A stretch of DNA of 64,000 nt from Methanobacteriota archaeon (lineage in GTDB: Archaea; JAADCQ01; Methanopyri; Methanopyrales; Methanopyraceae): NCBI GenBank assembly GCA_027064425.1, contig JAMOPO010000003.1:62001-126000 (forward strand), written 5' to 3'. A program made the position numbers and the translations under genes. A model generated the notes under the pieces. The model made no database searches and was not told where the DNA came from. It saw only the letters and a list, made by a program, of their open reading frames with translations. Of this stretch, positions 1-64,000 are shown one piece after another; position 1 is the first letter of the stretch, and every line of letters starts with the position of its first letter.

Positions 1-3
1 CGG

Positions 4-3000
4 GTGATGCTCTCGGTCTACGTGCCAGGGTCGGGGTACAGGTCGCTGGCGATTCGAGTGGATCCGCAGCGGTTCCACCGGTGGCTGCGAGAGCTGGAGC
101 GCGGCGGCAAGGGCCTCCTGGTCTACGACGTGCGGCTAGCGCGCGAGCTTCCGGGTTGGGTCGTGGACGCGCTCGACTCGGCGGTGCCGCGGATGAGAGA
201 CCTGCTGGGTGGGCTTCCGGACGACCTCGTGGTGGTCTTCACGCACGGAGTTTACGCGCTGACCCGAGTCCGCGCGGTGGTGGAGGAGCTCACCGACCGG
301 CTGGATCGGGCGGCGAGGCGGTACGGGGTCAGGGCGGTCGCCGTCTTCTGCGGACTCGGGGTCGTGACGCCGGCTCAGGTCCTGGACGAGCTGCGCGAGC
401 TGGGCAAGCGCGTGGAGGTAGTGGTCAGCGCCCGGGCCTTCACGCTCAACTTCCCCAGGCCGGCGGAGTACGTGCTGTCCCGGCTGGACGTTCCGCTGGT
501 GCAGATCGTCTTCCCGTTCTCGAGCGATGAGAGGATGGCGGTCGGCAGGTACGTGAGCGAGCGGTCCGGCCCGCTGCTGGAGTGGACGTACCAGGTCCAG
601 CTGGGCTCGGAGCGCGAGGGCGGGTTCTGGTTCCGCGTCCTGTGGCTGAACGCGCCCGAGGGGCCGAGGCTTCTCCCGGGTGCGCCGGACGACCTGGCGG
701 GCCTGGTCGAGCGGCTGCTCAGGCTGAGAAAGCTGCCGAACCGTGACAAGCGGATCGCCCTCGTCGTGTACTGCTACCCGCCGGGACGCTCGGGGCTGGG
801 GGCCGCGTACCTAGACGTTCCGCGGAGCCTGGTGCGGCTGCTGGCCGCGCTCGCCGGGGCCGGGTTCGACCTGGGCCCCGCGACTCGGTTCTTCTCTCGG
901 CTATGGGCCCTGTACCGCGAGAGCCCGGAGAAGGCGAGGCTGCTGGAGAAGGCGCTCTCAACGGTCTTCGGGCTGCTCGCCGCCGGAGTGGATCCGCACC
1001 GTCCCGAGCGCTCGGTGGCGCTGCTGGTGAACGTGGGTCCGTGGAGCGGGCCGGAGCTGAGGAGGATCGTGAGCCTGTACCGGGGCGCTCGCGGGGAGTG
1101 GTCCACCGTCGTGGACGGCGTCCCGGTGCGGGTCATCGTTGATCGCGGCCTGATCACCGTGAGGATCGGCGACCTAGAGTTCACGCTGGGCCGCGTCTCA
1201 TCGGATCAGCTGGTGCCGGCCGATCGAGTGAAGGAGTGGTTCCGAGAGGACGTGCTCCGTCGGCTGAAGGCGTACCTGGACCTGGTGCGCGAGTGCAACC
1301 CCGCCGCCTACGAGCGGGCGCGCCGAGCCATTGAGGGCATGCTGAGGGCCTTCCGAGAGACCTGGGGTCCGGCCACCTCCAACCGCGGGCTGATGATCTG
1401 CGACGGGCACTACCTGGTCCCGGCCCTGGTGATAGGGAAGGTTGCGATCGTGCTGCAGCCGCCCCGGGGCTGGTCCGCCACCTCCACCGTCTACCACTCC
1501 CGAACCCTGCCACCGCACTGGCAGTACATCGCCGCGTACGAGTGGATACGGCGCGTGTTCCGGGCGGACGCGGTGGTTTACGTGGGCACCCACGGCACGT
1601 TCGAGTTCCTGCCCGGGCACGACCGCGGCCTGACGGTCACGGACTGGACGCACCTCCTCCTGCCCGACGTCCCGCAGGCCTACTTCTACATCGTCAGCAA
1701 TCCCGGCGAGGCCCTCCTGGCCAAGTACCGGGCGGGAGCCGTGCTGCTGACGTACCCCTCCCCGCCCACCGGGTACTTCCGGGACTACCGGCGGTACGCG
1801 GAGCTGGAGCGGCTCTGGTCCGAGTACGTTGCGTCCTCGGCCTACGGAGGATATCCGGCCGTCCAGCGTGAGATCCTGAGGAAGATCGTTGAGGAGGCCC
1901 GGAGGCTCGGGCTGCTGGACGAGATCGTGCGCGCGATCTTCCGGGAGCGCGGGCAGGCCCCACCGCCGGATCCGGTTCGGTGGGCGATGGAGCACCCGGA
2001 CGAGTTCCTCAGCGAGCTTCACGACTACCTGCTCAGCCTGCGAGGCGAGGCGTGCTTCTACGGGCTGCACACGCTGCTGGAGGACCTACCCGAGGACGTC
2101 GCGCTGCAGGAGGCGACGATGATCTACGCGCCCCGCTTCGCCCCGTACCTGGCGGTCGTGACGGGGTTCGTGGGGAAGGCCACGCTGCAGGAGGTGTACG
2201 AGCTGGCCGACGAGCGGCCCGAGCTGTACGAAAGGCTGAGGGAGGTCACGAGGAGGGTTCTGGAGAGGTTCCTGCGGCTGATCACGTCCAACCGGGCCCT
2301 AGTTGAGAGGCTCGACGAGTGGGTGCGGCTCGTCGACGAGGGCGAGCTGAAGGACGACGCGAGCCTCCTCTCCCGGGCGGACGCGATCCTGCACGAGCCG
2401 TCCGTGCGCTCGGCCCTGCTCTCCGCGTTCTCGGAGGCGCTGTCCGAGGAGGGCCTGGTCAAGGTAACCTCCGAGTACGACGAGGACCTGCTGAAGCTCC
2501 TCGCCGGCGCTTACCGAGAGTACGTGCACGTGCTGCGGTCCGGGGAGTACGAGCTGCGAGGACTTCTAGCGTTCCTGAGCGGTGGCCACGTGCCCACCGG
2601 TGGCCTCGGTGAGCCACTGTGGAACCCGAGGGCCTTCCCGGTGGGCCGCAACGGAGTCCCCTTCGATCCTCACACCCTACCCACCCCGGAGGCGTGGGAG
2701 GTGGCCAAGCGACTCGTGGACGAGCTCCTCGCCCGGTACTACCGGCTGCACCACCGGTGGCCCGAGACGGTCACGGTCATCCTCTTCGCGGCCCACGAGC
2801 TCACCTCGGGTGGCCTCGGGATCGCCGAGGTGCTCTACCTGCTCGGGGTCAAGCCGGTCTGGGACCCGGGCACCGGCAGGGTCGTGGCGCTCCGGGTCAT
2901 CCCGCTGGACAAGCTGACGGTCCGGGTGGACGGCGTCCCGGTGCGCCGGCCCCGAATCGACGTGATCGCCCTCTGCACCGCCGTCATGACGTCGATCGAG

Positions 3001-4806
3001 CCCCTGATCCGCCTGCTGGCCCTGGCCTCCCGGATGGTCTGCCGACTCAACGAGCCGCCGGAGTGGAACTACCCGAGGAAGCACTACCTGCGGCTGGTCG
3101 AGGCGGGCGTCGAGGAGCGAATCGCGGCGACGCGGGTGTTCGGGGAGCCGCCCGGTGACCCGCAGGGTACGGGCGTCAACCGAGTCATCGAGTTCGGGTG
3201 GTCGGAGCTGACCGAGGGCCTGGGCATCTCCGGGTCCGGGACGCTGGACCAGCGCCTCCTGGGCAGAGTCGTTCAGTCGTTCGAGTCCCGCGTCGCGTAC
3301 GCGTTCGTCGTCGAGGGGCCGGACGGGACCGAGGTCCGGCTGGACGCGCTGACCGGGTACCGCGCCGCGCTCTCGGCCGTGAGGGCCTTCCGCCTGCTGG
3401 CCCGAACCGTGGACGTCGTCGTGGACCAGATCGTCAACGCGTTCAACGTGATCGACGTCAACGACTACTACTCCTGGGCCGGCGGCATGGCCGCCTACGT
3501 CCGGTGGCTGCGCGGCCGCGAGCCGCTGGTGTACTTCACCGTCGCCCGGAACCCGATGGCGGCGAGCGTTCAGAGCCTGGCCGAGCGGGTCTCCATCGAG
3601 GTCCGGACGGAGCTGCTGAGCCCGAGCTGGTGGCGCGCACTGATGGAGCACGGCCCGGACGTCGGGTGGCACGAGGTGGAGAAGCGCTTGGGGAACCTGA
3701 TCGGAGTCCTCTCGACCATGAGGCAGGCTCGGTCCGTCGGCGACGTTCTCTTGACGCGAATCGCCCGCACGATCGTGGCCATGCTCCGGGTCTACCGGCC
3801 GAACACCCCGCTGGGGTGGGCCAACGTACAGTCCGCACTGGCGTGGCTCGTCGAGGCCGCCAGGGTCGGGCTCTGGCACCCGGACAGGAGGACCCTAGCG
3901 GACGTCGTCCGTGCGTGGGCCGAGGTAACGGCCCGGTACGGCCCGTCCACGTGCCACCACACGAGCCCCAACCCAAGCACCGTCGCCTACGTCCAGCGCG
4001 TGGCGTCGATTCTCCACCTCGCGGACGTACAGCGCCTGCTGCCCAAGGTGGTGGCCGCCTACCGGAGCCTGGATAACCCCGAGATCGTGCGGCGGATAGC
4101 CTCGCTGGAGCGGGCGATACCACCGTCACCCCGGTCGTCCCCGGAGACCGTACCGACGACCGGGACGCCAGCGGTCGGAGCACCCGCGACGACAGCACCC
4201 GGCCGGCCCGCCCGCGGATCCGGATCACCCGGTCCCGGGTCGTCGGCACTCCGAGCCCGGGCGGTCATCAGGCCGACCTCAGCGACCGGTCGCGCAAGCT
4301 ACGGGACCGGGGCGCCCGGGGGCGGAGGCGTACGCGCCCTTACCAGAGCGATCGCGAGGGTAGTCGCCGAGACCGCGCGGGTCATCCGCACCGTGGAGTC
4401 TCCCCACCGGGTCGCGGCCAGCGTAGTCTCGCCCGCGCGCAGCATCCCGCCCCTCCCCGGGACGACGCCGGCAGGAACCCGCCGGGCCCGCGGTAGGCCT
4501 GGGGTACCCAGGAGTCGGGGCGAGTCTCGAGCTGAGCTTCCCTCAGCCTCCGGCGGCAGGATCCTCACCCGCGCCGCCTCGGGCACTCTAAGCTCGCTCG
4601 GCCCGGCGACGCGCTCGCGCGCGACGGCCGGTGGTAAGGCCCGGGGTGCCACTCGGCCCCCAGCAGCCCGGACGATGAGCCGGATGAGCTCGGCCGCGAC
4701 CCCGCCCCGGGAGATCTGGGAGTGGGTGCTGGCCCTGCTCCTGACGATCCTGGTCGCGTCGGTGGGTGCACTCTGGAAACGGGTTGAGAGCGCCGGGAAA
4801 TGGTGA
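4..4806 (+). CDS. cobN: CobN / magnesium-chelatase H-type large subunit with C-terminal membrane anchor
   Basis: Large subunit of the CobN/ChlH metal-chelatase family, which inserts cobalt or another metal into a tetrapyrrole with ATPase partners. The family signature GTHGTFEFLPGH is at about residues 528-539, and conserved blocks continue to about residue 1350. At 1600 aa it is several hundred residues longer than usual. The excess is a Ser/Pro/Thr/Arg-rich low-complexity stretch (about 1370-1565) followed by one hydrophobic segment (about 1571-1590) and a short basic end, so the protein looks tail-anchored. The reading frame is open to the left window edge, so the GTG at 4 or ATG at 7 may not be the true start. 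Corrin genes cbiL and cbiT lie 4 kb downstream. Cobalt as the metal is inferred; no small chelatase subunits are in the window. Confidence 0.85.
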   Translation: MMLSVYVPGSGYRSLAIRVDPQRFHRWLRELERGGKGLLVYDVRLARELPGWVVDALDSAVPRMRDLLGGLPDDLVVVFTHGVYALTRVRAVVEELTDRLDRAARRYGVRAVAVFCGLGVVTPAQVLDELRELGKRVEVVVSARAFTLNFPRPAEYVLSRLDVPLVQIVFPFSSDERMAVGRYVSERSGPLLEWTYQVQLGSEREGGFWFRVLWLNAPEGPRLLPGAPDDLAGLVERLLRLRKLPNRDKRIALVVYCYPPGRSGLGAAYLDVPRSLVRLLAALAGAGFDLGPATRFFSRLWALYRESPEKARLLEKALSTVFGLLAAGVDPHRPERSVALLVNVGPWSGPELRRIVSLYRGARGEWSTVVDGVPVRVIVDRGLITVRIGDLEFTLGRVSSDQLVPADRVKEWFREDVLRRLKAYLDLVRECNPAAYERARRAIEGMLRAFRETWGPATSNRGLMICDGHYLVPALVIGKVAIVLQPPRGWSATSTVYHSRTLPPHWQYIAAYEWIRRVFRADAVVYVGTHGTFEFLPGHDRGLTVTDWTHLLLPDVPQAYFYIVSNPGEALLAKYRAGAVLLTYPSPPTGYFRDYRRYAELERLWSEYVASSAYGGYPAVQREILRKIVEEARRLGLLDEIVRAIFRERGQAPPPDPVRWAMEHPDEFLSELHDYLLSLRGEACFYGLHTLLEDLPEDVALQEATMIYAPRFAPYLAVVTGFVGKATLQEVYELADERPELYERLREVTRRVLERFLRLITSNRALVERLDEWVRLVDEGELKDDASLLSRADAILHEPSVRSALLSAFSEALSEEGLVKVTSEYDEDLLKLLAGAYREYVHVLRSGEYELRGLLAFLSGGHVPTGGLGEPLWNPRAFPVGRNGVPFDPHTLPTPEAWEVAKRLVDELLARYYRLHHRWPETVTVILFAAHELTSGGLGIAEVLYLLGVKPVWDPGTGRVVALRVIPLDKLTVRVDGVPVRRPRIDVIALCTAVMTSIEPLIRLLALASRMVCRLNEPPEWNYPRKHYLRLVEAGVEERIAATRVFGEPPGDPQGTGVNRVIEFGWSELTEGLGISGSGTLDQRLLGRVVQSFESRVAYAFVVEGPDGTEVRLDALTGYRAALSAVRAFRLLARTVDVVVDQIVNAFNVIDVNDYYSWAGGMAAYVRWLRGREPLVYFTVARNPMAASVQSLAERVSIEVRTELLSPSWWRALMEHGPDVGWHEVEKRLGNLIGVLSTMRQARSVGDVLLTRIARTIVAMLRVYRPNTPLGWANVQSALAWLVEAARVGLWHPDRRTLADVVRAWAEVTARYGPSTCHHTSPNPSTVAYVQRVASILHLADVQRLLPKVVAAYRSLDNPEIVRRIASLERAIPPSPRSSPETVPTTGTPAVGAPATTAPGRPARGSGSPGPGSSALRARAVIRPTSATGRASYGTGAPGGGGVRALTRAIARVVAETARVIRTVESPHRVAASVVSPARSIPPLPGTTPAGTRRARGRPGVPRSRGESRAELPSASGGRILTRAASGTLSSLGPATRSRATAGGKARGATRPPAARTMSRMSSAATPPREIWEWVLALLLTILVASVGALWKRVESAGKW

Positions 4807-4809
4807 TCA

Positions 4810-6450
4810 TCAGAACGCAAACCAGCCGGGTAGGGCGTACGGGACGCTCGGCCTGCGACCCTTGAGGAACGCGTCCAGCGCCTCCTTTCTCCCCACTCCG
4901 GGCAGTCGTGAGAGCACGTCGGGCCCGTCCTCTCGCCGGATCGGGAGGGGGACGATCTCCACGGAACGTGCCGAGTGGCCGACCACGAGCCCGTCGATCC
5001 ACTCCCCGGGCTCCCGGTCGGCCGCGAGCCTGCACGCGATCGGGTACGACCCAATCTGCCGGGCGAACTCGGGCTTACGGGGTTCCACGCGGAGGCGCCG
5101 GAGGACGGTCCCTTTCGGGACGACGCGGCGGAGCAGTTTCGGATCGATCTCCTCCCGAACGAACCGCTTGAAGGCGGTCACCCGGTCCCGGTTCCGCTCC
5201 AGCCACCTGGTCCCGTGCCTCTCCATCTCCGTCCCGGGGAACGGGACGACGTTGCGCACGTTGATCCGCCGGACGATGAGGCCCCGCTCCACCAGCTCCT
5301 TCAGCGCGCGCTCGTCGGTCCGGTAGCGCTCGCGGTCCTCGCCGATCAGACCGCACACGATGTTGATCCCCGGGAGCACGTACGGGAGGCCGTTCCACCC
5401 GCGGACGCGGCCGATGGAGGCGACGATGCGGATGGCTCGGAACACCTCCTCCCTGGACCGCACGTTGAGGTTGTTGCGCTCGGCGACGCGCTCGTCGAAG
5501 GTCTCGACGCCGAAGGCGAGCACGTTACCTGGGGTCCCGTATCGGACGAGGAGCTTCGTGATCTCCCGGGACTCCTCCGGGTGCTCGGCGATGACCGCCG
5601 GGTTGGCGTTGTCCACGTGAAGCGTGACCAGGTCCGGCGCGACCGCGTTGATCCCTCTCAGCAGGCGGCGTAGGGCGTCCGGGTCGGGTTTGGGACGTTC
5701 GGTCTCACCGATCCCCCGGGCCATGTAGGAGTAGATGCAGGGCTGGCGACCGAGCCGGAAGTGTCGCACGCCGACCCGGTAGAGCGCCCTGACCTCCTCG
5801 ATGATGTGCTTGGGGGGCCGGAACTCGGGCCTCCCGTACCTTGGAACCTCGGTGCAGAAGGAGCAGCCGCCGCTGATGTACCGGGGGCAGCCGCGGTAGG
5901 TTTCCAGCTCGGCGATCACGGCGTCAGGGTAATCCACGTGCTCGCGGGCGGCGGGCGCCCCCTTGACCGCGTACTCTCGGAGCTCCTCGACCGCGCGCTC
6001 ACGCTCCGGGTCCACGGCCTCCGGTGAACCCTCGCGGACGAGGTCGTACACGACCGCCTCGACGTCCCCGGTGGCGACGAGATCGACGCCCTCCACCTCG
6101 GTCTCCGGCAGCTCGCCCCCGATTCGGCCGTGACCGGACTGCGCGGCCGGGCCGCCGAGGACGGTGATCGCGTCCACGTCCCGCAGTATCTCGAGCATCT
6201 CGTTCAGGTCCGCGGGCTCGGCGCCGAGGTACCGGCCCGGCGTGTGCACGCCGCAGATGCCCACGACCACGTCAAAGCGGTTGAGGTCGATCCTTCCCTC
6301 CCTCACCCGCTCGATGGGGACGTAGCGGACCTCGGAGGCGCCGGCGGCCCGGGCGGCCCCGTAGGCGTAACGCGGGTGGGTGCCCAGGTAGGGTGGGACG
6401 CCGAGTCCGGCGGGCTCGTCGGTGTACCCGTCGACGATGGCGACCCTCAC
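4810..6450 (-). CDS. Radical SAM protein with N-terminal B12-binding-like domain and C-terminal helix-hairpin-helix
   Basis: Predicted Fe-S/SAM radical enzyme of unknown substrate, 546 aa. The N-terminal 150 residues look like a B12-binding-type Rossmann fold. The cluster-binding cysteines at about 187-198 read CPRYISGGCSFC, so the spacing is C-x7-C-x2-C rather than the textbook CxxxCxxC, as I recall for a small archaeal subgroup. The C-terminus carries a helix-hairpin-helix (LPGVGRKEALDAFL, about 520-533), suggesting nucleic-acid binding. It starts with GTG and follows polB by 5 nt on the same strand, so the two are probably co-transcribed. A nucleic-acid modification or repair role is inferred only from the HhH and the polB context. 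Confidence 0.75.
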   Translation of the reverse strand: MRVAIVDGYTDEPAGLGVPPYLGTHPRYAYGAARAAGASEVRYVPIERVREGRIDLNRFDVVVGICGVHTPGRYLGAEPADLNEMLEILRDVDAITVLGGPAAQSGHGRIGGELPETEVEGVDLVATGDVEAVVYDLVREGSPEAVDPERERAVEELREYAVKGAPAAREHVDYPDAVIAELETYRGCPRYISGGCSFCTEVPRYGRPEFRPPKHIIEEVRALYRVGVRHFRLGRQPCIYSYMARGIGETERPKPDPDALRRLLRGINAVAPDLVTLHVDNANPAVIAEHPEESREITKLLVRYGTPGNVLAFGVETFDERVAERNNLNVRSREEVFRAIRIVASIGRVRGWNGLPYVLPGINIVCGLIGEDRERYRTDERALKELVERGLIVRRINVRNVVPFPGTEMERHGTRWLERNRDRVTAFKRFVREEIDPKLLRRVVPKGTVLRRLRVEPRKPEFARQIGSYPIACRLAADREPGEWIDGLVVGHSARSVEIVPLPIRREDGPDVLSRLPGVGRKEALDAFLKGRRPSVPYALPGWFAF

Positions 6451-6455
6451 GCGGG

Positions 6456-8948
6456 TTACCCCATGAACTGGTCGAGCGTCTTCTGCGAGGTGGTCTCGCC
6501 CACGATCTGGCTCCTGGAGTACCCCAGCGCCTTCATGATGCGCTCGACGGCCGGCAGGATCTGGTGCTCGATGTAGTAATCGATGTCCGGCTCCTTGCCC
6601 TCCTCCCGGGCCAGCTCGACCGGATAGGCCTTGTCGCTGACGCTGCCGGGCCCGCGGACGATCACGTAGCGTACGATGGTGCCGGGTTCGGGCTCGGTTC
6701 CCAGGCGCCGGGCGAGCCGCAGCGCGGCGCGAACGTGCGGGCCCTTCTGGACGTACTCGGAGGGCCTCTTCGTGAGCTGGGAGGTAACGGCGAGCTCGTC
6801 CAGATCCACCTCGCCCGAGCGCAGCCGGTCGAGCACCCGGTGGATCTCCTTGAGGGCCGCGTCCGGGTCGTTGTCCTCGAGGATGCGCTTGAGCACCCGG
6901 CGCTGGGTCTCGCGCGCGATCGGGGCCCAGTCCCGGCGCACGACCTCGAGTCCCTTCGTCACGATCTTGCCCTCGGTCGTGTAACCGGCGTACTTCTTCT
7001 TGGTCACGAACAGGATGCGCTCGTACACGTCCTCGAGCTCGAGCTCGACCGGCAGCCGCTCGTTCACGTACTCCAGGAACTCCTTCACGCGGTCGATGGT
7101 CTCGCTGAGGTCGGCGTCGGGCAGCTTGAGGAACAGGGAGTCCGTGTCACCGTAGACGACCTTCAGCCCGTACTTCTCCTCCGCGATCTCTCGGACCTTG
7201 CGGATGTAGTACCGGCCCCAGGCGGTCACGCTCTCCGCGCACTCCCGGCAGTACCAGCGCGCGTTGGCCCACCCCATGTAACCGTAGTAGCTGTTCGCCA
7301 GGACCTTGTAGGCCTGCTGTCGCACGTCGAGGAGCTTGTACTTCTTGGGCTCCTCGTCCGGGTCCACCTCGCGCAGCCGGGCCTTGTACTCCCGGCGCCG
7401 CTTGATCAGGCGCTTGACCAGCCGGGGAAAGAAGCCCTCGCGCTTCCGGCAGAACTTGTGGCCGACGCTCGGCGTGACGGTGGCCTCGGCGGGGTCGTCC
7501 GCCTCCTCGACCGTGACCTCCGGGCAGCAGTCGCAGTCGAACGTGTCGGGCGAGATGTTGTGGTGGACCATCACGTTGGGGTACAGGCTGGCGAAGTCGA
7601 CGCACACGACGTTCTCGTGCAGGCCGATCTCCGGCTCGAACACGATGGCTCCCTTGTAGGCCTCCCTCCGCCGCCGCTCGTACTCGTCCCGCGAGGGCTT
7701 GTTCGGCGCCAGGATCCCCTCGCGGCGCGCGAGGTACAGCGCCCGCCACTCCGCTAGCTGCCCGAAGCTGAACCGGACGGCGTCCGGCAGGGGCAGCCGG
7801 GTCAGGTAAGAGAGCTCCAGCTCGACCTGCGCGAGCTCGAGACCCAGCTCGAGCGTGTAGTGAGCGTCCTCCGCGGAGTACCGGAACAGCTTCTCCAGGT
7901 CCCCTCGCTTCCAGGCTTCATTGATCTCGTCCAGCTCCAGCTCCTCCTTGTCCACGCCGAGCACGTCCCGGACGGCCTCCTCCAGCGTGAACCGCTCCAG
8001 CTTGAGGTTCTTCTGGGCCGTGTGGTACAGGTCCACGTGCGCCCGACCAAAGATATCGGAGGCCTGCCGGGCCGCGCCCGGTCGGATGACGATGCCCCGC
8101 TTCCCGGGCGGTCGGGCGAGCCCGTCCACGTCCACGCCCAGCCGGTCCGCCCTCCGCTTCAGGTACGGGAGGTCGAACTCGTCGCCGTTGTAGGTGAACA
8201 CCACGTCCGGGTCGACCCGCCGGAACCGCTCAACGAACTCGCGCAGCATCGCGGCCTCAGACTCGCAGACGACGACCTCAGTCTCCACGCCGTCGACGGT
8301 GAACTCCGCCTCCTCCCCCTTCCACGTGAACACGTAGTTCTTCCGCTCACCGTCCGGCGTCCGGTACGAGAAGCTGATCGAGATCACCGGGCCGGACGAC
8401 TCCTTCGTGGTCGTCCCGGGCTCCGCCAGCACCTCGATGTCGAAGCTGGCCACCACCAGCTCGTCCAGCGGGTAGGGCCGGTGGTCCAGCTCCCGCGCCT
8501 CCTCCGCGTCCGCGAAGTAGGCCGGGAGTCCCGACCACGATCCCTCCTCCAGCCCGGACACGTCGATCTCGGACGCGGGCGGCACGTTCAGGTCAATGGC
8601 CGCGCGGCGCACGAACGGGATGTCCGCCTCGTACACCTCCTTGACGCCGTCCAGCTCCTTGACCTGCTCTCGGAGCTTCGGCACGACCTTGGGGTAGGTG
8701 ACCTCCACCCGGTACAGCTCGACCCGCTCGCCCGAGTACGGGTGGCGACGCTCGACCTCCTCGACCCTGACGACCCCGGAGAGGTCCTCCAGCCGGCTCG
8801 GATCGAACCCGTCCTCGGCCTCCACGTAGAAATAGGGTCGGAAGCCGCGGACTACGAGCGCGGCGGGCTCACCGTCCCGGAGCCGGCCCACGAATATCAC
8901 GTCCGGGTCGCCCTTACGGGCGTAGTCCACCCAGACGCTCCGGAGCAC
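6456..8948 (-). CDS. polB: Family B DNA polymerase
   Basis: Replicative or repair DNA polymerase with 3'-5' proofreading, 830 aa, the usual size for archaeal PolB. The Exo I motif FDIEVL is near residue 168. Polymerase motif A (DFASLYPNVM) is near 449 and motif C (YGDTDS) near 599. A cysteine-rich segment between motifs A and B fits the structural metal or disulphide site of thermophilic PolB. The C-terminus SQKTLDQFMG is a good PCNA-interacting (PIP) box. No intein interrupts motifs A or C. The GTG start lies 15 nt after the cbiL stop on the same strand, and a radical SAM gene follows 5 nt downstream. Confidence 0.97.
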   Translation of the reverse strand: MLRSVWVDYARKGDPDVIFVGRLRDGEPAALVVRGFRPYFYVEAEDGFDPSRLEDLSGVVRVEEVERRHPYSGERVELYRVEVTYPKVVPKLREQVKELDGVKEVYEADIPFVRRAAIDLNVPPASEIDVSGLEEGSWSGLPAYFADAEEARELDHRPYPLDELVVASFDIEVLAEPGTTTKESSGPVISISFSYRTPDGERKNYVFTWKGEEAEFTVDGVETEVVVCESEAAMLREFVERFRRVDPDVVFTYNGDEFDLPYLKRRADRLGVDVDGLARPPGKRGIVIRPGAARQASDIFGRAHVDLYHTAQKNLKLERFTLEEAVRDVLGVDKEELELDEINEAWKRGDLEKLFRYSAEDAHYTLELGLELAQVELELSYLTRLPLPDAVRFSFGQLAEWRALYLARREGILAPNKPSRDEYERRRREAYKGAIVFEPEIGLHENVVCVDFASLYPNVMVHHNISPDTFDCDCCPEVTVEEADDPAEATVTPSVGHKFCRKREGFFPRLVKRLIKRRREYKARLREVDPDEEPKKYKLLDVRQQAYKVLANSYYGYMGWANARWYCRECAESVTAWGRYYIRKVREIAEEKYGLKVVYGDTDSLFLKLPDADLSETIDRVKEFLEYVNERLPVELELEDVYERILFVTKKKYAGYTTEGKIVTKGLEVVRRDWAPIARETQRRVLKRILEDNDPDAALKEIHRVLDRLRSGEVDLDELAVTSQLTKRPSEYVQKGPHVRAALRLARRLGTEPEPGTIVRYVIVRGPGSVSDKAYPVELAREEGKEPDIDYYIEHQILPAVERIMKALGYSRSQIVGETTSQKTLDQFMG

Positions 8949-8963
8949 GGCTCGATCCCCCGA

Positions 8964-9617
8964 TCACCGGATCCCGACGACGGTACAGAGGTAGCCGGGA
9001 TCCTCCGGTTCCTCGATCTTCTTCACCTCTTCCCCAGGGAAGCACAGCTCGCGGCACAGGTACACGTCGAACCCCTCCTCGAGGAGCCGCCGTATCCCGC
9101 GCTTGATCGGCTTGTACAGGATGACGGCGTCCACATCGTCCAGCCGGTCCGGGGGCTCGCGAGTGCACACCAGCAGCCGGTCGTTCCCCATAACCAGCGG
9201 TCTCCCGATCCGGACCGCGCACAGCAGTCCGGCCGGAATGCCCGGGATCAGCTCCACGTTCACGTCCGCTCTCAGCCACCTTACGACGTGCCAGAAGGTG
9301 GAGTAGAGCGTCACGTCGCCCAGGCTGCAGACGGCCACCTCCCCGTGCTCGCGGAGCAGCTCCTCGGCGATCCTCGCGGCCTTACGGTAAGCTTTTTCTC
9401 GCTCCCGCCTGTCGCGGGTCATCGGAGCCTGGTATCCCACGATCACCGCCTCGGGGTTCAGCGACTTGACCACCTCCGCTGCCCGGCTGGAGGCCCCGAC
9501 GAAGGGGACCATGACCACGGGCACCCGTCTGATCACCTCGGCCGCCCTGAGCGTCACCAGGTCGGGGTCGCCTGGGCCCAGCCCCACCCCGTAGAGGGTG
9601 GGCCTCCCCGTGCTCAA
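8964..9617 (-). CDS. cbiL: Cobalt-factor II / precorrin-2 C20-methyltransferase
   Basis: SAM-dependent methyltransferase of the tetrapyrrole (CbiF/CbiL-type) family that adds the C20 methyl group in corrin-ring synthesis. The N-terminal motif GVGLGPGDPDLVTLRA (about residues 7-22) marks the fold, and the length of 217 aa fits CbiL. The only plausible start is a TTG at 9615-9617, just before that motif. The frame stays open further upstream, but there it only mirrors cbiT on the other strand. The start region overlaps the start of cbiT head-to-head by 20 bp, so the promoters of the pair must lie inside the opposite genes. CbiL rather than a sister methyltransferase is favoured by the N-terminal motif and the cbiT neighbour. 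Confidence 0.85.
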   Translation of the reverse strand: MSTGRPTLYGVGLGPGDPDLVTLRAAEVIRRVPVVMVPFVGASSRAAEVVKSLNPEAVIVGYQAPMTRDRREREKAYRKAARIAEELLREHGEVAVCSLGDVTLYSTFWHVVRWLRADVNVELIPGIPAGLLCAVRIGRPLVMGNDRLLVCTREPPDRLDDVDAVILYKPIKRGIRRLLEEGFDVYLCRELCFPGEEVKKIEEPEDPGYLCTVVGIR

Positions 9618-10170
9618 CCCGATCGACCCCGATCGGCTTCTCACCGAGGGCGTGCCGGGGCCGACGAAGCCGCCGGCGAAGTCGGTGATAATATCCCTCC
9701 TGCGCCCGCGGCCGGGGGAGCGCATCCTGGAGGTGGGGGCGGGCTCGGGCTCGATCACGCTGGAGCTGGCCAAGTGCGTGGGACCTTGGGGCGAGGTGAT
9801 CGCGGTGGAGCGGGACGAGGAGGCGCTGCGCTCGCTGAAGTCGAACCTCCGGGACTTCTGCGCGCTCGACCGGGTGAAGGTGATCGAGGGTGAGGCGCCG
9901 GACGCCCTCGAGGACGTCGGCGAGGTGGACGCGGCACTCGTCTCCGGCTCGGACCGTCTAGACGAGCTGCTCGACGACCTCCGCACCCGGGTCAGGAGTC
10001 GAATACTCCTCAACGCGGTGCTGCCCGAGACCTTCTCCAGGGCCACGGAGCGTCTGAGCGACTGGGAGGTCGCCTCGTTGTGCATGGTCTGGGGGGAGGG
10101 CAAGCGCGTGGTCAGGGGGACCCTGTTCTCCGGCATGCGGACGCTGTTCCTCGCCCTCTTCACCAGGTGA
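9598..10170 (+). CDS. cbiT: Cobalt-precorrin C15-methyltransferase (decarboxylating)
   Basis: CbiT performs C15 methylation and decarboxylation in anaerobic corrin synthesis. The 190-aa protein begins with the family-typical segment ending TEGVPGPTKPPAKS. It then has the SAM-binding motif ILEVGAGSGSITLEL at about residues 41-55 and an acidic ribose-binding position (VERDEEAL) near 75. GTG at 9598 is used here; GTG at 9610 is an alternative that would shorten the divergent overlap with cbiL. The next gene starts 11 nt after the stop. Adjacent cbiL supports the assignment. Confidence 0.88.
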   Translation: MGLPVLNPIDPDRLLTEGVPGPTKPPAKSVIISLLRPRPGERILEVGAGSGSITLELAKCVGPWGEVIAVERDEEALRSLKSNLRDFCALDRVKVIEGEAPDALEDVGEVDAALVSGSDRLDELLDDLRTRVRSRILLNAVLPETFSRATERLSDWEVASLCMVWGEGKRVVRGTLFSGMRTLFLALFTR

Positions 10171-10181
10171 GGGGTGTCAGG

Positions 10182-11162
10182 ATGCGCGGACCGGCGCCCG
10201 CGCTCTGCCTACTTCTCCCGCTCCTGTTAGCGCCGGGAGCGTGCGCGAGCGTCGGCGGCCTGGTTCCCGGGCACTATCACCTGGACCACGCCTACGACGC
10301 GTTCAACGGCCCATTGGGTGGGGACGTGGACGGCGACGGAAGGCTCGATGTGGTCTGGTGCGGGGAGGCGTGCGCGATAGATCTCTACAACCTGGGCGTG
10401 GCCGTGGGCTGGTGGTCCGGGGAGCCCGTGACCCCGCTCCAGTACGAGAGGCGCTCCGCCAGGGTGGAGCTGGAGGACGATAGCGCGGGCCTCCTGGAAG
10501 CGTTCCGGAGCCTCTCCGAGGACGCCCTGTCCAAGGTGTTCGACGTCAAGATCGTGGCGCTCCTGGGCGCTCCCCCGGACTACCACGCGGTGCTGGTCCT
10601 GGGAGCCGTCGAGCGGCGAGGAGAGAAGTACCTGGTGATCGACGACGAGTCGACGCGGGAGGTCGGGCGGCTGCTCGTGGTTCCACTCCGAGCCTTCGTG
10701 GAGAACCTGTGTCCGACCCTGCTCGAGTTCTTCGGGCCGGTCGCGGCGGTGAGCGAGCTATACTCCGTGGTGTCGCCCGCGATCAACCCGCTGACCTACG
10801 TGGCCGCCTCCAGGTCCGGGAGGCGGCTGACCGTGGTGACGTTAACCGGGCTCCCGAGCGACGTCCTCTGGGCCTTCGCGCGCAAGCTGTGGGAGGTGGC
10901 CCTCCGCGGTTACCCGGTGGCGGTGGCCGTCCGGCGGCCCTTCTTCTCCCTCCTGGACCGCTCCGGGATCGAGGTGATCGATTCCCGGCGCGGGCTGGAC
11001 GGGGGTAGGGTAACGCGCTCCGTGCCGAGGGTGGACCCTGGGGCCGGGCCCGCCGCCCCGCCGGGCATCCCGATACCCTTTACGAGTACCGTCGTGGGAG
11101 GGCTGGGCCTGCTGATCCTGCTGCTCGCCTACCTGGGCCTGGCGGCGCTGCCGCTGCCTTAG
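10182..11162 (+). CDS. Exported, C-terminally anchored protein of unknown function
   Basis: I do not recognise this 326-aa protein. It begins with a clear signal peptide (MRGPAPALCLLLPLLLAPG, cleavage probably near residue 22-24). It ends with a hydrophobic helix (about 303-322) preceded by a Gly/Pro-rich linker, so it is probably held on the outer face of the membrane. A short acidic motif near residue 45 (GDVDGDGRLDVVW) resembles a calcium-binding loop. ATG at 10182 follows a GGGGTG ribosome-binding site. It lies 11 nt after cbiT. The segment LVLGAVERRGEKYLV...PLRAF resembles part of the unknown protein at 18039-19322. The end overlaps the convergent helicase gene by 4 bp. Confidence 0.7.
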   Translation: MRGPAPALCLLLPLLLAPGACASVGGLVPGHYHLDHAYDAFNGPLGGDVDGDGRLDVVWCGEACAIDLYNLGVAVGWWSGEPVTPLQYERRSARVELEDDSAGLLEAFRSLSEDALSKVFDVKIVALLGAPPDYHAVLVLGAVERRGEKYLVIDDESTREVGRLLVVPLRAFVENLCPTLLEFFGPVAAVSELYSVVSPAINPLTYVAASRSGRRLTVVTLTGLPSDVLWAFARKLWEVALRGYPVAVAVRRPFFSLLDRSGIEVIDSRRGLDGGRVTRSVPRVDPGAGPAAPPGIPIPFTSTVVGGLGLLILLLAYLGLAALPLP

Positions 11163-13891
11163 GACTCCCAGAATCTCCGCGTCCTCAGGTACTTGAGGCG
11201 CTCCTTCAGCAGCTCCCGGTAGAACTCCGGCTCCCGGCCGTCCGTGCGGGAGAGCACTCGAGCGGCCGTCTTGGGCCCGATCCCGGGCACGGCCAGCGCC
11301 TCCAGCGCCTTCTCGCCGTACGACTCGATCAGGTCGGCGACCTGGCGCCACTTGTCGCCGTCCAGCAGCTCCTTGAGCTTCTCCTTCGACTTGGCCGCGG
11401 CCAGGTAGCTGGCCCCGCACTCCGGGCACTCGATGCCGTCCTTTGCGACCCTCTCCACGCTTCTACGCCCCTTCCATCCGCAGTTCGGACAGCCGAGCCA
11501 CAGCTTGCGCCGGCGCAGGTCCCGCTTGAGCGTCTCGACCTGGGCCGCCAGCAGCCCGGAGGTGACCCGGCCGACCTCGCCCAGTCCCTCCAGCGCGTGC
11601 TCGGCGAACGGCGATGGGCTCCTCGACTCCACCACCACGGCTCGGTCGCGCAGCTCCCTCGCGAGCTCGTAGGCCCTCGACACGTCGAGCTCCCGCTCGA
11701 CCTCGCTCACGGTCTCGTAGTACGGCGGCGTCCCCTTGAAGGCCTTGAGCAGCCGGCGCGGGGAGACGTCCCGGTAGTCGGCGTCGGGCTCGATCGCTCC
11801 GAACCTCTTCAGGACGTGGACGAGCCGGCGCTTGAACACCTCCGACTTCTCGACGATCCTCAGGGTCAGTGCCCGGAAGTCGCTCTCCGAGTCGGGCAGG
11901 TTCTCCAGGCACTCTCGCAGGAGCTCGGCGCTGAGCCCCGCGGCCTTATCCGCCGAGATGACGATCTTGTACGGGGTCGAGTAGGTCCGCACGGCCGAGC
12001 CCGTCCGTCCTGACAGCAGGGCGCCGAGCACCTTCTCCAGCGTCTTGTTCGCCCTCGTCCCGCCGTAGACGTGGATCACGATCGTCCCACCGAGGTCCTC
12101 GATCACGGGCCGGCCGGGCAGCGGGACCTTCGAGACCTCCCGCTGCCGCTGCACGAGCTCCGCCACGACCTTAGCCTCCCGTCGATCGAGGCCGAAGACC
12201 TCCGCCGCCGTCTCGACCGCCTCCGTGAACCCGTCCTCGAGGCTCTCCGCCACGGCCCGGATCTTCTCGCCGACCTCCCGGGCGACCTCGTAAGGCACCG
12301 GGATCTCCTCGCCGACCCAGGACGGGATCGCGCCCTCCACGGCCTCCGCGGGCGTGACGACGACCTCGTACCGGTCGTGGTCCACGTCCTGCACGATCCA
12401 GGGCCGGCCCGCGCAGATGAACTTGACACCGGGCTTGAGGTACTCCAGCACGAACGGCTCGTCCAGAACGCTCACGTGCCCGTCGTTCTCCGTTACCACG
12501 CGGTAGTGCCGCTCGTCCGGGATCATGCTGAGGTTCGAGTAGTAGTACTTCCAGGCGTCCCGCGTCCGGTACACGCGGTCCCCGCGCAGCCGTATCACCT
12601 CGATCTCGTCGAGGAACTCGGCCACCTCCCGGAGCGTGTCCTCGTCCAGGTGCCGGTACGGGTAGGCCCGCCGGAAGACCTTGAGTGCGTAGTCGAGCGT
12701 CACCTCGTGCCCGTCCAGGCAGAGTCCTACGAGCTGGTGCGCCAGCACGTCGAGGCAGCGCTCCGGGATCTCCGTGGGCTCCAGCTCGCCCGCGGTCGCG
12801 CGCCGACAGATCACGGCAGCCTCCATCAGGTCGTCCGGGTTGCTCGTGATCACGAGCCCCTCCGCCCGCTTACGCCGCCGGCCCGCGCGCCCCACCCGCT
12901 GCACGAGGCGCGTAGCCTGGCGGGGCGAGCCGTACTGGATCACGAGGTCCACGTGGCCGATGTCGATACCCAGCTCCAGCGAGCTCGTGCACACGAGGAC
13001 GTCCAGCTCACCGTCCTTGAACCGCTTCTCCACCTCGGTCCGCCGGTCCCGCGAGATCGAGCTGTGGTGGATCTCCACCTCGATGTCATCGAACTCCGTC
13101 TTCAGCCGGGTGGCCAGCAGCTCGGCCATCTGCCGGGTGTTCGTGAAGACGAGCACGGACTCCCGCTCCTGCGCCAGCTCGTGGATCAGCTCCAACCGCT
13201 CCTTGACCTCGTGCGGACCGGTCGGATGCGCCACGGACACGTCCAGGTACCGCTCGGCCTCCACCTCCAGGACCTCGACGTCCCGGTCGCCCACCAGGAA
13301 GCGGCCCACGCGCTCCGGTGAGCCGACGGCCGCCGAGAGACCGATACGCTGGAAGTCACCCGCGATCTCGGCGAGGCGCTCCAGCCCGAGCGTCAGCTGA
13401 ACGCCGCGCTTGTCCAGGGCGAGCTCGTTCACCTCGTCCACGATCACGTGCCGCACGTGCGAGAGGTGCTCCTGCATGCGCTTGCCGGGCAGGATGGCCT
13501 GGAGGGTCTCCGGGGTCGTGATGAGCACGTCCGGCGGCTCCTCAGCCTGGCGCCGCCGCTCGCTCTCGGGCGTGTCGCCGTGGCGGACCGCGACCTCCAG
13601 CCCCAGCTTCTCACCCCACCACTTGATGCGGCGGAGGATGTCCCGGTTCAGGGCCCGGAGCGGGGTGATGTACAGCGCCTTGATCCCCGGCTCGTCCAGC
13701 TCCCGGACCATCGAGAACACCGGAAGTATCGCCGTCTCCGTTTTCCCGGAGCTGGTGGGGGCGATCACCAGCACGTTCTTCCCTTTCATTATCTCGGGGA
13801 TCGCGACCCGCTGCGGGGGCGTGGGCTCCTCAAACCTTGAGTACACGACCTCCTGAACGTCCTCCGGGAGCGCCTCGAATCCCTCCGCCAC
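11159..13891 (-). CDS. Lhr-type (large helicase-related) superfamily 2 helicase
   Basis: ATP-dependent nucleic-acid helicase of the archaeal Lhr group, 910 aa. Walker A (APTSSGKTE) is near residue 44, motif Ib (TTPETLQ) near 128, motif II near 153 and motif VI (QRVGRAGRR) near 330. The core winged-helix/beta-bundle region continues to about 700. The C-terminus adds a four-cysteine zinc ribbon (CPNCG...CPECG, about 797-825) and a helix-hairpin-helix (VPGIGPKTAARVL, about 872-884), an Lhr2-like layout. Motif II reads DEVN, where Lhr proteins normally have DEVH or DEIH. It is convergent with the anchored-protein gene and divergent from the HEPN-type gene at 13938. A role in repair or RNA surveillance is known only for the family. 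Confidence 0.9.
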   Translation of the reverse strand: MAEGFEALPEDVQEVVYSRFEEPTPPQRVAIPEIMKGKNVLVIAPTSSGKTETAILPVFSMVRELDEPGIKALYITPLRALNRDILRRIKWWGEKLGLEVAVRHGDTPESERRRQAEEPPDVLITTPETLQAILPGKRMQEHLSHVRHVIVDEVNELALDKRGVQLTLGLERLAEIAGDFQRIGLSAAVGSPERVGRFLVGDRDVEVLEVEAERYLDVSVAHPTGPHEVKERLELIHELAQERESVLVFTNTRQMAELLATRLKTEFDDIEVEIHHSSISRDRRTEVEKRFKDGELDVLVCTSSLELGIDIGHVDLVIQYGSPRQATRLVQRVGRAGRRRKRAEGLVITSNPDDLMEAAVICRRATAGELEPTEIPERCLDVLAHQLVGLCLDGHEVTLDYALKVFRRAYPYRHLDEDTLREVAEFLDEIEVIRLRGDRVYRTRDAWKYYYSNLSMIPDERHYRVVTENDGHVSVLDEPFVLEYLKPGVKFICAGRPWIVQDVDHDRYEVVVTPAEAVEGAIPSWVGEEIPVPYEVAREVGEKIRAVAESLEDGFTEAVETAAEVFGLDRREAKVVAELVQRQREVSKVPLPGRPVIEDLGGTIVIHVYGGTRANKTLEKVLGALLSGRTGSAVRTYSTPYKIVISADKAAGLSAELLRECLENLPDSESDFRALTLRIVEKSEVFKRRLVHVLKRFGAIEPDADYRDVSPRRLLKAFKGTPPYYETVSEVERELDVSRAYELARELRDRAVVVESRSPSPFAEHALEGLGEVGRVTSGLLAAQVETLKRDLRRRKLWLGCPNCGWKGRRSVERVAKDGIECPECGASYLAAAKSKEKLKELLDGDKWRQVADLIESYGEKALEALAVPGIGPKTAARVLSRTDGREPEFYRELLKERLKYLRTRRFWES

Positions 13892-13937
13892 TTCCCCACC
13901 ACCCCCATCAAACCGTTCCAGCGCCGGGGCCCGGGCG

Positions 13938-15380
13938 TTGAGGTTCAGCGCCGCCCTGATCTACCCGGCCAAGCCGGAGGACATGAACCTGGGTACCGAC
14001 GACCTGTACCGGGCCGCGCGCCGGGCCCTCGAGCGGGTGACGGCGGGCGAAGCCGACCCCGGGGAGTTCCTCTCGGAGCGCCCGGACGTGGTCCTTGATT
14101 TCATCGTCAGGGAAGAAGGGCACTCAGAGGACGAGGTCTTGTTCATTCCGTTGGGTTACCGACGCATCGGGCACGAGCGCGGGTACCACCCGAAGGACAC
14201 GGAGTACTGCGCCCGACTTCTGGCCGAGTACGTCCGTCAGGTGTGGGGGTTCCGCGTGGAGGACCCAATCATCGTCCAGGGAGATCCCAACGACTTCAGC
14301 GTCTTCCGCGACGTGGAGTCGGTGCTCAAAAACCTTAGCGAGCGATCCGAGCTGAGGGGGAGCGAGGTCTACGCGGTGCTCGACACGGACACCTACCTGG
14401 AGTGGGCCGTGAGGCTCATCGGCGCCTCACTCTGGCGGGAGTTCCACGCGGTGCGCGTCGAGGGGGAGGAGATCAAGACGGAGCCGTCCCCGCTGATCTT
14501 GCCGGCCAAGATCATGAAGGACGTCCTCACTGAGCACGGCCTCTTCGAGGTCGCCGCCAACATCGCCGAGCAGTTCTCCGCGTACGACGACTCGGCCGAG
14601 CCCGACTACCTCCGGGCCCGGGACTGCGAGCTCAACTTTAACTACGACGAGGCCCTCGAGAAGTACCGCCGCGTCGTCCGATCGGCCCGGCTGGAGCGGC
14701 TCAGGCACGACGCCAGGCGCCGGCTCCGGAGGCTGGAGCGCACCCGCGACGACCCGCTGGCCCGCATCACCCATCACATGCAGGTCATCCTCGAGAGCGC
14801 CCGTTACCAGTGGATTCGAGGCGAGTACGGCGACTTCATCCTCCGGATGACCATGTTCCACGAGAACTACGCCCAGGCCGCCTACGCGGTGCTGCACCGA
14901 ACGCTCGCCGACGGGCCGGTCGAGGACACCGACCCCGAGCACCTGGCGCGGCTGATGGCCGACCTGCTCGAGAGCGACGAGGAGCTCCGGGACGAGGTCC
15001 TCCGGGGCCTCCACGACGGGGATTCAGAGTCGGTCCTCCGAGAGCTGCGCGGGGAGGAGGGTAGGGGCAGAGCCGTGCTCACGTTCCTCCTGCTGGTTCC
15101 CAAGGTGGTGTCCGCCGCGATTCGGCTCCGGAGAGTAAAGGAGGACGTCTTCGGACCGATCATGGACAGGCTCAAGGCGCTCTCCTGCTCAAAGCTCAGG
15201 GAGCTGAGGCACGCCTTCGTCCACCAGGGACGCGGGGTCTCGCGCCGAGACGTCGACCGGATCATTAAGGAGATGTCCAGGAGCACCCGGCGGGAGCTTC
15301 GGAGCGTCGGTGACCTGCTGGAGTACCTTAGGGAGGGGATCGACGCCATCGAGCGGGCGGTGCGGGAGGGGGAGGAATGA
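13938..15380 (+). CDS. Putative HEPN-domain ribonuclease with CARF/Csm6-like architecture
   Basis: No function is certain for this 480-aa protein. The C-terminal helical region has the motif RHAFVH (R424, H429), the Rx4H signature of HEPN ribonucleases, set in the sequence LRELRHAFVHQGRG. The N-terminal 180 residues alternate predicted strands and helices as in a Rossmann-like sensor domain, and a long helical middle follows. This order (sensor, helical, HEPN) matches Csm6/Csx1 proteins, which cut RNA when bound to cyclic oligoadenylate. No CRISPR array or cas gene is in the window. The start is a TTG at 13938. The stop overlaps the RNase Z start as ATGA, so the two are probably translated together. 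HEPN is fairly secure; CARF is an inference. Confidence 0.55.
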   Translation: MRFSAALIYPAKPEDMNLGTDDLYRAARRALERVTAGEADPGEFLSERPDVVLDFIVREEGHSEDEVLFIPLGYRRIGHERGYHPKDTEYCARLLAEYVRQVWGFRVEDPIIVQGDPNDFSVFRDVESVLKNLSERSELRGSEVYAVLDTDTYLEWAVRLIGASLWREFHAVRVEGEEIKTEPSPLILPAKIMKDVLTEHGLFEVAANIAEQFSAYDDSAEPDYLRARDCELNFNYDEALEKYRRVVRSARLERLRHDARRRLRRLERTRDDPLARITHHMQVILESARYQWIRGEYGDFILRMTMFHENYAQAAYAVLHRTLADGPVEDTDPEHLARLMADLLESDEELRDEVLRGLHDGDSESVLRELRGEEGRGRAVLTFLLLVPKVVSAAIRLRRVKEDVFGPIMDRLKALSCSKLRELRHAFVHQGRGVSRRDVDRIIKEMSRSTRRELRSVGDLLEYLREGIDAIERAVREGEE

Positions 15381-16219
15381 CGTCTCGGTCCCTCGAGGTC
15401 GTGTTCCTGGGGACCGGGGGCGCGGTCGCCTCCCGCGACCGTAACCACCCCGGGATACTGGTCAAGCACGGAGGGACTAAGCTTCTGATCGACTGCGGTG
15501 AGAACGTGCAGCGCCAGGCGCTCCGGTACGGGGAGTCCCTTCACGACCTGGACGCCGTGCTGGTAACGCACCACCACACGGATCACGTGGCGGGGATCCC
15601 GCCGCTCGTCACCACCCTGGACATGCTGCACGACCGGAGGGTGCGTGTCCACGGGCCACCGACGGAGGGAGACGAGGCCGTGGACGTGACCGAGCTGGAT
15701 CAGGTGGAGTACAGGGAGGTTGAGCCGGGCGACGAGCTGAGGATCGGCGACCTCACCGTGCGCGTGTACGAGTCCGAGCACGCGGTTCCAACCGTCAGCT
15801 ACCGCATCGAGACGCCCAAGATCCCGGGAAAGGCCGACCCGGAGCTGATCAAGGAGGTGCCGCCGGAGGAGCGCCGCAGGGTTCTGCTGGAGGGAGAGCA
15901 CCCCTACGTGATCACCCGGCCGGGCAAGATCGCGGTCTACGTCACCGGCGACGGTAGGCCCGCGGACCCGGAGAACGTGCGCGGTTGCCAGCTGCTGATC
16001 CATGAGTCCTGCTTCGCTGACGAGGAGGACGCTCGCCGGTACTCGCACTCCACGCCTCGAGAGGCGGCTGAGGTGGCCCGGGAGGCCGGCGTGGAGCTGC
16101 TCGTGCTCACGCACCTGTCCCCAAAGGTGGAGGAGGAAGAGGCGCTTCGGCAGGCTCGGGAGGTCTTCCCGAACACGCTCGTGGCCGGCGAAGGGATGAG
16201 GGTGAGGGTGCGGAGGTAG
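15377..16219 (+). CDS. rnz: Ribonuclease Z, tRNA 3'-processing endonuclease
   Basis: Metallo-beta-lactamase-fold endonuclease that removes tRNA 3' trailers. The 280-aa protein has the zinc motif HHHTDH at about residues 65-70. The typical variant is HxHGDH, so Thr replaces the usual Gly. Further family blocks are VYVTGDGRP near 191, LIHESCF near 207 and LTHLSPK near 245. The ATG start overlaps the stop of the HEPN-type gene by 4 bp. tRNA-Arg in this window encodes its own CCA, as is common here, which matters for how RNase Z is used. A sister MBL-fold nuclease is possible but less likely given the HES...LTHLSP pattern. Confidence 0.85.
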   Translation: MTSRSLEVVFLGTGGAVASRDRNHPGILVKHGGTKLLIDCGENVQRQALRYGESLHDLDAVLVTHHHTDHVAGIPPLVTTLDMLHDRRVRVHGPPTEGDEAVDVTELDQVEYREVEPGDELRIGDLTVRVYESEHAVPTVSYRIETPKIPGKADPELIKEVPPEERRRVLLEGEHPYVITRPGKIAVYVTGDGRPADPENVRGCQLLIHESCFADEEDARRYSHSTPREAAEVAREAGVELLVLTHLSPKVEEEEALRQAREVFPNTLVAGEGMRVRVRR

Positions 16220-16222
16220 CCG

Positions 16223-16278
16223 TCGGCTACGGCCACACTCCGCATCACTGCTCGGGGTCCCGGCTGTCTCCTCATCCG
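16223..16278 (-). ncRNA. Candidate C/D box sRNA downstream of radA
   Basis: On the minus strand a 56-nt unit has C-like box CGGATGA, a 16-nt guide (GGAGACAGCCGGGACC), D'-like CCGA, a 3-nt spacer, C'-like GTGATGC, a 15-nt guide (GGAGTGTGGCCGTAG) and D-like CCGA. Flanks GGTAG and CTACC can form a 5-bp terminal stem. The C box begins 2 nt after the radA stop, so it could be cut from the radA 3' end. The boxes deviate from RUGAUGA/CUGA by one or two bases, and the targets were not identified. Confidence 0.45.
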
Positions 16279-16280
16279 GT

Positions 16281-17234
16281 CTACCCGACCAGTCCCCGGT
16301 CCGTCAGCTTCACTTTTACCTCAAACGGTGGCTTGTCGGGCGCGTCCTCGAGCGCGATCACTCGCTCCGTCCGGCCCTTGAACTCGATGCTGAACCGGTA
16401 GGTGGCGATGTGCTTCAGCACGGTGGGTGCCACGTCCTGCCACCGCTTACCGAACGCGTCCGGGTTCGCCTGCACGTGCGTCGTCACCAGGCCCAGCGCG
16501 TTGTTCCGGGTGCAGTACTTCAGCAGCGAGTTCAGGATCCTGGCCACCATCCTCGAGCGCTCCGGCAGCTTGTCGCGGGCTCCGTAGGGCCGGAACGGCT
16601 GCGAGATTGAATCGATCACGACGACCTTCGGGGACAGCTCCAGCGCCTCGCTGACGAACTCGCCCTCCTCTTCGTCGAAGTACTGCGTCAGGGCCGCCGC
16701 CTCCACGATCTGGCGCAGCACGAACCGGTCACCGATCTTCTTCTTCACGTCGTCCTCGTCGAACCCTCCGATCTCGAGCAGCCGCTGCGGACTGAACGCG
16801 TTCTCGGTGTCGATGTACAGCACCGACTCGCCCTCCTTCAGCACCCGGGCCGCCACCTGCATCGCGAACTGAGACTTGCCCGCGCCCGGCGGCCCGTAGA
16901 TGCCCACGATCGTCTTGGTCGGCAGCCCACCACCCATCTGCTCGTCGAAGCTGTCGATGCCGGTCGGGATGACGTCCCGCTCCGCCTCCTCCTCCATCAG
17001 CTCCGCCAGCGTCTTTGGCTCCGCGATACCCTTGCTCGCCTCCTTCCTCGCGTCCCGGACGATGTTCTTCGCCGTCTTCTCGCTGATCCCGAACGCCTCG
17101 GCGATCTCGCTCGGCTGCGAGGCGGCCAGGTCGTTCAGCGTCTCGATGCCCAGCGTCTCGTAGATCTCCTCGATCTGATCCTCGCTACGCCTCAGGTAGC
17201 GCGAGGTGACCTTCACAACGTCCTCCTCGACCAT
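16281..17234 (-). CDS. radA: RadA recombinase
   Basis: Archaeal RecA/Rad51 homologue that forms filaments on single-stranded DNA for homologous recombination. The 317-aa protein has an N-terminal helix-hairpin-helix domain (about 20-70). Walker A (GPPGAGKSQ) is near residue 115 and Walker B (KVVVIDSI) near 204. The family-typical C-terminal block has DAFGKRWQDVAPTVLKH and ends in LTDRGLVG. No intein is present. The ATG at 17232-17234 is preceded by GGGGGTGA, and a TATA-like element lies 36 nt further upstream. A candidate C/D sRNA follows its stop. Confidence 0.98.
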   Translation of the reverse strand: MVEEDVVKVTSRYLRRSEDQIEEIYETLGIETLNDLAASQPSEIAEAFGISEKTAKNIVRDARKEASKGIAEPKTLAELMEEEAERDVIPTGIDSFDEQMGGGLPTKTIVGIYGPPGAGKSQFAMQVAARVLKEGESVLYIDTENAFSPQRLLEIGGFDEDDVKKKIGDRFVLRQIVEAAALTQYFDEEEGEFVSEALELSPKVVVIDSISQPFRPYGARDKLPERSRMVARILNSLLKYCTRNNALGLVTTHVQANPDAFGKRWQDVAPTVLKHIATYRFSIEFKGRTERVIALEDAPDKPPFEVKVKLTDRGLVG

Positions 17235-17871
17235 GACCCGTCACCCCCGCCCGGGGGCTTTTCCCGGAGATATTAAGCTTACCTCCGGTTGCGCCGGGGG
17301 CTGATATCAGCATCAGAAAGGTAAAAAACTATGAATAGAGCGACCCAGTCAATGACGCGTGCGCCCACCTGACGGCCAACGCTCGCGTCAGGCGAGTCTT
17401 CCCCGCACACGCCTCGCCCCGAACCGCGAACCTCCGGCCGGCCAGCGTCCGCCACGTAGCCGCAGCGCGGTTTCCACGGCTTCGGAGGGGGACACCGGCG
17501 GGCCGGCCACCAGTACGGGCGGGAGCGCGCCCCGTGGCGCGGATCGGCGCCGACACGCTCTGAAGTCGTGCCACTAGTGCGAGGCCGGCAGGCTTTCGGG
17601 TGGCACTCGACCAGGGACCGCTCCCCGAGCCCCTCTCGTCAAGGCAACACGCACGCTGGTGTGGGTCGTGTGGCCGGGCAGGTCTCGGCGACGTCAGTAC
17701 GCGCCACGATCACCCGCGCGGCTCCGCCCGCAGAAGTTCAAAAACGACGAAAGGCGGTCGTCCGGTGGGTGGCGTCCGGTCACGCCGGCGGCCGCGCACG
17801 CGCGTTGGTCGTCAAGGAGGGGAACGGCCCGCGCCCTTCCGCCGGGGATGAGGAACCTTTAGGCCACGGAC
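17235..17871. other. Gene-poor intergenic region
   Basis: About 640 bases with no convincing protein gene. The radA promoter is at its left end. A perfect 12-bp palindrome (GCTGATATCAGC) lies at 17300-17311, followed by an A-rich GGTAAAAAACTATGAATAG at 17320-17338 that could be a plus-strand promoter. The minus-strand frame at 17329-17574 contains a P-loop-like GEACAGKTRLTRALA, but the rest has no family character; it could be a decayed ATPase fragment or chance. The remainder is GC-rich with no tRNA or rRNA signature that I could see. Confidence 0.5.
17270..17277 (-). promoter_or_regulatory. Probable radA TATA box
   Basis: The minus strand reads GGTAAGCTTAATATC, with the TATA-like core CTTAATAT 36 nt before the radA ATG. 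It is the only AT-rich patch in a GC-rich flank, which fits an archaeal promoter with a short leader. Confidence 0.55.
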
Positions 17872-17928
17872 GTGATGAAGACCGGTGCCGCTAGCCGACC
17901 CGGCGATGAGGAACCATTCGGGCCCTGA
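17872..17928 (+). ncRNA. Candidate C/D box sRNA
   Basis: A 57-nt unit has a perfect C box GTGATGA (17872-17878), a 16-nt guide (AGACCGGTGCCGCTAG), D'-like CCGA (17895-17898), a 4-nt spacer, C' GCGATGA (17903-17909), a 15-nt guide (GGAACCATTCGGGCC) and a perfect D box CTGA (17925-17928). The spacings match archaeal 2'-O-methylation guide RNAs, of which M. kandleri is known to have more than a hundred. The 11-mer GATGAGGAACC also occurs at 17847, hinting at a diverged tandem copy. Targets were not identified. Confidence 0.65.
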
Positions 17929-17959
17929 TCGAGTGATGAGGGGCAGGCGTACCGAGCCC

Positions 17960-18022
17960 TCAGTTGCAGCCGTGCCGGTCATCGGCGTCAGCCTCACCCA
18001 ATGGGACCTCCCTCCTCATCGG
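17960..18022 (-). ncRNA. Candidate C/D box sRNA
   Basis: On the minus strand: C-like CCGATGA (18022-18016), a long 24-nt segment, a perfect D' box CTGA, a 2-nt spacer, C' CCGATGA, a 15-nt guide (CCGGCACGGCTGCAA) and a perfect D box CTGA (17963-17960). Flanks GCCC and GGGC can pair. The C'/15-nt/D half equals that of the neighbouring candidates; the first guide is longer than usual. It lies just upstream of and antisense to the leader of the gene at 18039. Confidence 0.5.
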
Positions 18023-18038
18023 CGTGGGGCCACCCCAC

Positions 18039-19322
18039 ATGCCCGGGGCGAGAACCCGTCGCTTCCATCGGGACCTGTACCTGGTTGAACCGGAGGCCGA
18101 CACCCTACCCGTGTTCCCGGGCGCCCTCTACGTGGCCAGGCCGCCCAGGGAGGAGGGGATTCGAGAGCTCCCAGAGACGGAGGATGAGCGCGGGAACGCC
18201 GTCCGCCCGTTCGTAGCGCTCGTTGACGGGCCCGTCGATGACCAGGTGAACGTGGACGGTGAGACTCTGAGAGTGCACCCCGAGGCCGTGATTCACCAGG
18301 ACCCTGACCAGCCCCTGGTCCTGACCGGCGTCGAGCGGGAGGGCGAGTACCTGGTCACCGCGGGCCTCCCGCTGAGAGCCTACCTCATGGCCCGGGAGTA
18401 CGCTCGCTGCGGGGCTCCCAGCCCGCACGACCTGTTTGAGGCGTTTTCGGTCCTCTACGACCCGATCATGGCGGCCGCCCTCACCCTGAACGTCCGCGGC
18501 CACGTGATGCTGCTGGGTGACTCCGGGACCCGCGAGCACGCTCTGCTCTACACCACGCCCCCGGACGAGCCCGGACCCACCCACGTCCCCGCCCCGGAGT
18601 GCACGCCCCGGGACGCGTCCGGGGCCCCGATCCATGCCCTGGGCGATCGCCCACCGGAGCTCTCGCGCCGGGAGTACTCGGACCTGCTCTCCCGGCTGCA
18701 GGTGATCGGCGGGATCCCGGAGCCTCCGGAGGTCGACGAGCGGACGCTGAGGACCATCCACGAGAGGGTGCGAGGTTGGCTCGTGGTGGCCAGCTCCATG
18801 CACTACCTGCGAACGATGCGGGAGGCGGAGGAGGCGGGTCGGCTGGTCGCCGAGGTGCTCAAGGACCGGAAGCTGCGTCGGGACCTGGCTGACGCCCACA
18901 AGCGGGCCGTGAGGGCGCTGGGCGTCCGTTACCCCACCCCGGCTTACACGCCCGACGCCCGAGTCCGGTGGGCCCGGGAGCTGGCCGGCATGGGCGGAGG
19001 CCGGGTCGTGGTCAAGGTCCTGGACTTCGCGAAGCGGGTCGCGCGCTCGCGGCTGCTGCTTCGGCTCTGGTCGGTGGCGGAGTCAGTCGTGCACCTGGGT
19101 GGACCGGAGGCCTGCGTCGACCTGGTGGAGATGGCGTACAGCTACACCGAGCACGACCCGCCCTCCGAGTACCCCCGGATCCTGCTGGCGCCCTGGCTGC
19201 ACGCGCTGGGTGACCCGTTCTACCGCCGGCTGGAGCGGGAGACCGTCCCGCCACCGAAGCTGGAGCTAGTGAGCGAGCCCGACCCGGAGGACCTCCTGAC
19301 CGAGTACGACAAACTGTTGTAG
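18039..19322 (+). CDS. Protein of unknown function
   Basis: I do not recognise this 427-aa protein. It has no signal peptide or membrane helix. It is rich in Pro, Glu and Arg, with a mixed alpha/beta first half and a mainly helical second half (from about residue 240). ATG at 18039 follows GGGGCC; an earlier GTG-type start near 17964 would run through the candidate sRNA region and is unlikely. The segment PLVLTGVEREGEYLV...LPLRAYL (about 87-110) resembles a part of the exported protein at 10182-11162. It is probably a lineage-specific gene. A cation exchanger gene follows 84 nt later. Confidence 0.6.
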   Translation: MPGARTRRFHRDLYLVEPEADTLPVFPGALYVARPPREEGIRELPETEDERGNAVRPFVALVDGPVDDQVNVDGETLRVHPEAVIHQDPDQPLVLTGVEREGEYLVTAGLPLRAYLMAREYARCGAPSPHDLFEAFSVLYDPIMAAALTLNVRGHVMLLGDSGTREHALLYTTPPDEPGPTHVPAPECTPRDASGAPIHALGDRPPELSRREYSDLLSRLQVIGGIPEPPEVDERTLRTIHERVRGWLVVASSMHYLRTMREAEEAGRLVAEVLKDRKLRRDLADAHKRAVRALGVRYPTPAYTPDARVRWARELAGMGGGRVVVKVLDFAKRVARSRLLLRLWSVAESVVHLGGPEACVDLVEMAYSYTEHDPPSEYPRILLAPWLHALGDPFYRRLERETVPPPKLELVSEPDPEDLLTEYDKLL

Positions 19323-19326
19323 GGGC

Positions 19327-19388
19327 TCGGCGATGAGCCGCCCTGTCATCGGCCTCATCGGGCCTCCACAGCGCGGGACTTTCATCAC
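19327..19388 (-). ncRNA. Candidate C/D box sRNA
   Basis: The minus strand shows a perfect C box GTGATGA (19388-19382), a 20-nt segment, D'-like CCGA, a 5-nt spacer, C' CCGATGA, a 15-nt guide (CAGGGCGGCTCATCG) and D-like CCGA (19330-19327), in total 62 nt. It fills the gap between two plus-strand genes in antisense orientation. The D boxes carry C in place of U, and no terminal stem is obvious. Confidence 0.4.
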
Positions 19389-19406
19389 GGCGCGGGGTAC
19401 GCGGCG

Positions 19407-20324
19407 TTGGAGGCCTGGTCGGCCCTGGCGGTCATGGTCGGGTGCTTCGTGGGTTTTCATTACCTTTCCGAGCTCCTCGTGCGGGCGTCGGTGGCGATCG
19501 GCAGGAGACTGGACCTCTCCGAATCCGCCGTCGGTGCCACCCTCGCCGCCGCGGGAACCAGTGCCCCCGAGCTGGGCTCCTCCGTGGCATCCGTCCTGAT
19601 GGGACACTCCGATATCGGCGTGGGGACCGTGCTGGGCTCGGCCGTCTACAACGTGACGGTCATCCCGGCCGTCTCCGCCCTCGCCGCCGGCGGCCTGCTG
19701 CTGGACGAGAGCGTGTACCGGCGGGACGTGCTCTTTTACCTACTCTCCCTCGGGCTCGTGCTGGCCAGCATGTGGGACGGCGCGGTCACGCGATGGGAGG
19801 CCCTTACTTGGGTGGCCGCCTACCTCGCGTACCTGTCCTTAATGGGTGGGGGAGAGGAGGTTGAAGAGGGCTCCGAGATGTCGCCGAAGCGGGCGATCCT
19901 CGCCCTAACCGCCTCGATAGCGGGCATCGCCGTGTTCTCCGAACTCGTCGTGCGAGCGACCGTCGACCTGTGTCGGGCCACGGGGCTCGCCGAGTCCAAG
20001 GTGAGCTCGATTCTCAACGCCGTGGGCACCTCGGTCCCGGACACGCTCGCCTCCGTGCACGCCGCCCGGCGCGGGCTCGGTAGCATGGCCGTGGCCAACG
20101 CGGTGGGCAGCAACGTGTTCGACCTGCTCGTCTGCCTGGGCGTGCCCCTCTCCCTGAACCGGGCGACACCCGTGCGCGAGCACTTCGGGCTGCTCGCGGC
20201 GGGACTCACGGCCTGCGTCGTCCTGCTGTACGTCGTCCTCCGGGACCGGGAGTTGGACGCCCGGGAGTCCGTCGCGCTGCTCCTGGCCTACGCCGGCTTC
20301 GCCTGGCTCCTGGCGCTGGGCTGA
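19407..20324 (+). CDS. Calcium/sodium:cation antiporter (CaCA family)
   Basis: Integral membrane exchanger of the Ca2+:cation antiporter superfamily, 305 aa with about ten hydrophobic segments. Two inverted alpha-repeats carry the ion-binding signatures GTSAPELGSSV (about residues 51-61) and GTSVPDTLASV (about 209-219). An acidic loop (GGGEEVEEGSE, about 148-158) separates the halves as in YrbG/NCX-type proteins. The start is a TTG at 19407 close to the first helix; no ATG is available. The second repeat has Asp where Glu is commoner. Ion specificity cannot be read from the sequence. Confidence 0.85.
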   Translation: MEAWSALAVMVGCFVGFHYLSELLVRASVAIGRRLDLSESAVGATLAAAGTSAPELGSSVASVLMGHSDIGVGTVLGSAVYNVTVIPAVSALAAGGLLLDESVYRRDVLFYLLSLGLVLASMWDGAVTRWEALTWVAAYLAYLSLMGGGEEVEEGSEMSPKRAILALTASIAGIAVFSELVVRATVDLCRATGLAESKVSSILNAVGTSVPDTLASVHAARRGLGSMAVANAVGSNVFDLLVCLGVPLSLNRATPVREHFGLLAAGLTACVVLLYVVLRDRELDARESVALLLAYAGFAWLLALG

Positions 20325-20376
20325 CGGGGGACTTATGTACCCGGTCACCCACCGCACCGGCTGCCGGGGTGAGGGT

Positions 20377-21396
20377 ATGCGGCTGGAGGACTGGGAGGGG
20401 CGCTCCTGGGAGCGGGTGGAAGACGATACGATCCGGTGCCTGGTGTGCCCGCGTCGCTGCACGATCCCCGAGGGTGAGCGGGGCTTCTGCCGGGTCCGCG
20501 AGAACGATGGGGGCGTCCTAAAGCTCCTCACGCACGGCCGGGCCAGCTCCGCGGTCCCCGATCCGATCGAGAAGAAGCCGCTGTTTCACTACAAGCCGGG
20601 CACGGACGTGTTCTCTCTGGGGACCGTGGGCTGCAACTTCCGGTGCCGACACTGCCAGAACTGGCAGATCAGCCAGGCGGGTCCGGACGAGGTACCGCTC
20701 GAGGACTGGTCGGCCGACCGGGTCGTCAAGGGTGCTAAGAGGACCGGGTGTGAGAGCGTCGCGTTCACCTACAACGAGCCCATAATCAACCTTGAGTACA
20801 CGATCGAGGTCTTCGAGCGCTGCCGGGACGAGGACCTGGGCTGCGTGTACGTGACCAACGGGTTCGCGACGAAATCGACCGCGAGACTGCTAGGTGAAGT
20901 CCTGGACGCGGCCAACGTCGACTTGAAGGCGTTCACCGAGGAGTTCTACAAGGATGTCGCGAAGGGCGAGCTAAAACCGGTCCTCAGGACCTGCAAGGTC
21001 TGGAAGAAGATGGGCGTTCACGTGGAGCTGACCACCCTCGTGATCCCGGGTCACAACGATTCGGAGGAGGAGGCCCGCGAGATCGCGCGCTGGATCAGGA
21101 AGGAGCTCGGTCCGGAGACGCCCTGGCACGTGAGCAGGTTCCATCCCGACTACAAGATGTTGGACAAGCCACCCACGCCCGTGGACACGATCGAGCGCTT
21201 CGTGGAGATCGGGTACGAGGAGGGGCTGTACTACGTCTACGCGGGGAACGTCCCGGGACACAAGTACGAGCACACGTACTGCCCGGAGTGTAAACGGCCC
21301 GTGGTGAAGCGCCGCGGCTTCGCGGTCACGGAGATGCACGTGACGGACGACTTCCACTGCGAGTACTGCGATGCGGAGCTCCACTTCGTGACCTAG
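20377..21396 (+). CDS. amrS: AmmeMemoRadiSam system radical SAM enzyme
   Basis: Radical SAM protein related to pyruvate formate-lyase activating enzyme, 339 aa. An N-terminal cysteine block (CLVCPRRCTIPEGERGFC, about 20-37) is followed by the SAM cluster motif CNFRCRHC (C86, C90, C93) and FTYNEP near 127. Two C-terminal CxxC pairs (CPEC and CEYC, about 309-335) may bind zinc or a second cluster. ATG at 20377 has GGTGAGG 2 nt upstream and a TATA-like ACTTATGTAC about 40 nt upstream. Its partner Memo protein is encoded at 29923. The AMMECR1 partner is not in the window. The substrate of this system is unknown. Confidence 0.88.
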   Translation: MRLEDWEGRSWERVEDDTIRCLVCPRRCTIPEGERGFCRVRENDGGVLKLLTHGRASSAVPDPIEKKPLFHYKPGTDVFSLGTVGCNFRCRHCQNWQISQAGPDEVPLEDWSADRVVKGAKRTGCESVAFTYNEPIINLEYTIEVFERCRDEDLGCVYVTNGFATKSTARLLGEVLDAANVDLKAFTEEFYKDVAKGELKPVLRTCKVWKKMGVHVELTTLVIPGHNDSEEEAREIARWIRKELGPETPWHVSRFHPDYKMLDKPPTPVDTIERFVEIGYEEGLYYVYAGNVPGHKYEHTYCPECKRPVVKRRGFAVTEMHVTDDFHCEYCDAELHFVT

Positions 21397-21404
21397 GTGG
21401 CGGG

Positions 21405-21460
21405 TCGGCCAATCGAGGCGTCTTCATCGCGCGAGGCTCCAGACGGCCCACACTCGTCAT
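21405..21460 (-). ncRNA. Candidate C/D box sRNA
   Basis: On the minus strand a 56-nt unit has C-like ATGACGA (21460-21454, one mismatch), a 23-nt segment with a degenerate D' box, C' GCGATGA, a 15-nt guide (AGACGCCTCGATTGG) and D-like CCGA (21408-21405). Flanks CGGG and CCCG can form a short terminal stem. It lies antisense between amrS and the UbiA-type gene. The weaker C and D' boxes keep this tentative. Confidence 0.38.
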
Positions 21461-21479
21461 ACCCGGGGCGTGTAATCGG

Positions 21480-22298
21480 GTGAGCGTGAGGGCCTACCTG
21501 GAGCTCGCGCGGCCCATTAACTGCGCCATGGCCGCGGTGGGCGTGGTCATCGGGGAGCTGATCTCCGGCGCTCACGACCCGCTTAGGGCCGCACTGGCCC
21601 CGGTTGTGGCGGCGGTCGTCTGCGCGGGTGGGAACGCGATCAACGACTACTTCGACGCGGAGGTGGACGCCATTAACCGGCCCGATCGACCCATCCCCAG
21701 CGGCCGGGTCTCGCGCCGGGCCGCTCGCAGGTTCGCTCTGGGCTGCTTCGCGCTCGGGACGGGGCTCGCGGTCCCCATTAACCTCACGTGTCTGGGGATC
21801 GCGGCGGTGAACTCGGCCCTCCTGTACGCCTACTCCGCGAGGCTGAAGGGCACGCCGCTGGTGGGGAACGCGGTCGTCTCTTACCTGGTAGGCTCCTGCT
21901 TCCTGTTCGGGGCGGCCGTGGGTGCGCGACCGTCCCCGGCCGCGTGGCTGTTCCTGCTCGCGTTCCTGTCCAACTTGGTGCGGGAGGTGCTCAAGGACGT
22001 GGAGGACGTGGAGGGGGACGCGGCTCAGGACCTCAGGACGTTACCGGTCGTGTGCGGGGAACGGACGGCGCTGCTCGTGGCCGCCGGGCTGGGCGGGGTT
22101 CTCCTGGCCGTCACCCCGCTGCCCTACCTGAGGGGGGTGGTGGGTTGGCCCTACCCGGTGCTGGCGCTGCCGGCGGCTGGCATCATCTTCGGCGCGTCGG
22201 TCCTGGCGAGCCTGGGATGGGACGTGGGGAAGGCGCAGAGGGCGGTTAAGGGAGGGATGGTGCTGGGCCTGCTGGCGTTCCTGGCCCCGCTGGTTTAG
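21480..22298 (+). CDS. Digeranylgeranylglyceryl phosphate synthase (UbiA family)
   Basis: Membrane prenyltransferase that adds the second geranylgeranyl chain to GGGP in archaeal ether-lipid synthesis. The 272-aa protein has eight or nine hydrophobic helices. The first Asp-rich motif NDYFDAEVD is near residue 55, and the second (DVEDVEGD, about 174-181) is in the expected loop. GTG at 21480 overlaps a GGGTGAGCGTG stretch, so the exact start is uncertain by a few codons. Mevalonate kinase at 55396-56379 feeds the same pathway. It is convergent with the FBP aldolase/phosphatase gene, with a 4-bp overlap. Confidence 0.88.
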   Translation: MSVRAYLELARPINCAMAAVGVVIGELISGAHDPLRAALAPVVAAVVCAGGNAINDYFDAEVDAINRPDRPIPSGRVSRRAARRFALGCFALGTGLAVPINLTCLGIAAVNSALLYAYSARLKGTPLVGNAVVSYLVGSCFLFGAAVGARPSPAAWLFLLAFLSNLVREVLKDVEDVEGDAAQDLRTLPVVCGERTALLVAAGLGGVLLAVTPLPYLRGVVGWPYPVLALPAAGIIFGASVLASLGWDVGKAQRAVKGGMVLGLLAFLAPLV

Positions 22299-23422
22299 TC
22301 GCCCTCCTCCAGGTCCTCGAAGCGGTCCTCGAGCTTCTTCAGCACGTCGGGCAGCGTGGTGTATTCCAGTTCCTCCTCGGACAGCAGGTGCGGCTGGAAC
22401 GGTCCGTGGCTGCGGATGTAGTCGGCGATCTCGTTCGCTAGCTTCCTAGCCCGCTCGAAGGCCGGGTCGTCGAAGAGGTCCTGCGGTCCGATCAGCTCGC
22501 CGTTCCTCAGCTGGAAGCCCAGCGCCATGATCCGCGGAGGACCGTCGAACCGAGTCGGGTGCGCCTCATCCTCTGAGACCGGCATCAGCGGGCCATTGTG
22601 GCTGCCTCGCATCCAGCCGGCCACCAGGTGCGGCATGGCGAACGGCTCCAGCACCTCACCCAGCGCCGGGAAGCCGCTCTGGCAGCGGACGATCGCGACC
22701 GGGTCGTCCTTGCCCACGTACTCGCCGGCGATCAGGTTGAGCCGCTCGGTGCTGGTGACCGCAGCGATCCGCTCCTCCTCCGGCTCGTCACCCTTCTTGT
22801 ACACGCGCTTGATGGCGTAGCGCTGGGTCTGGCCGATCAGCGCGAGCAGGTCGTACATCTCCTCCGGGCACTTCAGGATCACCTTCTTCTGGTCGATCAC
22901 GTCGTGCACCTCGAACTCGAACCCGTCGTGCATGCTCGGGTCCAGCACCAGGCCGGCCGTGTTGTTCGGGTCCGCGAAGATGCGGAACAGCGGCAGGTTG
23001 AACGCGCTCGGCTCCGTCTTGTCGCAGCAGAACACGACGATCGGCTCGCTGGGTCGCTCCACCAGCTCCATCTCGGCCGCGCCGGGGCCCAGGCCGCGCA
23101 CGTTGCCGCTGAACGCGTCGGACAGCAGGTCCTGACCGGCGCCGTACAGTTTCAGGTCCTTGGCGACCTCCGTCGCCTCCTGGAAGGCCTTCCACGCCAG
23201 CTCGTGCACCTTCTCGTCGTCGGGACCGCGCGTGTGGGTCATGATCAAGTCGATGTCATCGCCGCACCGGGTCACGTAGAAGTCGATGAGGATCTCGTCC
23301 TTCGCCTCCTCCAGCACGCCCTCACACGCCTCCAGCAGCTCCGGGTGCGCCTCCGAGTGGCCCGGGAACCCGCCCACGTCCGCCTTGATCACGCTGACGG
23401 TGATCTTCTCCTCCTCGGACAA
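22295..23422 (-). CDS. fbp: Bifunctional fructose-1,6-bisphosphate aldolase/phosphatase (type V)
   Basis: Archaeal gluconeogenic enzyme that condenses triose phosphates and dephosphorylates the fructose bisphosphate. The 375-aa protein starts with the typical KITVSVIKADVGGFPGHS. It has the metal-ligand segment GCGDDIDL-type (here RCGDDIDLIMTH, about 45-56) and a conserved C-terminal region with FDGPPRIMALGFQL. The TTG at 23420-23422 is chosen because GGGGGTG lies 6 nt upstream; a GTG at 23431 would add MCC. A TATA-like GCTTTTAAC lies about 36 nt upstream. Confidence 0.93.
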   Translation of the reverse strand: MSEEEKITVSVIKADVGGFPGHSEAHPELLEACEGVLEEAKDEILIDFYVTRCGDDIDLIMTHTRGPDDEKVHELAWKAFQEATEVAKDLKLYGAGQDLLSDAFSGNVRGLGPGAAEMELVERPSEPIVVFCCDKTEPSAFNLPLFRIFADPNNTAGLVLDPSMHDGFEFEVHDVIDQKKVILKCPEEMYDLLALIGQTQRYAIKRVYKKGDEPEEERIAAVTSTERLNLIAGEYVGKDDPVAIVRCQSGFPALGEVLEPFAMPHLVAGWMRGSHNGPLMPVSEDEAHPTRFDGPPRIMALGFQLRNGELIGPQDLFDDPAFERARKLANEIADYIRSHGPFQPHLLSEEELEYTTLPDVLKKLEDRFEDLEEGD

Positions 23423-23455
23423 GCAGCACACCCCCAGCTCAGGTGAGTCGTGGTC

Positions 23456-23464
23456 GTTAAAAGC
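23456..23464 (-). promoter_or_regulatory. Probable TATA box of the FBP aldolase/phosphatase gene
   Basis: The minus strand reads GCTTTTAAC, an isolated AT-rich patch 36 nt before the proposed TTG start, as in the other promoter candidates of this window. Confidence 0.45.
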
Positions 23465-23471
23465 GGCACGG

Positions 23472-23831
23472 TCAGTCGCCCTGCAGCCGCATGATGGCCT
23501 CCGCCAGGTCCCCGTTCGTCTCCTCCAGCGCCTTCCTCGCCTCCTCTTCCGACACGCCGGCGCGCTCCGCCACCAGCCTGACGTCCTCCTCCGTGAACGG
23601 CTGCTCCTCCCGCTCCTCCTCCGGCTCCTCGCGCCGGGCCTTCCCGGCGACCTGGTAGAACTCCTGCCCCATCAGCTTCATCTTGACCACCTGAGGCTGG
23701 TCGAAGACCAGCCTCGAGCCGTCCTCGAGCTCCATGATGACCCGTTCAGCCTTCACCTCCTCCTGCTCCATCCCCATCTCTCGCATCAGCCGCTGGAGCT
23801 TCCTGGGATCGATCTTCCCGCCGGGGAACAA
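23472..23831 (-). CDS. nac: Nascent polypeptide-associated complex (NAC) protein
   Basis: Ribosome-associated chaperone that shields nascent chains; in archaea it is a homodimer. The 119-aa protein begins [20 protein letters not shown] and has the NAC beta-barrel segment (about 25-65, including [13 protein letters not shown]). It ends in a UBA domain (about 82-118, [18 protein letters not shown]). The TTG start at 23829-23831 has GGGGGTTGGAG just upstream, and the reading frame before it lacks coding character. A TATA-like GATTTTTAGG lies 34 nt upstream. The PUA-domain gene precedes it on the same strand. Confidence 0.95.
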
Positions 23832-23862
23832 GCTCCAACCCCCCGGGTCGGAGGGAGCCGAG

Positions 23863-23872
23863 CCTAAAAATC
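23863..23872 (-). promoter_or_regulatory. Probable nac TATA box
   Basis: The minus strand reads GATTTTTAGG, 34 nt before the nac TTG start and inside the short gap after the PUA gene. This suggests that nac has its own promoter. Confidence 0.45.
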
Positions 23873-23875
23873 CCC

Positions 23876-24331
23876 TCAGCCCAGCCCGCGCCGGACCCGT
23901 ACGGCCACCCCGTCCTCGAAGTACCTCATCTCCCAACCGGACAGCCGGGCCCGGCCCACCGCCAGCAGCTCGTCGTCCTCCGTCACGACCAGGCACTCGT
24001 CGCCCGGCCGCAGCTCCTCCCACCCCTCCACCGCGTACTCGCAGAACAGGTCCCGGCCCCGCCGGACGGCGTCGGCCCACTCCTCCGAGCACACCACCCG
24101 GTGCTCGGGAAACTCCGTCGCCCCGTGCAGCCGGCGCGCCCCCTCCGGCGCCAGCGACGCCAGCCCGTCGGACGCCCGGATCGTGCACAGGCGCTTCCCG
24201 TCCACGAACACCTCCCTGGGCCGGCCGCGGCGCACGCGCACCTCTACCTCCCCATCCAGCATGGCCTTGGCCACGGTCCTGCCGAACTGATACGCCAGGA
24301 TCCCCTCCACGATCCGGACGTACCGATCCAA
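23876..24331 (-). CDS. PUA-domain RNA-binding protein
   Basis: Small protein (151 aa) whose second half (about 68-150) is a PUA domain: a V-x-C-S-E-E start, a GDECLVV strand and the ending [11 protein letters not shown]...[12 protein letters not shown] domains bind structured RNA, commonly in tRNA or rRNA modification enzymes. The N-terminal 65 residues form a pre-PUA-like segment ([19 protein letters not shown]). It has no catalytic domain, so it may guide another factor. It sits upstream of nac on the same strand, and its start lies 14 nt from the divergent tldD start. Confidence 0.75.
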
Positions 24332-24345
24332 GCGGGGGCACCCCC

Positions 24346-25686
24346 GTGGACGCCTCCCGGATCCTGCGCCGGGCCGAGGAGCGCGCGGACGCCGCCATCG
24401 TGTACGAGCTCGAGACCGAGCGCACCGAGGTGGAGGCCGTGAACGGCGAGCTCCGCCGAGCGGACCCGGAGCGGCACCGAGGCGTCGCGCTGAGGATCCT
24501 CAGAGACGGTGCCTGGCGCGTGGCCCACTCCACGAAACCCAACGAGGAGGACCTCCTTAAGTCCGCCGTCCGGGCTCCGGGCCGCGGAACCGCCGACATA
24601 CCCGACGAGCCGCCCCAAGCGACCGGAAAACACGACTGGACGGGGCGCGTGCACCCGCTCGACGCCCTGGACGAGGTGGCCGAGCTGGCCCGGGAGCTCT
24701 CGAAAGAGACCCCACACGACTGCGAGATCCGCTGCGTTGCCAGCTCCTCTAAGTACCGAGTCCTGACCTCCTGGGGCACCGAGGCGGAGCTTCACCTGTA
24801 CCGAGTTTCCTACAGCGTGAGGGTCAGCGACCGGGGCGAGAACGGTCGAGAAGAATACTACGAGCGGGACGGTGCCACCGCCGCCGGTCCGGAGCGGTTC
24901 CTCGAGCGCTGCGAGCGCCTGCTCGACCGGGCCTCCCGCCGCCTTCGCGACCTTCTCGAGGCGGAGCCCGGCCCCGACCGGGCCGAGCGCGTGGTGATCG
25001 ACCCCGAGCTCCTCGGCGTCCTCGTGCACGAGGCGTTCGGCCACGCCACCGAGGGCGACCTCGTGGCACGGGGCGAGTCCATCCTCCGGGGCAAGATCGG
25101 GGAGCGGGTCGCGTCCGAGTGCGTCACGGTCGTGGACGACCCCACCGAGCCCGGCCCCTTCGGGTCCTATCCCTTCGATGACGAGGGGATCGAGGGCCGG
25201 TGCACGGTCCTCGTCAGGGAGGGCGTCCTCGAGTCCTACCTCACGGATCTCACCTCCGCGGCGGAGCTCGACGCGCCGCCCACCGGGAACGGCAGGATCG
25301 AGGCCTTGGGTGACCACGTGCAGACCCGGATGAGCGTGACGTACGTGGAGCCGGGGGACGCGGACCGGGAGGAGCTGTTCGAGGAGGCCGGGGACGGCGC
25401 GGTCTACCTGCTGGGCTCCAAGGGCGGTCAGACGGACACGGCCACGGGCCACTTCCAGTTCTCGGCCAAGCTGGGCTACGTTCTGGAGGACGGCGAGCCG
25501 GCCCGGCCCGTGCGCGACGTCGGGCTCACCGGGCACACGCTGGAGCTCCTCCGGGGCGTCGAGCTCCTCTCCAAGGACCTGCGCCTGCACGCGGGCTACT
25601 GCGGGAAGGGCGGGCAGCTGGTGCCCGTCTCCGACGGCGGCCCCCACGCGCTCGTCGAGGGGCCGTTCAACCTCAGATCGGGGTGA
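24346..25686 (+). CDS. tldD: TldD metalloprotease subunit
   Basis: Catalytic subunit of the TldD/TldE protease, which in bacteria trims peptide antibiotics and antitoxins. The 446-aa protein has the zinc site HEAFGH (H228-H233, HExxxH). The conserved block [14 protein letters not shown] and the C-terminal Gly-rich [12 protein letters not shown] and [10 protein letters not shown] are also present. The start is a GTG at 24346 preceded by GGGGG. The longer upstream frame is noise antisense to the PUA gene. The stop overlaps the tldE start as GTGA, so the pair is co-translated. Confidence 0.93.
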
Positions 25687-26921
25687 GAGGGTTGACCGAC
25701 CCGCTGGAGTCGATCGAGCCGGGTCGCGCCCTGCTGCTGGAGGTCGAGGTCGAGCGGGTCGAGCTCGAGCGGCTGGAGGAGTCGGGTGACCGGGTCAGCC
25801 GCTCCGAGACCACCACGCGGGTGGCCCGGGTGACCACCGACGACGGCCTCGGGGTGGCGGTCTCCACGGAGGGTGAGGACTACGCGGAGCTCGTGGAGCG
25901 CGCGAGGCGCACCGCCGAGGCGGGGGTTGGACACCCCGTCAGCTACCCTGAGGAGGTGCGGGCCCGCCGGGTCCGCGCCCACGACGAGAGGGCCACCGAC
26001 GTGGAGCGGCTGCGGGAGCTGCTGGAGACCGTGGAGGCGGAGGTACCGGGGGACGTCACCCTCTCCTCGGTCGCGGTCACGGGTACGCTCCGACGAGTCA
26101 GGGTCCGCGTCCCCGGCCAGGACTGGGTCGAAAGGCTGGAGTCCACGGTCTCCCTGACCGTCGACGTCGTCGGCGAGTTCTCCGGAGCGGCCTGGGACAC
26201 CACCGTCGGGCCCGACGACCTGAGCGCGGAGAGGCTCGCCGAAGAGGCCGTGGAGATGGCCGCCGAGGCCCCGGAGGTCAGCCCACCGGAGGGTGAGGTC
26301 CGCGCCGCGTTCGACCCGGTGGCGGTGGCCGACCTGCTCTCGTACACGCTGATACCGGCCCTATCGGGGCTAGAGGTGGCGAAAGGGACCAGCGCCTTCG
26401 ACCGGGAGGACCTGGGTCGCCGGGTGATCGAGGGCGACGTCGACGCCCTCAACGACCCCGTCAGGGACGGGTGGCCGGGATCTTACGGGTTCGACGATGA
26501 GGGGGTCAGGCCGGAGCGGGTGGAGCTGGTGCGCGACGGGAGGCTCCGGGCCCTTTACACGGACCTTTACTCGGCAGAAAAGCTCGGGCTGGACCCCACG
26601 GGCAGCGGCCTGGGCAGCCGACGCCCGGAGCCCGCCCCGGGGAACGTCCTGGTGCAGGGTGATGCCGGCGCGGAGGAGCTTTTGGAGGAGGCGGACCTGA
26701 TCGTAAGGAGGGTGATGGGAGCGCACACGGCGAGCCACGTCAGCGGGCGCTTCTCGGTTACCGGGCTCTGGGTGGAGGACGCGGACGGCCGGCGCGTGAA
26801 GCCCTGCTCGCTCCGCGGCAACGTGTTGTCGGACCTCCTCGCGGTCTCCCGCTGGGTCCGACGAGTCGGGTCCTTGGGCGCGCCTTACGCGCTGATGAGG
26901 TGCCGCGCGGGTACAAGTTGA
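25683..26921 (+). CDS. pmbA: TldE/PmbA metalloprotease partner subunit
   Basis: Non-catalytic partner of TldD, 412 aa, with the shared fold. The segment SYGFDDEGVRPERVELVRDG (about 262-281) parallels TldD, and SGRFSVTGLWVEDADGR lies near the C-terminus. It lacks the HExxxH motif, as expected for TldE. GTG at 25683 overlaps the tldD stop by 4 bp; a TTG 9 nt later is an alternative. What the pair degrades in methanogens is unknown. Confidence 0.9.
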   Translation: MRGLTDPLESIEPGRALLLEVEVERVELERLEESGDRVSRSETTTRVARVTTDDGLGVAVSTEGEDYAELVERARRTAEAGVGHPVSYPEEVRARRVRAHDERATDVERLRELLETVEAEVPGDVTLSSVAVTGTLRRVRVRVPGQDWVERLESTVSLTVDVVGEFSGAAWDTTVGPDDLSAERLAEEAVEMAAEAPEVSPPEGEVRAAFDPVAVADLLSYTLIPALSGLEVAKGTSAFDREDLGRRVIEGDVDALNDPVRDGWPGSYGFDDEGVRPERVELVRDGRLRALYTDLYSAEKLGLDPTGSGLGSRRPEPAPGNVLVQGDAGAEELLEEADLIVRRVMGAHTASHVSGRFSVTGLWVEDADGRRVKPCSLRGNVLSDLLAVSRWVRRVGSLGAPYALMRCRAGTS

Positions 26922-27044
26922 CCGGTACTCCACGCGCGAGTCGCGGGGAAACCGTCAACCCGGCCGCGGCGCACTATCTATTCTCTCCCTCCCCAACCCG
27001 GTACCGCCCCCGGTCCCGCGAGGCGGCGTCGGGGGGAGCCGAGC

Positions 27045-27557
27045 GTGGTATCCCCGTACCGCGTCTACACTTTACCAAGAGTTATGGAACGGTTTTACGA
27101 GCCCAGATGGGGGCGGCGGGCCCGGCGGGAGGACAGGTGGTACTTCGGGGCCCTGGAGCTCGAGCCCCTGACGGAGGATGATCTGGAACTGAGGGAGATC
27201 GTGCTGAACGTTCCCGTCTCGGAGGCCAACCTGCTCACTGACAGGAAGTTCAAGAACCGGAAGCGTGACGCCGCGTACGCGTCGTTTCTGCTCCAACCCG
27301 GCCCGCACAAAGCCGACGCGCACGATCACGAGGTGAACAGCATACCTGTCTCCGTTCGCATCCCGTGGCCGAGGGACGTTGAGGCGCCGAGTGAAATCAG
27401 CCTGGTGCCCGGCTCGCTGACCGACCACCGCCGGTTCTGCTTCACCGTACCCTGCCCGCCCGAAACGGAGAGGTTTTCGGAGAAGGTGCTGGTCACCGCG
27501 GCGCTCTTCAGGACGCTGGCCCTCCGCGAGGACCTGGGCGCGCCCGTCCGCTACTGA
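27045..27557 (+). CDS. Protein of unknown function
   Basis: This 170-aa protein is not recognised. It is soluble, highly charged, and dense in Arg in its first 35 residues (RFYEPRWGRRARREDRW). A predicted beta-rich domain follows with Pro-flanked strands and one cysteine pair (CFTVPC, near residue 137). GTG at 27045 follows GGGGGGAGCC. A 123-nt gap upstream holds an AT-rich patch (CTATCTATTC, about 26974-26983) that may be its promoter. It precedes gatB by 40 nt. It is probably a Methanopyrus-specific gene. Confidence 0.6.
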   Translation: MVSPYRVYTLPRVMERFYEPRWGRRARREDRWYFGALELEPLTEDDLELREIVLNVPVSEANLLTDRKFKNRKRDAAYASFLLQPGPHKADAHDHEVNSIPVSVRIPWPRDVEAPSEISLVPGSLTDHRRFCFTVPCPPETERFSEKVLVTAALFRTLALREDLGAPVRY

Positions 27558-27597
27558 TAAGTCGCCCCGCGCCCCTCCCCGCTCGGGGCCCCCGTTC

Positions 27598-28989
27598 GTG
27601 CCTAAGGTGAGGATCGGATTCGAGGTCCACGTGCAGCTGGACACCGAGAGCAAGCTCTTCTGCCGGTGTCCCACGGACTATGAGGAGGCGGAGCCGAACG
27701 AGAACACTTGTCCCATCTGCACCGGCATGCCCGGTGCCAAGCCCCTGCCACCCAACCGCGAGGCCCTGCTTACCGCGCTGGAGATCGCCTACATGCTGGG
27801 CTGCAAGCCCGTGATCGGGAAACAGCTCTACTTCCAGAGGAAGCACTACGATTACCCGGACCTCCCGTCCGGGTACCAGAGAACGAGCACCCCCATCGCC
27901 GTCGACGGCGAGCTGGACGGCGTCCGCATCCGCGAGATCCACGTCGAGGAGGACCCGGGACGCTGGGACCCCTCCACGGGCCGCGTCGACTACAACCGCA
28001 GCGGCATCCCGCTCATCGAGATCGTCACGGAGCCGGACATGAGCTCGCCCGAGGAGGCGCGCGACTTCCTCCGCCGGCTACTCCAGGTTCTGCGCTACTC
28101 CGGGAAGGTGAAGGGTGACGGCGGGATCCGCGTCGACGCCAACGTGTCGGTCGAGGGTGGGGCCCGCGTCGAGATCAAGAACATCAACTCGATCAAGGGC
28201 GTGTACCGGGCGCTCAAGTTCGAGATTCAGCGCCAGCTGAACCTGCTGAAGCACGGCAAGGAGGTCCGGCGCGAGACCCGCGCCTACCGGGAGGATCAGG
28301 GCACGACCGTGCCGATGCGGGCCAAGGAGACGGCGGAGGACTACCGCTACATCCCGGACCCGGACATCCCGCCGTTCGAGATCACGGAGGACATGTGGGA
28401 AGAGGCGGTGGCGAGGGCGCCCGAGCCGCCGCACAAGCGTGCGGAGCGGCTGGTGGAGGAGTACGGGATCTCCAAGGAGGCGGCGGAGGCGCTGGTCACC
28501 GAGCGGGAGTGGGCCGACTTCTTCGAGGAGGTGGCGCAGAAGGCCCCGGACGACTGGGAGATCGAGTTCATCGATCAGTGGGTGCGGAAGGAGCTGAAGA
28601 AGATTCTCAACAAGAAGGAGCTCTCCTTCCGCGAGGCCAAGATCGAGCCGGAGGACCTCATCGAGCTGATGAAGCTGGTCCGGGAGGGCAAGGTCACCCG
28701 GCAGAACGCGCTGAACGCGCTCTGGGAGGCGGTAGACTCGGACAAGAGTCCGGTCGAGGTCATCGAGGAGGAGGGGCTCCTGCGAGTCAGCGACGAGGAG
28801 AAGCTGGCCGAGGTGGTGGAGGAGGTGATCGAGGAGAACCCGCAGGCGGTGAAAGACTACAAGTCCGGCAAGGAGGAGGCCATCCACTACCTCATGGGGC
28901 AGGTCATGCGGAAGACGCGCGGCAAGGCCGACCCGGACGTCACCATGAAGCTGCTGAGGGAGCGGCTGGGCGAGCCCGGCGAGGACTAG
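27598..28989 (+). CDS. gatB: Aspartyl/glutamyl-tRNA(Asn/Gln) amidotransferase subunit B
   Basis: tRNA-binding kinase subunit of the GatCAB amidotransferase, which converts misacylated Asp-tRNA(Asn) or Glu-tRNA(Gln). The 463-aa protein starts with the typical IGFEVHVQL. It has the zinc-binding CRCP...CPICTGMPG (about 21-44), the motif KHYDYPDLPSGYQ near 81, and a C-terminal YqeY-like tail domain (about 320-460). It starts with GTG at 27598. GatA and GatC genes are not adjacent. It is convergent with the methyltransferase gene, overlapping by 4 bp. Confidence 0.97.
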   Translation: MPKVRIGFEVHVQLDTESKLFCRCPTDYEEAEPNENTCPICTGMPGAKPLPPNREALLTALEIAYMLGCKPVIGKQLYFQRKHYDYPDLPSGYQRTSTPIAVDGELDGVRIREIHVEEDPGRWDPSTGRVDYNRSGIPLIEIVTEPDMSSPEEARDFLRRLLQVLRYSGKVKGDGGIRVDANVSVEGGARVEIKNINSIKGVYRALKFEIQRQLNLLKHGKEVRRETRAYREDQGTTVPMRAKETAEDYRYIPDPDIPPFEITEDMWEEAVARAPEPPHKRAERLVEEYGISKEAAEALVTEREWADFFEEVAQKAPDDWEIEFIDQWVRKELKKILNKKELSFREAKIEPEDLIELMKLVREGKVTRQNALNALWEAVDSDKSPVEVIEEEGLLRVSDEEKLAEVVEEVIEENPQAVKDYKSGKEEAIHYLMGQVMRKTRGKADPDVTMKLLRERLGEPGED

Positions 28990-29678
28990 CGCCGGCCCTC
29001 GCACCGGAGCACCAGGGTCGGCGTGTCGGGGAAGCGCTCCGCCCACACCCGCTCAAACGACTCCCTCAGCGCCTCGTGCAGCCGATCCTGCCACCCCGGA
29101 TCGCGGCCGGCGAAGACCGAAGCCGTCCCACCTCGCCGGACCCTCCTCGCCAGCTCCGCTAGAAACTCCCTCGAAAACAGGCGCGGGTTGCGCCGCGGGC
29201 AGGGCCCGCCATCGTGCACCAGGTGATCGAAGTAGCCCCGGGGCAGCTCGGGAACGACCTCCACCGCGTCCCCAAGGATCAGCCTGACCCTGTCGTCCCT
29301 GAGAGCCTCGGAGAACTCCTCGACCGGGTTCCGATACAGTGCTATGGCCAGCATCTTCGGATCGATCTCGATCGACACGAGCAGCTTGGGGTGACCCCAC
29401 TCGAGCGTCGCCCACGCCGTTCGACCCAGCCCGGTGCCGATCTCCAGGACCGCCCCGCGGGCCCGCTCGGGCCAGGCAATCACGTACCCCTTGACGCCCA
29501 TCTTGCCCACCTCGAAGCGATTTCTCCCGTGACCCAGTCCTCCCGTGCGGCTTTTAACGTACTGAAAAACCTCGGACTCCGAGAGCCCCTCGGCCCACTC
29601 CCTGTACCGAGCGGCCGCCTCGCGGGCCCGCTCATCCTCGCGCCGCAGCCACTCCTCGAAACCCGGGGGTGAGGACAC
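28986..29678 (-). CDS. Class I SAM-dependent methyltransferase, substrate unknown
   Basis: A 230-aa Rossmann-fold methyltransferase with the SAM motif VLEIGTGLGRTAWA (about 75-88), an acidic end of strand 2 (SIEIDPKML, about 105-113) and ILGDAVEV near 138. The layout resembles spermidine-synthase-like enzymes, and a motif IV-like DHLVHDGGP is near 155. The N-terminal 60 residues are helical and charged. The GTG start at 29676-29678 overlaps the start of the divergent 29669 gene by 10 bp. The substrate cannot be deduced. Confidence 0.75.
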   Translation of the reverse strand: MSSPPGFEEWLRREDERAREAAARYREWAEGLSESEVFQYVKSRTGGLGHGRNRFEVGKMGVKGYVIAWPERARGAVLEIGTGLGRTAWATLEWGHPKLLVSIEIDPKMLAIALYRNPVEEFSEALRDDRVRLILGDAVEVVPELPRGYFDHLVHDGGPCPRRNPRLFSREFLAELARRVRRGGTASVFAGRDPGWQDRLHEALRESFERVWAERFPDTPTLVLRCEGRR

Positions 29679-29926
29679 TGTCCGAAGACCCCCTGCGCGG
29701 CTATGAGCCGGGCGTCAAGGACTACCTGGCCCGGTGCACGACGGATGAGGAGGCGCTGGAGGTGATCGAGTACCTCCGCAAGCGGGGCGAGCTGGACGAG
29801 GAGGAGGCGGAGAAGCTGGAGAGCAAGATTAAGAGGGAGGGAGTCCGGAGCATCGTGGAGCGGCGCGAGTTCGGGTACTATCTGGAGCGTTACTACGACC
29901 CGGACAAGAAGGAGTACCGAGGGTGA
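29669..29926 (+). CDS. Small acidic helical archaeal protein (possibly DUF2095-like)
   Basis: An 85-aa protein without cysteines, rich in Glu and Lys, with predicted helices (DEEALEVIEYLRKRGELDEE, about 26-45) and a C-terminal FGYYLERYYDP motif. I recall a similar short conserved archaeal family (DUF2095) but cannot confirm it. GTG at 29669 follows GGGGGTG and overlaps the divergent methyltransferase start. The stop overlaps the Memo gene start as GTGA, so it is co-translated with the Memo gene. The function is unknown. Confidence 0.65.
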   Translation: MRTLSEDPLRGYEPGVKDYLARCTTDEEALEVIEYLRKRGELDEEEAEKLESKIKREGVRSIVERREFGYYLERYYDPDKKEYRG

Positions 29927-30789
29927 CCGGCTTGACGGTGGAGCGCTCCCCGGCGGTGGCGGGCCAGTTCTATCCCGCCGACCCGGACCAGCTGAAGGAG
30001 ACCATCGAGGAGTGCTTCAAGCACGAGCTCGGGCCGGGCGACGTGCCCGAGGTCTCCTCCTCACCGTGCGAGGTGCCCGGCGCCGTCGTGCCGCACGCGG
30101 GTTACCAGTACTCCGGGCCCGTCGCCGCCCACGCGTACAAGGCGCTGGCGGAGGCGGGTACACCCGAGACGGTGGTCATCCTCGGGCCCAATCATACCGG
30201 GCTGGGCACCGCCGTGGCCACGATGACCTCCGGGCGCTGGAAGACCCCACTGGGCGCCGTGGAGATCGACTCGGAGTTCGCGCGGGAGCTGGTCGAGGAG
30301 TGCGGCGTGGTGGACGATGATCTGGAGGCCCACGTCCAGGAGCACTCCATCGAGGTCCAGCTGCCGTTCCTCGAGTACCTGTACGGGGACGAGTTCAGGT
30401 TCGTGCCCGTGTGCATGGCGATGCACGATCTGAAGACCGCCCGAGAGCTGGGCGAGGCGATCGCCAAGGTCGCCGAGGATCTGGACCGAAACGTGGTCAT
30501 CCTGGCGAGCACGGACCTTACGCACTACGAGCCCCATGACGTGGCCCAGGAGAAGGACGAGAAGGTAATCGAGAAGATCGTGGAGCTCGACGAGCAGGCG
30601 ATGGTTGAGGTGGTGGAGCGCCACAACGTCAGCATGTGCGGAGTGGGTCCGACGGCCGCCACGATCGTCGCGGTTAAGGAGCTCGGGGCCGAGCGGGGCG
30701 AGCTGCTGAAGTACGCCACGAGCGGCGACGTGACCGGGGACAGGTCCCAGGTGGTAGGCTACGCGGCCGTCGTCTTCCTGCCCGGGTGA
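29923..30789 (+). CDS. amrB: MEMO1 family protein (AmmeMemoRadiSam system protein B)
   Basis: Member of the Memo family, related to non-haem-iron extradiol dioxygenases. The 288-aa protein has VPHAGYQYSGPVAAHAY (about 52-68), LGPNHTG near 88, the EHSIEVQLPFL block near 140 and ASTDLTHYEPHD near 195. It includes the conserved His residues of the family and a C-terminal CGVGPTAA. GTG at 29923 overlaps the upstream small gene by 4 bp. It pairs functionally with the radical SAM enzyme at 20377, although the two genes are 9 kb apart. Confidence 0.93.
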   Translation: MTGLTVERSPAVAGQFYPADPDQLKETIEECFKHELGPGDVPEVSSSPCEVPGAVVPHAGYQYSGPVAAHAYKALAEAGTPETVVILGPNHTGLGTAVATMTSGRWKTPLGAVEIDSEFARELVEECGVVDDDLEAHVQEHSIEVQLPFLEYLYGDEFRFVPVCMAMHDLKTARELGEAIAKVAEDLDRNVVILASTDLTHYEPHDVAQEKDEKVIEKIVELDEQAMVEVVERHNVSMCGVGPTAATIVAVKELGAERGELLKYATSGDVTGDRSQVVGYAAVVFLPG

Positions 30790-31196
30790 GTAGCATGCTC
30801 CCCGTGGAGTGCGCCGAGCTCACGCTCACGGCCGCGCTCCTGGGAGCGGTCCTGCCGTACGAGGTCCTGCGCACCCTGGGTCGTGCCCCCCGAGCGCTGC
30901 ACGCCCTGGTACTCTCCGTCTCCCTCACCTCCCTGCTCCTGAGCCTGTGCGAGCGGTACGTGACCTGCCTGATCATGGCGTGCTCGATCCCAAAAATAGG
31001 GGTGGCGGGGCACTCCCTCCTGAGGCTGGGCTGGGTGATCTCCTGGCACGTCGCCGTGGCCGGGCCCGCCGGCACCCTCCGCGCGTTCCTCACCGTAAAG
31101 TCCCTTACGATCGACCTCGTGGCGGGTTTCGCGCTGGCGGTCGGCGGTATCCTGAACACGATCCGATGGATCGCGGGACTAACCCCACCGCTGTAG
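30786..31196 (+). CDS. Small integral membrane protein, unknown function
   Basis: A 136-aa hydrophobic protein with about four membrane helices (roughly residues 8-28, 38-58, 70-92 and 108-128). Two cysteines lie in a loop (CERYVTC, about 55-61), then CSIPKIG. No family is recognised. GTG at 30786 overlaps the Memo stop as GTGA; ATG at 30795 is an alternative. It lies between the Memo gene and mcm, 13 nt before the latter. Base composition and codon use match the neighbours, which supports a real gene. Confidence 0.6.
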   Translation: MSSMLPVECAELTLTAALLGAVLPYEVLRTLGRAPRALHALVLSVSLTSLLLSLCERYVTCLIMACSIPKIGVAGHSLLRLGWVISWHVAVAGPAGTLRAFLTVKSLTIDLVAGFALAVGGILNTIRWIAGLTPPL

Positions 31197-31209
31197 GGGA
31201 GGCTCCGAG

Positions 31210-33183
31210 GTGGAGTATGAGGAGGAATTCAGGGCGTTCCTGCAGGAGTCCGACACGTTCCTGAACTCCGTCGAGCGCGTGATCGACGAGTACCCGCGCT
31301 GGAGGACCGTCGTCGTCGACCTGGGGGAGCTGGACGAGCCTGAGGTGGCCGTGGACGTGGCCAAGAACGTCCTGGACGCCGTCCGCATCGTCCAGGAAGA
31401 GGCGATGAAGATCATCGAGCAGGAGCGGCCCGAGGTCAGCGGCGTCTGGGTGGAGTTCCGCTCCTCGCCCATCGAGATCCGGGCCCGGGACCTCAGCGTC
31501 GAGTTCAAGGACCGCCTGGTCACGGTCGAAGGCATCGTCCGCCGCGTAGACAACGTCGCCGCCGAGGTATCCCGGGTCACGGCCGAGTGCCCGCGGTGCG
31601 GCGAGCGGTTCGAGGTACGCAAGCGGGACTACCGGCCGGACGTCAAGTGCCCCAACTGCGGCGCGACCACCGACCCCGAGGAGCTGTTTTACACCGACTA
31701 CCAGGTCGCCATCCTTCAGGAGCCACCCGAGAAGATCGAGGGCACGGAGCAGCCCGCGACCGTCGAGGTTGAGCTGAGGTACGACCATATCAACCGGGTC
31801 AAGCCGGGCGACCGCGTTAAGATCACCGGAGTGCCCAAGGTCAGGCTCGACCGGGGGCGGCCGAGGCCCGGCGACACCGGCGAGATCGTGCTCGAGGCTC
31901 ACGGCGTCGAGCGGTCGGAGTCCATGCACTTCCCGGAGGAGATCAACTTCGGCCGGGAGGAGATCGAGGAGTTCCGACAGTTCGCCGAGTCGTCCCCGCT
32001 CGACGAGCTGGTCGAGGCCGTCGCCCCACACATTCACGGTCACGAGACCATCAAGCGGGCCGTCGTCCTCCAGCTCTTCTCCTGCGTCGAGGAGTCCAAC
32101 ATGCGCGAGCGCGTGCACGTCCTGATCGTCGGCGACCCCGCCACGGCCAAGTCGCAGATCCTCCAGCACGTGACCGAGAAGGTGGCCCCCAAGGGCGTGT
32201 ACGTGAGCGCGCAGCACGTGACCGGACCCGGACTCACCGCCGCGGCCGAGCGCACGGAGGATGGTTGGGCGCTGGAAGCCGGAGCGGTCGTGATGGCCGA
32301 CGGCGGGGTCATCGCCATCGACGAGCTGGACAAGGCCTCAAAGAGCGACCTGAACGCGCTCCTGGAGGCGATGGAGTCGGGCAAGGTGAGCGTGGCGAAG
32401 GCGGGGATCACGGCCACGCTGAACGCGCGCTGCGCCGTCCTCGCCGCCGCCAACCCCGAGGCCGGCCGCTGGCAGGGCGACCACCCCATCGAAGAGATCA
32501 ACCTCGACCCCGCCCTCCTCTCCCGGTTCGACGTGATCCTGTTCACGCGAGACGAGCCCGATCCGGACAAGGACCGCAAGATCGCGGAGACGATGATGGA
32601 GGCCTTCGAGGGCGAGTTCGACGACCTGAGCCGCCGCTACGATTTCTACAAGCGTTACATCCTGTACGCGACGACCGAGTACCCGAACGTGAGGATCTCG
32701 AAGGAGGCCCGGGAGAAGCTGTCCAAGTGGTTCGTCTCCGTGCGGCAGAAGGCCGCGGACATGGCGGATGAGGGCGAGATCCGGACCGTCCCCGTCACCC
32801 GGAGGCAGATGGGCGCCACCATCCGGCTGGCCCGGGCCGCCGCCCGGTTGAGGCTGTCGGACACGGTGGAACCGGAGGACGTGGAGGTGGCTCTATCCGT
32901 CATGGAAAAGTTCATGGAGGAGGTCATGCAGGAGGAGGGCGTCCTGGACGCCGACGTCATCGAGACCGGCCGTCCCAAGTCCGTGCGCGAGGCGCGGGAG
33001 TACGTGCTCCGGGTCGTGCGGAAGCTGTCCAAGGAGTACGAGGACGGCGTCCCGAAGAAGGAGATCGTCAAGGCGGTCAAGAACAGGGTGGACCGCGATA
33101 AGATCGAAGAAATATTGAACGATCTCGTCGAGGAGGGCGACCTGATCCAGCCCCGACCGGGAGTCTACGCCCCGATCAAGTAG
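31210..33183 (+). CDS. mcm: Replicative DNA helicase MCM
   Basis: Archaeal minichromosome maintenance helicase, 657 aa. The N-terminal domain contains an OB fold and a zinc site CPRCG...CPNCG (about 128-153). The AAA+ core has Walker A GDPATAKSQ near 306, Walker B IAIDELDK near 366 and the arginine finger segment LLSRFDV near 436. A C-terminal winged-helix domain spans about 580-657. No intein is present. GTG at 31210 follows GGGGAGG. It heads a run with an RPA-like gene, aIF2 beta, DUF424 and trm14, all on the same strand with gaps under 15 nt. Confidence 0.98.
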   Translation: MEYEEEFRAFLQESDTFLNSVERVIDEYPRWRTVVVDLGELDEPEVAVDVAKNVLDAVRIVQEEAMKIIEQERPEVSGVWVEFRSSPIEIRARDLSVEFKDRLVTVEGIVRRVDNVAAEVSRVTAECPRCGERFEVRKRDYRPDVKCPNCGATTDPEELFYTDYQVAILQEPPEKIEGTEQPATVEVELRYDHINRVKPGDRVKITGVPKVRLDRGRPRPGDTGEIVLEAHGVERSESMHFPEEINFGREEIEEFRQFAESSPLDELVEAVAPHIHGHETIKRAVVLQLFSCVEESNMRERVHVLIVGDPATAKSQILQHVTEKVAPKGVYVSAQHVTGPGLTAAAERTEDGWALEAGAVVMADGGVIAIDELDKASKSDLNALLEAMESGKVSVAKAGITATLNARCAVLAAANPEAGRWQGDHPIEEINLDPALLSRFDVILFTRDEPDPDKDRKIAETMMEAFEGEFDDLSRRYDFYKRYILYATTEYPNVRISKEAREKLSKWFVSVRQKAADMADEGEIRTVPVTRRQMGATIRLARAAARLRLSDTVEPEDVEVALSVMEKFMEEVMQEEGVLDADVIETGRPKSVREAREYVLRVVRKLSKEYEDGVPKKEIVKAVKNRVDRDKIEEILNDLVEEGDLIQPRPGVYAPIK

Positions 33184-33197
33184 CGGAGTGAGCGACC

Positions 33198-34016
33198 TTG
33201 AGCGAGTCAGAGGAGCTCTCCCGCCGGTACCCCGCGGTCCGCGTGCCCGCGGGCGTTCTCGCCCGGTCGACCCCCACTGACGACGGCTTCATCACGCCGG
33301 ACGGCGTGCGGTTCCACCGAGCCCTGGTGGTGGGCGTGGTCACGTCCAAGTACGTGGACGAGGACCGCGAGTTCGCCGTCCTCACGATCACCGACGACAC
33401 GGGCTCCGTGGACGTGTTCGCGTTCGAGGAGTGGTTCGAGTACGCCAGCGAACTGGAGCGCTGGACCGAGGTGAAGGTCGTGGGTCGGCCCATGGAACCG
33501 CGGGAGGAGGGTCGCTCGGTCCCGCTCCGGGCGGAGGTGATCCGGCCGGCCTCCTATCACGAGGAGCTCCTCCGCAGGTTGGAGTACGAGCTGCTGGTAT
33601 CCGAGGTCTCAAGCGAGGAGGTCGAGGCCGTCGAGGAGGTGGAAGAGGAGGAGCGAGTTGAGGTATCAGAGGGACCGGAGGAGGCTGAAGCGGAGGAGGA
33701 GATCACCGCGGAGACCGAGGCCGAGGCGACGGTCACGGAGGAAGAGGAGGGAGGCGAGGAGGAGGCCATCGAGGCGCGAGAGGGGGAGGAAGACCTGGCC
33801 GAGGTCGTCCGGAAAGTGTACGAGCGGCTGCTGGAGCACGAGGAGGACATGTTCTCGAAGCAAGATTTATACGAGATCATAGAGGAGGTCGCGCCCGACG
33901 CGGACGAGGAGTTCTGCGAGCGGGTGATCAAAGAGCTGGAACGGCGCGACCTCATCTTCCCCATCAAGCTACCCAGCGGCAAGCACTGGTCCGTGGTGGT
34001 GGAATGGGGGGTCTAG
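33198..34016 (+). CDS. RPA-like single-stranded-DNA-binding protein (OB fold, acidic linker, winged helix)
   Basis: A 272-aa protein with an OB-fold domain at about 35-115 (RALVVGVVTSKYVDE..., DDTGSVDVFAFEEW, WTEVKVVGRPME). A very acidic Glu-rich linker (about 140-205) and a C-terminal winged helix (about 210-270, SKQDLYEIIEE...ELERRDLIFPIK) follow. This layout resembles the small RPA subunits RPA32/RPA41 or Stn1. Its place directly after mcm supports a role in replication. TTG at 33198 follows GGAGTGAGCGACC. The next gene starts immediately after its stop. Which RPA partner it has cannot be seen here. Confidence 0.78.
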   Translation: MSESEELSRRYPAVRVPAGVLARSTPTDDGFITPDGVRFHRALVVGVVTSKYVDEDREFAVLTITDDTGSVDVFAFEEWFEYASELERWTEVKVVGRPMEPREEGRSVPLRAEVIRPASYHEELLRRLEYELLVSEVSSEEVEAVEEVEEEERVEVSEGPEEAEAEEEITAETEAEATVTEEEEGGEEEAIEAREGEEDLAEVVRKVYERLLEHEEDMFSKQDLYEIIEEVAPDADEEFCERVIKELERRDLIFPIKLPSGKHWSVVVEWGV

Positions 34017-34439
34017 TTGTTGGTCCTGGACTACGACTACGAGGAGCTGCTGGAGCGCGCCTACGAGCAGCTGCCTGAGGAGGTGCTCGAGGACCGGCGG
34101 TTCGAGATCCCGAAGCCCAAGGTCTCGGTGGAGGGCAAGACCACGATCATCAAGAACTTCAAGGAGATCGCGGACAAGCTCAACCGCGACCCGGAGCACC
34201 TCTCCCGGTTCTTCCTAAAGGAGCTGGGTACGGCCGGGCACATCGACGGCGACCGACTGGTGCTGCATGGCACGTACCACCCGAAGCTGATCGAGGAGGA
34301 GCTGAAGGAGTACGTGGAAGAGTTCGTGCTGTGCCCGGAGTGCGGCAAGCCGGACACGAAGCTGGTTCGAGAGGACCGTCAGTGGATCCTGAAGTGCGAG
34401 GCGTGCGGGGCGTGGTCCTCGGTCAGGAGGCTGAAGTAA
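34017..34439 (+). CDS. Translation initiation factor aIF2 subunit beta
   Basis: Beta subunit of the initiator-tRNA-carrying factor aIF2. The 140-aa protein has the N-terminal helix that binds the gamma subunit (DYEELLERAYEQLP, about 7-20). The alpha/beta core contains NRDPEHLSRFFLKELGT, and a C-terminal C2C2 zinc ribbon spans about 108-135 (CPECG...CEACG). It starts with TTG directly after the upstream stop, so its ribosome-binding site GGGGGGT lies in the RPA-like gene. The length and all blocks are standard. Confidence 0.97.
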   Translation: MLVLDYDYEELLERAYEQLPEEVLEDRRFEIPKPKVSVEGKTTIIKNFKEIADKLNRDPEHLSRFFLKELGTAGHIDGDRLVLHGTYHPKLIEEELKEYVEEFVLCPECGKPDTKLVREDRQWILKCEACGAWSSVRRLK

Positions 34440-34440
34440 C

Positions 34441-34788
34441 ATGCCCTCCAAGGTGTCCATGAACGTTCAGGGGACCGCCGACACCCTCGTCATCGCCCTC
34501 TGCGACGAGGAGCTCCTCGGCAGGCGGCTCTCGGACGGTGGCCGGGAGGTCAAGGTCTCGGAGAGCTTCTACGGCGGGGAGCTCCTGGAAACCTCCGAGG
34601 CCGTCCGCCGCGTTCGGGAGCTCACGAGCGAGTTTCAGGACGAGAAGACGGTAACCATCAACGCCCTCGGCGAGCGAGCCTGCACGGTGGTGCTCAAGGC
34701 CCGCCTCGCACGGAGGGAGCAGGTCGGCGAGCTCGCGGGCGTCCCCCACGTTCAAGTCTACATCCTGCCGCGGGAGCCGGTTCCTTGA
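34441..34788 (+). CDS. DUF424 family protein
   Basis: A 115-aa protein with the family block VIALCDEELLGRRLSDGG near residues 16-33 and FYGGEL near 43. DUF424 is conserved in archaea and often found next to aIF2 beta, as here (1-nt gap). A translation-linked role is a guess from that linkage. The stop overlaps the trm14 start as TTGA. Confidence 0.85.
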   Translation: MPSKVSMNVQGTADTLVIALCDEELLGRRLSDGGREVKVSESFYGGELLETSEAVRRVRELTSEFQDEKTVTINALGERACTVVLKARLARREQVGELAGVPHVQVYILPREPVP

Positions 34789-35840
34789 AGGGTCTCCTCT
34801 GCACCACGGCCCCGGGACTGGAGGACATCTGCTCCGAGGAGCTCCGCGAGCTGACCGGGTGCAAGGTGAGGGAGCGACCCCTGGGCGTCCGCGGCCGGGT
34901 GGTCGTCCGCTGCCCCGAGGAGGAGGCCCTCGACCTGGCCCGCAAGATCAACTCCGAATCGCTGACGGTCCACCGCGTCGCGATCCTGCTGGGCGGGTTC
35001 GAGATCGAGCACCGCGATGAGCGCGGGCTGGACGAGATCCGGAAGGCCTGTCTCGACTTCCCCTTCGAGCGCTACATCACCGAGCAGGATACGTTCGGCG
35101 TGCGCCCCTCACGCCTTGGGGAGCACGACTTCACGAGCGTGGACGTGGGGGCCGCGGTCGGGGACGCCGTGATCGAGCGCGTAAAGCGGGAGGCCGGGTT
35201 CCGCCCCGAGGTGAACTTGGACGCTCCCTCGGTCATCATCCGGGCGGACGTGGTCGGGGACCGGGTGCTCGTCGGCGTGTGCACCACCGGGGACCGGTCC
35301 CTCCACCAGCGCGGGTACCGGGTGTACGACCACCCGGCCGCGCTGAACCCGGTCATCGCCCAGGGGCTGCTCAAGCTGGCCGGGGACCCCGACTCGATCA
35401 TCGACCCCACGTGCGGTGGGGCGACCATCCCCATCGAGGCCCTGCTCAGCGACCCGGACCGTGAGGCCGTCGGCGTCGAGAAGTTCAAGTCCCACTACGA
35501 GGGCGCCCGGCTGAACGTCCTCGCGGCCGGGGTCGATGCGGAGATCTACCTGGGCGACGCGACCCGGCTGTTCGACGAGGTACCCGAGCTTAGGGACCGC
35601 GAGTTCGAGGCGGCCGTGTTCAACCCGCCGTACGGGCTTAAGATCGCGAACCCCCGGGTGGTCGAGCGGCTGTACTACGGACTCGCCCGGGTGTTGTCCG
35701 ACCTGGTCGACGTGGTCGCCACGGTCACCCCGCGCCGCGACTGGATGGTCGAGGCGATGGAGGAGCACGGGTTCCAGCTGGACCACGAGCGATGGGCGCG
35801 TCACGGCGGCCTCGACGTCCGCATCTTGGTGTTCTCCTAG
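34785..35840 (+). CDS. trm14: THUMP-domain tRNA guanine-N2-methyltransferase (Trm14-like)
   Basis: Class I methyltransferase fused to an N-terminal THUMP tRNA-binding domain (about 40-150), 351 aa. The SAM motif DPTCGGATIPIEAL is near residue 206 and the catalytic NPPYG near 281, typical of N2-guanine or N6-adenine methylation. Trm14 methylates G6 of tRNA; assignment to that position is by family similarity. TTG at 34785 overlaps the DUF424 stop. The 3' end overlaps the convergent HAD gene by 4 bp. Confidence 0.85.
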   Translation: MKGLLCTTAPGLEDICSEELRELTGCKVRERPLGVRGRVVVRCPEEEALDLARKINSESLTVHRVAILLGGFEIEHRDERGLDEIRKACLDFPFERYITEQDTFGVRPSRLGEHDFTSVDVGAAVGDAVIERVKREAGFRPEVNLDAPSVIIRADVVGDRVLVGVCTTGDRSLHQRGYRVYDHPAALNPVIAQGLLKLAGDPDSIIDPTCGGATIPIEALLSDPDREAVGVEKFKSHYEGARLNVLAAGVDAEIYLGDATRLFDEVPELRDREFEAAVFNPPYGLKIANPRVVERLYYGLARVLSDLVDVVATVTPRRDWMVEAMEEHGFQLDHERWARHGGLDVRILVFS

Positions 35841-36547
35841 TCGCTGGACTCGCGGAGCAGCTTCCGGATCACGTCCAGGAGCTCCCCCAGCCGGGAGATC
35901 TCGAAGTCGGGCACGTCCTCCTCGTTCTCCGGCTCCATGTCGCTGTACTTGCCCTTGCGAACGCGCACCGTCACCATCCCGACGCGATTCGCGCCGCGGA
36001 TGTCGTGATCCAGCCGGTCCCCGACGAACACGCACTCGCTGGGTTCAACTCCCAGCCGCTCGGCCGCCTCGGTGAAGATCCTCGGGTTCGGCTTCTCCAC
36101 GCCTATCTCCTCCGAGATGACGACCGCGTGGAAGAAGTGGTGCAGGCCGAGCCTGATCAGCTTCTCCCACTGCTTGACGGCCAGGCCGCTGGTCACGACC
36201 CCCAGCTTGAGCCCCATCTCCCGGAGCTTCATGAGGGTGGGGATGACGTCCGGGTAGGGCTTCAGGTAGGCGAACTTGGTGTCGTGGTACGCCACGACCG
36301 CCGCGGCCACGAGCTTCGGGTCCGGGTCGACCCCGATCCGCTTCAGGAGCAGGTCGAAGTGTCGCGGGTGATTCGAGCCGAACTCCTCGACGATCTCCTC
36401 CAGCTCCTCGTAGAGCTCCTCCTCCGTCATGTCCACGTCCAGACCGGCCTCTATCATCGCCCGGATGGCGTTCTTCCGGGCCGCCTCCGCCAGCTTGGAG
36501 GACGGGTACAGGGTGTCGTCCAGGTCGAAGAGCACGGCCTTGATCAT
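35837..36547 (-). CDS. HAD-family phosphatase
   Basis: A 236-aa haloacid-dehalogenase phosphatase. Motif I is DLDDTLYP (about 7-14), motif II VVTSG near 119, motif III KPNPRIF near 153 and motif IV FVGDRLDHDI near 175. A helical cap lies between motifs I and II. The length and DLDDTLYPSS start resemble the archaeal subgroup with glyceraldehyde-3-phosphate phosphatase activity, but the substrate is not certain. The ATG at 36545-36547 lies back-to-back with cofE. Its 3' end overlaps trm14 by 4 bp. Confidence 0.85.
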   Translation of the reverse strand: MIKAVLFDLDDTLYPSSKLAEAARKNAIRAMIEAGLDVDMTEEELYEELEEIVEEFGSNHPRHFDLLLKRIGVDPDPKLVAAAVVAYHDTKFAYLKPYPDVIPTLMKLREMGLKLGVVTSGLAVKQWEKLIRLGLHHFFHAVVISEEIGVEKPNPRIFTEAAERLGVEPSECVFVGDRLDHDIRGANRVGMVTVRVRKGKYSDMEPENEEDVPDFEISRLGELLDVIRKLLRESSD

Positions 36548-36560
36548 GGGGGCTCGCCCC

Positions 36561-37307
36561 ATGCTGCTGCGGGTTGAGCCGGTCGAGATCGCGGGAGAGA
36601 TCCGACCGGGGGACGACCTCGGTAAGATCCTGGCGGAGGCGGCGGAGCCCGAGGATGGAGACGTTATCGCCGTCGCCCACACGGTCGTGTCCAAGGCCGA
36701 GGGCGCCCTCGTGGATCTAAGCGAGGTCGAGCCCAGCGACCTTGCGCGCCGCCTGGCCGAGCGGCTGGGTAAGGATCCTCGAGTGATGGAGGTGATCCTA
36801 CGGGAGGCCGAGGGTATCGTGAAGGTGGGCCGCGACGTGATCATCACCGAGGTCCGGGGCGGGATCGTCTGCGCGAACTCCGGGGTGGACGAGTCGAACG
36901 CTCCCCCCGGGCACGTAGTGACGCTCCCGGAGGACCCTGACAGGAGCGCGGACCGCATCCGCGAGAGGATCCGAGAGCTCACCGGCGCCGACGTTGGCGT
37001 GGTGATCACAGACACGCAGGGTCGCGCCTTCCGGGAAGGAGTGGTCGGGGTGGCGGTGGGCGCCTCCGGGATCCCGGTGCTGGCCGACCGGCGCGGTGAT
37101 CGCGACCTTTACGGGCGCGAGCTTCAGGTCACGGTCGTGGCCGTCGGCGACCTGATAGCGTCCGCCGCGGAGCTGGTCATGGGCCAGGCGGACGAGGGGA
37201 CGCCGGCGGCCGTGTTCCGGGGGCTCAAAGACAAGCTAAAGAGATTCGAGGGCCCCGAGCGGGCCTCGGCACTGGTCAGGGACCCCGAACGAGACCTCTT
37301 CCGGTGA
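36561..37307 (+). CDS. cofE: Coenzyme F420:L-glutamate ligase
   Basis: CofE adds the gamma-linked glutamates to F420-0, making the hydride carrier needed for methanogenesis. The 248-aa protein has GDVIAVAHTVVSKAEG (about 32-47), the GTP-site segment GGIVCANSGVDESN near 104 and VVITDTQGRAFREG near 146. ATG at 36561 is preferred because GGGGG precedes it at the right distance and the length then equals characterised CofE. ATG at 36546 would add five residues. thrC follows 13 nt later. Confidence 0.95.
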   Translation: MLLRVEPVEIAGEIRPGDDLGKILAEAAEPEDGDVIAVAHTVVSKAEGALVDLSEVEPSDLARRLAERLGKDPRVMEVILREAEGIVKVGRDVIITEVRGGIVCANSGVDESNAPPGHVVTLPEDPDRSADRIRERIRELTGADVGVVITDTQGRAFREGVVGVAVGASGIPVLADRRGDRDLYGRELQVTVVAVGDLIASAAELVMGQADEGTPAAVFRGLKDKLKRFEGPERASALVRDPERDLFR

Positions 37308-37320
37308 GGGGGTCTCGGCC

Positions 37321-38538
37321 GTGGCTCGGTACACCCTGGAGTGCGTGGAGTGTGGCCGCTCGTTCTCGGACGACACCCTGCTGAAGTGCCCGGAGTGCGG
37401 CGGGCTGCTGGAGGTCTCGCTGGACTACGACGAGATCGAGGTGGACCGCGAAACGTTGGAACGGCGCGACCTGGGCGTCTGGACGTTCCGGGAGCTGCTG
37501 CCGGTCTCCACGGACGACCCCGTCACGATGGGCGAAGGCGGCACCGGGCTGCACCCGTGCCCGCGGTTGGCCGAGGAGCTGGGCGTTCGGTCGCTCTACG
37601 TGAAGAACGAGGGTGAGAACCCGACGGGCTCGTTCAAGGACCGGGGGATGACGGTCGGGGTCACGAAGGCGGTGGAGCTGGGCGCCGAGGTGGTCGCGTG
37701 CGCGTCCACGGGTAACACCTCGGCCTCGCTGGCGGCGTACGCGGCGCGGGCTGGAATCACGTGCGCGGTCCTTCTCCCGGCCGGGAAGGTGGCGCTAGGC
37801 AAGCTCGCGCAGGCCCTGTTCCACGGGGCCCGGGTCGTGCCCGTGGACGGCAACTTCGACGACGCGCTGGCGGTCGTGAGGAGGCTGGCCGAAGAGGGCC
37901 TGGTTTACCTGCTGAACTCGGTGAACCCGTTCCGACTGTGCGGCCAGCGCACGATCGCCTACGAGATCTGCCTGCAGATGGACTGGAGCGTCCCCGACGC
38001 CGTGGTCGTCCCGGTGGGCAACGCGGGCAACATCAGCGCTATCTGGCAGGGCTTCCTGGACCTGTACGAGCTCGGGCTGATCGACGATTTGCCGAGGATG
38101 TACGGGGTTCAGGCTGAGGGTGCCCGCCCCGTCGTGGACGCCATCCGGTCGGGGAAGGAGGATATAGATCCCGACCCGGAGCCCGAGACGGTCGCGACGG
38201 CGATCCGGATCGGGAACCCGGTCAACGCCGTGAAGGCCCTCCGGGCCATCCGGAGCTCGGGCGGCTGGGCGGTGTCGGTCACCGACGACGAGATCCTGGA
38301 GGCGCAGCGGGAGCTGGCCACGACGGAGGGGATCTTCGTGGAGCCCGCCAGCGCGGCCTCCATCGCGGGCCTGCGGAAGCTGGTGGACCGGGGCGAGATC
38401 GACGAGGGGGAGGAGGTGGTGTGCGTGACCACGGGGCACGGACTCAAGGACCCGGAGATCGTCATGGAGACCTGCGAGCTTCCGGAGCCGGTGGAGCCCG
38501 ACCCGGAGCGGATCAAGGAGCGGCTGGGCCTCGGCTGA
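37321..38538 (+). CDS. thrC: Threonine synthase
   Basis: PLP enzyme converting O-phosphohomoserine to threonine, 405 aa. The N-terminus carries a zinc ribbon (CVECG...CPECG, about 8-26), common in archaeal ThrC. The PLP lysine lies in GSFKDRG (about K106). The phosphate-binding loop is GNAGNIS near 237, and the conserved STGNTSAS is near 128. GTG at 37321. Just after its stop come a 25-bp inverted repeat and the convergent SRP RNA gene. Confidence 0.96.
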   Translation: MARYTLECVECGRSFSDDTLLKCPECGGLLEVSLDYDEIEVDRETLERRDLGVWTFRELLPVSTDDPVTMGEGGTGLHPCPRLAEELGVRSLYVKNEGENPTGSFKDRGMTVGVTKAVELGAEVVACASTGNTSASLAAYAARAGITCAVLLPAGKVALGKLAQALFHGARVVPVDGNFDDALAVVRRLAEEGLVYLLNSVNPFRLCGQRTIAYEICLQMDWSVPDAVVVPVGNAGNISAIWQGFLDLYELGLIDDLPRMYGVQAEGARPVVDAIRSGKEDIDPDPEPETVATAIRIGNPVNAVKALRAIRSSGGWAVSVTDDEILEAQRELATTEGIFVEPASAASIAGLRKLVDRGEIDEGEEVVCVTTGHGLKDPEIVMETCELPEPVEPDPERIKERLGLG

Positions 38539-38552
38539 CCCTCTCGCGGTCC

Positions 38553-38577
38553 AATCGTTATGAGTCCCATAACGATT
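38553..38577. repeat. 25-bp inverted repeat 3' of SRP RNA and thrC
   Basis: Perfect 10-bp arms AATCGTTATG and CATAACGATT flank a 5-nt loop (AGTCC). It lies 14 nt after the thrC stop and 9 nt beyond the SRP RNA 3' end, between two convergent genes. A close relative follows the tRNA at 57376-57400. It could act as a bidirectional terminator or 3'-end signal; neither copy is followed by a T tract. Confidence 0.75.
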
Positions 38578-38586
38578 CCGCAGATG

Positions 38587-38918
38587 AACGGCGGCGGGCG
38601 CGCCGAGGGGTGGACCCGGTCCCCTCGGGGCCGGCTTCCCCCGGCCGACCTGCCTCCGGCGACCCCCGAGCGGCCGCGGGTCCGGGGTGGGCTGCTCCCT
38701 CTCGGGCCTGACCCGGTGCCCCGGCAAAGGCGGTGGCACGCCGCCCTCCGGCGGCGGCCCCGCCACCCCGGGCCCCCGGGGGGCCGGAGGGTCATCGGTC
38801 GGTCCGGGGGGGCCGGGCCCCCGAGGGGACCGGGCCGCCCCCTCGGCTTCGGCCCCCGCATGAGGCGGATTTCGGGTGACAGCGGACCGCCAGCCCGCCG
38901 GCCTAGCCCGCCGCCGTT
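38587..38918 (-). ncRNA. ffs: Signal recognition particle 7S RNA
   Basis: RNA core of SRP. The minus strand holds the universal helix 8 motif at 38714-38689, GTCAGG...GGGAGCAGCC, closed by a GAGA tetraloop in place of the usual GGAA. The 5' (Alu) end has GGGCTAGGCCGGCGGG and, further on, CTGTCACCCGAAA and GGGGGCCGAAGCC, as in archaeal 7S RNA. The two ends pair through a 13-bp helix 1 (AACGGCGGCGGGC with GCCCGCCGCCGTT), which sets the limits to within a few bases. The size of about 332 nt is slightly above the archaeal norm. A TATA-like box lies 24 nt upstream of the 5' end. Confidence 0.93.
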
Positions 38919-38935
38919 GATCCCGGTGAGTCATC

Positions 38936-38947
38936 ACAATTTAACGG
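38936..38947 (-). promoter_or_regulatory. Probable SRP RNA TATA box
   Basis: The minus strand reads CCGTTAAATTGT, centred about 24 nt before the 5' end predicted from helix 1, exactly where an archaeal TATA box should be. It sits in the gap after the cyclotransferase-like gene. Confidence 0.65.
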
Positions 38948-38956
38948 TTTGGGTCG

Positions 38957-39436
38957 TCACTCGCGCGCCACGTACACGTACGCCTCGCACTCCCCGAGCG
39001 GCGTTTCGACGCGCTCCCTCCTCCGCTCGTACAGGGCGGGGTAACCCTCGTACCGGTCTATCTCGCGGATTTCCTCGTCACTGAGTCCCACCAGCAGCAC
39101 CCCGGAGACGCGAGACCCCTCCTTCTCGCGGATGGTGTTGTACCGGTTCCCCACGTCCTCCAGCGCGAGCTCGTAACCCTTCAGCACCGCCGGGTACACC
39201 ATGTAAGGGACCCGGCCGATGACGGACGCCACGGTTTCCGGATCCGTCAGCGTGCCGTAGGCGAACACGCGCTCCGGGGGCAAATCTTTAGGCACTTCAT
39301 CCTCCGGGCCGACGACGATCGCTTCCCCGCTGCTCTGGATGACGAACCGTAAGATGGCGCGCTCGTCTTCTTCCTCGTCCTCCTTCGGGAGGATCATCAG
39401 CCTGCCGCCGCGGCCCACGTACACGTGAACCTTCAC
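38957..39436 (-). CDS. Gamma-glutamylcyclotransferase-like protein
   Basis: A 159-aa protein whose second half has the GGCT/AIG2 fold: substrate loop VFAYGTL (about 62-68), then GYELALEDVGNRYNTI, GVLLVGLSDEEIREIDRYEGYP (split here as VSGVLLVGL and DRYEGYP) and a final EAYVYVARE. A catalytic Glu-like residue is expected in the DRYEGYP block. The first 55 residues form a separate acidic strand-rich segment. GGCT-like proteins cyclise gamma-glutamyl amines or peptides; the substrate here is unknown. Its 3' end abuts the SRP RNA promoter. Confidence 0.78.
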   Translation of the reverse strand: MKVHVYVGRGGRLMILPKEDEEEDERAILRFVIQSSGEAIVVGPEDEVPKDLPPERVFAYGTLTDPETVASVIGRVPYMVYPAVLKGYELALEDVGNRYNTIREKEGSRVSGVLLVGLSDEEIREIDRYEGYPALYERRRERVETPLGECEAYVYVARE

Positions 39437-39472
39437 ACGGCATCCCGGGGACCCGGTGCCGTGAGCGGGCTT

Positions 39473-41128
39473 ATGCGTTTGTCGTTCAGACTACCTGGGG
39501 CGAGGACCTGCGCGGTAGCCTGGGCACTCGCGACGCTCGCAACGCTCGCGGCCTCTCCCCGGCTAACGGCGTACGCGCTCCTCCCCGTGCTAGGCTGCCT
39601 CTGCACGGTCCTCTCCGACCGGGTACGAGGCCGTGACGTGCCCGTCAACCGGTGGGTGTTCACCTGGGCGATCGCCGGCACGCTCGACCTGGTGGGAGCC
39701 GCTCTCGCGACCCTGGCACCCGCCGTCCTGGCGGCGGCTCGGGGACTCTCCTCCACGCTCCTGTCGCTGTCACTGCTCGGCACGGTCGAGCGGTCCCCGA
39801 TCAGGAGCGCCGCCGTCCTCCTCTACCTGGCGGCGAGCGCCATCCCGCTGTCGAGGGTGGCCAAGACGTCGCCGCTGCTCCCCCTCCTTCCATCTCTGAC
39901 CGGGTGGGTCATCGCCGCCCTCGCGATAACGGTCCTGGACACGGTCACCAAGGCCTCGCTGGGGATCGGTACCACGGAGGCGCTGGCGGAGTTTCTCAAG
40001 TTCAAGTCTGGCCGTAAGCACTCCCTGGACGCGATCTTCCGCCGGCTCAGCACGGTGACGCGCGTGACCGTCCCCGTGCGAGTCCTCGCCTTCCTAAGCT
40101 CCGGAAAGGTCGTAGGATGCTTCGTGATACCCTGGGTTCACCCGGGCCCGGTGGGGAAGATCGGGGGCGGAGACCTACCCGGTCGGATCGTGAGGAGGCT
40201 GCTCAAGCGGGGCGTGGTACCGCTCGTATTCCACTCCACGACCACGCACGACTTCAACCCAGTGGACCGTCGCGAGGCCGAGAAGGTCGTCGACGCGGTG
40301 GTCGAGCTGGTTCGGCGGGCGGAGGGCTCCCGCGGGTCCGCACGCGCGTCCCGGGCCGTGCGTGGGAGCGAGACGGACTCGATCGGCCAGGTGCTGGGGA
40401 ACCGGTTGTTCCTGGTCCTCTCCAAGTACCCTGAGCCCAGCGACGATATTGACCCCGCGACCGGCGTCTACATCGAGGCCAGGACGGGCGCGTGGGTGGT
40501 GGACGGTCACAACTGCTTCGGCGACCCCGAGGAGGGCCGCGTGCACGCGTTCTCCCCGGACTTCTGGCGGCTGCTGAACGACGCGCTCTCCATCTCGGAC
40601 CAGGTGGAGGCGACCACCGGCCTTCGAGCCGGGTTCGCTCACGCGGATCCGGAGCTGGGGCCGGAGTCAGGAGTGGGCAGCGGTGGAGTCTCGGTGGCGG
40701 CGGTGGAGGTGGACGATCATCGGACGCTGTACGTGGTCCTGGACTCGAACAGCATAGTCAGGGAGCTGAAGGAGCGCATCGAGCGGGAGCTGTCAGACCT
40801 TGCGGATGAGGTAGTGGTGTGTACCTCGGACTCGCACGAGGTGAACCCGCGCGGATATAACCCGGTTGGCGACGCGCTGGTGAAGGCGGACGAGGAGCTC
40901 GTCCGGGCCGTAAGGGAGGCGGCTGAACGGGCGGTTGACGGGCTCAAGCCCTGCGAGGTCGTGGAGCTGGAGGAGTGGGTCGAGGTCGCGGTCACCGGCC
41001 CGGGCAGCTTCCAGCAGCTGTCTCACTCCGTCAAGGTCGCCCAAAGGATGGTCAAGATACTCCTCCCCGCGGTCTTCCTGGGGGTGACGGTTCTTTCCAC
41101 GGTCACCGGGCTCTGGCTCCCGGGCTGA
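39473..41128 (+). CDS. DUF2070-type membrane protein
   Basis: A 551-aa protein with seven or so membrane helices in the first 190 residues and a large soluble domain (about 215-530). The soluble part has His-containing motifs (PWVHPGPVGKIGGGD near 222, FHSTTTHDFNPVD near 257, CTSDSHEVNP near 466) that suggest a metal-dependent hydrolase. A last hydrophobic helix ends the chain. The features match my recollection of the archaeal DUF2070 family; no activity is known. ATG at 39473 or GTG at 39461 may be the start. A glycosyltransferase gene follows directly. Confidence 0.75.
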   Translation: MRLSFRLPGARTCAVAWALATLATLAASPRLTAYALLPVLGCLCTVLSDRVRGRDVPVNRWVFTWAIAGTLDLVGAALATLAPAVLAAARGLSSTLLSLSLLGTVERSPIRSAAVLLYLAASAIPLSRVAKTSPLLPLLPSLTGWVIAALAITVLDTVTKASLGIGTTEALAEFLKFKSGRKHSLDAIFRRLSTVTRVTVPVRVLAFLSSGKVVGCFVIPWVHPGPVGKIGGGDLPGRIVRRLLKRGVVPLVFHSTTTHDFNPVDRREAEKVVDAVVELVRRAEGSRGSARASRAVRGSETDSIGQVLGNRLFLVLSKYPEPSDDIDPATGVYIEARTGAWVVDGHNCFGDPEEGRVHAFSPDFWRLLNDALSISDQVEATTGLRAGFAHADPELGPESGVGSGGVSVAAVEVDDHRTLYVVLDSNSIVRELKERIERELSDLADEVVVCTSDSHEVNPRGYNPVGDALVKADEELVRAVREAAERAVDGLKPCEVVELEEWVEVAVTGPGSFQQLSHSVKVAQRMVKILLPAVFLGVTVLSTVTGLWLPG

Positions 41129-41129
41129 C

Positions 41130-42218
41130 GTGTACTGCACGGCGTTCGGACTCGGGTTCGGCCACGCCTCGCGGGTGCTGGGGATCACCCGGGAGCTGCT
41201 GAGGCTGGAGGCTGACGTCGTGCTGAGCTCCTTCGGGGAGGGGTGGAGGCTGCTCACCAGGGAGCTGCCCGACGCGACCGTGTACAGGATCCCGACGATC
41301 GAGATCTTCTCCCGCTCGGGCTCCTTCAGCGTAGTTCACGTGCTGAAGCGGCACCCCGATCTCCCGCTGCGGTTCTACGCCGGGCTCGAGCTGGACATGA
41401 GGATAATCCGGCGGCACGGCTGCCGGGTGGTAGTGTCCGACTGCCAGTTCCACGCGCTGGCGGCGGCGCGCCTGCTGGACGTGCCCGTCGTGCTGATCAC
41501 CAACCTCCTCCGGGTCCCGAACGCCGACCCGGCCTCGAGGCTAGTGAATTGGTTCCTGCGGGAGTTTCTCAGCCTGGCCGACGTCGTGATCGTCCCCGAT
41601 GCGCCCTTCGACGAGTCCACCGATCTCGACGCGGAGGTGGTCTGGGTGGGACCGATCCTCCGGGTCCGGCCGGACGAGCTCCCCGGCGAGCGGGAGATCA
41701 GGGAGCGCTTCGGTCTGCCTGAGGACACGCCGATCGTCCTAGTCACGGCCGGCGGTTCCCCGCACGGTAGACGGATCGTGGAGCTCGCCGTCGAGGGGAT
41801 CAGGCGACTCGAGGAGGATGTGTTCACGATCGTCGTGAGCAGCGGGCTGGGAGCCGAGATCCTGCGCGGGATTCCGGGCCGGGTCCTCAGCTACGTGGAC
41901 AACTTGATGGAACTGATCAAGGTGGCGGACGTGGTGGTCACTCACGGCGGGCACACCACCATCTCCGAGTGCGCCTGCCTAAGGACGCCGGTCGTGTCCA
42001 TCCCACTGCCCGGGCATCCGGAGCAGCTGATGAACGCCCGCCGGGTGGAGGAGCGGCGGCTGGGGGTCGCCCTGATGCCTGAGGACCTCTCGCCGGTCCG
42101 GGTGGCCGAGGCTATAAGGGATGCGATGGGCAGCCGGGTACCGCGGGCGCGATTGATGGACGGCAGGGGGGCGGAACGGGCTGCCCGCATCGTCCGGGAG
42201 GCAATGGACGCGCCGTGA
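41130..42218 (+). CDS. MurG/GT28-like glycosyltransferase
   Basis: A 362-aa GT-B-fold glycosyltransferase. The N-terminal Gly motif is FGLGFGHASRV (about 6-16). The C-terminal donor site has VTAGGSPHG near 209 and VVTHGGHTTISECACLRTP near 268, then PLPGHPEQLMNA. It lacks a membrane helix and is likely peripheral. GTG at 41130 comes 1 nt after the upstream stop. With the following dolichol-kinase-like gene it suggests lipid-linked sugar chemistry, possibly wall or N-glycan precursors; this is inference. ACG at 42208, near its 3' end, is the proposed start of the next gene. Confidence 0.82.
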   Translation: MYCTAFGLGFGHASRVLGITRELLRLEADVVLSSFGEGWRLLTRELPDATVYRIPTIEIFSRSGSFSVVHVLKRHPDLPLRFYAGLELDMRIIRRHGCRVVVSDCQFHALAAARLLDVPVVLITNLLRVPNADPASRLVNWFLREFLSLADVVIVPDAPFDESTDLDAEVVWVGPILRVRPDELPGEREIRERFGLPEDTPIVLVTAGGSPHGRRIVELAVEGIRRLEEDVFTIVVSSGLGAEILRGIPGRVLSYVDNLMELIKVADVVVTHGGHTTISECACLRTPVVSIPLPGHPEQLMNARRVEERRLGVALMPEDLSPVRVAEAIRDAMGSRVPRARLMDGRGAERAARIVREAMDAP

Positions 42219-42780
42219 GGTAGGCCGGCAGCTGATACACATCGGGTTCGGGCTGCTGTTCATGGTCCCCCTGCACCTGCTCGGCCCGATCAAGTTCTGC
42301 CTGTTCTTGCTCGCGATCCTCATCCCTGGTTTGGCCGTGTCCGCCTGCGTGCGCCGCGGGATTTACGTTCCGCTGATCACGGAGCTGGTGGAGACGTTCG
42401 AGCGACCAGAGGAGATGGAGCTGCCCGGGCAGGGCACCCTGCACTTCCTCACCGGCGTGCTGGTCGCGACCGCCATCGCCCGGCAGGTCCAGATCGTGGA
42501 CGTGGCGATCATCGTGCTGGCGGTGGGGGACGGCGTGTCCACGATCGTGGGGGTTCCGTTCGGCCGAACGCCGCTCCCCCACAACCCGGACAAGAGCTTA
42601 GAGGGCAGCCTGGCCGGCTTCGTCTCCGCGGCCGCGCTGGCCTCCATCTGGACGCGAGACCCGGCCGCGTCCGTGCTGGCCTCCCTAGTGGGGACCGCGG
42701 TGGAGACGCTGCCGGCGCTGAACGATAACGTCACCATTCCCATCGCCGTCTCTCTGTTCCTCCTCTGGTGGTGGTCCTGA
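42208..42780 (+). CDS. Dolichol kinase / phosphatidate cytidylyltransferase-like membrane protein, apparent ACG start
   Basis: A polytopic protein (190 aa with this start) of the SEC59/dolichol kinase-like group. The conserved block GDGVSTIVGVPFG is near residue 108, followed by NPDKSLEGSLAGF. The family's N-terminal RK/RQ-x-x-H motif (here GRQLIHIG) is encoded before the first ATG (42262), so the gene must start earlier. No ATG, GTG or TTG exists in frame. ACG at 42208 follows GGGAGG with a 6-nt gap. An alternative is GTG at 42215 overlapping the previous stop, which needs a one-base frameshift before a TAG at 42221. It lies in a glycosyltransferase - kinase - unknown membrane gene run. Confidence 0.7.
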   Translation, partial: TRREVGRQLIHIGFGLLFMVPLHLLGPIKFCLFLLAILIPGLAVSACVRRGIYVPLITELVETFERPEEMELPGQGTLHFLTGVLVATAIARQVQIVDVAIIVLAVGDGVSTIVGVPFGRTPLPHNPDKSLEGSLAGFVSAAALASIWTRDPAASVLASLVGTAVETLPALNDNVTIPIAVSLFLLWWWS

Positions 42781-43706
42781 TGAGACTGGCGATCACCGCG
42801 GCGGCCTCAGCCGCCGCCCTTGTCCTCGTGATGCTGTGGGGACCGGACTACCTTGCGCCCGCCGCGCTCATCCTGGAGGGGGGTAGCAAGCCGAAAGTGG
42901 TGGCGTTCTTGCTTCTGATGACCCTGACATCGGCCGCCGCGATCCTCCTCAGACTCCCCGATCGCAGGTGGGAGCTCGCACTCCTAATTCTCCCGTTCCT
43001 ATCGAACGCCCTCCACTGCGTCGGGGTGAGCTTGTCCGGGCTGCCGACGACCGTGGAGGTGTTCGTGTTCGACGGCACGAAGCTGGAGGGGGACTCGCCC
43101 TTCCACACCCACGTGGGCAAGTCTGCGGTCTCCACGGTGCTGCCCAGCTCCGCCGAGCCCGTCTCCGCGCACTCCGGCCGCTCGCTGTGCCGGGTTTACC
43201 CGGCGTCCGTCCGGGCCGCCGAGCTGGCGGTCGTAACCACCTCAGTGGTCCTCGCGGCCGCCGCCAGCCGCGGCCCGGTGACGTGCTTCGCCGGCTCCCT
43301 GCTGGCGATGAGCACGGTGGACGGGGGAGGATTCTCCCTTCCCTACATCAACGGGTGCTGGCTGATGGCCCTGACCGAGGCCGCTCGGGGAGGGAAGGTG
43401 GAGTCGGCGACGTTCGGCTTGGCAGCCCTGCTGTCCCCCTACGCCAAGATGGTGCTCGGGACTGAGGTCACGGCCCGGTACTACGGGTCGCGCTGGGACC
43501 GGATCCACGTGATCCCGGTGAACGTGCCCAAGCCGGTGCTGACCGAGGCGGGCGCCAGGCCGCTCGGACCCGGCGTTTACGCCATCAGGGCCCGAGACAG
43601 GTGCGCCTTCCTGCGCGGGCTCGAGCGCGGGCTGCGCGAGAGGAGGTGCCGGTGGGCCGAGGTCCTTCTGGTCCCAAACATCGGGGCGCACCTTACGACC
43701 GGCTGA
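42780..43706 (+). CDS. Membrane protein of unknown function
   Basis: A 308-aa protein with about five hydrophobic helices, three of them in the first 85 residues and the others near 150-200. A soluble loop between (about 88-140) has DGTKLEGDSPFHTHVGKSAV. The C-terminal 80 residues are soluble. Not recognised. ATG at 42780 overlaps the stop of the kinase-like gene, so it belongs to the same operon. The 3' end overlaps the convergent helical-protein gene by 14 bp. The HTH in the loop could be a metal site, but this is a guess. Confidence 0.6.
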   Translation: MRLAITAAASAAALVLVMLWGPDYLAPAALILEGGSKPKVVAFLLLMTLTSAAAILLRLPDRRWELALLILPFLSNALHCVGVSLSGLPTTVEVFVFDGTKLEGDSPFHTHVGKSAVSTVLPSSAEPVSAHSGRSLCRVYPASVRAAELAVVTTSVVLAAAASRGPVTCFAGSLLAMSTVDGGGFSLPYINGCWLMALTEAARGGKVESATFGLAALLSPYAKMVLGTEVTARYYGSRWDRIHVIPVNVPKPVLTEAGARPLGPGVYAIRARDRCAFLRGLERGLRERRCRWAEVLLVPNIGAHLTTG

Positions 43707-44154
43707 CCCGACTCTCAACGAACTCCCTGAGAAGGTCTCTCTCAACTCCCAGGGCCTCGGCCAGCCTGTCCGTCGCCTCCCGGACGAAGTCCTCAACGAC
43801 CTCCTCCAGCTCCCGCTCCACCTCCTCCAACTCCTCCTCCAGTTCCTCAGAAGACCCGCTCAGCTTGGACTTCGACTTGCGCAGCTCCTCGTTGATGCGG
43901 TCCGCCCTCCGGCGGAGCTCGCGCACCTTCTGATCGACCTCCATCTCCCGCTCTACGACGCCGACGACCTCTTCGAAGTCGAACTCAGCCCGCACGATCC
44001 GCGTGAGCAGCCGGTCGAATTCGTCCTCCCCTAGGCGCCCTCGTAGGTGCTCGGTGAGCTCCTCCAGGAACCGCTCGACTCGGAGGGAGGTCTTCGGGTC
44101 CAGCTCTCGCAGCTTCCTGCCGAGCTCGGCCGGGTACGCCTTGAACGCTCTCAG
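43693..44154 (-). CDS. Acidic coiled-coil protein, apparent CTG start
   Basis: A 153-aa, highly charged helical protein without cysteines. A heptad-rich coiled coil spans about 75-125 (SEELEEELEEVERELEEV). The first standard start is a GTG at 43995, but the frame upstream continues with the same charged helical character (FKAYPAELGRKLRELDPKTS) up to a TGA. CTG at 44154-44152 overlaps the upstream radical SAM stop as CTGA and follows GGTGAGGGG, mirroring the ATGA/GTGA/TTGA overlaps elsewhere. It is the last gene of the operon site-2 protease - radical SAM - this protein. The function is unknown. Confidence 0.6.
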   Translation of the reverse strand: MRAFKAYPAELGRKLRELDPKTSLRVERFLEELTEHLRGRLGEDEFDRLLTRIVRAEFDFEEVVGVVEREMEVDQKVRELRRRADRINEELRKSKSKLSGSSEELEEELEEVERELEEVVEDFVREATDRLAEALGVERDLLREFVESRVSRS

Positions 44155-45368
44155 CTCCCCTCACCCGCCCTGCGCTCCAGCTCCTCGATCCGAATGGGCA
44201 GCCGGTCCTCGGGGGATATCTTGCGGATGTACCTGCGCCTGAACCTCGGATCCTGCATCCGGCATCGGTCGCTCCAGCGCTTCCACTCCGGGTGCGAGGT
44301 GAGCCTCTTCCACGCCTTCTTGAGCCCTACCTCGCGCACGTTGCCGAACGAGATCGGGGTAAAGTCGCAGGGGGTTACCTCCCCGTCGTTGGTCACGTGA
44401 CACTGGACGTAGCCCGCGAAGCACCCCGACCCGTGCCGGCTGTTCACGTACGACATCACGGACACGCGCGGGCCCGACCGCTTGTCCCGGTTCCATCGTA
44501 GGTGCAGGTCAACGAGCTCCTCCCGGTGGCGCTTGGACAGGATGACGTCCTCCCGGTGGAGCAGGCGGCCGGTGGGCACGGCGTCGAACACGGTAACCTC
44601 GTGCACACCCAGCCGGGCGGCCAGCCTGAGGAGGTCCTCCACCTTGCCGGTCTCAACGGCCTCCGGGGTGGCGTACGTTGAAATGCCCACGAGCACGCCC
44701 GCATCCAGGCAGGCTCGAATACCCTCCAGGCACCGGTCGAAGAGCCCCGGAACCCCGCGCAGCTCGTCGTGCTCCTCCGGATCGGGGCTGTCGATGCTCA
44801 CGTGGACCGCGTAGACGCCCGCCTCGGCGAGCTCGTCGACCCGCTCCCGCAGGTTGTACCCCGCGGTGAACACCGCTGCGATCGCCTTGTCAGGGTCGAC
44901 GCTCGAGATCAGCTCGGGCAGATCCTCCCTCAGCAGCGGGTCACCTCCGGTGAAGGTCACGTTGTACGTGCCGAGGTCCAGAGCGTCCTCGATGACCTCC
45001 TTCCACTCCTTGGTGGACAGCTCCTTCCGGCTCCTCCGGGCCGCGCTGCAGTGCACGCAGTTGCACGGACACCTGGCGGTCACGGCCATGGTGATGGCCT
45101 CGGGGATCCGGCGCCTGAGCAGCTCGGACTTCAGCCTGGCCTTAATCAGCCGGATGAAAGCCTTGCTGGGGAGCGGGGGTAGGTACAGGGAGAAAACTAT
45201 CCTGTCCTCTAGGACGGCGGCCGGCTTCTCCTCCTCCAGGTGCCTGAGCAGCTTCTTGAGCGGGCTCAAGAGCCTCGCCAGCCGGCCCGAGAGCTCGAAG
45301 CTAACCTCTCCCTCGTTCACCACGGCCTCCAGCCTCACGCCCGGCTTATCGACCAGAGTCACTCGCAA
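44151..45368 (-). CDS. Radical SAM protein with SPASM domain
   Basis: A 405-aa radical SAM enzyme. The SAM cluster motif is CPCNCVHC (about 99-106), and the SAM-binding TFTGGDPLLR is near 138. The C-terminal SPASM region shows CFAGYVQCHVTNDGEVTPC (about 312-330), then FGNV and a last cysteine near 375. SPASM proteins often modify peptides or proteins and carry extra Fe-S clusters. The first 85 residues form a separate domain. TTG at 45366-45368 lies 6 nt after the protease stop, so the genes are co-transcribed. The substrate is unknown. Confidence 0.85.
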   Translation of the reverse strand: MRVTLVDKPGVRLEAVVNEGEVSFELSGRLARLLSPLKKLLRHLEEEKPAAVLEDRIVFSLYLPPLPSKAFIRLIKARLKSELLRRRIPEAITMAVTARCPCNCVHCSAARRSRKELSTKEWKEVIEDALDLGTYNVTFTGGDPLLREDLPELISSVDPDKAIAAVFTAGYNLRERVDELAEAGVYAVHVSIDSPDPEEHDELRGVPGLFDRCLEGIRACLDAGVLVGISTYATPEAVETGKVEDLLRLAARLGVHEVTVFDAVPTGRLLHREDVILSKRHREELVDLHLRWNRDKRSGPRVSVMSYVNSRHGSGCFAGYVQCHVTNDGEVTPCDFTPISFGNVREVGLKKAWKRLTSHPEWKRWSDRCRMQDPRFRRRYIRKISPEDRLPIRIEELERRAGEGS

Positions 45369-45374
45369 GGCGCG

Positions 45375-46448
45375 CTAGAGCCCCAGTCCGCGGTGAGGTA
45401 TCCGAATGTTGAGGATGAGCAGGGCCAGCGCCGCCAGCGTGACCGTGGTCACGATCTTGGAGGCGGCCTCCCGGCCCAGCACCTCGCGAAGCGCCTCCTC
45501 CAGGATCCTTCCCCCGTCCAGGGGCTTGATCGGCAGTAGGTTGGCCACGCCGACACCCAGGGACAGCAGCCCCAGCAGGTTCAGGAAGGCCAGCAGGTCG
45601 ATCGCGACCTCGGACACCCGGTAGCCACCGAAGTTGGGTATCACGTACACGCCCAGCACGGGCCTGCCCCGCCACAGCCTCACCTTAACGCGCTTGGTAC
45701 CCCGATCCGTCTTCACCGTGACCGTCTCGCCGGGCCTGTGACGGCCCACCTCGTTCCTAAGGTCCTGGATAGTGCTCACCTGTTTGCCCTCCACGCTAAC
45801 TATCCGCTCGCCCGGCTCGAGCGGGACGTCCTTGAACACCTTCCCGTGGACGATGACCCCGCTGCCCGCCAGTACGGGGGCGTAGGCGAGCAGGGTCACG
45901 AGCGCCCAGCAGACGAAGTACGTGAGCACGTTGAACGCCGGGCCGGCGCTCAGGATCTCGATGCGGTGCCTAAGCCGGGCCCGCTCGAACTCCTCCCGAT
46001 CCGGCTCGACGAACGCGCCGGGGAAGATCAGGAGCAGGAAAAACCCGACGCGCCGAATCCTGACACCGGTCAGCCGGAGCGCCACCGCGTGCCCCAGCTC
46101 GTGAACGATGAGTATGGTTGCGAGCGACACCGCCCCGGAGACCAGCGGTATCGTCACGCCCGGGAGCAGGGGCACGAACTCGCCACTCCCCGGTCCCGAC
46201 GTCGCGATCCCCCTCACCAGCAGGAACGTCGCCAGGCCGAGCCCGGCCACTCCTATCACCGGGGAGAGCTTAACCAGTACCCGGAGGATCACCCCCGACC
46301 GGCCGCTGACCAGCCGCTCCAGCCCGGGCACCCGGTCGGTGTACTTGTAGAGGACTCCCCACCGGAACTCCATTCCCAGGATCCTGCCCAGACCCGCGGC
46401 GACGGCGATCGCGATCGCCAGCGCCAGGATGGTGCTTACCTCCACCAC
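45375..46448 (-). CDS. Site-2 protease-type M50 membrane metallopeptidase
   Basis: Intramembrane zinc protease, 357 aa, with at least six membrane helices. The active-site motif HELGH spans H116-H120, and the second metal motif (LLPIKPLDGGRIL, with the Asp ligand) is near 304-316. A PDZ domain lies between, about 185-260 (LEPGERIVSVEGKQV...GRHRPGETVTVKT). Such proteases cut membrane-bound regulators or peptides. GTG at 46446-46448 follows GGGGGCGTT. It heads an operon with the SPASM radical SAM gene and is divergent from the nucleotidyltransferase. Confidence 0.9.
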   Translation of the reverse strand: MVEVSTILALAIAIAVAAGLGRILGMEFRWGVLYKYTDRVPGLERLVSGRSGVILRVLVKLSPVIGVAGLGLATFLLVRGIATSGPGSGEFVPLLPGVTIPLVSGAVSLATILIVHELGHAVALRLTGVRIRRVGFFLLLIFPGAFVEPDREEFERARLRHRIEILSAGPAFNVLTYFVCWALVTLLAYAPVLAGSGVIVHGKVFKDVPLEPGERIVSVEGKQVSTIQDLRNEVGRHRPGETVTVKTDRGTKRVKVRLWRGRPVLGVYVIPNFGGYRVSEVAIDLLAFLNLLGLLSLGVGVANLLPIKPLDGGRILEEALREVLGREAASKIVTTVTLAALALLILNIRIPHRGLGL

Positions 46449-46471
46449 AACGCCCCCAGGAGTGATCCACG

Positions 46472-47155
46472 ATGAAGGAGGTCAGGTACTCCGACGAGCG
46501 TTGGAAGCTTCTGGAGAAGCTCCGCGAGAAGGCCCGCCGAGTGGTCGAAACGCTCTCCAACCTGGGGCTGGAGGGCTGGGTGCACGGTAGCGTGGCTCGA
46601 GGTGACGTCAGGAAGGGCAGTGACGTGGACGTGTTCGTCCCCCAACCGGTGTCCCCACACACCGTTGACGCTCTGGTTGAGTCCGCCCCGTACGAGGTCC
46701 TTAAGATTGTGGCCACGCTGCCCACGCCCAGGGACTGCGTCCGGGTCAAGGTCAAGATGGAAGGCGACGTGGAGGTCACCGTCCCCATCACGACACCCTC
46801 GGACCGGGAGCTCGAGTTCTACGACTTCTCCGGTAAGCTGACACCCGAGGCGCTGGACCGGGACGAGCGCGTGCCCGGTGTCAACAAGCAGCTCAGGATG
46901 ATCGAGCCCCGGCCGTGGGGCCACGTCGAGTACTCCATTCTCGGTCGGGAAGGCGAGGTGGCCTCCAAGCTGGGGATCAGCGTGCAGCTCGTCAACGAGC
47001 GGATCAAGGCCCTCACGCGCAGGGATAAAGTAGGTGTCCAGGGGGTCCACGCCAAGGTCGAGGGTCGGCCGGGTGAGCCCACGGTCGAACTGCTCCGGCG
47101 GCTGGCCCGGAGCAACCCCAAGGCGGCGGAGAAGCTCTCGGACCTGGGGGTGTAA
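46472..47155 (+). CDS. Polymerase-beta-fold nucleotidyltransferase
   Basis: A 227-aa protein with the nucleotidyltransferase motif GSVARGDVRKGSDVDVFV (about 39-56, GS...DxD) and a third acidic residue expected near 85-95 (GDVEVTV). The C-terminal half has a winged-helix-like segment (SKLGISVQLVNERIKALTRRD, split at about 167-187). It resembles archaeal stand-alone nucleotidyltransferases of unknown target rather than CCA-adding enzyme, which is much larger. ATG at 46472 with AGGAGTGAT upstream. The next gene starts 2 nt after its stop. Confidence 0.75.
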   Translation: MKEVRYSDERWKLLEKLREKARRVVETLSNLGLEGWVHGSVARGDVRKGSDVDVFVPQPVSPHTVDALVESAPYEVLKIVATLPTPRDCVRVKVKMEGDVEVTVPITTPSDRELEFYDFSGKLTPEALDRDERVPGVNKQLRMIEPRPWGHVEYSILGREGEVASKLGISVQLVNERIKALTRRDKVGVQGVHAKVEGRPGEPTVELLRRLARSNPKAAEKLSDLGV

Positions 47156-47157
47156 CC

Positions 47158-47781
47158 GTGGGAACCGTCACACCGGAGGATCCGCGCATCCGGTTGCTCC
47201 TGTCCTTCGTCGGTTACGCGAAGGATCGGGCGTCCTCCGGCGCCTACTCCGACGTGAACCGGCGCCAGCTATTGGAGGTCCTGGAGAAGCTTGAGTCCAA
47301 GCTGCAGGAGATCCGCTACTCGTACCTACCATCGAGCCAGGTCGCTGAGGAGCTCTCCGGGCTGCGCTCGGAGCTCGAGGACGCCGCGAATCCGGAGGAG
47401 CCCGACCTCCGCTGGCTGCTCGAGTACCTGGAGCACGCCGATCGCCTGTTCGAGCGCGAGGCCGAGGATGAGGCCGACGCCGTGCTGTGCACGGTGTGTG
47501 AGGTGCTGAGCGTGCGAGACCACCCGGAGGCCGACAACCTCTGGATCACGACCGTGAACGCCGGGGACTTCGGTAAGAGGACCGTGGTGACGAACCTCGA
47601 GGATGTGGATGAGGGGGACTCGATGGCGCTGGCCCTGCTCCCGCCGCGGGAGTTCATGGGGGTCGTCAGCGAGGGGATGTTCTGCGGTGAGGCCGAGGGT
47701 GACCCCGGAGAAATCATAGAGCCCCCTGACCGTGGCGAGGTCCGAAGCGCGGTGATGGAGTGGTTGGAGGGGGAGCGATGA
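47158..47781 (+). CDS. tRNA-binding (EMAP/MetRS-C-type OB fold) domain protein
   Basis: A 207-aa protein. The N-terminal 100 residues are helical and acidic. The second half (about 108-205) has the tRNA-binding OB-fold pattern: VCEVLSVRDHPEADNLWITTV, then TVVTNLEDVDEGDSMALALL and the signature MGVVSEGMFCG. Such domains are fused to MetRS or PheRS, or act as stand-alone tRNA-binding helpers. GTG at 47158; the stop overlaps the next gene as ATGA. LysRS follows shortly, so a translation role is plausible. Confidence 0.82.
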   Translation: MGTVTPEDPRIRLLLSFVGYAKDRASSGAYSDVNRRQLLEVLEKLESKLQEIRYSYLPSSQVAEELSGLRSELEDAANPEEPDLRWLLEYLEHADRLFEREAEDEADAVLCTVCEVLSVRDHPEADNLWITTVNAGDFGKRTVVTNLEDVDEGDSMALALLPPREFMGVVSEGMFCGEAEGDPGEIIEPPDRGEVRSAVMEWLEGER

Positions 47782-48197
47782 CGATGGTTGACCCGGAGGA
47801 CCTGACCTACCGCGAAAAGCTCGTCCTGCTGGCCCTGTACGAGGAGTTCGACGGTGGCCCGGCCGGCGTGAAGAGGCTGGCGCCGGTGGTCCACATGGAC
47901 AAGACCAAGGTGGCGCGGGCGCTCAACGAGCTCGAAGAGAAGGGGCTGGTCGAGTTCGAGCACATGAAGGGCCGGTGGCTCACCGAGGAGGGCGAGAAGG
48001 TCGCTAAGGAGATCTCCAAGGAGATGGACCTTCCGAAGGACGAGGGACCGTACCAGTGCTCCGAGTGCGGTCGGAAGTACAAGCACCTGCGGCTGAAGTG
48101 CGCGGTCTGCGGTGGTGAGATCGAGGTCAACAAGGATCATCCAGACGCGGCCAAGGCGGAGTGGAACCTGGAGCGCGCTCGGAAGGGATACCTCTAA
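47778..48197 (+). CDS. Winged-helix and zinc-ribbon protein
   Basis: A 139-aa protein with an N-terminal MarR/winged-helix domain (about 10-80, LVLLALYEEF...ALNELEEKGLVEFEHMKGRW split across helices). A C2C2 zinc ribbon follows (about 92-115, CSECG...CAVCG). It could be a transcription regulator or an RNA-associated factor. ATG at 47778 overlaps the stop of the tRNA-binding gene; a GTG at 47760 is less likely. The 44-nt gap before lysS contains a partial inverted repeat. Confidence 0.75.
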   Translation: MTMVDPEDLTYREKLVLLALYEEFDGGPAGVKRLAPVVHMDKTKVARALNELEEKGLVEFEHMKGRWLTEEGEKVAKEISKEMDLPKDEGPYQCSECGRKYKHLRLKCAVCGGEIEVNKDHPDAAKAEWNLERARKGYL

Positions 48198-48241
48198 TCC
48201 CTCCCCACGCGCCCGCGCAATCGTTCTTGGGGAGCTAACGT

Positions 48242-49891
48242 TTGAAGGAGCACTGGGCGGAGGTGAAGGCGCGGGAGGTTGAGAAGCACCTCGAGGAGCA
48301 CGGGTTAGAGGAGGTAGTCGTAGCGAGCGGCGCCTCGACCTCCGGCCGGCTGCACGTGGGCAACGCCCGGGACGTCCTCACCGCGGACGCCGTGGCCCGG
48401 GTGCTGGAGGAGCGAGGGCACGACGTTCGGGTGATCTGGGTCTCCGACGACGTGGACCCGCTGCGCAGGATCCCTCGGGACCTCCAGGACGAGCTCGACG
48501 AGGAGTACCTCGGCGTCCCCTACAAGGCCATCCCACTCGAGGACGGCACCCCTTACTCCGACCATTGGGCCGAGCGGTTCGTCCGCGAGCTGCGCGAGTT
48601 CGGCGTCGACGTCGACTGGGTATCCTCCGCCGAGCTGTACACGGAGGAGGAGTTCGCGGAGCTGGTCCGGCAGGCCGTGCGTGACTACTACGAGAACGGA
48701 CGACTCAAGTCCATCTTCCGCCGGTTCGGTCTCAAAGAGGCCCGCGTGTACATGCCCATCTGCGAGCGGTGCGGTCGCATCGCTACAACTCGGGTTAAGT
48801 CCATCGACGGATGGGAGATCGAGTACGTCTGCGAGGGTCGTCACCGCGTGGGCGACGCCGTGCTCGAGGGCTGCGGTCACCGCGGCAGGCTCGACCTCCG
48901 GACGCCGATCGAGGTGAACGACCTCGAGGTCCCTCCGGGCAAGCTGGGCTGGAAGGTGGAGTGGCCTACCAGATGGTACTACCTTGGCGTCGCCTGCGAG
49001 CCGTTCGGTAAAGACCACTACGTGTCCGGCGGGTCCTACGAGGTCGGCTCTGAGATCGTGGAGGAGCTCTTCGACTTCCCGGCCCCGGTGCCGGTGCCGT
49101 ACGAGTGGATCACGCTGGAAGGGAAGGCGATGTCCTCCTCCAAGGGGCACTACGCGACCCTGTCCGACTGGGCGGAGGTGTGCCACCGTGAGGTCCTTCG
49201 CTACTTCGTGCTCAGGAGCAAGCCGCTCAAGCACCTCGACCTCGACCTGAGGTTCGGGCTGCTCCAGCTCGTGGACGACTACGACGAGCTGGAGGCCAAG
49301 TACTTCAACGGCGAGGCGGACGAGCGGGAGCGCCGACTGTACGAGCTCACGCGCGTGGACGGCGTGCCCGAGGAGTGCCCACCGCACGTCCCGTTCCGGT
49401 TCTGCGCCGTCGTCGTTCAGGTGCTCGACATCCGAGGCGAGGTGGGCGAGGAGGAGCTAGAGCGGGCCGTCCGCGTGTTCCGCAGGACGGGGCATCTCGA
49501 GGAGGAGCCCGAGGGCTTCGGGCGTGAGTGGCTGAGGGAGCGGCTGGAGAAGGCGGCCCGGTGGGTGGACCGGTACGCGCCCGAGGAGGTCCGGTTCCGG
49601 GTGCGCGAGGAGCCGGAACCCGTGGAGCTGGACGAGGCGGAGCGCGAGTTCCTGCGGACCCTGCTGAGGCGGCTGGAGGAGGTCGAGTCCGAGGATCCGT
49701 CCGAGCTGCAGCGCGCGTTCTTCGACGCCGCCCGGGACGCCGGACTTAAGCCCGGCCGCGCCTTCCGGGCCTTCTACCGCGTAGTCATCGGGAAGGACAG
49801 GGGCCCGAGGGCCGGAACGCTCACAGCGGCCGTGGGGGTGGATCGGATTTCGGAGCTGATAAGGGGCTGCCTCGAGGCTTCCGGAGGCTAG
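48242..49891 (+). CDS. lysS: Lysyl-tRNA synthetase, class I
   Basis: Class I LysRS, found in archaea and a few bacteria, charges tRNA-Lys. The 549-aa protein has the HIGH-equivalent HVGN in STSGRLHVGNARD (about 29-41). The KMSKS-equivalent is MSSSK near 297. A cysteine-rich insertion (CERCG...CEGRH, about 176-205) fits the zinc site. A C-terminal helical anticodon-binding cage ends the chain. TTG at 48242. The upstream gap has CAATCGTTCTTGGGGAG, a partial relative of the 25-bp inverted repeat. Confidence 0.96.
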   Translation: MKEHWAEVKAREVEKHLEEHGLEEVVVASGASTSGRLHVGNARDVLTADAVARVLEERGHDVRVIWVSDDVDPLRRIPRDLQDELDEEYLGVPYKAIPLEDGTPYSDHWAERFVRELREFGVDVDWVSSAELYTEEEFAELVRQAVRDYYENGRLKSIFRRFGLKEARVYMPICERCGRIATTRVKSIDGWEIEYVCEGRHRVGDAVLEGCGHRGRLDLRTPIEVNDLEVPPGKLGWKVEWPTRWYYLGVACEPFGKDHYVSGGSYEVGSEIVEELFDFPAPVPVPYEWITLEGKAMSSSKGHYATLSDWAEVCHREVLRYFVLRSKPLKHLDLDLRFGLLQLVDDYDELEAKYFNGEADERERRLYELTRVDGVPEECPPHVPFRFCAVVVQVLDIRGEVGEEELERAVRVFRRTGHLEEEPEGFGREWLRERLEKAARWVDRYAPEEVRFRVREEPEPVELDEAEREFLRTLLRRLEEVESEDPSELQRAFFDAARDAGLKPGRAFRAFYRVVIGKDRGPRAGTLTAAVGVDRISELIRGCLEASGG

Positions 49892-49893
49892 AC

Positions 49894-50973
49894 ACGGAGA
49901 ACGTCGTCCGCGGTGAGCTGCCCAAAGGCTGCCGGCTCTGCGTCAAGGGCGCCAAGCTGGTGGTCTTCATCACCGGCGAGTGCGAGCGGGGCTGCTGGTA
50001 CTGTCCCGTCTCCCCAGAGCGCAAGGGCCGGGACGTGATGTACGCCAACGAGCGGCCGGTGCGCGGCGAGCGGGACCTGCTGGAGGAGGCGGAAATTATG
50101 GACGCCAAGGGGGCCAGCCTGACGGGAGGCGACATCACCCTGCGGCTCGACCGCTGCGAGGAGGTGGTAACCACCCTGAAGGGCGAGTTCGGTGAGGACT
50201 TCCACGTCCACGCGTACGTGCCGGCGGAGTCCGTGAGCCGAGAGGCGCTCGACAGGCTCTCGGAGGCTGGCCTCGACGAGCTCCGGATCCACCCGTCCTT
50301 TAACGAGGACATCAACGAGCGGGCCGCCCGGTTGGCCTCAGAGTACGACTGGGACGCTGGATTCGAGATGCCCGCGATCCCCGGTCGGGAGGACTGGATC
50401 GTGGAGGTGGCGAGGCTGTCGGAGCGGCACGGGCTGGACTTCTTGAACGTTAACGAGCTCGAGTTCACCGAGTCGAACGCCGAGGAGCTCAAGGTGCGCG
50501 GGTTCAAGCGGGTGAGCGAGGACTCCGACGCCGTGCAGGGCAGCGAGGAAACGGCGATAAGGGGTCTCGCCAGGGCCGCGAAGGAGGTCTCCATCACGCT
50601 GCATTACTGCCCGTCCGTCGTTAAAGACTCCGTCCAGCTGCGCGAGCGGCTCAAGCGAACCGCCCTGAACGTGGCGGAGGAGCACGAGATGGTCGACGAG
50701 GACGGCCTGATCGTCCGCGGAGAGATTAGAGTGAAATCCGGCGACCCGGAGGACGTCGCCCGGGTGCTGACGGAGATCCTGGAGGTGCCGGAGGAGTGGG
50801 TGAGGGTGCGCACGGACCGGGTGGAGGTGAAGCCCGTAGTCCTGGAGGAGCTGGCCGACCTCCTGGACGACATCGCCGAGGCGGCCGGGTGCGAGCTCGA
50901 GGCCGTGATCGTTCGGGAGTACCCGACGTGGGACCGGACCGTGGTGGAGGTGTGGCCGGTTGGGGGTGAGTGA
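49894..50973 (+). CDS. Radical SAM protein (COG2108-like), apparent ACG start
   Basis: Radical SAM enzyme related to PFL-activating enzymes, 359 aa with this start. The cluster motif is CERGCWYC (near residue 29-36 from ACG). SLTGGDITLR and a C-terminal acidic region follow. The conserved lead-in RGELPKGCRLCVKGAKLVVF lies upstream of the first standard start (GTG 49960), so initiation must be earlier. The only ribosome-binding-site-positioned codon is ACG at 49894: GGAGG at 49883-49887, then 6 nt. It lies 2 nt after the lysS stop. No ATG, GTG or TTG is in frame between the upstream stop and 49960. The substrate is unknown. Confidence 0.72.
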   Translation, partial: TENVVRGELPKGCRLCVKGAKLVVFITGECERGCWYCPVSPERKGRDVMYANERPVRGERDLLEEAEIMDAKGASLTGGDITLRLDRCEEVVTTLKGEFGEDFHVHAYVPAESVSREALDRLSEAGLDELRIHPSFNEDINERAARLASEYDWDAGFEMPAIPGREDWIVEVARLSERHGLDFLNVNELEFTESNAEELKVRGFKRVSEDSDAVQGSEETAIRGLARAAKEVSITLHYCPSVVKDSVQLRERLKRTALNVAEEHEMVDEDGLIVRGEIRVKSGDPEDVARVLTEILEVPEEWVRVRTDRVEVKPVVLEELADLLDDIAEAAGCELEAVIVREYPTWDRTVVEVWPVGGE

Positions 50974-51483
50974 GTGACCCGGAGGAGGGGGAGGATCTCG
51001 GCCCGGACGCTGCGGCACGTCGGCCGGGTCTGGCGGGTGGCGATGTACGCCGGCTCCGTCCTGACGATCCTGCTGATCGCCCTCCTCACCGTGACGTCCA
51101 TCAGCCAGTACAGCTACGAGGCCCAGGTCCTGCTGTTCGGTAACTACGCGGACCAGCTGAAGCACATCAACGCGGAGTACGAGCGGCTGAGAGTGGAGTT
51201 CATGAAGACCAACGAGAGACTTCGGACGCTGCGAGAGATGTACCCGATCCCGGGCCCGGAGCTGCACCGCGTCGAGAAGATCAGGGCTAAGGCGTCGCTG
51301 GAGCTCGCCTCCCTAAACGAGAAGCGCAAGGATGCGGAGTTCGCGGTGTACGTCATGCACGACCCGGCAACGTCGGACGTCAAGATCGGCGAGTGCCTGG
51401 CGGAGCTAAGGAGGGCCAGGATGGCCGTCAGGGCCTTCGCTAGGGCGGTCAACGAGCTTGAGAACAAGTACGCACGCGGCTGA
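50974..51483 (+). CDS. Single-pass membrane protein with coiled coil, unknown function
   Basis: A 169-aa protein with a basic N-terminus (about 1-22), one membrane helix (about 24-45, AMYAGSVLTILLIALLTV) and a long charged coiled coil (about 55-105 and 130-165). No family is recognised. GTG at 50974 directly follows the stop of the radical SAM gene, so the two are co-transcribed. The 3' end overlaps the possible start of the next radical SAM gene by 26 nt. Confidence 0.65.
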   Translation: MTRRRGRISARTLRHVGRVWRVAMYAGSVLTILLIALLTVTSISQYSYEAQVLLFGNYADQLKHINAEYERLRVEFMKTNERLRTLREMYPIPGPELHRVEKIRAKASLELASLNEKRKDAEFAVYVMHDPATSDVKIGECLAELRRARMAVRAFARAVNELENKYARG

Positions 51484-52780
51484 CCGAGCGGAGGTCGAGC
51501 TGGGAGCCATCCACGAACGGCTCGACGTGAGGTTGGAGGACAGGCGCCTCAAGTTCACCCTGTACGACCTGATCGAGTTCGAGGTCGACCCCTCGGAGCT
51601 CGCCCGGATGGTCTCCGCCCTGCTCTCCCGGATCGAGCGGCGGCACGTACCGGCCAGCGTCGACGGGACCCGGGTCGCGGCATCCACCGACCGGAGAACC
51701 CTCAAGGAGGTCCTCCAGCAGCTGATCTCACGGCTCGCCGGGGAGGCCGGGACCCACGCTCACACCCGCCGCCGCCTGATTTACATTTCGGAATCCTCCG
51801 GCATCCCCCTCATCGGTCACTCCGCCTTCGGCATCATCGATCGGGGTACCAACGTGCTTCAGGTCCGCCCCATCACCGGGTGCAACCTCTGCTGCATCTA
51901 CTGCAGCGTGGACGAGGGGTGGGTGTCGCGCACCCGCTGGCGGGACTTCATGGTGGACCCGGACTACCTGCTGGACTGGTTCCGGGAGATCGCCGACTTC
52001 AAGGGGGAAGGGGTCGAGGCCCACATCGACGGACAGGGCGAGCCGACCCTGTACCCGTTCCTACCAGATCTAGTGCAAGGGTTGAAGGAGCATCCCAACG
52101 TCGACGTCGTCTCCATGCAAACCAACGCCGTCCCGCTGGACGAGGACTACGTCGACGAGCTCGTCGAGGCGGGCTTGGACCGGTTTAACGTCAGCATCAA
52201 CAGCCTGGACCCGAAGAAGGCGCGCGCGATGGCCGGCTCGAAGGACTACGACGTCCGGCACGTGATGCGAATCGCCGAGTACATCGCCAAGGAGACCCGC
52301 GCGGACGTGCTCCTGGCGCCCCTGTGGCTGCCCGGGTACAACGACGAGGACATCGTGGAGATCATCGAGTTCGCGGTCGAGATCGGGGCGGGCGAGCGGT
52401 GGCCACCGCTCGGGATCCAGAACTACCTGGAGTACCGGTTCGGTCGGAGGCCCAAGTTCTTGCGCAGGGTCGTCCCGATGAAGGAGTTTTACCGGTGGCT
52501 TCGAGAGCTCGAGCGTAAGACGGGGGTCAGACCGCTGGTGCTGAAACCCGAGCACTTCGGTACGGAACCGCGGAAGTCCCTCCCCAAGCCCTTCCGCCGC
52601 GGCGACAGGGTTCAGGCGGAGGTCGTGTCGGAGGGGCGCATTCGAGGCGAGATGATCGCCCGGGCCTCGGACCGCGTGATCGCGGTCCCGGACTCCGCCA
52701 AGAAATTAAGCGTGGGTGACGTCGTGGAGCTGCGGATAACTCGGGATAAGCACAACATCTTCGTGGGGGAGCTCGCGTAG
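51458..52780 (+). CDS. Radical SAM protein with C-terminal TRAM domain
   Basis: A 440-aa radical SAM enzyme. The cluster motif CNLCCIYC is near residue 145-152, followed by GQGEPTLYPFLPDLV near 193. The last 60 residues form a TRAM-type RNA-binding domain (RRGDRVQAEVVSEGR...GDVVELRITRDKHNIF). TRAM with radical SAM suggests an RNA-modification enzyme, but the N-terminal 130 residues are unlike MiaB. TTG at 51458 is the outermost start; a CTG at 51500 with GGAGG 5 nt before is an alternative. Confidence 0.8.
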   Translation: MRTSTHAADRAEVELGAIHERLDVRLEDRRLKFTLYDLIEFEVDPSELARMVSALLSRIERRHVPASVDGTRVAASTDRRTLKEVLQQLISRLAGEAGTHAHTRRRLIYISESSGIPLIGHSAFGIIDRGTNVLQVRPITGCNLCCIYCSVDEGWVSRTRWRDFMVDPDYLLDWFREIADFKGEGVEAHIDGQGEPTLYPFLPDLVQGLKEHPNVDVVSMQTNAVPLDEDYVDELVEAGLDRFNVSINSLDPKKARAMAGSKDYDVRHVMRIAEYIAKETRADVLLAPLWLPGYNDEDIVEIIEFAVEIGAGERWPPLGIQNYLEYRFGRRPKFLRRVVPMKEFYRWLRELERKTGVRPLVLKPEHFGTEPRKSLPKPFRRGDRVQAEVVSEGRIRGEMIARASDRVIAVPDSAKKLSVGDVVELRITRDKHNIFVGELA

Positions 52781-52792
52781 GGGGGCGCTCGC

Positions 52793-53272
52793 ATGGCTGA
52801 GGAGACCGAGGAGAAGTCCTCGGAGGAGAAGGGAGAGGAGGACATCCCGGACTGGTGGGAGAAGGAGTGGGCGGAGTTCCGGTACCGCGGTTACACGCTG
52901 GACGAGCTGATGAAGATGCCGCTGGAGGAGTTCATCGAGCTCCTACCGGCGCGCCAGCGTCGCTCGCTGAAGCGTGGATTGCCGTCCAGGCACAAGAAGC
53001 TGCTGCAGAAGGTCCGGCGGGCCCGGAGGCTCCTGCGGCGCGGTAAGAAGCCGCCGGTGATCCGGACGCACTGTCGGGACATGATCATCCTGCCGGAGAT
53101 GGTCGGACTGACCATCGCCGTGTACAACGGTAAGGAGTTCAAGGAGGTCAAGATCGAGCCGGAGATGATCGGGCACTACCTCGGCGAGTTCTCGAAGACC
53201 AGGAAGAAGGTCGAGCACGGCGACCCGGGCATCGGCGCCACGCGGAGCTCACTCTTCGTACCGCTCAAGTGA
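52793..53272 (+). CDS. rps19: Small-subunit ribosomal protein S19 (uS19)
   Basis: Ribosomal protein of the 30S head, 159 aa. The core has [20 protein letters not shown] (about 55-74), [15 protein letters not shown] (about 93-107) and the C-terminal [18 protein letters not shown]. The first 22 residues are a Glu/Lys-rich acidic extension. ATG at 52793 with GGGGGGCGCTC upstream. The gene stands alone instead of in the S10 ribosomal cluster: it follows a radical SAM gene and overlaps a convergent unknown gene by 24 bp. Confidence 0.95.
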
Positions 53273-53953
53273 GGCCGCTGGGAACCGGAGCCGGACCCCG
53301 TACAGGGACACCCGGCCGCCGAGCTCCTGCACACGGCGTATCAGATTGAGCTCCATCCAGTCGTCGCGGACGCACAGCCACCGCTCCAGCAGTCCATCGT
53401 ACCCGGTGACCGCCCTGGCCTTCCCCACTCGAACGTCCTCCTCGCCCCTCAGCAGCCCCTTCAGCTCGTCTCCCACGCGGTTGACTGCCTTTTTCACGCT
53501 CCAGTCGTTGTCCAGATCGTACTCCCGGAGGTAGTACAGCGCGATTTTAAGTGGCTCCAGCGCCGAGCCGCCGCGCCACTTGATGGTCCGCTCCACGGAA
53601 GCCTCGGCGGTAACGGTCACCTCCTCCGCGTCCAGCTCCCGGGACTCCATCTCGCACTTTTCGAACTGGACCGCGATCACGGTCAAGAACTTTGAGTCTC
53701 CCAGCCGGCGCGCCCGGAGCCCGAACGTGTACCTGGCGTCATCGACGGGCCCGTCCACGAGCGAGTTCGTGGGCACGTCCTCGTCCCGGCGCGTCCAGAG
53801 CGTTAACGAGCACTCCACCTCGGAGTACTCCCGGGCGGGCGAGTGTGCGACCATCTCGGTCAGCGTCTCGTAAACGCTGACAACCTGGCCCTTGTCGAGC
53901 TCCAGAGCGTGACGCCGCGCCAGCTTCGCTCCCGTTTTATGGACCGTGATCAC
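53249..53953 (-). CDS. Protein of unknown function
   Basis: A 234-aa soluble protein, not recognised. The first half is predicted beta-rich ([11 protein letters not shown]-like strands, [20 protein letters not shown]). The second half is helical ([16 protein letters not shown]...[16 protein letters not shown]) with a short C-terminal hairpin. GTG at 53951-53953 or 53954-53956 is the start (GGGGGTGGTG precedes). It is divergent from the radical SAM gene at 53976, with only 22 bp between the starts. The tail overlaps rps19 by 24 bp. Confidence 0.6.
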
Positions 53954-53975
53954 CACCCCCTGGGGAGGTCGGCTG

Positions 53976-55430
53976 TTGAGCCTCGACGTGCTCTTGGTGA
54001 ACCCGCCGGATGTCACGACTAAGTACGAGCGCTTCCTGGGGATCACGGCACCGCCCCTGGGGATGGCCTACATAGCGGCCGTGCTGGAGGAGGCAGGGTA
54101 CAGCGTTCGCATCCTGGACTGCCCGCCGCTGGAGATGAGCTGGGAGGAGTTCCGCAGGACCGTCCGGCGGCTGAAGCCTAAGATCGTATCCATAATGGCG
54201 ACGACCCCGATCATCAGCCAGGCCTACAAGGCCGCCAAGATCGTGAAAGAGGAGCTCGAGGACGCCATCGTGTGCCTCGGCGGTTACCACCCCACGTTCA
54301 TGGACGTGGAGTGCCTCCGGGAGTGCGAGCACGTTGACATCGTTGTTCGCCGGGAGGGAGAGTTCACCCTGCTCGACCTCGTCCGGGCCTTCATCGACGG
54401 GGTGAAGTCGCTCTCGGACATCCTCGGCATCACGTACCGGAGGGAGGACGACATCGTCCGGAACCCGGATCGGCCACTGATCCAGGACCTGGACGCGCTG
54501 CCGCTCCCGGCTCGGCACCTGCTTCCGATGGACCGGTACACGTTCTTCGGGACCAGGACGAGCGCGACCACCGTGATCACCAGCCGAGGGTGCCCCGTCG
54601 GCTGCGACTTCTGCGCCTCGTCCCAGATGCATGGCCGGAAGCTCCGCATGCACTCCGCCGAGCGCGTCGTATCGGAGGTGGCGCACGTCCACGAGCGCTA
54701 CGGCTCGGACATCATCGCCTTCGTCGACGACACCTTCACCTACGACCGGCGCCGGGTGGAGAAGATCTGCCGGCTGATGATCGAGGCCGGACTCGACGTA
54801 ACCTGGGGTTGCGCCGCCCGCGTGGACACCATCGACCGGGAGCTGCTCGAGCTGATGCGGGAGGCCGGCTGCTCCGTCCTGTTCTTCGGCGTGGAGTCCG
54901 GCTCCCAGGAGATCCTGGACAACGTGGGGAAGGGATTCACCGTCCGGCAGACGAAGCGGGCGTTCAAGCTCTGCCGGGAGATGGGCATCCGGACGGTCGC
55001 GTCCGCCGTCATCGGCCTGCCGGGCGAGACCCACGAGACCGCCCGGGCCACGATCAAGCTGCTGAAGGAGCTCGACCCGGACTACGCCGTGGTCTCCGTC
55101 GCCACCCCGTACCCCGGCACCAGGTTCTTCCAAGAAGTCATCGAGGAGGAGCTTCTGGTCGAGGAGGACTGGGACAAGTTCACCCTGATGGAGCCGGTGG
55201 CGGCCACCACCGAGCTCTCCCCGGAGGAGATCAAGCGGTACCAGCGTCGCGCCATGCTGGAGTTCTACCTGCGACCCCGCTACCTGCTCCGGCGCATCAA
55301 GGAGGATGGTCTGGACGCCATCCGCGTCGCCGGCACCATGATGGCCGAGGTGACGTTCAAGAAGCTGAAAGCCCTGATCTCGCGCCTCCCCAGCCCTAGG
55401 TTCTCACACCGTGAGGACTCGGACGAGTGA
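53976..55430 (+). CDS. B12-binding-domain radical SAM protein
   Basis: A 484-aa enzyme with an N-terminal B12-binding-like domain (LDVLLVNPPD start, GGYHPTF near 103). A radical SAM core follows: TSRGCPVGCDFCASSQ (about 207-222), then FVDDTFTYD and FFGVESGSQEILDNV. This is the BchE/MagE type, often acting in cofactor or lipid modification. TTG at 53976 follows GGGGAGGT and a TATA-like GTTTTATGG about 40 nt upstream; GTG at 53946 is less likely. Its 3' end overlaps mevalonate kinase by 35 bp. Confidence 0.85.
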   Translation: MSLDVLLVNPPDVTTKYERFLGITAPPLGMAYIAAVLEEAGYSVRILDCPPLEMSWEEFRRTVRRLKPKIVSIMATTPIISQAYKAAKIVKEELEDAIVCLGGYHPTFMDVECLRECEHVDIVVRREGEFTLLDLVRAFIDGVKSLSDILGITYRREDDIVRNPDRPLIQDLDALPLPARHLLPMDRYTFFGTRTSATTVITSRGCPVGCDFCASSQMHGRKLRMHSAERVVSEVAHVHERYGSDIIAFVDDTFTYDRRRVEKICRLMIEAGLDVTWGCAARVDTIDRELLELMREAGCSVLFFGVESGSQEILDNVGKGFTVRQTKRAFKLCREMGIRTVASAVIGLPGETHETARATIKLLKELDPDYAVVSVATPYPGTRFFQEVIEEELLVEEDWDKFTLMEPVAATTELSPEEIKRYQRRAMLEFYLRPRYLLRRIKEDGLDAIRVAGTMMAEVTFKKLKALISRLPSPRFSHREDSDE

Positions 55431-56379
55431 CGTACGCCCGGTACCCCATCGCGTCGATCAAGGCCGCCGCCGTCTCAGCCCGCGACTCGTCATCGAACAG
55501 GCCGATCGCGCACCCACCTCCACCGGCTCCAGTCACCTTGGCACCCAGCGCCCCCGCCCGCCGAAGCGCGTGCACGATCTCGTCCAGCTCCCGAGTCGAG
55601 ACGCCCAGCGCGGAGAGAAGGCCGTGGTTCACGTCCAGCAGCTCACCGAGCCTCCTCAGGTCTCCGGACTCCAAGGCCCCCTCCACCTTGAGAACCAAGT
55701 CACCGATGGCCTCCATCACCCGCTCTCCGACCGACCCCACCGAGTCCAGCAGCTCGGCGACCCGGTCGACCATCTCCCCGGTCCTCGACGGCCGGCCCGA
55801 GTACGCGATCACCAGGACCAGGTCCTCCGGGCAGTCCAGTCGCCTGAACTCGCGCCCCGTGATCGAGAGCACGCCACCGTAGGTAACGGTCGTCGGGTCG
55901 ACCCAGCTGGCCCTGCCCTGCACGTCCAGCTCAACCCGCCGGACGAGCTCGCGCAGCCGGTCCCGGCTCAGCTCTTCCCCCGAGAGGCTCGCCAGGGCGG
56001 CGATGACCCCGGCGCTCACCGCGGCCGACGTCCCCAGCCCGCTGGCCGGGGGCGCCTCGCCCCTAATCCTCACCTCCGCCGGCGGGGGCGAGAACTCCTC
56101 CGTGCACAGCCCGATGGCCGACGCCACGTAGCTGAGCTCCCTGCCCAGCCCCGGGGAGGACACCCGCCGAACGTCTCCGGACGGCGTCACCGTGGCTCGC
56201 ACCTCTCCCAGCGCCTGCTCGCCCAGCTCGGTCCGGACCGAAAACGCGTCTCCGTCGGACTCCTCGGCCTCCACCTCCACGTACAGCTCGACCGCGGCCG
56301 ATATGGCGGGGTGCCCGTACACCGCCGCGTGCTCTCCCGAGAGGATAACCTTCAATGGAACCCTGACGTGGGCACCCAA
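55396..56379 (-). CDS. mvk: Mevalonate kinase
   Basis: GHMP kinase that phosphorylates mevalonate on the way to isoprenoid ether lipids. The 327-aa protein has motif 1 VILSGEHAAVYGHPAISAAV (about 10-29), the ATP loop PPASGLGTSAAVSAG (about 111-125) and motif 3 VTGAGGGGCAIGL (about 288-300). TTG at 56377-56379 is chosen because it sits just before motif 1; the much longer upstream frame only mirrors the gene at 56431. It pairs with DGGGP synthase at 21480 in lipid synthesis. Confidence 0.94.
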   Translation of the reverse strand: MGAHVRVPLKVILSGEHAAVYGHPAISAAVELYVEVEAEESDGDAFSVRTELGEQALGEVRATVTPSGDVRRVSSPGLGRELSYVASAIGLCTEEFSPPPAEVRIRGEAPPASGLGTSAAVSAGVIAALASLSGEELSRDRLRELVRRVELDVQGRASWVDPTTVTYGGVLSITGREFRRLDCPEDLVLVIAYSGRPSRTGEMVDRVAELLDSVGSVGERVMEAIGDLVLKVEGALESGDLRRLGELLDVNHGLLSALGVSTRELDEIVHALRRAGALGAKVTGAGGGGCAIGLFDDESRAETAAALIDAMGYRAYVTRPSPHGVRT

Positions 56380-56430
56380 CGGGCCCCACCCCTGAGCCCG
56401 CCGAGCGGCCTCGACCCCGGGTGATACGCC

Positions 56431-57261
56431 TTGCGGATCCCCCGAACGCTGGAACCCGTGGTTAGCGACGAGTTCGTCGAGAGCCTCGACGACCTGGTCG
56501 CCCGCATCAACGAGGCGGAGCTGAGCTCCGGCCTCATCCGGATCACCAAGCGGGTCGAGCGCGACCTGTACGACGCCATCATCCTCGTCCTGAACGGCGC
56601 GGTGGCGCACCTGCAGGTGGAGAACGTGACCTCCAGGGAGCGCTGGGAGGGGGAGGAGGCGCTGGACGTCCTCCGAGAGATCCTGGCGGACATCAGCCCC
56701 GAGGACCCCGCCGTCCTGGATATTTACCGCGGGCCGGGCCGAGAGGTCGAGTCCTTCGCCCGATACCAGCTGGGCGTGGAGGAGCTCGGCGAGTACGACC
56801 TGGCGTCGGTTATCATGGAGGCCTACGAGGAGGCGGGTGCCGCCGAGGGGGAGGAGAAGGTCGTAGAGTTCAGCGAGGAGGCGGAGGAGAAGCCGGAGGC
56901 CGAGGCCGGCGCTGAGGTCGAGGCTGAGGTTGAGGAGGGGGTCGAGAAGGAGAAGGAGAAGGAGGAGGTCGAGGAGCTGTCCCGAGAGGAGCTGCTCGAG
57001 AAGTACGGGATTAAGGAGCCCGACGAGTCCTTCGTCGAGTCGGTGCTGGAGGACATGACCGGGCCCTCCGAGGACCTTCACAAGCAGGTCGAGCGGGTGC
57101 TGCGAGGATACGGTATCACCATCTTCCAGCTGTCCGGGGTCGTCCTCGTGGACCCCCGCAGCGAGGAGGACGTCAAGCACATCGAGGAGGCTGTCGAGGA
57201 CATGAAGGAGGACCTCGGACTCAACGAGATCTCCGTCCGGATCCGCGGGAAAAACATTTAA
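56431..57261 (+). CDS. Acidic protein of unknown function (possibly DUF2226-like)
   Basis: A 276-aa acidic protein. The N-terminal domain (about 1-130) is mixed alpha/beta with LIRITKRVERDLYDAIILVL. A Glu/Lys/Ala-rich linker (about 145-185) leads to a C-terminal helical and strand domain (about 190-276, SEDLHKQVERVLRGYGITIF). I recall a similar archaeal family, DUF2226, but cannot confirm it. TTG at 56431 with GGTGAT upstream. The stop codon lies inside the TATA-like element of the tRNA-Arg gene. Confidence 0.62.
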   Translation: MRIPRTLEPVVSDEFVESLDDLVARINEAELSSGLIRITKRVERDLYDAIILVLNGAVAHLQVENVTSRERWEGEEALDVLREILADISPEDPAVLDIYRGPGREVESFARYQLGVEELGEYDLASVIMEAYEEAGAAEGEEKVVEFSEEAEEKPEAEAGAEVEAEVEEGVEKEKEKEEVEELSREELLEKYGIKEPDESFVESVLEDMTGPSEDLHKQVERVLRGYGITIFQLSGVVLVDPRSEEDVKHIEEAVEDMKEDLGLNEISVRIRGKNI

Positions 57262-57262
57262 C
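57249..57262 (+). promoter_or_regulatory. Probable tRNA-Arg TATA box
   Basis: GAAAAACATTTAAC overlaps the stop of the upstream gene. Its centre is about 36 nt before the mature tRNA 5' end, leaving roughly a 10-nt leader for RNase P. Confidence 0.5.
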
Positions 57263-57292
57263 CGCCCCCGACCGGAGGTGACACGGAGCGTC

Positions 57293-57370
57293 GGGCCGGC
57301 AGCTCAGTCTGGACAGAGCGCGGGCCTTCGGAGCCCGTGGTCCCGGGTTCAAATCCCGGCCGGCCCACCA
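57293..57370 (+). tRNA. tRNA-Arg (UCG) with C at position 8
   Basis: A cloverleaf with acceptor GGGCCGG/CCGGCCC, D stem GCTC/GAGC, anticodon stem CGGGC/GCCCG with loop CTTCGGA (anticodon TCG), T arm CCGGG/CCCGG with loop TTCAAAT, discriminator A and an encoded CCA. It reads Arg CGA codons. Position 8 (57300) is C, while tRNAs almost always need U8 to pair with A14, which is present. In M. kandleri C8 is edited to U8 by the deaminase CDAT8, so the same is expected here. It has no intron. A 25-bp inverted repeat starts 5 nt after the CCA. Confidence 0.97.
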
Positions 57371-57375
57371 GCCCG

Positions 57376-57400
57376 AATCGTTACGAAGTCCGTAACGAAT
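57376..57400 (+). repeat. 25-bp inverted repeat 3' of tRNA-Arg
   Basis: Arms AATCGTTACG and CGTAACGAAT (9 of 10 pairs) flank the loop AAGTC. It lies 5 nt after the tRNA CCA and ends just before the next small gene. It matches the repeat after SRP RNA (38553-38577) in length, loop size and the core CGTTAYG. Confidence 0.7.
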
Positions 57401-57401
57401 C

Positions 57402-57632
57402 TTGGGGCGTCCCGCGTTGGACGAGCTCCGCGACCGGCTACAGGCCGGTCCGTTCGAGGTCGTGGCGGCCAAGCTGGAGGAGGTACTTCAGCGGCTCGAC
57501 CGACTCGAGTCCAAGCTCGATGAGCTGCTGGCCCGGGTGGAACGTTTAGAGCGGGAGCTGGGAGAGGAGGCCGGGGAGGGCGATGAGCGTACCGGAGAGC
57601 ATCGCGGTGATCGGGCTGGGAGTGGAGGGTAG
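57402..57632 (+). CDS. Small coiled-coil protein
   Basis: A 76-aa protein (71 aa if TTG at 57417 is used) with a clear leucine heptad coiled coil (LEEVLQRLDRLESKLDELL, about 25-43, continuing to 53). The last 25 residues overlap the start of the Mur-ligase-like gene by 50 bp and lose heptad character, becoming Gly/Arg-rich. It could be an oligomerising partner of unknown kind. It sits directly after the tRNA-associated inverted repeat. Confidence 0.5.
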   Translation: MGRPALDELRDRLQAGPFEVVAAKLEEVLQRLDRLESKLDELLARVERLERELGEEAGEGDERTGEHRGDRAGSGG

Positions 57633-58848
57633 GGCCTGCGCCAGGCGACTGGCCGAGTTGGGGATCAGGGTTTACGCCTCCGACCTCAGAACCGACGTGG
57701 ACACGTCCGACCTGGAAGAACTCGACAACGTGGAGGTGGACCTGGGGACCCACGATCTGGATAAGATCGCCGAGTGCGAGGCCGTGTACGCGTCCCCGAG
57801 CATCCCCGACGATGCCGAAATCGTTCGGAAAATCCGCGAGCTCGAGGTCCCGTTCCTCGAAGACGCGCTGACGTGGCCCGAAGAGGCCGACTTCATCGTC
57901 GTCAGCGGCACGAACGGCAAGACCACCACGGTTCACATGATCGGGCACCTGCTCGACGCCCTCGGTGTCGACCACCTGCTGGGCGGGAACGCTGGCGGCG
58001 GGTTCGACGGCTACGCGACACTCTACGTCCGCGCGGAGCTGGAGCGCCCGGACGTGGTCGTATGCGAGGTCTGCGATATGACCCTTGACTACTTCACCAC
58101 CCGAGCCCCCGGCTACGACGTGGCCGTGTTCCTGAACTTGGGGAGGGATCACCTCGACTACCACGGGTCGCTGGACCGGTACGCGGAGCGGGCGGCAAGG
58201 TTCTGCGACGAGGCCGAGGTGGCCGTGGTGAAGTGCTCAGGCCGCGAGCGTGACGTGGTGCGCTTGATGTCATCCGACCCCGTCTGCTTCGATCGACTCG
58301 ATGTGGAGCCGGAGCTGCGGCTCCGGGGCAGGTTCTACGAGCTGGACGCGAAGGCCGCGATCGCGGCGGTCTCCGAGGTCACCGGGGAGGACCCGGACGA
58401 GCTGGCCGACCTGCTGTCGGACTTCCGGGGCGTGCCGGGCAGGGTGAGGGAGTACAAGGTCGACGGGGGAGCGGTGGTGGTCGGGAAGACGGACAACCTC
58501 TCGGCGCTCCGGGCCGTCGTGCGGGATTACGGACCGCTCGACATCGTGTTCTGGGGCACCCCGAGACCGGGTGAGGACTACCGGATCCGCGGTCTGGGCC
58601 GGGTTCTCAAGGAGGCTGGCGTCGAGGAGGTACTGGTCTTTCCCGGCCTCTCGGAGGAGACCGTCCCGGACGTCCTCCGGGAGCTCGAAGGGTCGGGGTT
58701 GGAGGCCCGTGAGGTTCCCGCGGACGAGGTGGTCGAGCGGGCGCTGGAGGCGGCCAGAGAAGGGGCCCGGGTCGGCATACTAGGGAACGGTCAGCGCCGG
58801 ATCACCCGGATGCAGAGGGAGGTGGAGGAGGCGCTGGAAACGCAGTAG
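57583..58848 (+). CDS. Mur ligase family protein (possible pseudomurein precursor ligase)
   Basis: ATP-dependent ligase of the MurC/D/E/F family, 421 aa. An N-terminal Rossmann segment (IAVIGLGVEGRACARRL) is followed by the ATP P-loop SGTNGKTTT (about 107-115), FLNLGRDHLDYHGS near 185 (the Mur His motif) and a C-terminal ligase domain. Archaea with Mur ligases, namely Methanobacteriales and Methanopyrus, use them for pseudomurein peptides; this assignment is by taxon and family. The amino acid added is unknown. ATG at 57583 with GGCG and GGAGG upstream. Confidence 0.85.
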   Translation: MSVPESIAVIGLGVEGRACARRLAELGIRVYASDLRTDVDTSDLEELDNVEVDLGTHDLDKIAECEAVYASPSIPDDAEIVRKIRELEVPFLEDALTWPEEADFIVVSGTNGKTTTVHMIGHLLDALGVDHLLGGNAGGGFDGYATLYVRAELERPDVVVCEVCDMTLDYFTTRAPGYDVAVFLNLGRDHLDYHGSLDRYAERAARFCDEAEVAVVKCSGRERDVVRLMSSDPVCFDRLDVEPELRLRGRFYELDAKAAIAAVSEVTGEDPDELADLLSDFRGVPGRVREYKVDGGAVVVGKTDNLSALRAVVRDYGPLDIVFWGTPRPGEDYRIRGLGRVLKEAGVEEVLVFPGLSEETVPDVLRELEGSGLEAREVPADEVVERALEAAREGARVGILGNGQRRITRMQREVEEALETQ

Positions 58849-58881
58849 CCTTTTGATCGTGCCCGCCCCCTCCCGACGGGG

Positions 58882-59634
58882 GTGCCGGGGGTGGGACGCG
58901 TCGAGTTCATCCGCGTGATGGACGAGGTGCCGGAGTGCGAGGTGCTGATCGAGGGGTACCCGGGCATCGGCATGGTAGGCGTAATCGCCGTGCGGCACAT
59001 GGTGATGGAGTTCGGGGCCGAGCCCGCGTTCGTGATGAAGACGGAGGACATGCCCACGGCCGCGATCGTGCACGACGGGCGCGTGTACCCCTCCGCGGGC
59101 CTGTTCGTGAGCGGTGAGGAGGGTCTCGCGTTCTTTTACTCCGAGCAGGCCGATCTGCGCCCGGGCATTGTCCAGGAGATCTCTGAGTCGGTGGCCGACC
59201 TCGCGCGCGAGGTGGGCGTGGAGACGATCGTATGCTTAGCCGGTATCAGGGCCCCGGAGCCGGAGGATGAGCCCAGCCTGTACTACGCCGCCACCTCGGA
59301 GCGGGCGGCCGAGCCGTTCAAGGACGTCGCGGAGCCGCTGGAGCGGGGCACGATCACCGGGGTCAGCGGTCCGCTGCTGCTCGAGGGGGACCTCCGCGGG
59401 CTGGAGGCCGTCTGCCTCCTCGTGGAGACCCCGGGGACGTACCCTGACCCCCGGGCCGCCTCCAAGGTGGTCGAGGCGCTGAACGAGGGGCTGGGGCTGG
59501 ACATTGATACCTCCAAGCTCGAGGAGGAGGCGGAGCGTATCGCCAAGGCGGTGGAGGAGACCATGGAGAGGATGCGCCGCGAGCGCGTGGAGGAGGAAGA
59601 GGAGGAGGCACCCACCGAGCGGATGTTCGTGTAG
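58882..59634 (+). CDS. PAC2 family (proteasome assembly chaperone-like) protein
   Basis: A 250-aa protein with the family start EVLIEGYPGIGMVGVIAVRH split at about 20-39, then YPSAGLFVSGEEGLAFF near 73. GVSGPLLLEGDLRGLEAVCLL near 155 and PGTYPDPRAASKVVEAL near 181 follow. The C-terminal 50 residues are an acidic helix. Archaeal PAC2 proteins are linked to the proteasome. GTG at 58882, or 58891, is the start; a TATA-like CTTTTGATC lies at about 58851-58859. Confidence 0.85.
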   Translation: MPGVGRVEFIRVMDEVPECEVLIEGYPGIGMVGVIAVRHMVMEFGAEPAFVMKTEDMPTAAIVHDGRVYPSAGLFVSGEEGLAFFYSEQADLRPGIVQEISESVADLAREVGVETIVCLAGIRAPEPEDEPSLYYAATSERAAEPFKDVAEPLERGTITGVSGPLLLEGDLRGLEAVCLLVETPGTYPDPRAASKVVEALNEGLGLDIDTSKLEEEAERIAKAVEETMERMRRERVEEEEEEAPTERMFV

Positions 59635-59646
59635 GGTGGGTCGGCC

Positions 59647-60042
59647 TTGAGAATGCCCGCCATCACCGGTGTGAGCCCCCGAGTGCTCGAGCAGCTGGCC
59701 GCCGGTGGCAGCGTGCAGATCCTGATCAGGAGCAGCAACAACCTGGACGCGGTAAGGAAGCTCGAGCCGGGCGACTACGTGTTCGTGACCAGCGTTGGGA
59801 AGCGGGAGATGAAGGAGGGCGTCGAGGGGATCGTGGCCACTGTGAAGTCCATCCGGATCGTCCACGAGCGGCTCGTCTCGGGCGGGCCCGAGGAGGAACA
59901 CTTCGAGCGGGAGTTCGAGGCCGCGAGGATCGTGCTAACGAAATCGGGGCTCGGCAGCGTCCGGGAGGTGAAGGACTACGGGCTCGGGAAGCGCACCGAG
60001 GTGGAGGTAGAGCTGAGGTCGACGGTCTCAGAGGCCTACTGA
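59647..60042 (+). CDS. DUF473-type methanogen protein
   Basis: A 131-aa protein with LEPGDYVFVTSVGKREMKEG near 40-59 and EGIVATVKSIRI, a small beta-barrel-like fold. I recall DUF473 as a family of methanogenic archaea. TTG at 59647 or ATG at 59653 is the start; the gene follows the PAC2 gene by 12 nt. No catalytic residues stand out. Confidence 0.72.
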   Translation: MRMPAITGVSPRVLEQLAAGGSVQILIRSSNNLDAVRKLEPGDYVFVTSVGKREMKEGVEGIVATVKSIRIVHERLVSGGPEEEHFEREFEAARIVLTKSGLGSVREVKDYGLGKRTEVEVELRSTVSEAY

Positions 60043-60052
60043 GGGGTAGGGG

Positions 60053-60841
60053 ATGATCCGCTGGCTCGCGGCCTTCCTGGCGGCCCTTACGCTGCTGGCC
60101 CCTGCCATCATCGCCGTGCGCGACGCCGAGCAGGCGGCCGCGTACGCGAACTCGGTACGACAGCGAATGGGCTGGAAACCGCTGCCGCCGGACCTGCTCC
60201 CCTACTGCGACATGCTCGACGTGGTCACGTGCCGGGTCGGCGGCGTCCCCGTCGCCAAGCTCTTCATCTACCCGCCGCTCAGGCCGGTCACGATCCCCCG
60301 GGTGGCGCCGGGAGAGCGCGAAATCGACGTCGTGAGGGACATCGCCCGCTTCGTCTCCGACACCATGACGTACGACGTGTGCTCCGAGCCGTCGCAGTAC
60401 ACCCCGGACGTGCTCGAGAGGACCGTGGGTCAGCTGCTGCTCACCGGACACTGGCGGGGCGCGTGCGGCACGGCCGCGTACCTGTTCTCGTACCTGTGCA
60501 GGTGCTACGGCATCCCGACCCGGATCGTTCTGATCGAGCCCTCGGGCGTTCCCACCGTGGTACCCGGCACCCGGGTGGCACCGGCCCGAGTGATGCTTCA
60601 CGCCCAGGTTCAGGTGTGGGTGGACGGTCGATGGATCACCGTGGATCCCTCCGTCGGCATCGTGGGCGACTCCGACAAGCCCGTGAAGGGGAGCAGAGTC
60701 CGCCCGGACGGCACCGTGCTCCAGACGCCCGGAGTCCGCCGGTGGATGGTCGAGTCGCAGGGGCCGGTCGTCTTCTGGACGAACCTCACCGCCCTCGCCC
60801 GGTACGTTCTCCGGCTGTCCGAGGGCATCAGTGCTTCTTGA
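60053..60841 (+). CDS. Exported transglutaminase-like cysteine protease fold protein
   Basis: A 262-aa protein with an N-terminal hydrophobic signal or anchor (IRWLAAFLAALTLLAPAIIA, residues 2-21). The transglutaminase-like core has the triad C138 (RGACGTA), H183 (MLHAQVQVW) and D198 (TVDPS). Archaeal proteins of this fold include pseudomurein endoisopeptidases, which cut cross-links in the wall. With an export signal and a pseudomurein wall, a wall-remodelling role is plausible but unproven. ATG at 60053 has AGGGG upstream. The tail overlaps the convergent ligase gene by 14 bp. Confidence 0.8.
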   Translation: MIRWLAAFLAALTLLAPAIIAVRDAEQAAAYANSVRQRMGWKPLPPDLLPYCDMLDVVTCRVGGVPVAKLFIYPPLRPVTIPRVAPGEREIDVVRDIARFVSDTMTYDVCSEPSQYTPDVLERTVGQLLLTGHWRGACGTAAYLFSYLCRCYGIPTRIVLIEPSGVPTVVPGTRVAPARVMLHAQVQVWVDGRWITVDPSVGIVGDSDKPVKGSRVRPDGTVLQTPGVRRWMVESQGPVVFWTNLTALARYVLRLSEGISAS

Positions 60842-62657
60842 GGATCTCCTCGTAGATCCTTCGGACCTTCTTGATCGTGTCCGCATCCTCCGGGCCCAGG
60901 TCCTCCCTGACCCGGACCAGCCTCGGGAACCGCAGGGCGAACCCGGACGAGTACTTCGGGCTCTTTTGGATGTCCTCGAACTCGACCTCGAACACGATCT
61001 CCGGCTTGAACCGGACCTCGCGCCCGGACTCCTCGACCACCAGATCCTTCTCCTCGACGAACAGCTTGGTCAGTCGCTCGAGCGTCTCGTCGTCCATTCC
61101 CGTCCCGACCTTACCCACCTCTAGCAGCTTCTCCTTGTTCTCATCCCACACGGCCAGCAGGTACGAGCCGATCAGTCCCTTCCGCTTGCCCTTGCCCCAG
61201 ATACCACCGACGACCACGCAGTCCAGCGTCTCGAGCACCGGCTTGACCTTGAGCATCTTCTTCCCGCGGACGCCCGGCGTGTAGTCCGCGCTCAGGTCCT
61301 TCACCATCACGCCCTCGTGACCCATCTCCAGCGCCTCGTGGAACATCTCCGCCGCCTCCTTCGGGTCGTCGGTGATGAGCTGGTCCACGAGCATCACTTT
61401 GCCCTCCTGCTCGTTCACGATCTCCTCCAGGCGCCGGCGGCGCTCCTCGAACGGCGCGTCCACCAGGGACTCACCGTCCACGTACAGGCAGTCGAACAGG
61501 TACAGCTCGACCGGGATCTCGCGCCGGACCTCCTCGATGTCGTACTTCCGCTTGATCCGGTGCAGCAGCTCCTGGAACGGTCGCGGCTTGCCGGTCTCCG
61601 GGTCGATCGCGACCGCCTCTCCCTCCAGGATGAACTCGTCCGCGTCCACGCACTCCTTGACCGCCTCCACGAGGTCCGGCAGCGCGTGCGTCACGTCCTC
61701 GATCCGGCGCGTGTAGACGCGTACTTCCTCACCGTCCGAGTGCACCTGCACCCGGGCGCCGTCCAGCTTGATCTCAACCGCTCCCTTACCGCCCACCTCC
61801 GCCAGCGCCTCCTTCACGTTCCGCGCCGCCTGCGCGAGCATCGGCTTGATCGGCCGCATCGGCTTCAGGTCGATCTGCTTCAGCCCCTCCTCACCCTCCG
61901 TCGCCGCGACCTTGGCCACCAAGCCGATGTCGTTGGAGAGCATGTGCGCCCGCTCGACCAGCTTCTTGCTGACGCCGAACGCCTGAGAGATGGCCTCCTC
62001 GACCGTGTTCTCGCGCACGCCGGTGCGCAGCTCCTCCAGCACCTGCCGGACCAGGTACCGCGCCTCCTTCGGTCGGGCCCGGGCCAGCAGCCCCATCAGC
62101 AGCCTCATCTTCCGCTTGACCGCTCCCTCCCCCTCCACCTCCGCGACCTTTTCGAACGTCTCTCGCACCTCCTGAACGGTCAGCGGCTGCGAGGAGAATA
62201 GCGTGGACGTCTTCTTCCTCCTCAACAGCTCCTCGGCCACCGAGCCCAGGTCGCCCAGCTGCTTGAACAGCTCCGTCACCTCGGACTCGGAGGCGCCCGT
62301 CGCCTGCGCGATCGTCTTCTGCATCAGCTTGGTACCGATGCCCAGCTCCCGCGAGTCCCAGCCCGGGAAGACCTGGTTGGCCAGGAAGACGGCCACCGTG
62401 TCGAGCGCGTCCTCAGGGCACTGCCGCAGGAACTGAGCGATGAGCGCGATCTTCGCCTTTCGGGAGCTGATCCGCTCCAGCCGCTCGAACGCCTCCGCCA
62501 GCGAGGAGTAGTACACGTCCCCATCCGTGGTCTTAACCTCCAGGCTGGGCGAGGGCTCACGCTCCCTTCTCTCCTTCTCCTCCTTACCCTTACCCTTGGG
62601 AGGAGAGGTTATGAACGAGTCCAGCCTGCGCGAGCCCGGGGGGCGCGTCCGGGCCAC
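60828..62657 (-). CDS. lig: ATP-dependent DNA ligase
   Basis: DNA ligase joining nicks in replication and repair. The 609-aa protein has the adenylation motif KLDGARVQ (K297), motif III VELYLFDCLYVDG near 385, motif IV EGVMVKDL near 450 and motif V KMLKVKPV near 470. The DNA-binding domain spans about 55-260 (SSLAEAFERLE). The first 45 residues are an extra basic, Pro/Lys-rich extension with RRLDSFITSP, which resembles the LDSFF part of a PIP box without the leading Gln. GTG at 62655-62657; a shared AT-rich promoter lies 34 nt upstream. Confidence 0.96.
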   Translation of the reverse strand: MARTRPPGSRRLDSFITSPPKGKGKEEKERREREPSPSLEVKTTDGDVYYSSLAEAFERLERISSRKAKIALIAQFLRQCPEDALDTVAVFLANQVFPGWDSRELGIGTKLMQKTIAQATGASESEVTELFKQLGDLGSVAEELLRRKKTSTLFSSQPLTVQEVRETFEKVAEVEGEGAVKRKMRLLMGLLARARPKEARYLVRQVLEELRTGVRENTVEEAISQAFGVSKKLVERAHMLSNDIGLVAKVAATEGEEGLKQIDLKPMRPIKPMLAQAARNVKEALAEVGGKGAVEIKLDGARVQVHSDGEEVRVYTRRIEDVTHALPDLVEAVKECVDADEFILEGEAVAIDPETGKPRPFQELLHRIKRKYDIEEVRREIPVELYLFDCLYVDGESLVDAPFEERRRRLEEIVNEQEGKVMLVDQLITDDPKEAAEMFHEALEMGHEGVMVKDLSADYTPGVRGKKMLKVKPVLETLDCVVVGGIWGKGKRKGLIGSYLLAVWDENKEKLLEVGKVGTGMDDETLERLTKLFVEEKDLVVEESGREVRFKPEIVFEVEFEDIQKSPKYSSGFALRFPRLVRVREDLGPEDADTIKKVRRIYEEILKKH

Positions 62658-62688
62658 GATCCACTCCCCCCGATCACCCGTGTTCGAG

Positions 62689-62700
62689 CCGTAAAAAACG
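62689..62700. promoter_or_regulatory. Shared divergent TATA region of lig and rio2
   Basis: CCGTAAAAAACG is the only AT-rich patch in the 74-bp gap between the two divergent starts. It lies 31 nt before the rio2 ATG and 34 nt before the lig GTG, so it may serve both strands. The ferredoxin promoter has the same CCGTAAAAA core. Confidence 0.5.
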
Positions 62701-62731
62701 CATTCGCGATCGGTCGGGCGGCACTCGCGCC

Positions 62732-63634
62732 ATGGTGATGGTGGAACGGGTGGTCCAGGCGTTCCCGCAGATGGAGCCGGAGGACTTCAAGGTCCTTCGC
62801 GCCCTGGAGCTCGAGATGCGCCACCACGAGTGGGTCCCGTTCGAGCGCCTGCTCGAGCGGACGGGGTTCGACGAGAAGGAGCTCGGCTACCGGCTCTCCC
62901 GGCTGGACCGGTGGGACATGATCATCCGAACGCGGCGTGAGACGGTCGGCTACCTCGGTTACCAGCTACGCCCGGAGGGGTACGACGCCCTCGCGCTCCG
63001 CGTCCTGGTGGAGGAGGGCATCATCGAGGGTCTAGGGCCCGAGATCGGCGTGGGCAAGGAGGCGGACGTGTACCTGGGCATCTCGCCCAAGGGCGTCGAG
63101 CTGGCGGTCAAGTTCAACCGGATCGGGCGGACGAGCTACACCAAGATCAAGCGCTACCGGGAGTACGTGAAGGATAAGCGCCACATCTCCTGGCTCTACG
63201 TCAACCGGCTGACCGCCGAGCGGGAGTTCGAGGCGCTCCTGCACCTGTACCCGGAGGGCGTGCCCGTGCCGCGGCCCGTTTACCAGAACCGGCACGTGCT
63301 GGTCATGACGAAGTTCGATGGAAAGGAGCTGGCGGAGACCCGCGTCGACGACCCGGAGCGGGTCCTCCGGGAGATCCTGGACGCTTACCATCAGGCCCTC
63401 GAGGTGGGAGTAGTCCACGGGGACCTGAGCCAGTTCAACATCGTGGTCGAGAACGACGGCAGCGTGCTCCTGATCGACTGGGCGCACTGGGTGGACCTCA
63501 GTCACCCGTCCGCGTCCGAGCTGATCGAGCGGGACGTCCGAAACGTGTGCGAGTACTTCCGGCGAAAGTACAGAATCTCGGTAGACTACCGGGAGTTCCT
63601 GCCGGATGAGGAGGTTTACGGGGATCGAGGGTAG
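62732..63634 (+). CDS. rio2: Rio2-type atypical serine kinase
   Basis: RIO kinase/ATPase involved in small ribosomal subunit maturation, 300 aa. An N-terminal winged helix (about 20-90) is followed by the P-loop-like IGVGKEADVYLG near 105. The catalytic loop is HGDLSQFN (D near 231), and the metal-binding loop is LIDWAHWVDLSHPSA near 249. Most Rio2 proteins have IDWPQ or IDFPQ there, so AH is a variant. ATG at 62732 or 62738 is the start. Its TATA box is shared with lig. Confidence 0.94.
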   Translation: MVMVERVVQAFPQMEPEDFKVLRALELEMRHHEWVPFERLLERTGFDEKELGYRLSRLDRWDMIIRTRRETVGYLGYQLRPEGYDALALRVLVEEGIIEGLGPEIGVGKEADVYLGISPKGVELAVKFNRIGRTSYTKIKRYREYVKDKRHISWLYVNRLTAEREFEALLHLYPEGVPVPRPVYQNRHVLVMTKFDGKELAETRVDDPERVLREILDAYHQALEVGVVHGDLSQFNIVVENDGSVLLIDWAHWVDLSHPSASELIERDVRNVCEYFRRKYRISVDYREFLPDEEVYGDRG

Positions 63635-63705
63635 TCCCCGATGAGAGGGTGGCCCGTTACCGACGGCGGGTTGGCGGATCGGCGACACCTGCGCCCGTCT
63701 CGCAA

Positions 63706-63716
63706 CCGTAAAAAGC
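63706..63716 (+). promoter_or_regulatory. Probable ferredoxin-gene TATA box
   Basis: CCGTAAAAAGC lies 35 nt before the ATG at 63751, inside GC-rich DNA. It shares its core with the lig/rio2 promoter. Confidence 0.45.
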
Positions 63717-63750
63717 GTCCGCCGGCGAGGGGCTGCCGGGGCGGCCGCGG

Positions 63751-64000
63751 ATGCCGATCGAGATCGACCTGGACTCCTGCCTGCTCTGCGAGGCCTGCGT
63801 CGCGGCCTGCCCGACCGGGGCCATCCGACGGGAAGATGACGACATGAACCACTGCATCGTGTGCGGAGCCTGCGCCAAGGCGTGCCCCAACGACGCGCTG
63901 GAGGTGGAGGACCTCGAGCGGGAGATCGACGGCGAGACGGCCGAGGTCAAGCGGATCGGCTGGCGGCCCGAGGAGTGCGAGAAGGAGGAGCCGCCGATCT
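63751..64000 (+). CDS. Ferredoxin-type 2[4Fe-4S] protein (cut by the window end)
   Basis: The first 83 residues encode two CxxCxxCxxxCP clusters (CLLCEACVAACP, about 10-21, and CIVCGACAKACP, about 34-45). A non-ferredoxin extension follows that runs off the window, so this is more than a simple ferredoxin. It may be the electron-transfer subunit of a hydrogenase, a CoB-CoM reductase or another redox complex; the missing part decides. ATG at 63751 with GGGGCGG upstream. Confidence 0.85.
   Translation, partial: MPIEIDLDSCLLCEACVAACPTGAIRREDDDMNHCIVCGACAKACPNDALEVEDLEREIDGETAEVKRIGWRPEECEKEEPPI

Follow-up and report, generated by a model that had tools for sequence, protein, structure and literature searches.

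A radical SAM gene directly behind lysS in Methanopyrus lacks a standard start codon and may be translated from ACG

How is a gene translated whose conserved N-terminus is encoded ahead of its first standard start codon? This question is raised by a radical SAM gene located behind lysS in the stretch of archaeal DNA analysed here (64,000 nt; referred to as the window). The window belongs to a draft genome of 1.54 Mb in 57 contigs (G000). The original prediction implied M. kandleri as the host; instead, the genome represents a relative of that species within the genus Methanopyrus and not strain AV19, with 65% identity between the two radical SAM proteins. Four further genomes of the genus were used for comparison, giving five Methanopyrus genomes together with the host: G001 (1,421,521 bp), G002 (taken as AV19; 1,694,969 bp), G003 (JAMOPY), which is the nearest relative (87% identity of the radical SAM protein) and was independently assembled, and G004 (JAADCQ; 59% identity).

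The upstream gene, lysS (48242-49891, plus strand), encodes a class I lysyl-tRNA synthetase with matches to TIGR00467 and PF01921. Its 3' end reads GCT TCC GGA GGC TAG, the stop codon TAG occupying 49889-49891. Across this junction, the radical SAM frame reads CTA GAC ACG GAG AAC GTC GTC CGC GGT GAG. It is open from 49750, the preceding in-frame stop ending at 49749, and between this position and the GTG at 49960-49962, the first in-frame standard start, it holds no ATG, GTG or TTG, as originally predicted. The description of an in-frame ACG at 49894-49896, positioned 6 nt after GGAGG, was equally accurate. The Shine-Dalgarno-like GGAGG (49883-49887) lies within the final lysS codons, and the ACG, 2 nt past the lysS stop, differs from AUG by a single mismatch and is placed so as to give the full N-terminus. 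Starting at this most likely start codon, the gene would extend from 49894 to 50973 on the plus strand (359 aa, stop TGA at 50971-50973) and matches PF04055 with an E-value of 2e-11. An Rfam search across the lysS/radical SAM junction returned no match.

The stretch before 49960 very probably encodes protein, as judged by its conservation. The peptide encoded there, RGELPKGCRLCVKGAK, aligns across all Methanopyrus genomes, and the radical SAM CxxxCxxC of the protein is preceded by an N-terminal GC-x-x-C. This GC-x-x-C is present in 32 of 32 homologous loci inspected (about 30 distinct), which bears out the claim that a conserved lead-in precedes GTG 49960. Loci with the motif G-C-x-x-C-x-x-G range over Methanopyrus, Methanocorpusculum, a Bathyarchaeota bin and other archaea, and 28 of 40 further archaeal genomes contain relatives of the protein. 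In the shortest homologues, the first Cys follows 13 residues; the ACG start would give 12. The alternative that translation begins at GTG 49960, the upstream similarity being a fossil or regulatory, can appeal to this codon being the first standard start. However, a protein starting there would lose the GC-x-x-C seen in every homologue inspected, and no Shine-Dalgarno sequence lies ahead of this GTG; we regard this alternative as highly improbable.

The order lysS-radical SAM is kept in all five Methanopyrus genomes, which the original prediction had missed along with the movement of the start and the presence of other start-less genes in the window. Comparison of this codon with other Methanopyrus genomes, which it had proposed as a check, gave a mixed outcome. 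The ACG is shared by the host and G003, which retains it although the codons on either side differ from those of the host; the same column holds ACC in G001 and G002 and TCG in G004, so that among the four relatives ACG is conserved in G003 alone. Three codons on, the GTC of the host (49903-49905), shared with G003 and G004, is replaced by GTG in G001 and G002, where it is the only possible standard start and lies 11 nt past the lysS stop. At the column of the 4-nt stop/start overlap (49888-49891), the host, G001 and G002 carry CTAG, G003 carries CTGA and G004 carries TTGA. Hence, the standard start of G004 is a TTG overlapping the lysS stop, while the host and G003 have no standard start and share the ACG 2 nt past the lysS stop; G003 additionally offers the CTG within CTGA. 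The candidate starts of the five genomes all fall within -4 to +11 nt of the lysS stop, and the alignment indicates drift of the start position across the junction. GGAGG itself is present only in the host; G003 has GAAGG, and G001, G002 and G004 lack a match.

How unusual is this arrangement? A same-phase frame free of stops over the final 144 nt of the gene was found in 143 of 263 host genes, and one third of these frames (48 of 143) are also devoid of ATG, GTG and TTG. The open radical SAM frame by itself is therefore ordinary. A Shine-Dalgarno match of at least 5 nt at a spacing of 5-10 is found ahead of about 9% of random codons, and at 146 conserved host starts the spacing, measured from the final G of GGAGG, peaks at 7-9 with a mode of 9. 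Given this background and the usual spacing, GGAGG-N6-ACG amounts to only modest evidence. A spacing of 6 nt is permitted but not preferred, and the Shine-Dalgarno sequence is supportive rather than decisive. The unusual part, as far as the alignments indicate, is the conserved N-terminus without a standard start, a state seen in roughly 1-2% of the genes compared.

Taken as a whole, the comparison points, with somewhat better than even confidence, to near-cognate initiation of the radical SAM gene, probably by re-initiation behind lysS, with ACG 49894 as the most likely codon. The ribosome would complete lysS at TAG 49889-49891 and remain at the junction, where the terminated ribosome would be kept near GGAGG. 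Re-initiation would then take place 2 nt downstream on the ACG, read by initiator Met-tRNA, to give a product with the N-terminus M-E-N-V-V-R-G-E-L-P-K-G-C. As the post-termination ribosome would already be on site, initiation should depend less on the codon. We infer both the use of ACG as start and that a weak codon suffices by virtue of the coupling to lysS. In those bacteria for which measurements exist, ACG performs poorly as a start, and several observations weigh against its use here: outside the host and G003 the codon is not conserved, some relatives have no Shine-Dalgarno sequence, and the 6-nt spacing is below that usual for the host. The distance of 2 nt from the lysS stop is within the limit of about 14 nt for a termination-reinitiation pair; in Haloferax, re-initiation is cut by about half at 13-14 nt and almost abolished at 22 nt (PMC10666635). 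Loss of aIF1, a factor that guards against incorrect starts (PMC6237735), was considered as a cause of relaxed starts and rejected, since aIF1 is present and ordinary-looking in all five genomes.

If a non-standard codon is used, it might be a different one, namely GTC 49903, CTA 49888 at the overlap, or CTG 49867 inside lysS. The start column does vary, with TTG in the G004 overlap, CTG in that of G003 and GTG at +11 in G001 and G002; moreover, GTC 49903 is aligned with the GTG of AV19, and CTG 49867 occurs in five of five genomes. On the other hand, CTA and GTC pair worse than ACG with the initiator anticodon, and CTG 49867 is held constant by the lysS reading frame as well, with a Shine-Dalgarno match of only four bases, which leaves this choice of codon unlikely. 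A plain sequence or assembly error concealing a standard start would be conceivable in a draft of 57 contigs, but G003 is in the same start-less state within a different surrounding sequence, and both genes, lysS and radical SAM, keep unbroken frames on either side. An error at this position is therefore unlikely, and we give it hardly any weight. Among the three options originally offered, direct ACG initiation has gained the best support, sequence error is disfavoured by G003, and editing has found no specific evidence.

The 3' end of lysS suggested at first that it might be dual coding. A -1 slip of lysS ribosomes at GTG-GGG-GTG (about 49829-49837) would yield a LysS-radical SAM fusion, and in each of the five genomes the radical SAM frame extends without a stop into lysS. 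In favour of such a slip, one case of -1 frameshifting has been reported in archaea (PMC8211752). Synonymous conservation is elevated in these genomes over the final lysS codons (49829-49888), with 83% fourfold identity from GTGGGGGTG to the stop versus 51%, and this conservation begins exactly at the point where a ribosome slipping by -1 at GGG would move into the radical SAM frame. However, open frames of this kind are common in host genes, and a pairwise test of 270 genes places the conservation only seventh, which reduces dual coding to a minor possibility. A classical slippery heptamer X-XXY-YYZ is absent, leaving G-GGG-GTG, at which a P-site slip alone is possible, and a consensus RNA fold of the five sequences lacks convincing covariation. 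The extra peptide varies between genomes (R to E and G to E), and G001, G002 and G004 possess standard starts. We consider a slip at lysS very unlikely. The strongest full-length 3' synonymous conservation in the pairwise test was observed elsewhere in the host, in the gene at C3:36875-38353 (minus strand), where AV19 has the identical codon at each of the 16 comparable positions among the last 18, against 54% in the body of the gene.

Could the ACG be converted to AUG in the mRNA by C-to-U editing? A frame at C3:38738-39511 (minus strand, same contig but outside the window) encodes a CDAT8-like protein of 297 aa with a THUMP domain and a below-threshold cytidine-deaminase match, and is likely the CDAT8 orthologue by sequence. 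C8 occurs in 10 of 11 convincing tRNA genes found in the host, and both findings together make tRNA editing very probable. A single C-to-U change would turn ACG, CTG and, in one G003 gene, GCG into standard starts; nevertheless, the same codons also arise by drift from T to C in a GC-rich genome. The known CDAT8 editing of tRNA base 8 in M. kandleri shares the genus with our case, and C-to-U conversion would repair the candidate codons, but the substrate of CDAT8 is reported to be tRNA with a matured acceptor stem (PMC3695527), whereas the substrate here would be an mRNA without one. In addition, the editable codon is not retained throughout the relatives that have the editing enzyme (AV19 has ACC), and in three of the four relatives the radical SAM gene has GTG or TTG instead of an editable ACG. 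Start editing of ACG to AUG is known from chloroplasts, where the same codon change as proposed here requires plant-type editing factors; the Methanopyrus case differs in that the codon is not conserved as ACG. Editing of this particular codon consequently appears very improbable to us. We are just as sceptical of the wider proposal that Methanopyrus edits start codons in its mRNAs (ACG to AUG, CUG to UUG, GCG to GUG), so that genomic starts can lose their T. As a separate observation, a 100-bp stretch with tens of copies in all five genomes proved to be a tRNA-Arg gene (57293-57370 of the window), the other copies presumably being further tRNA genes.

Near-cognate starts may not be confined to this locus. 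A survey covered 428 orthologue pairs (about 0.68 Mb of the host versus 1.1 Mb of AV19), with G001, G003 and G004 added where sequence could be compared. Most automatic missing-start flags were dropped because they concerned antisense or low-complexity frames, alignments through Shine-Dalgarno motifs, or overlapping genes. About eight further genes without a standard start in the host or AV19 were left, with CTG or ACG and mostly at tight junctions. They were picked by eye from alignments after artefact removal, and near-cognate codons are so frequent that some will adjoin a start by chance; both points weaken the support that these genes lend to ACG initiation.

Two of these genes are located in the window. 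The gene at 42208-42780 (plus strand), whose product has a weak cytidylyltransferase-family match, overlaps the preceding gene's stop and shows the arrangement GGAGG (42197-42201), CAATGG, ACG (42208-42210); AV19 has TTG and G003 CTG. At 43693-44154 (minus strand), a CTG in a CTGA overlap is shared by the host and G003, with TTGA in G001 and G002. Elsewhere in the host, C3:43232-44062 has CTG 3 nt past a stop (GTG in AV19), and C15:115367-116434 has CTG as first codon (TTG in AV19). C15:341656-342363 has CTG where AV19 has GTG two codons on; because the sequence ahead of it is AT-rich and promoter-like, this gene may be uncoupled. The firmest start-less case is C15:35414-36079, with CTG in CTGA in the host, G001, G002 and G003 and TTG in the same column in G004. 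The CTGA gene of AV19 in 1493351-1494061 reads CTG AAG GCC CAA TGG. In AV19, the orthologue of window gene 41088-42218 reads ACG AGG GTA (host GTG, G003 GCG), ACG and GTA being the sole candidates ahead of a conserved GFGHASR motif, the gene at 987437 has CTG, and that at 957374 has CTG in CTGA, or ATC where the host has ATG. In G003, this GCG (C11:3035-4168, minus strand) replaces the GTG start of the host 1 nt past the upstream stop, and no near-cognate codon occurs between the in-frame stop and the GCG, which may represent an error, an unusual start or editing.

Together, the start-less genes suggest that RNA editing is a less likely cause than a relaxed choice of start codon where genes adjoin closely. 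Widespread use of CUG and ACG as starts at coupled junctions across the genus is a plausible but tentative proposal; this broader pattern is a more interesting result than the single ACG gene. Gene callers normally take only ATG, GTG and TTG, so such genes will be truncated or mis-started in databases. As in known near-cognate CUG/ACG initiation, there is one mismatch to the initiator anticodon, and a Shine-Dalgarno sequence or local context helps; the difference is that prokaryotic gene callers and start-switch studies register hardly any such starts, whereas here they concern an enzyme gene along with several more. No report of ACG starts in archaea was found in the open literature searched, although this does not prove that none exists. 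Among the small ORFs newly identified in M. mazei, about 5% were assigned a CTG start (PMC11456600), and a reconstruction of start switches over about 69,000 starts found four switches to CUG and none to ACG (PMC5622118). Should 1-2% of the genes of Methanopyrus begin with CTG or ACG, start selection would be looser than such published rates suggest, despite an ordinary aIF1. The radical SAM gene resembles archaeal termination-reinitiation pairs, among whose overlaps the 4-nt form is the commonest (PMC10666635), in that its start lies few nt from an upstream stop, G004 having the TTGA overlap. It differs from known pairs, which have standard starts, by an overlap codon of CTA or CTG and a candidate ACG at +2.

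A different irregularity emerged at C15:274915-275874 (minus strand) of the host, which we take to be probably SelD, and at AV19 1397219-1398175 (minus strand). Both contain an in-frame TGA before ACKLPQGD (...HG-TGA-ACKLPQGD..., the flagged region following the TGA), with the frame conserved on both sides, and the TGA is probably a selenocysteine codon.
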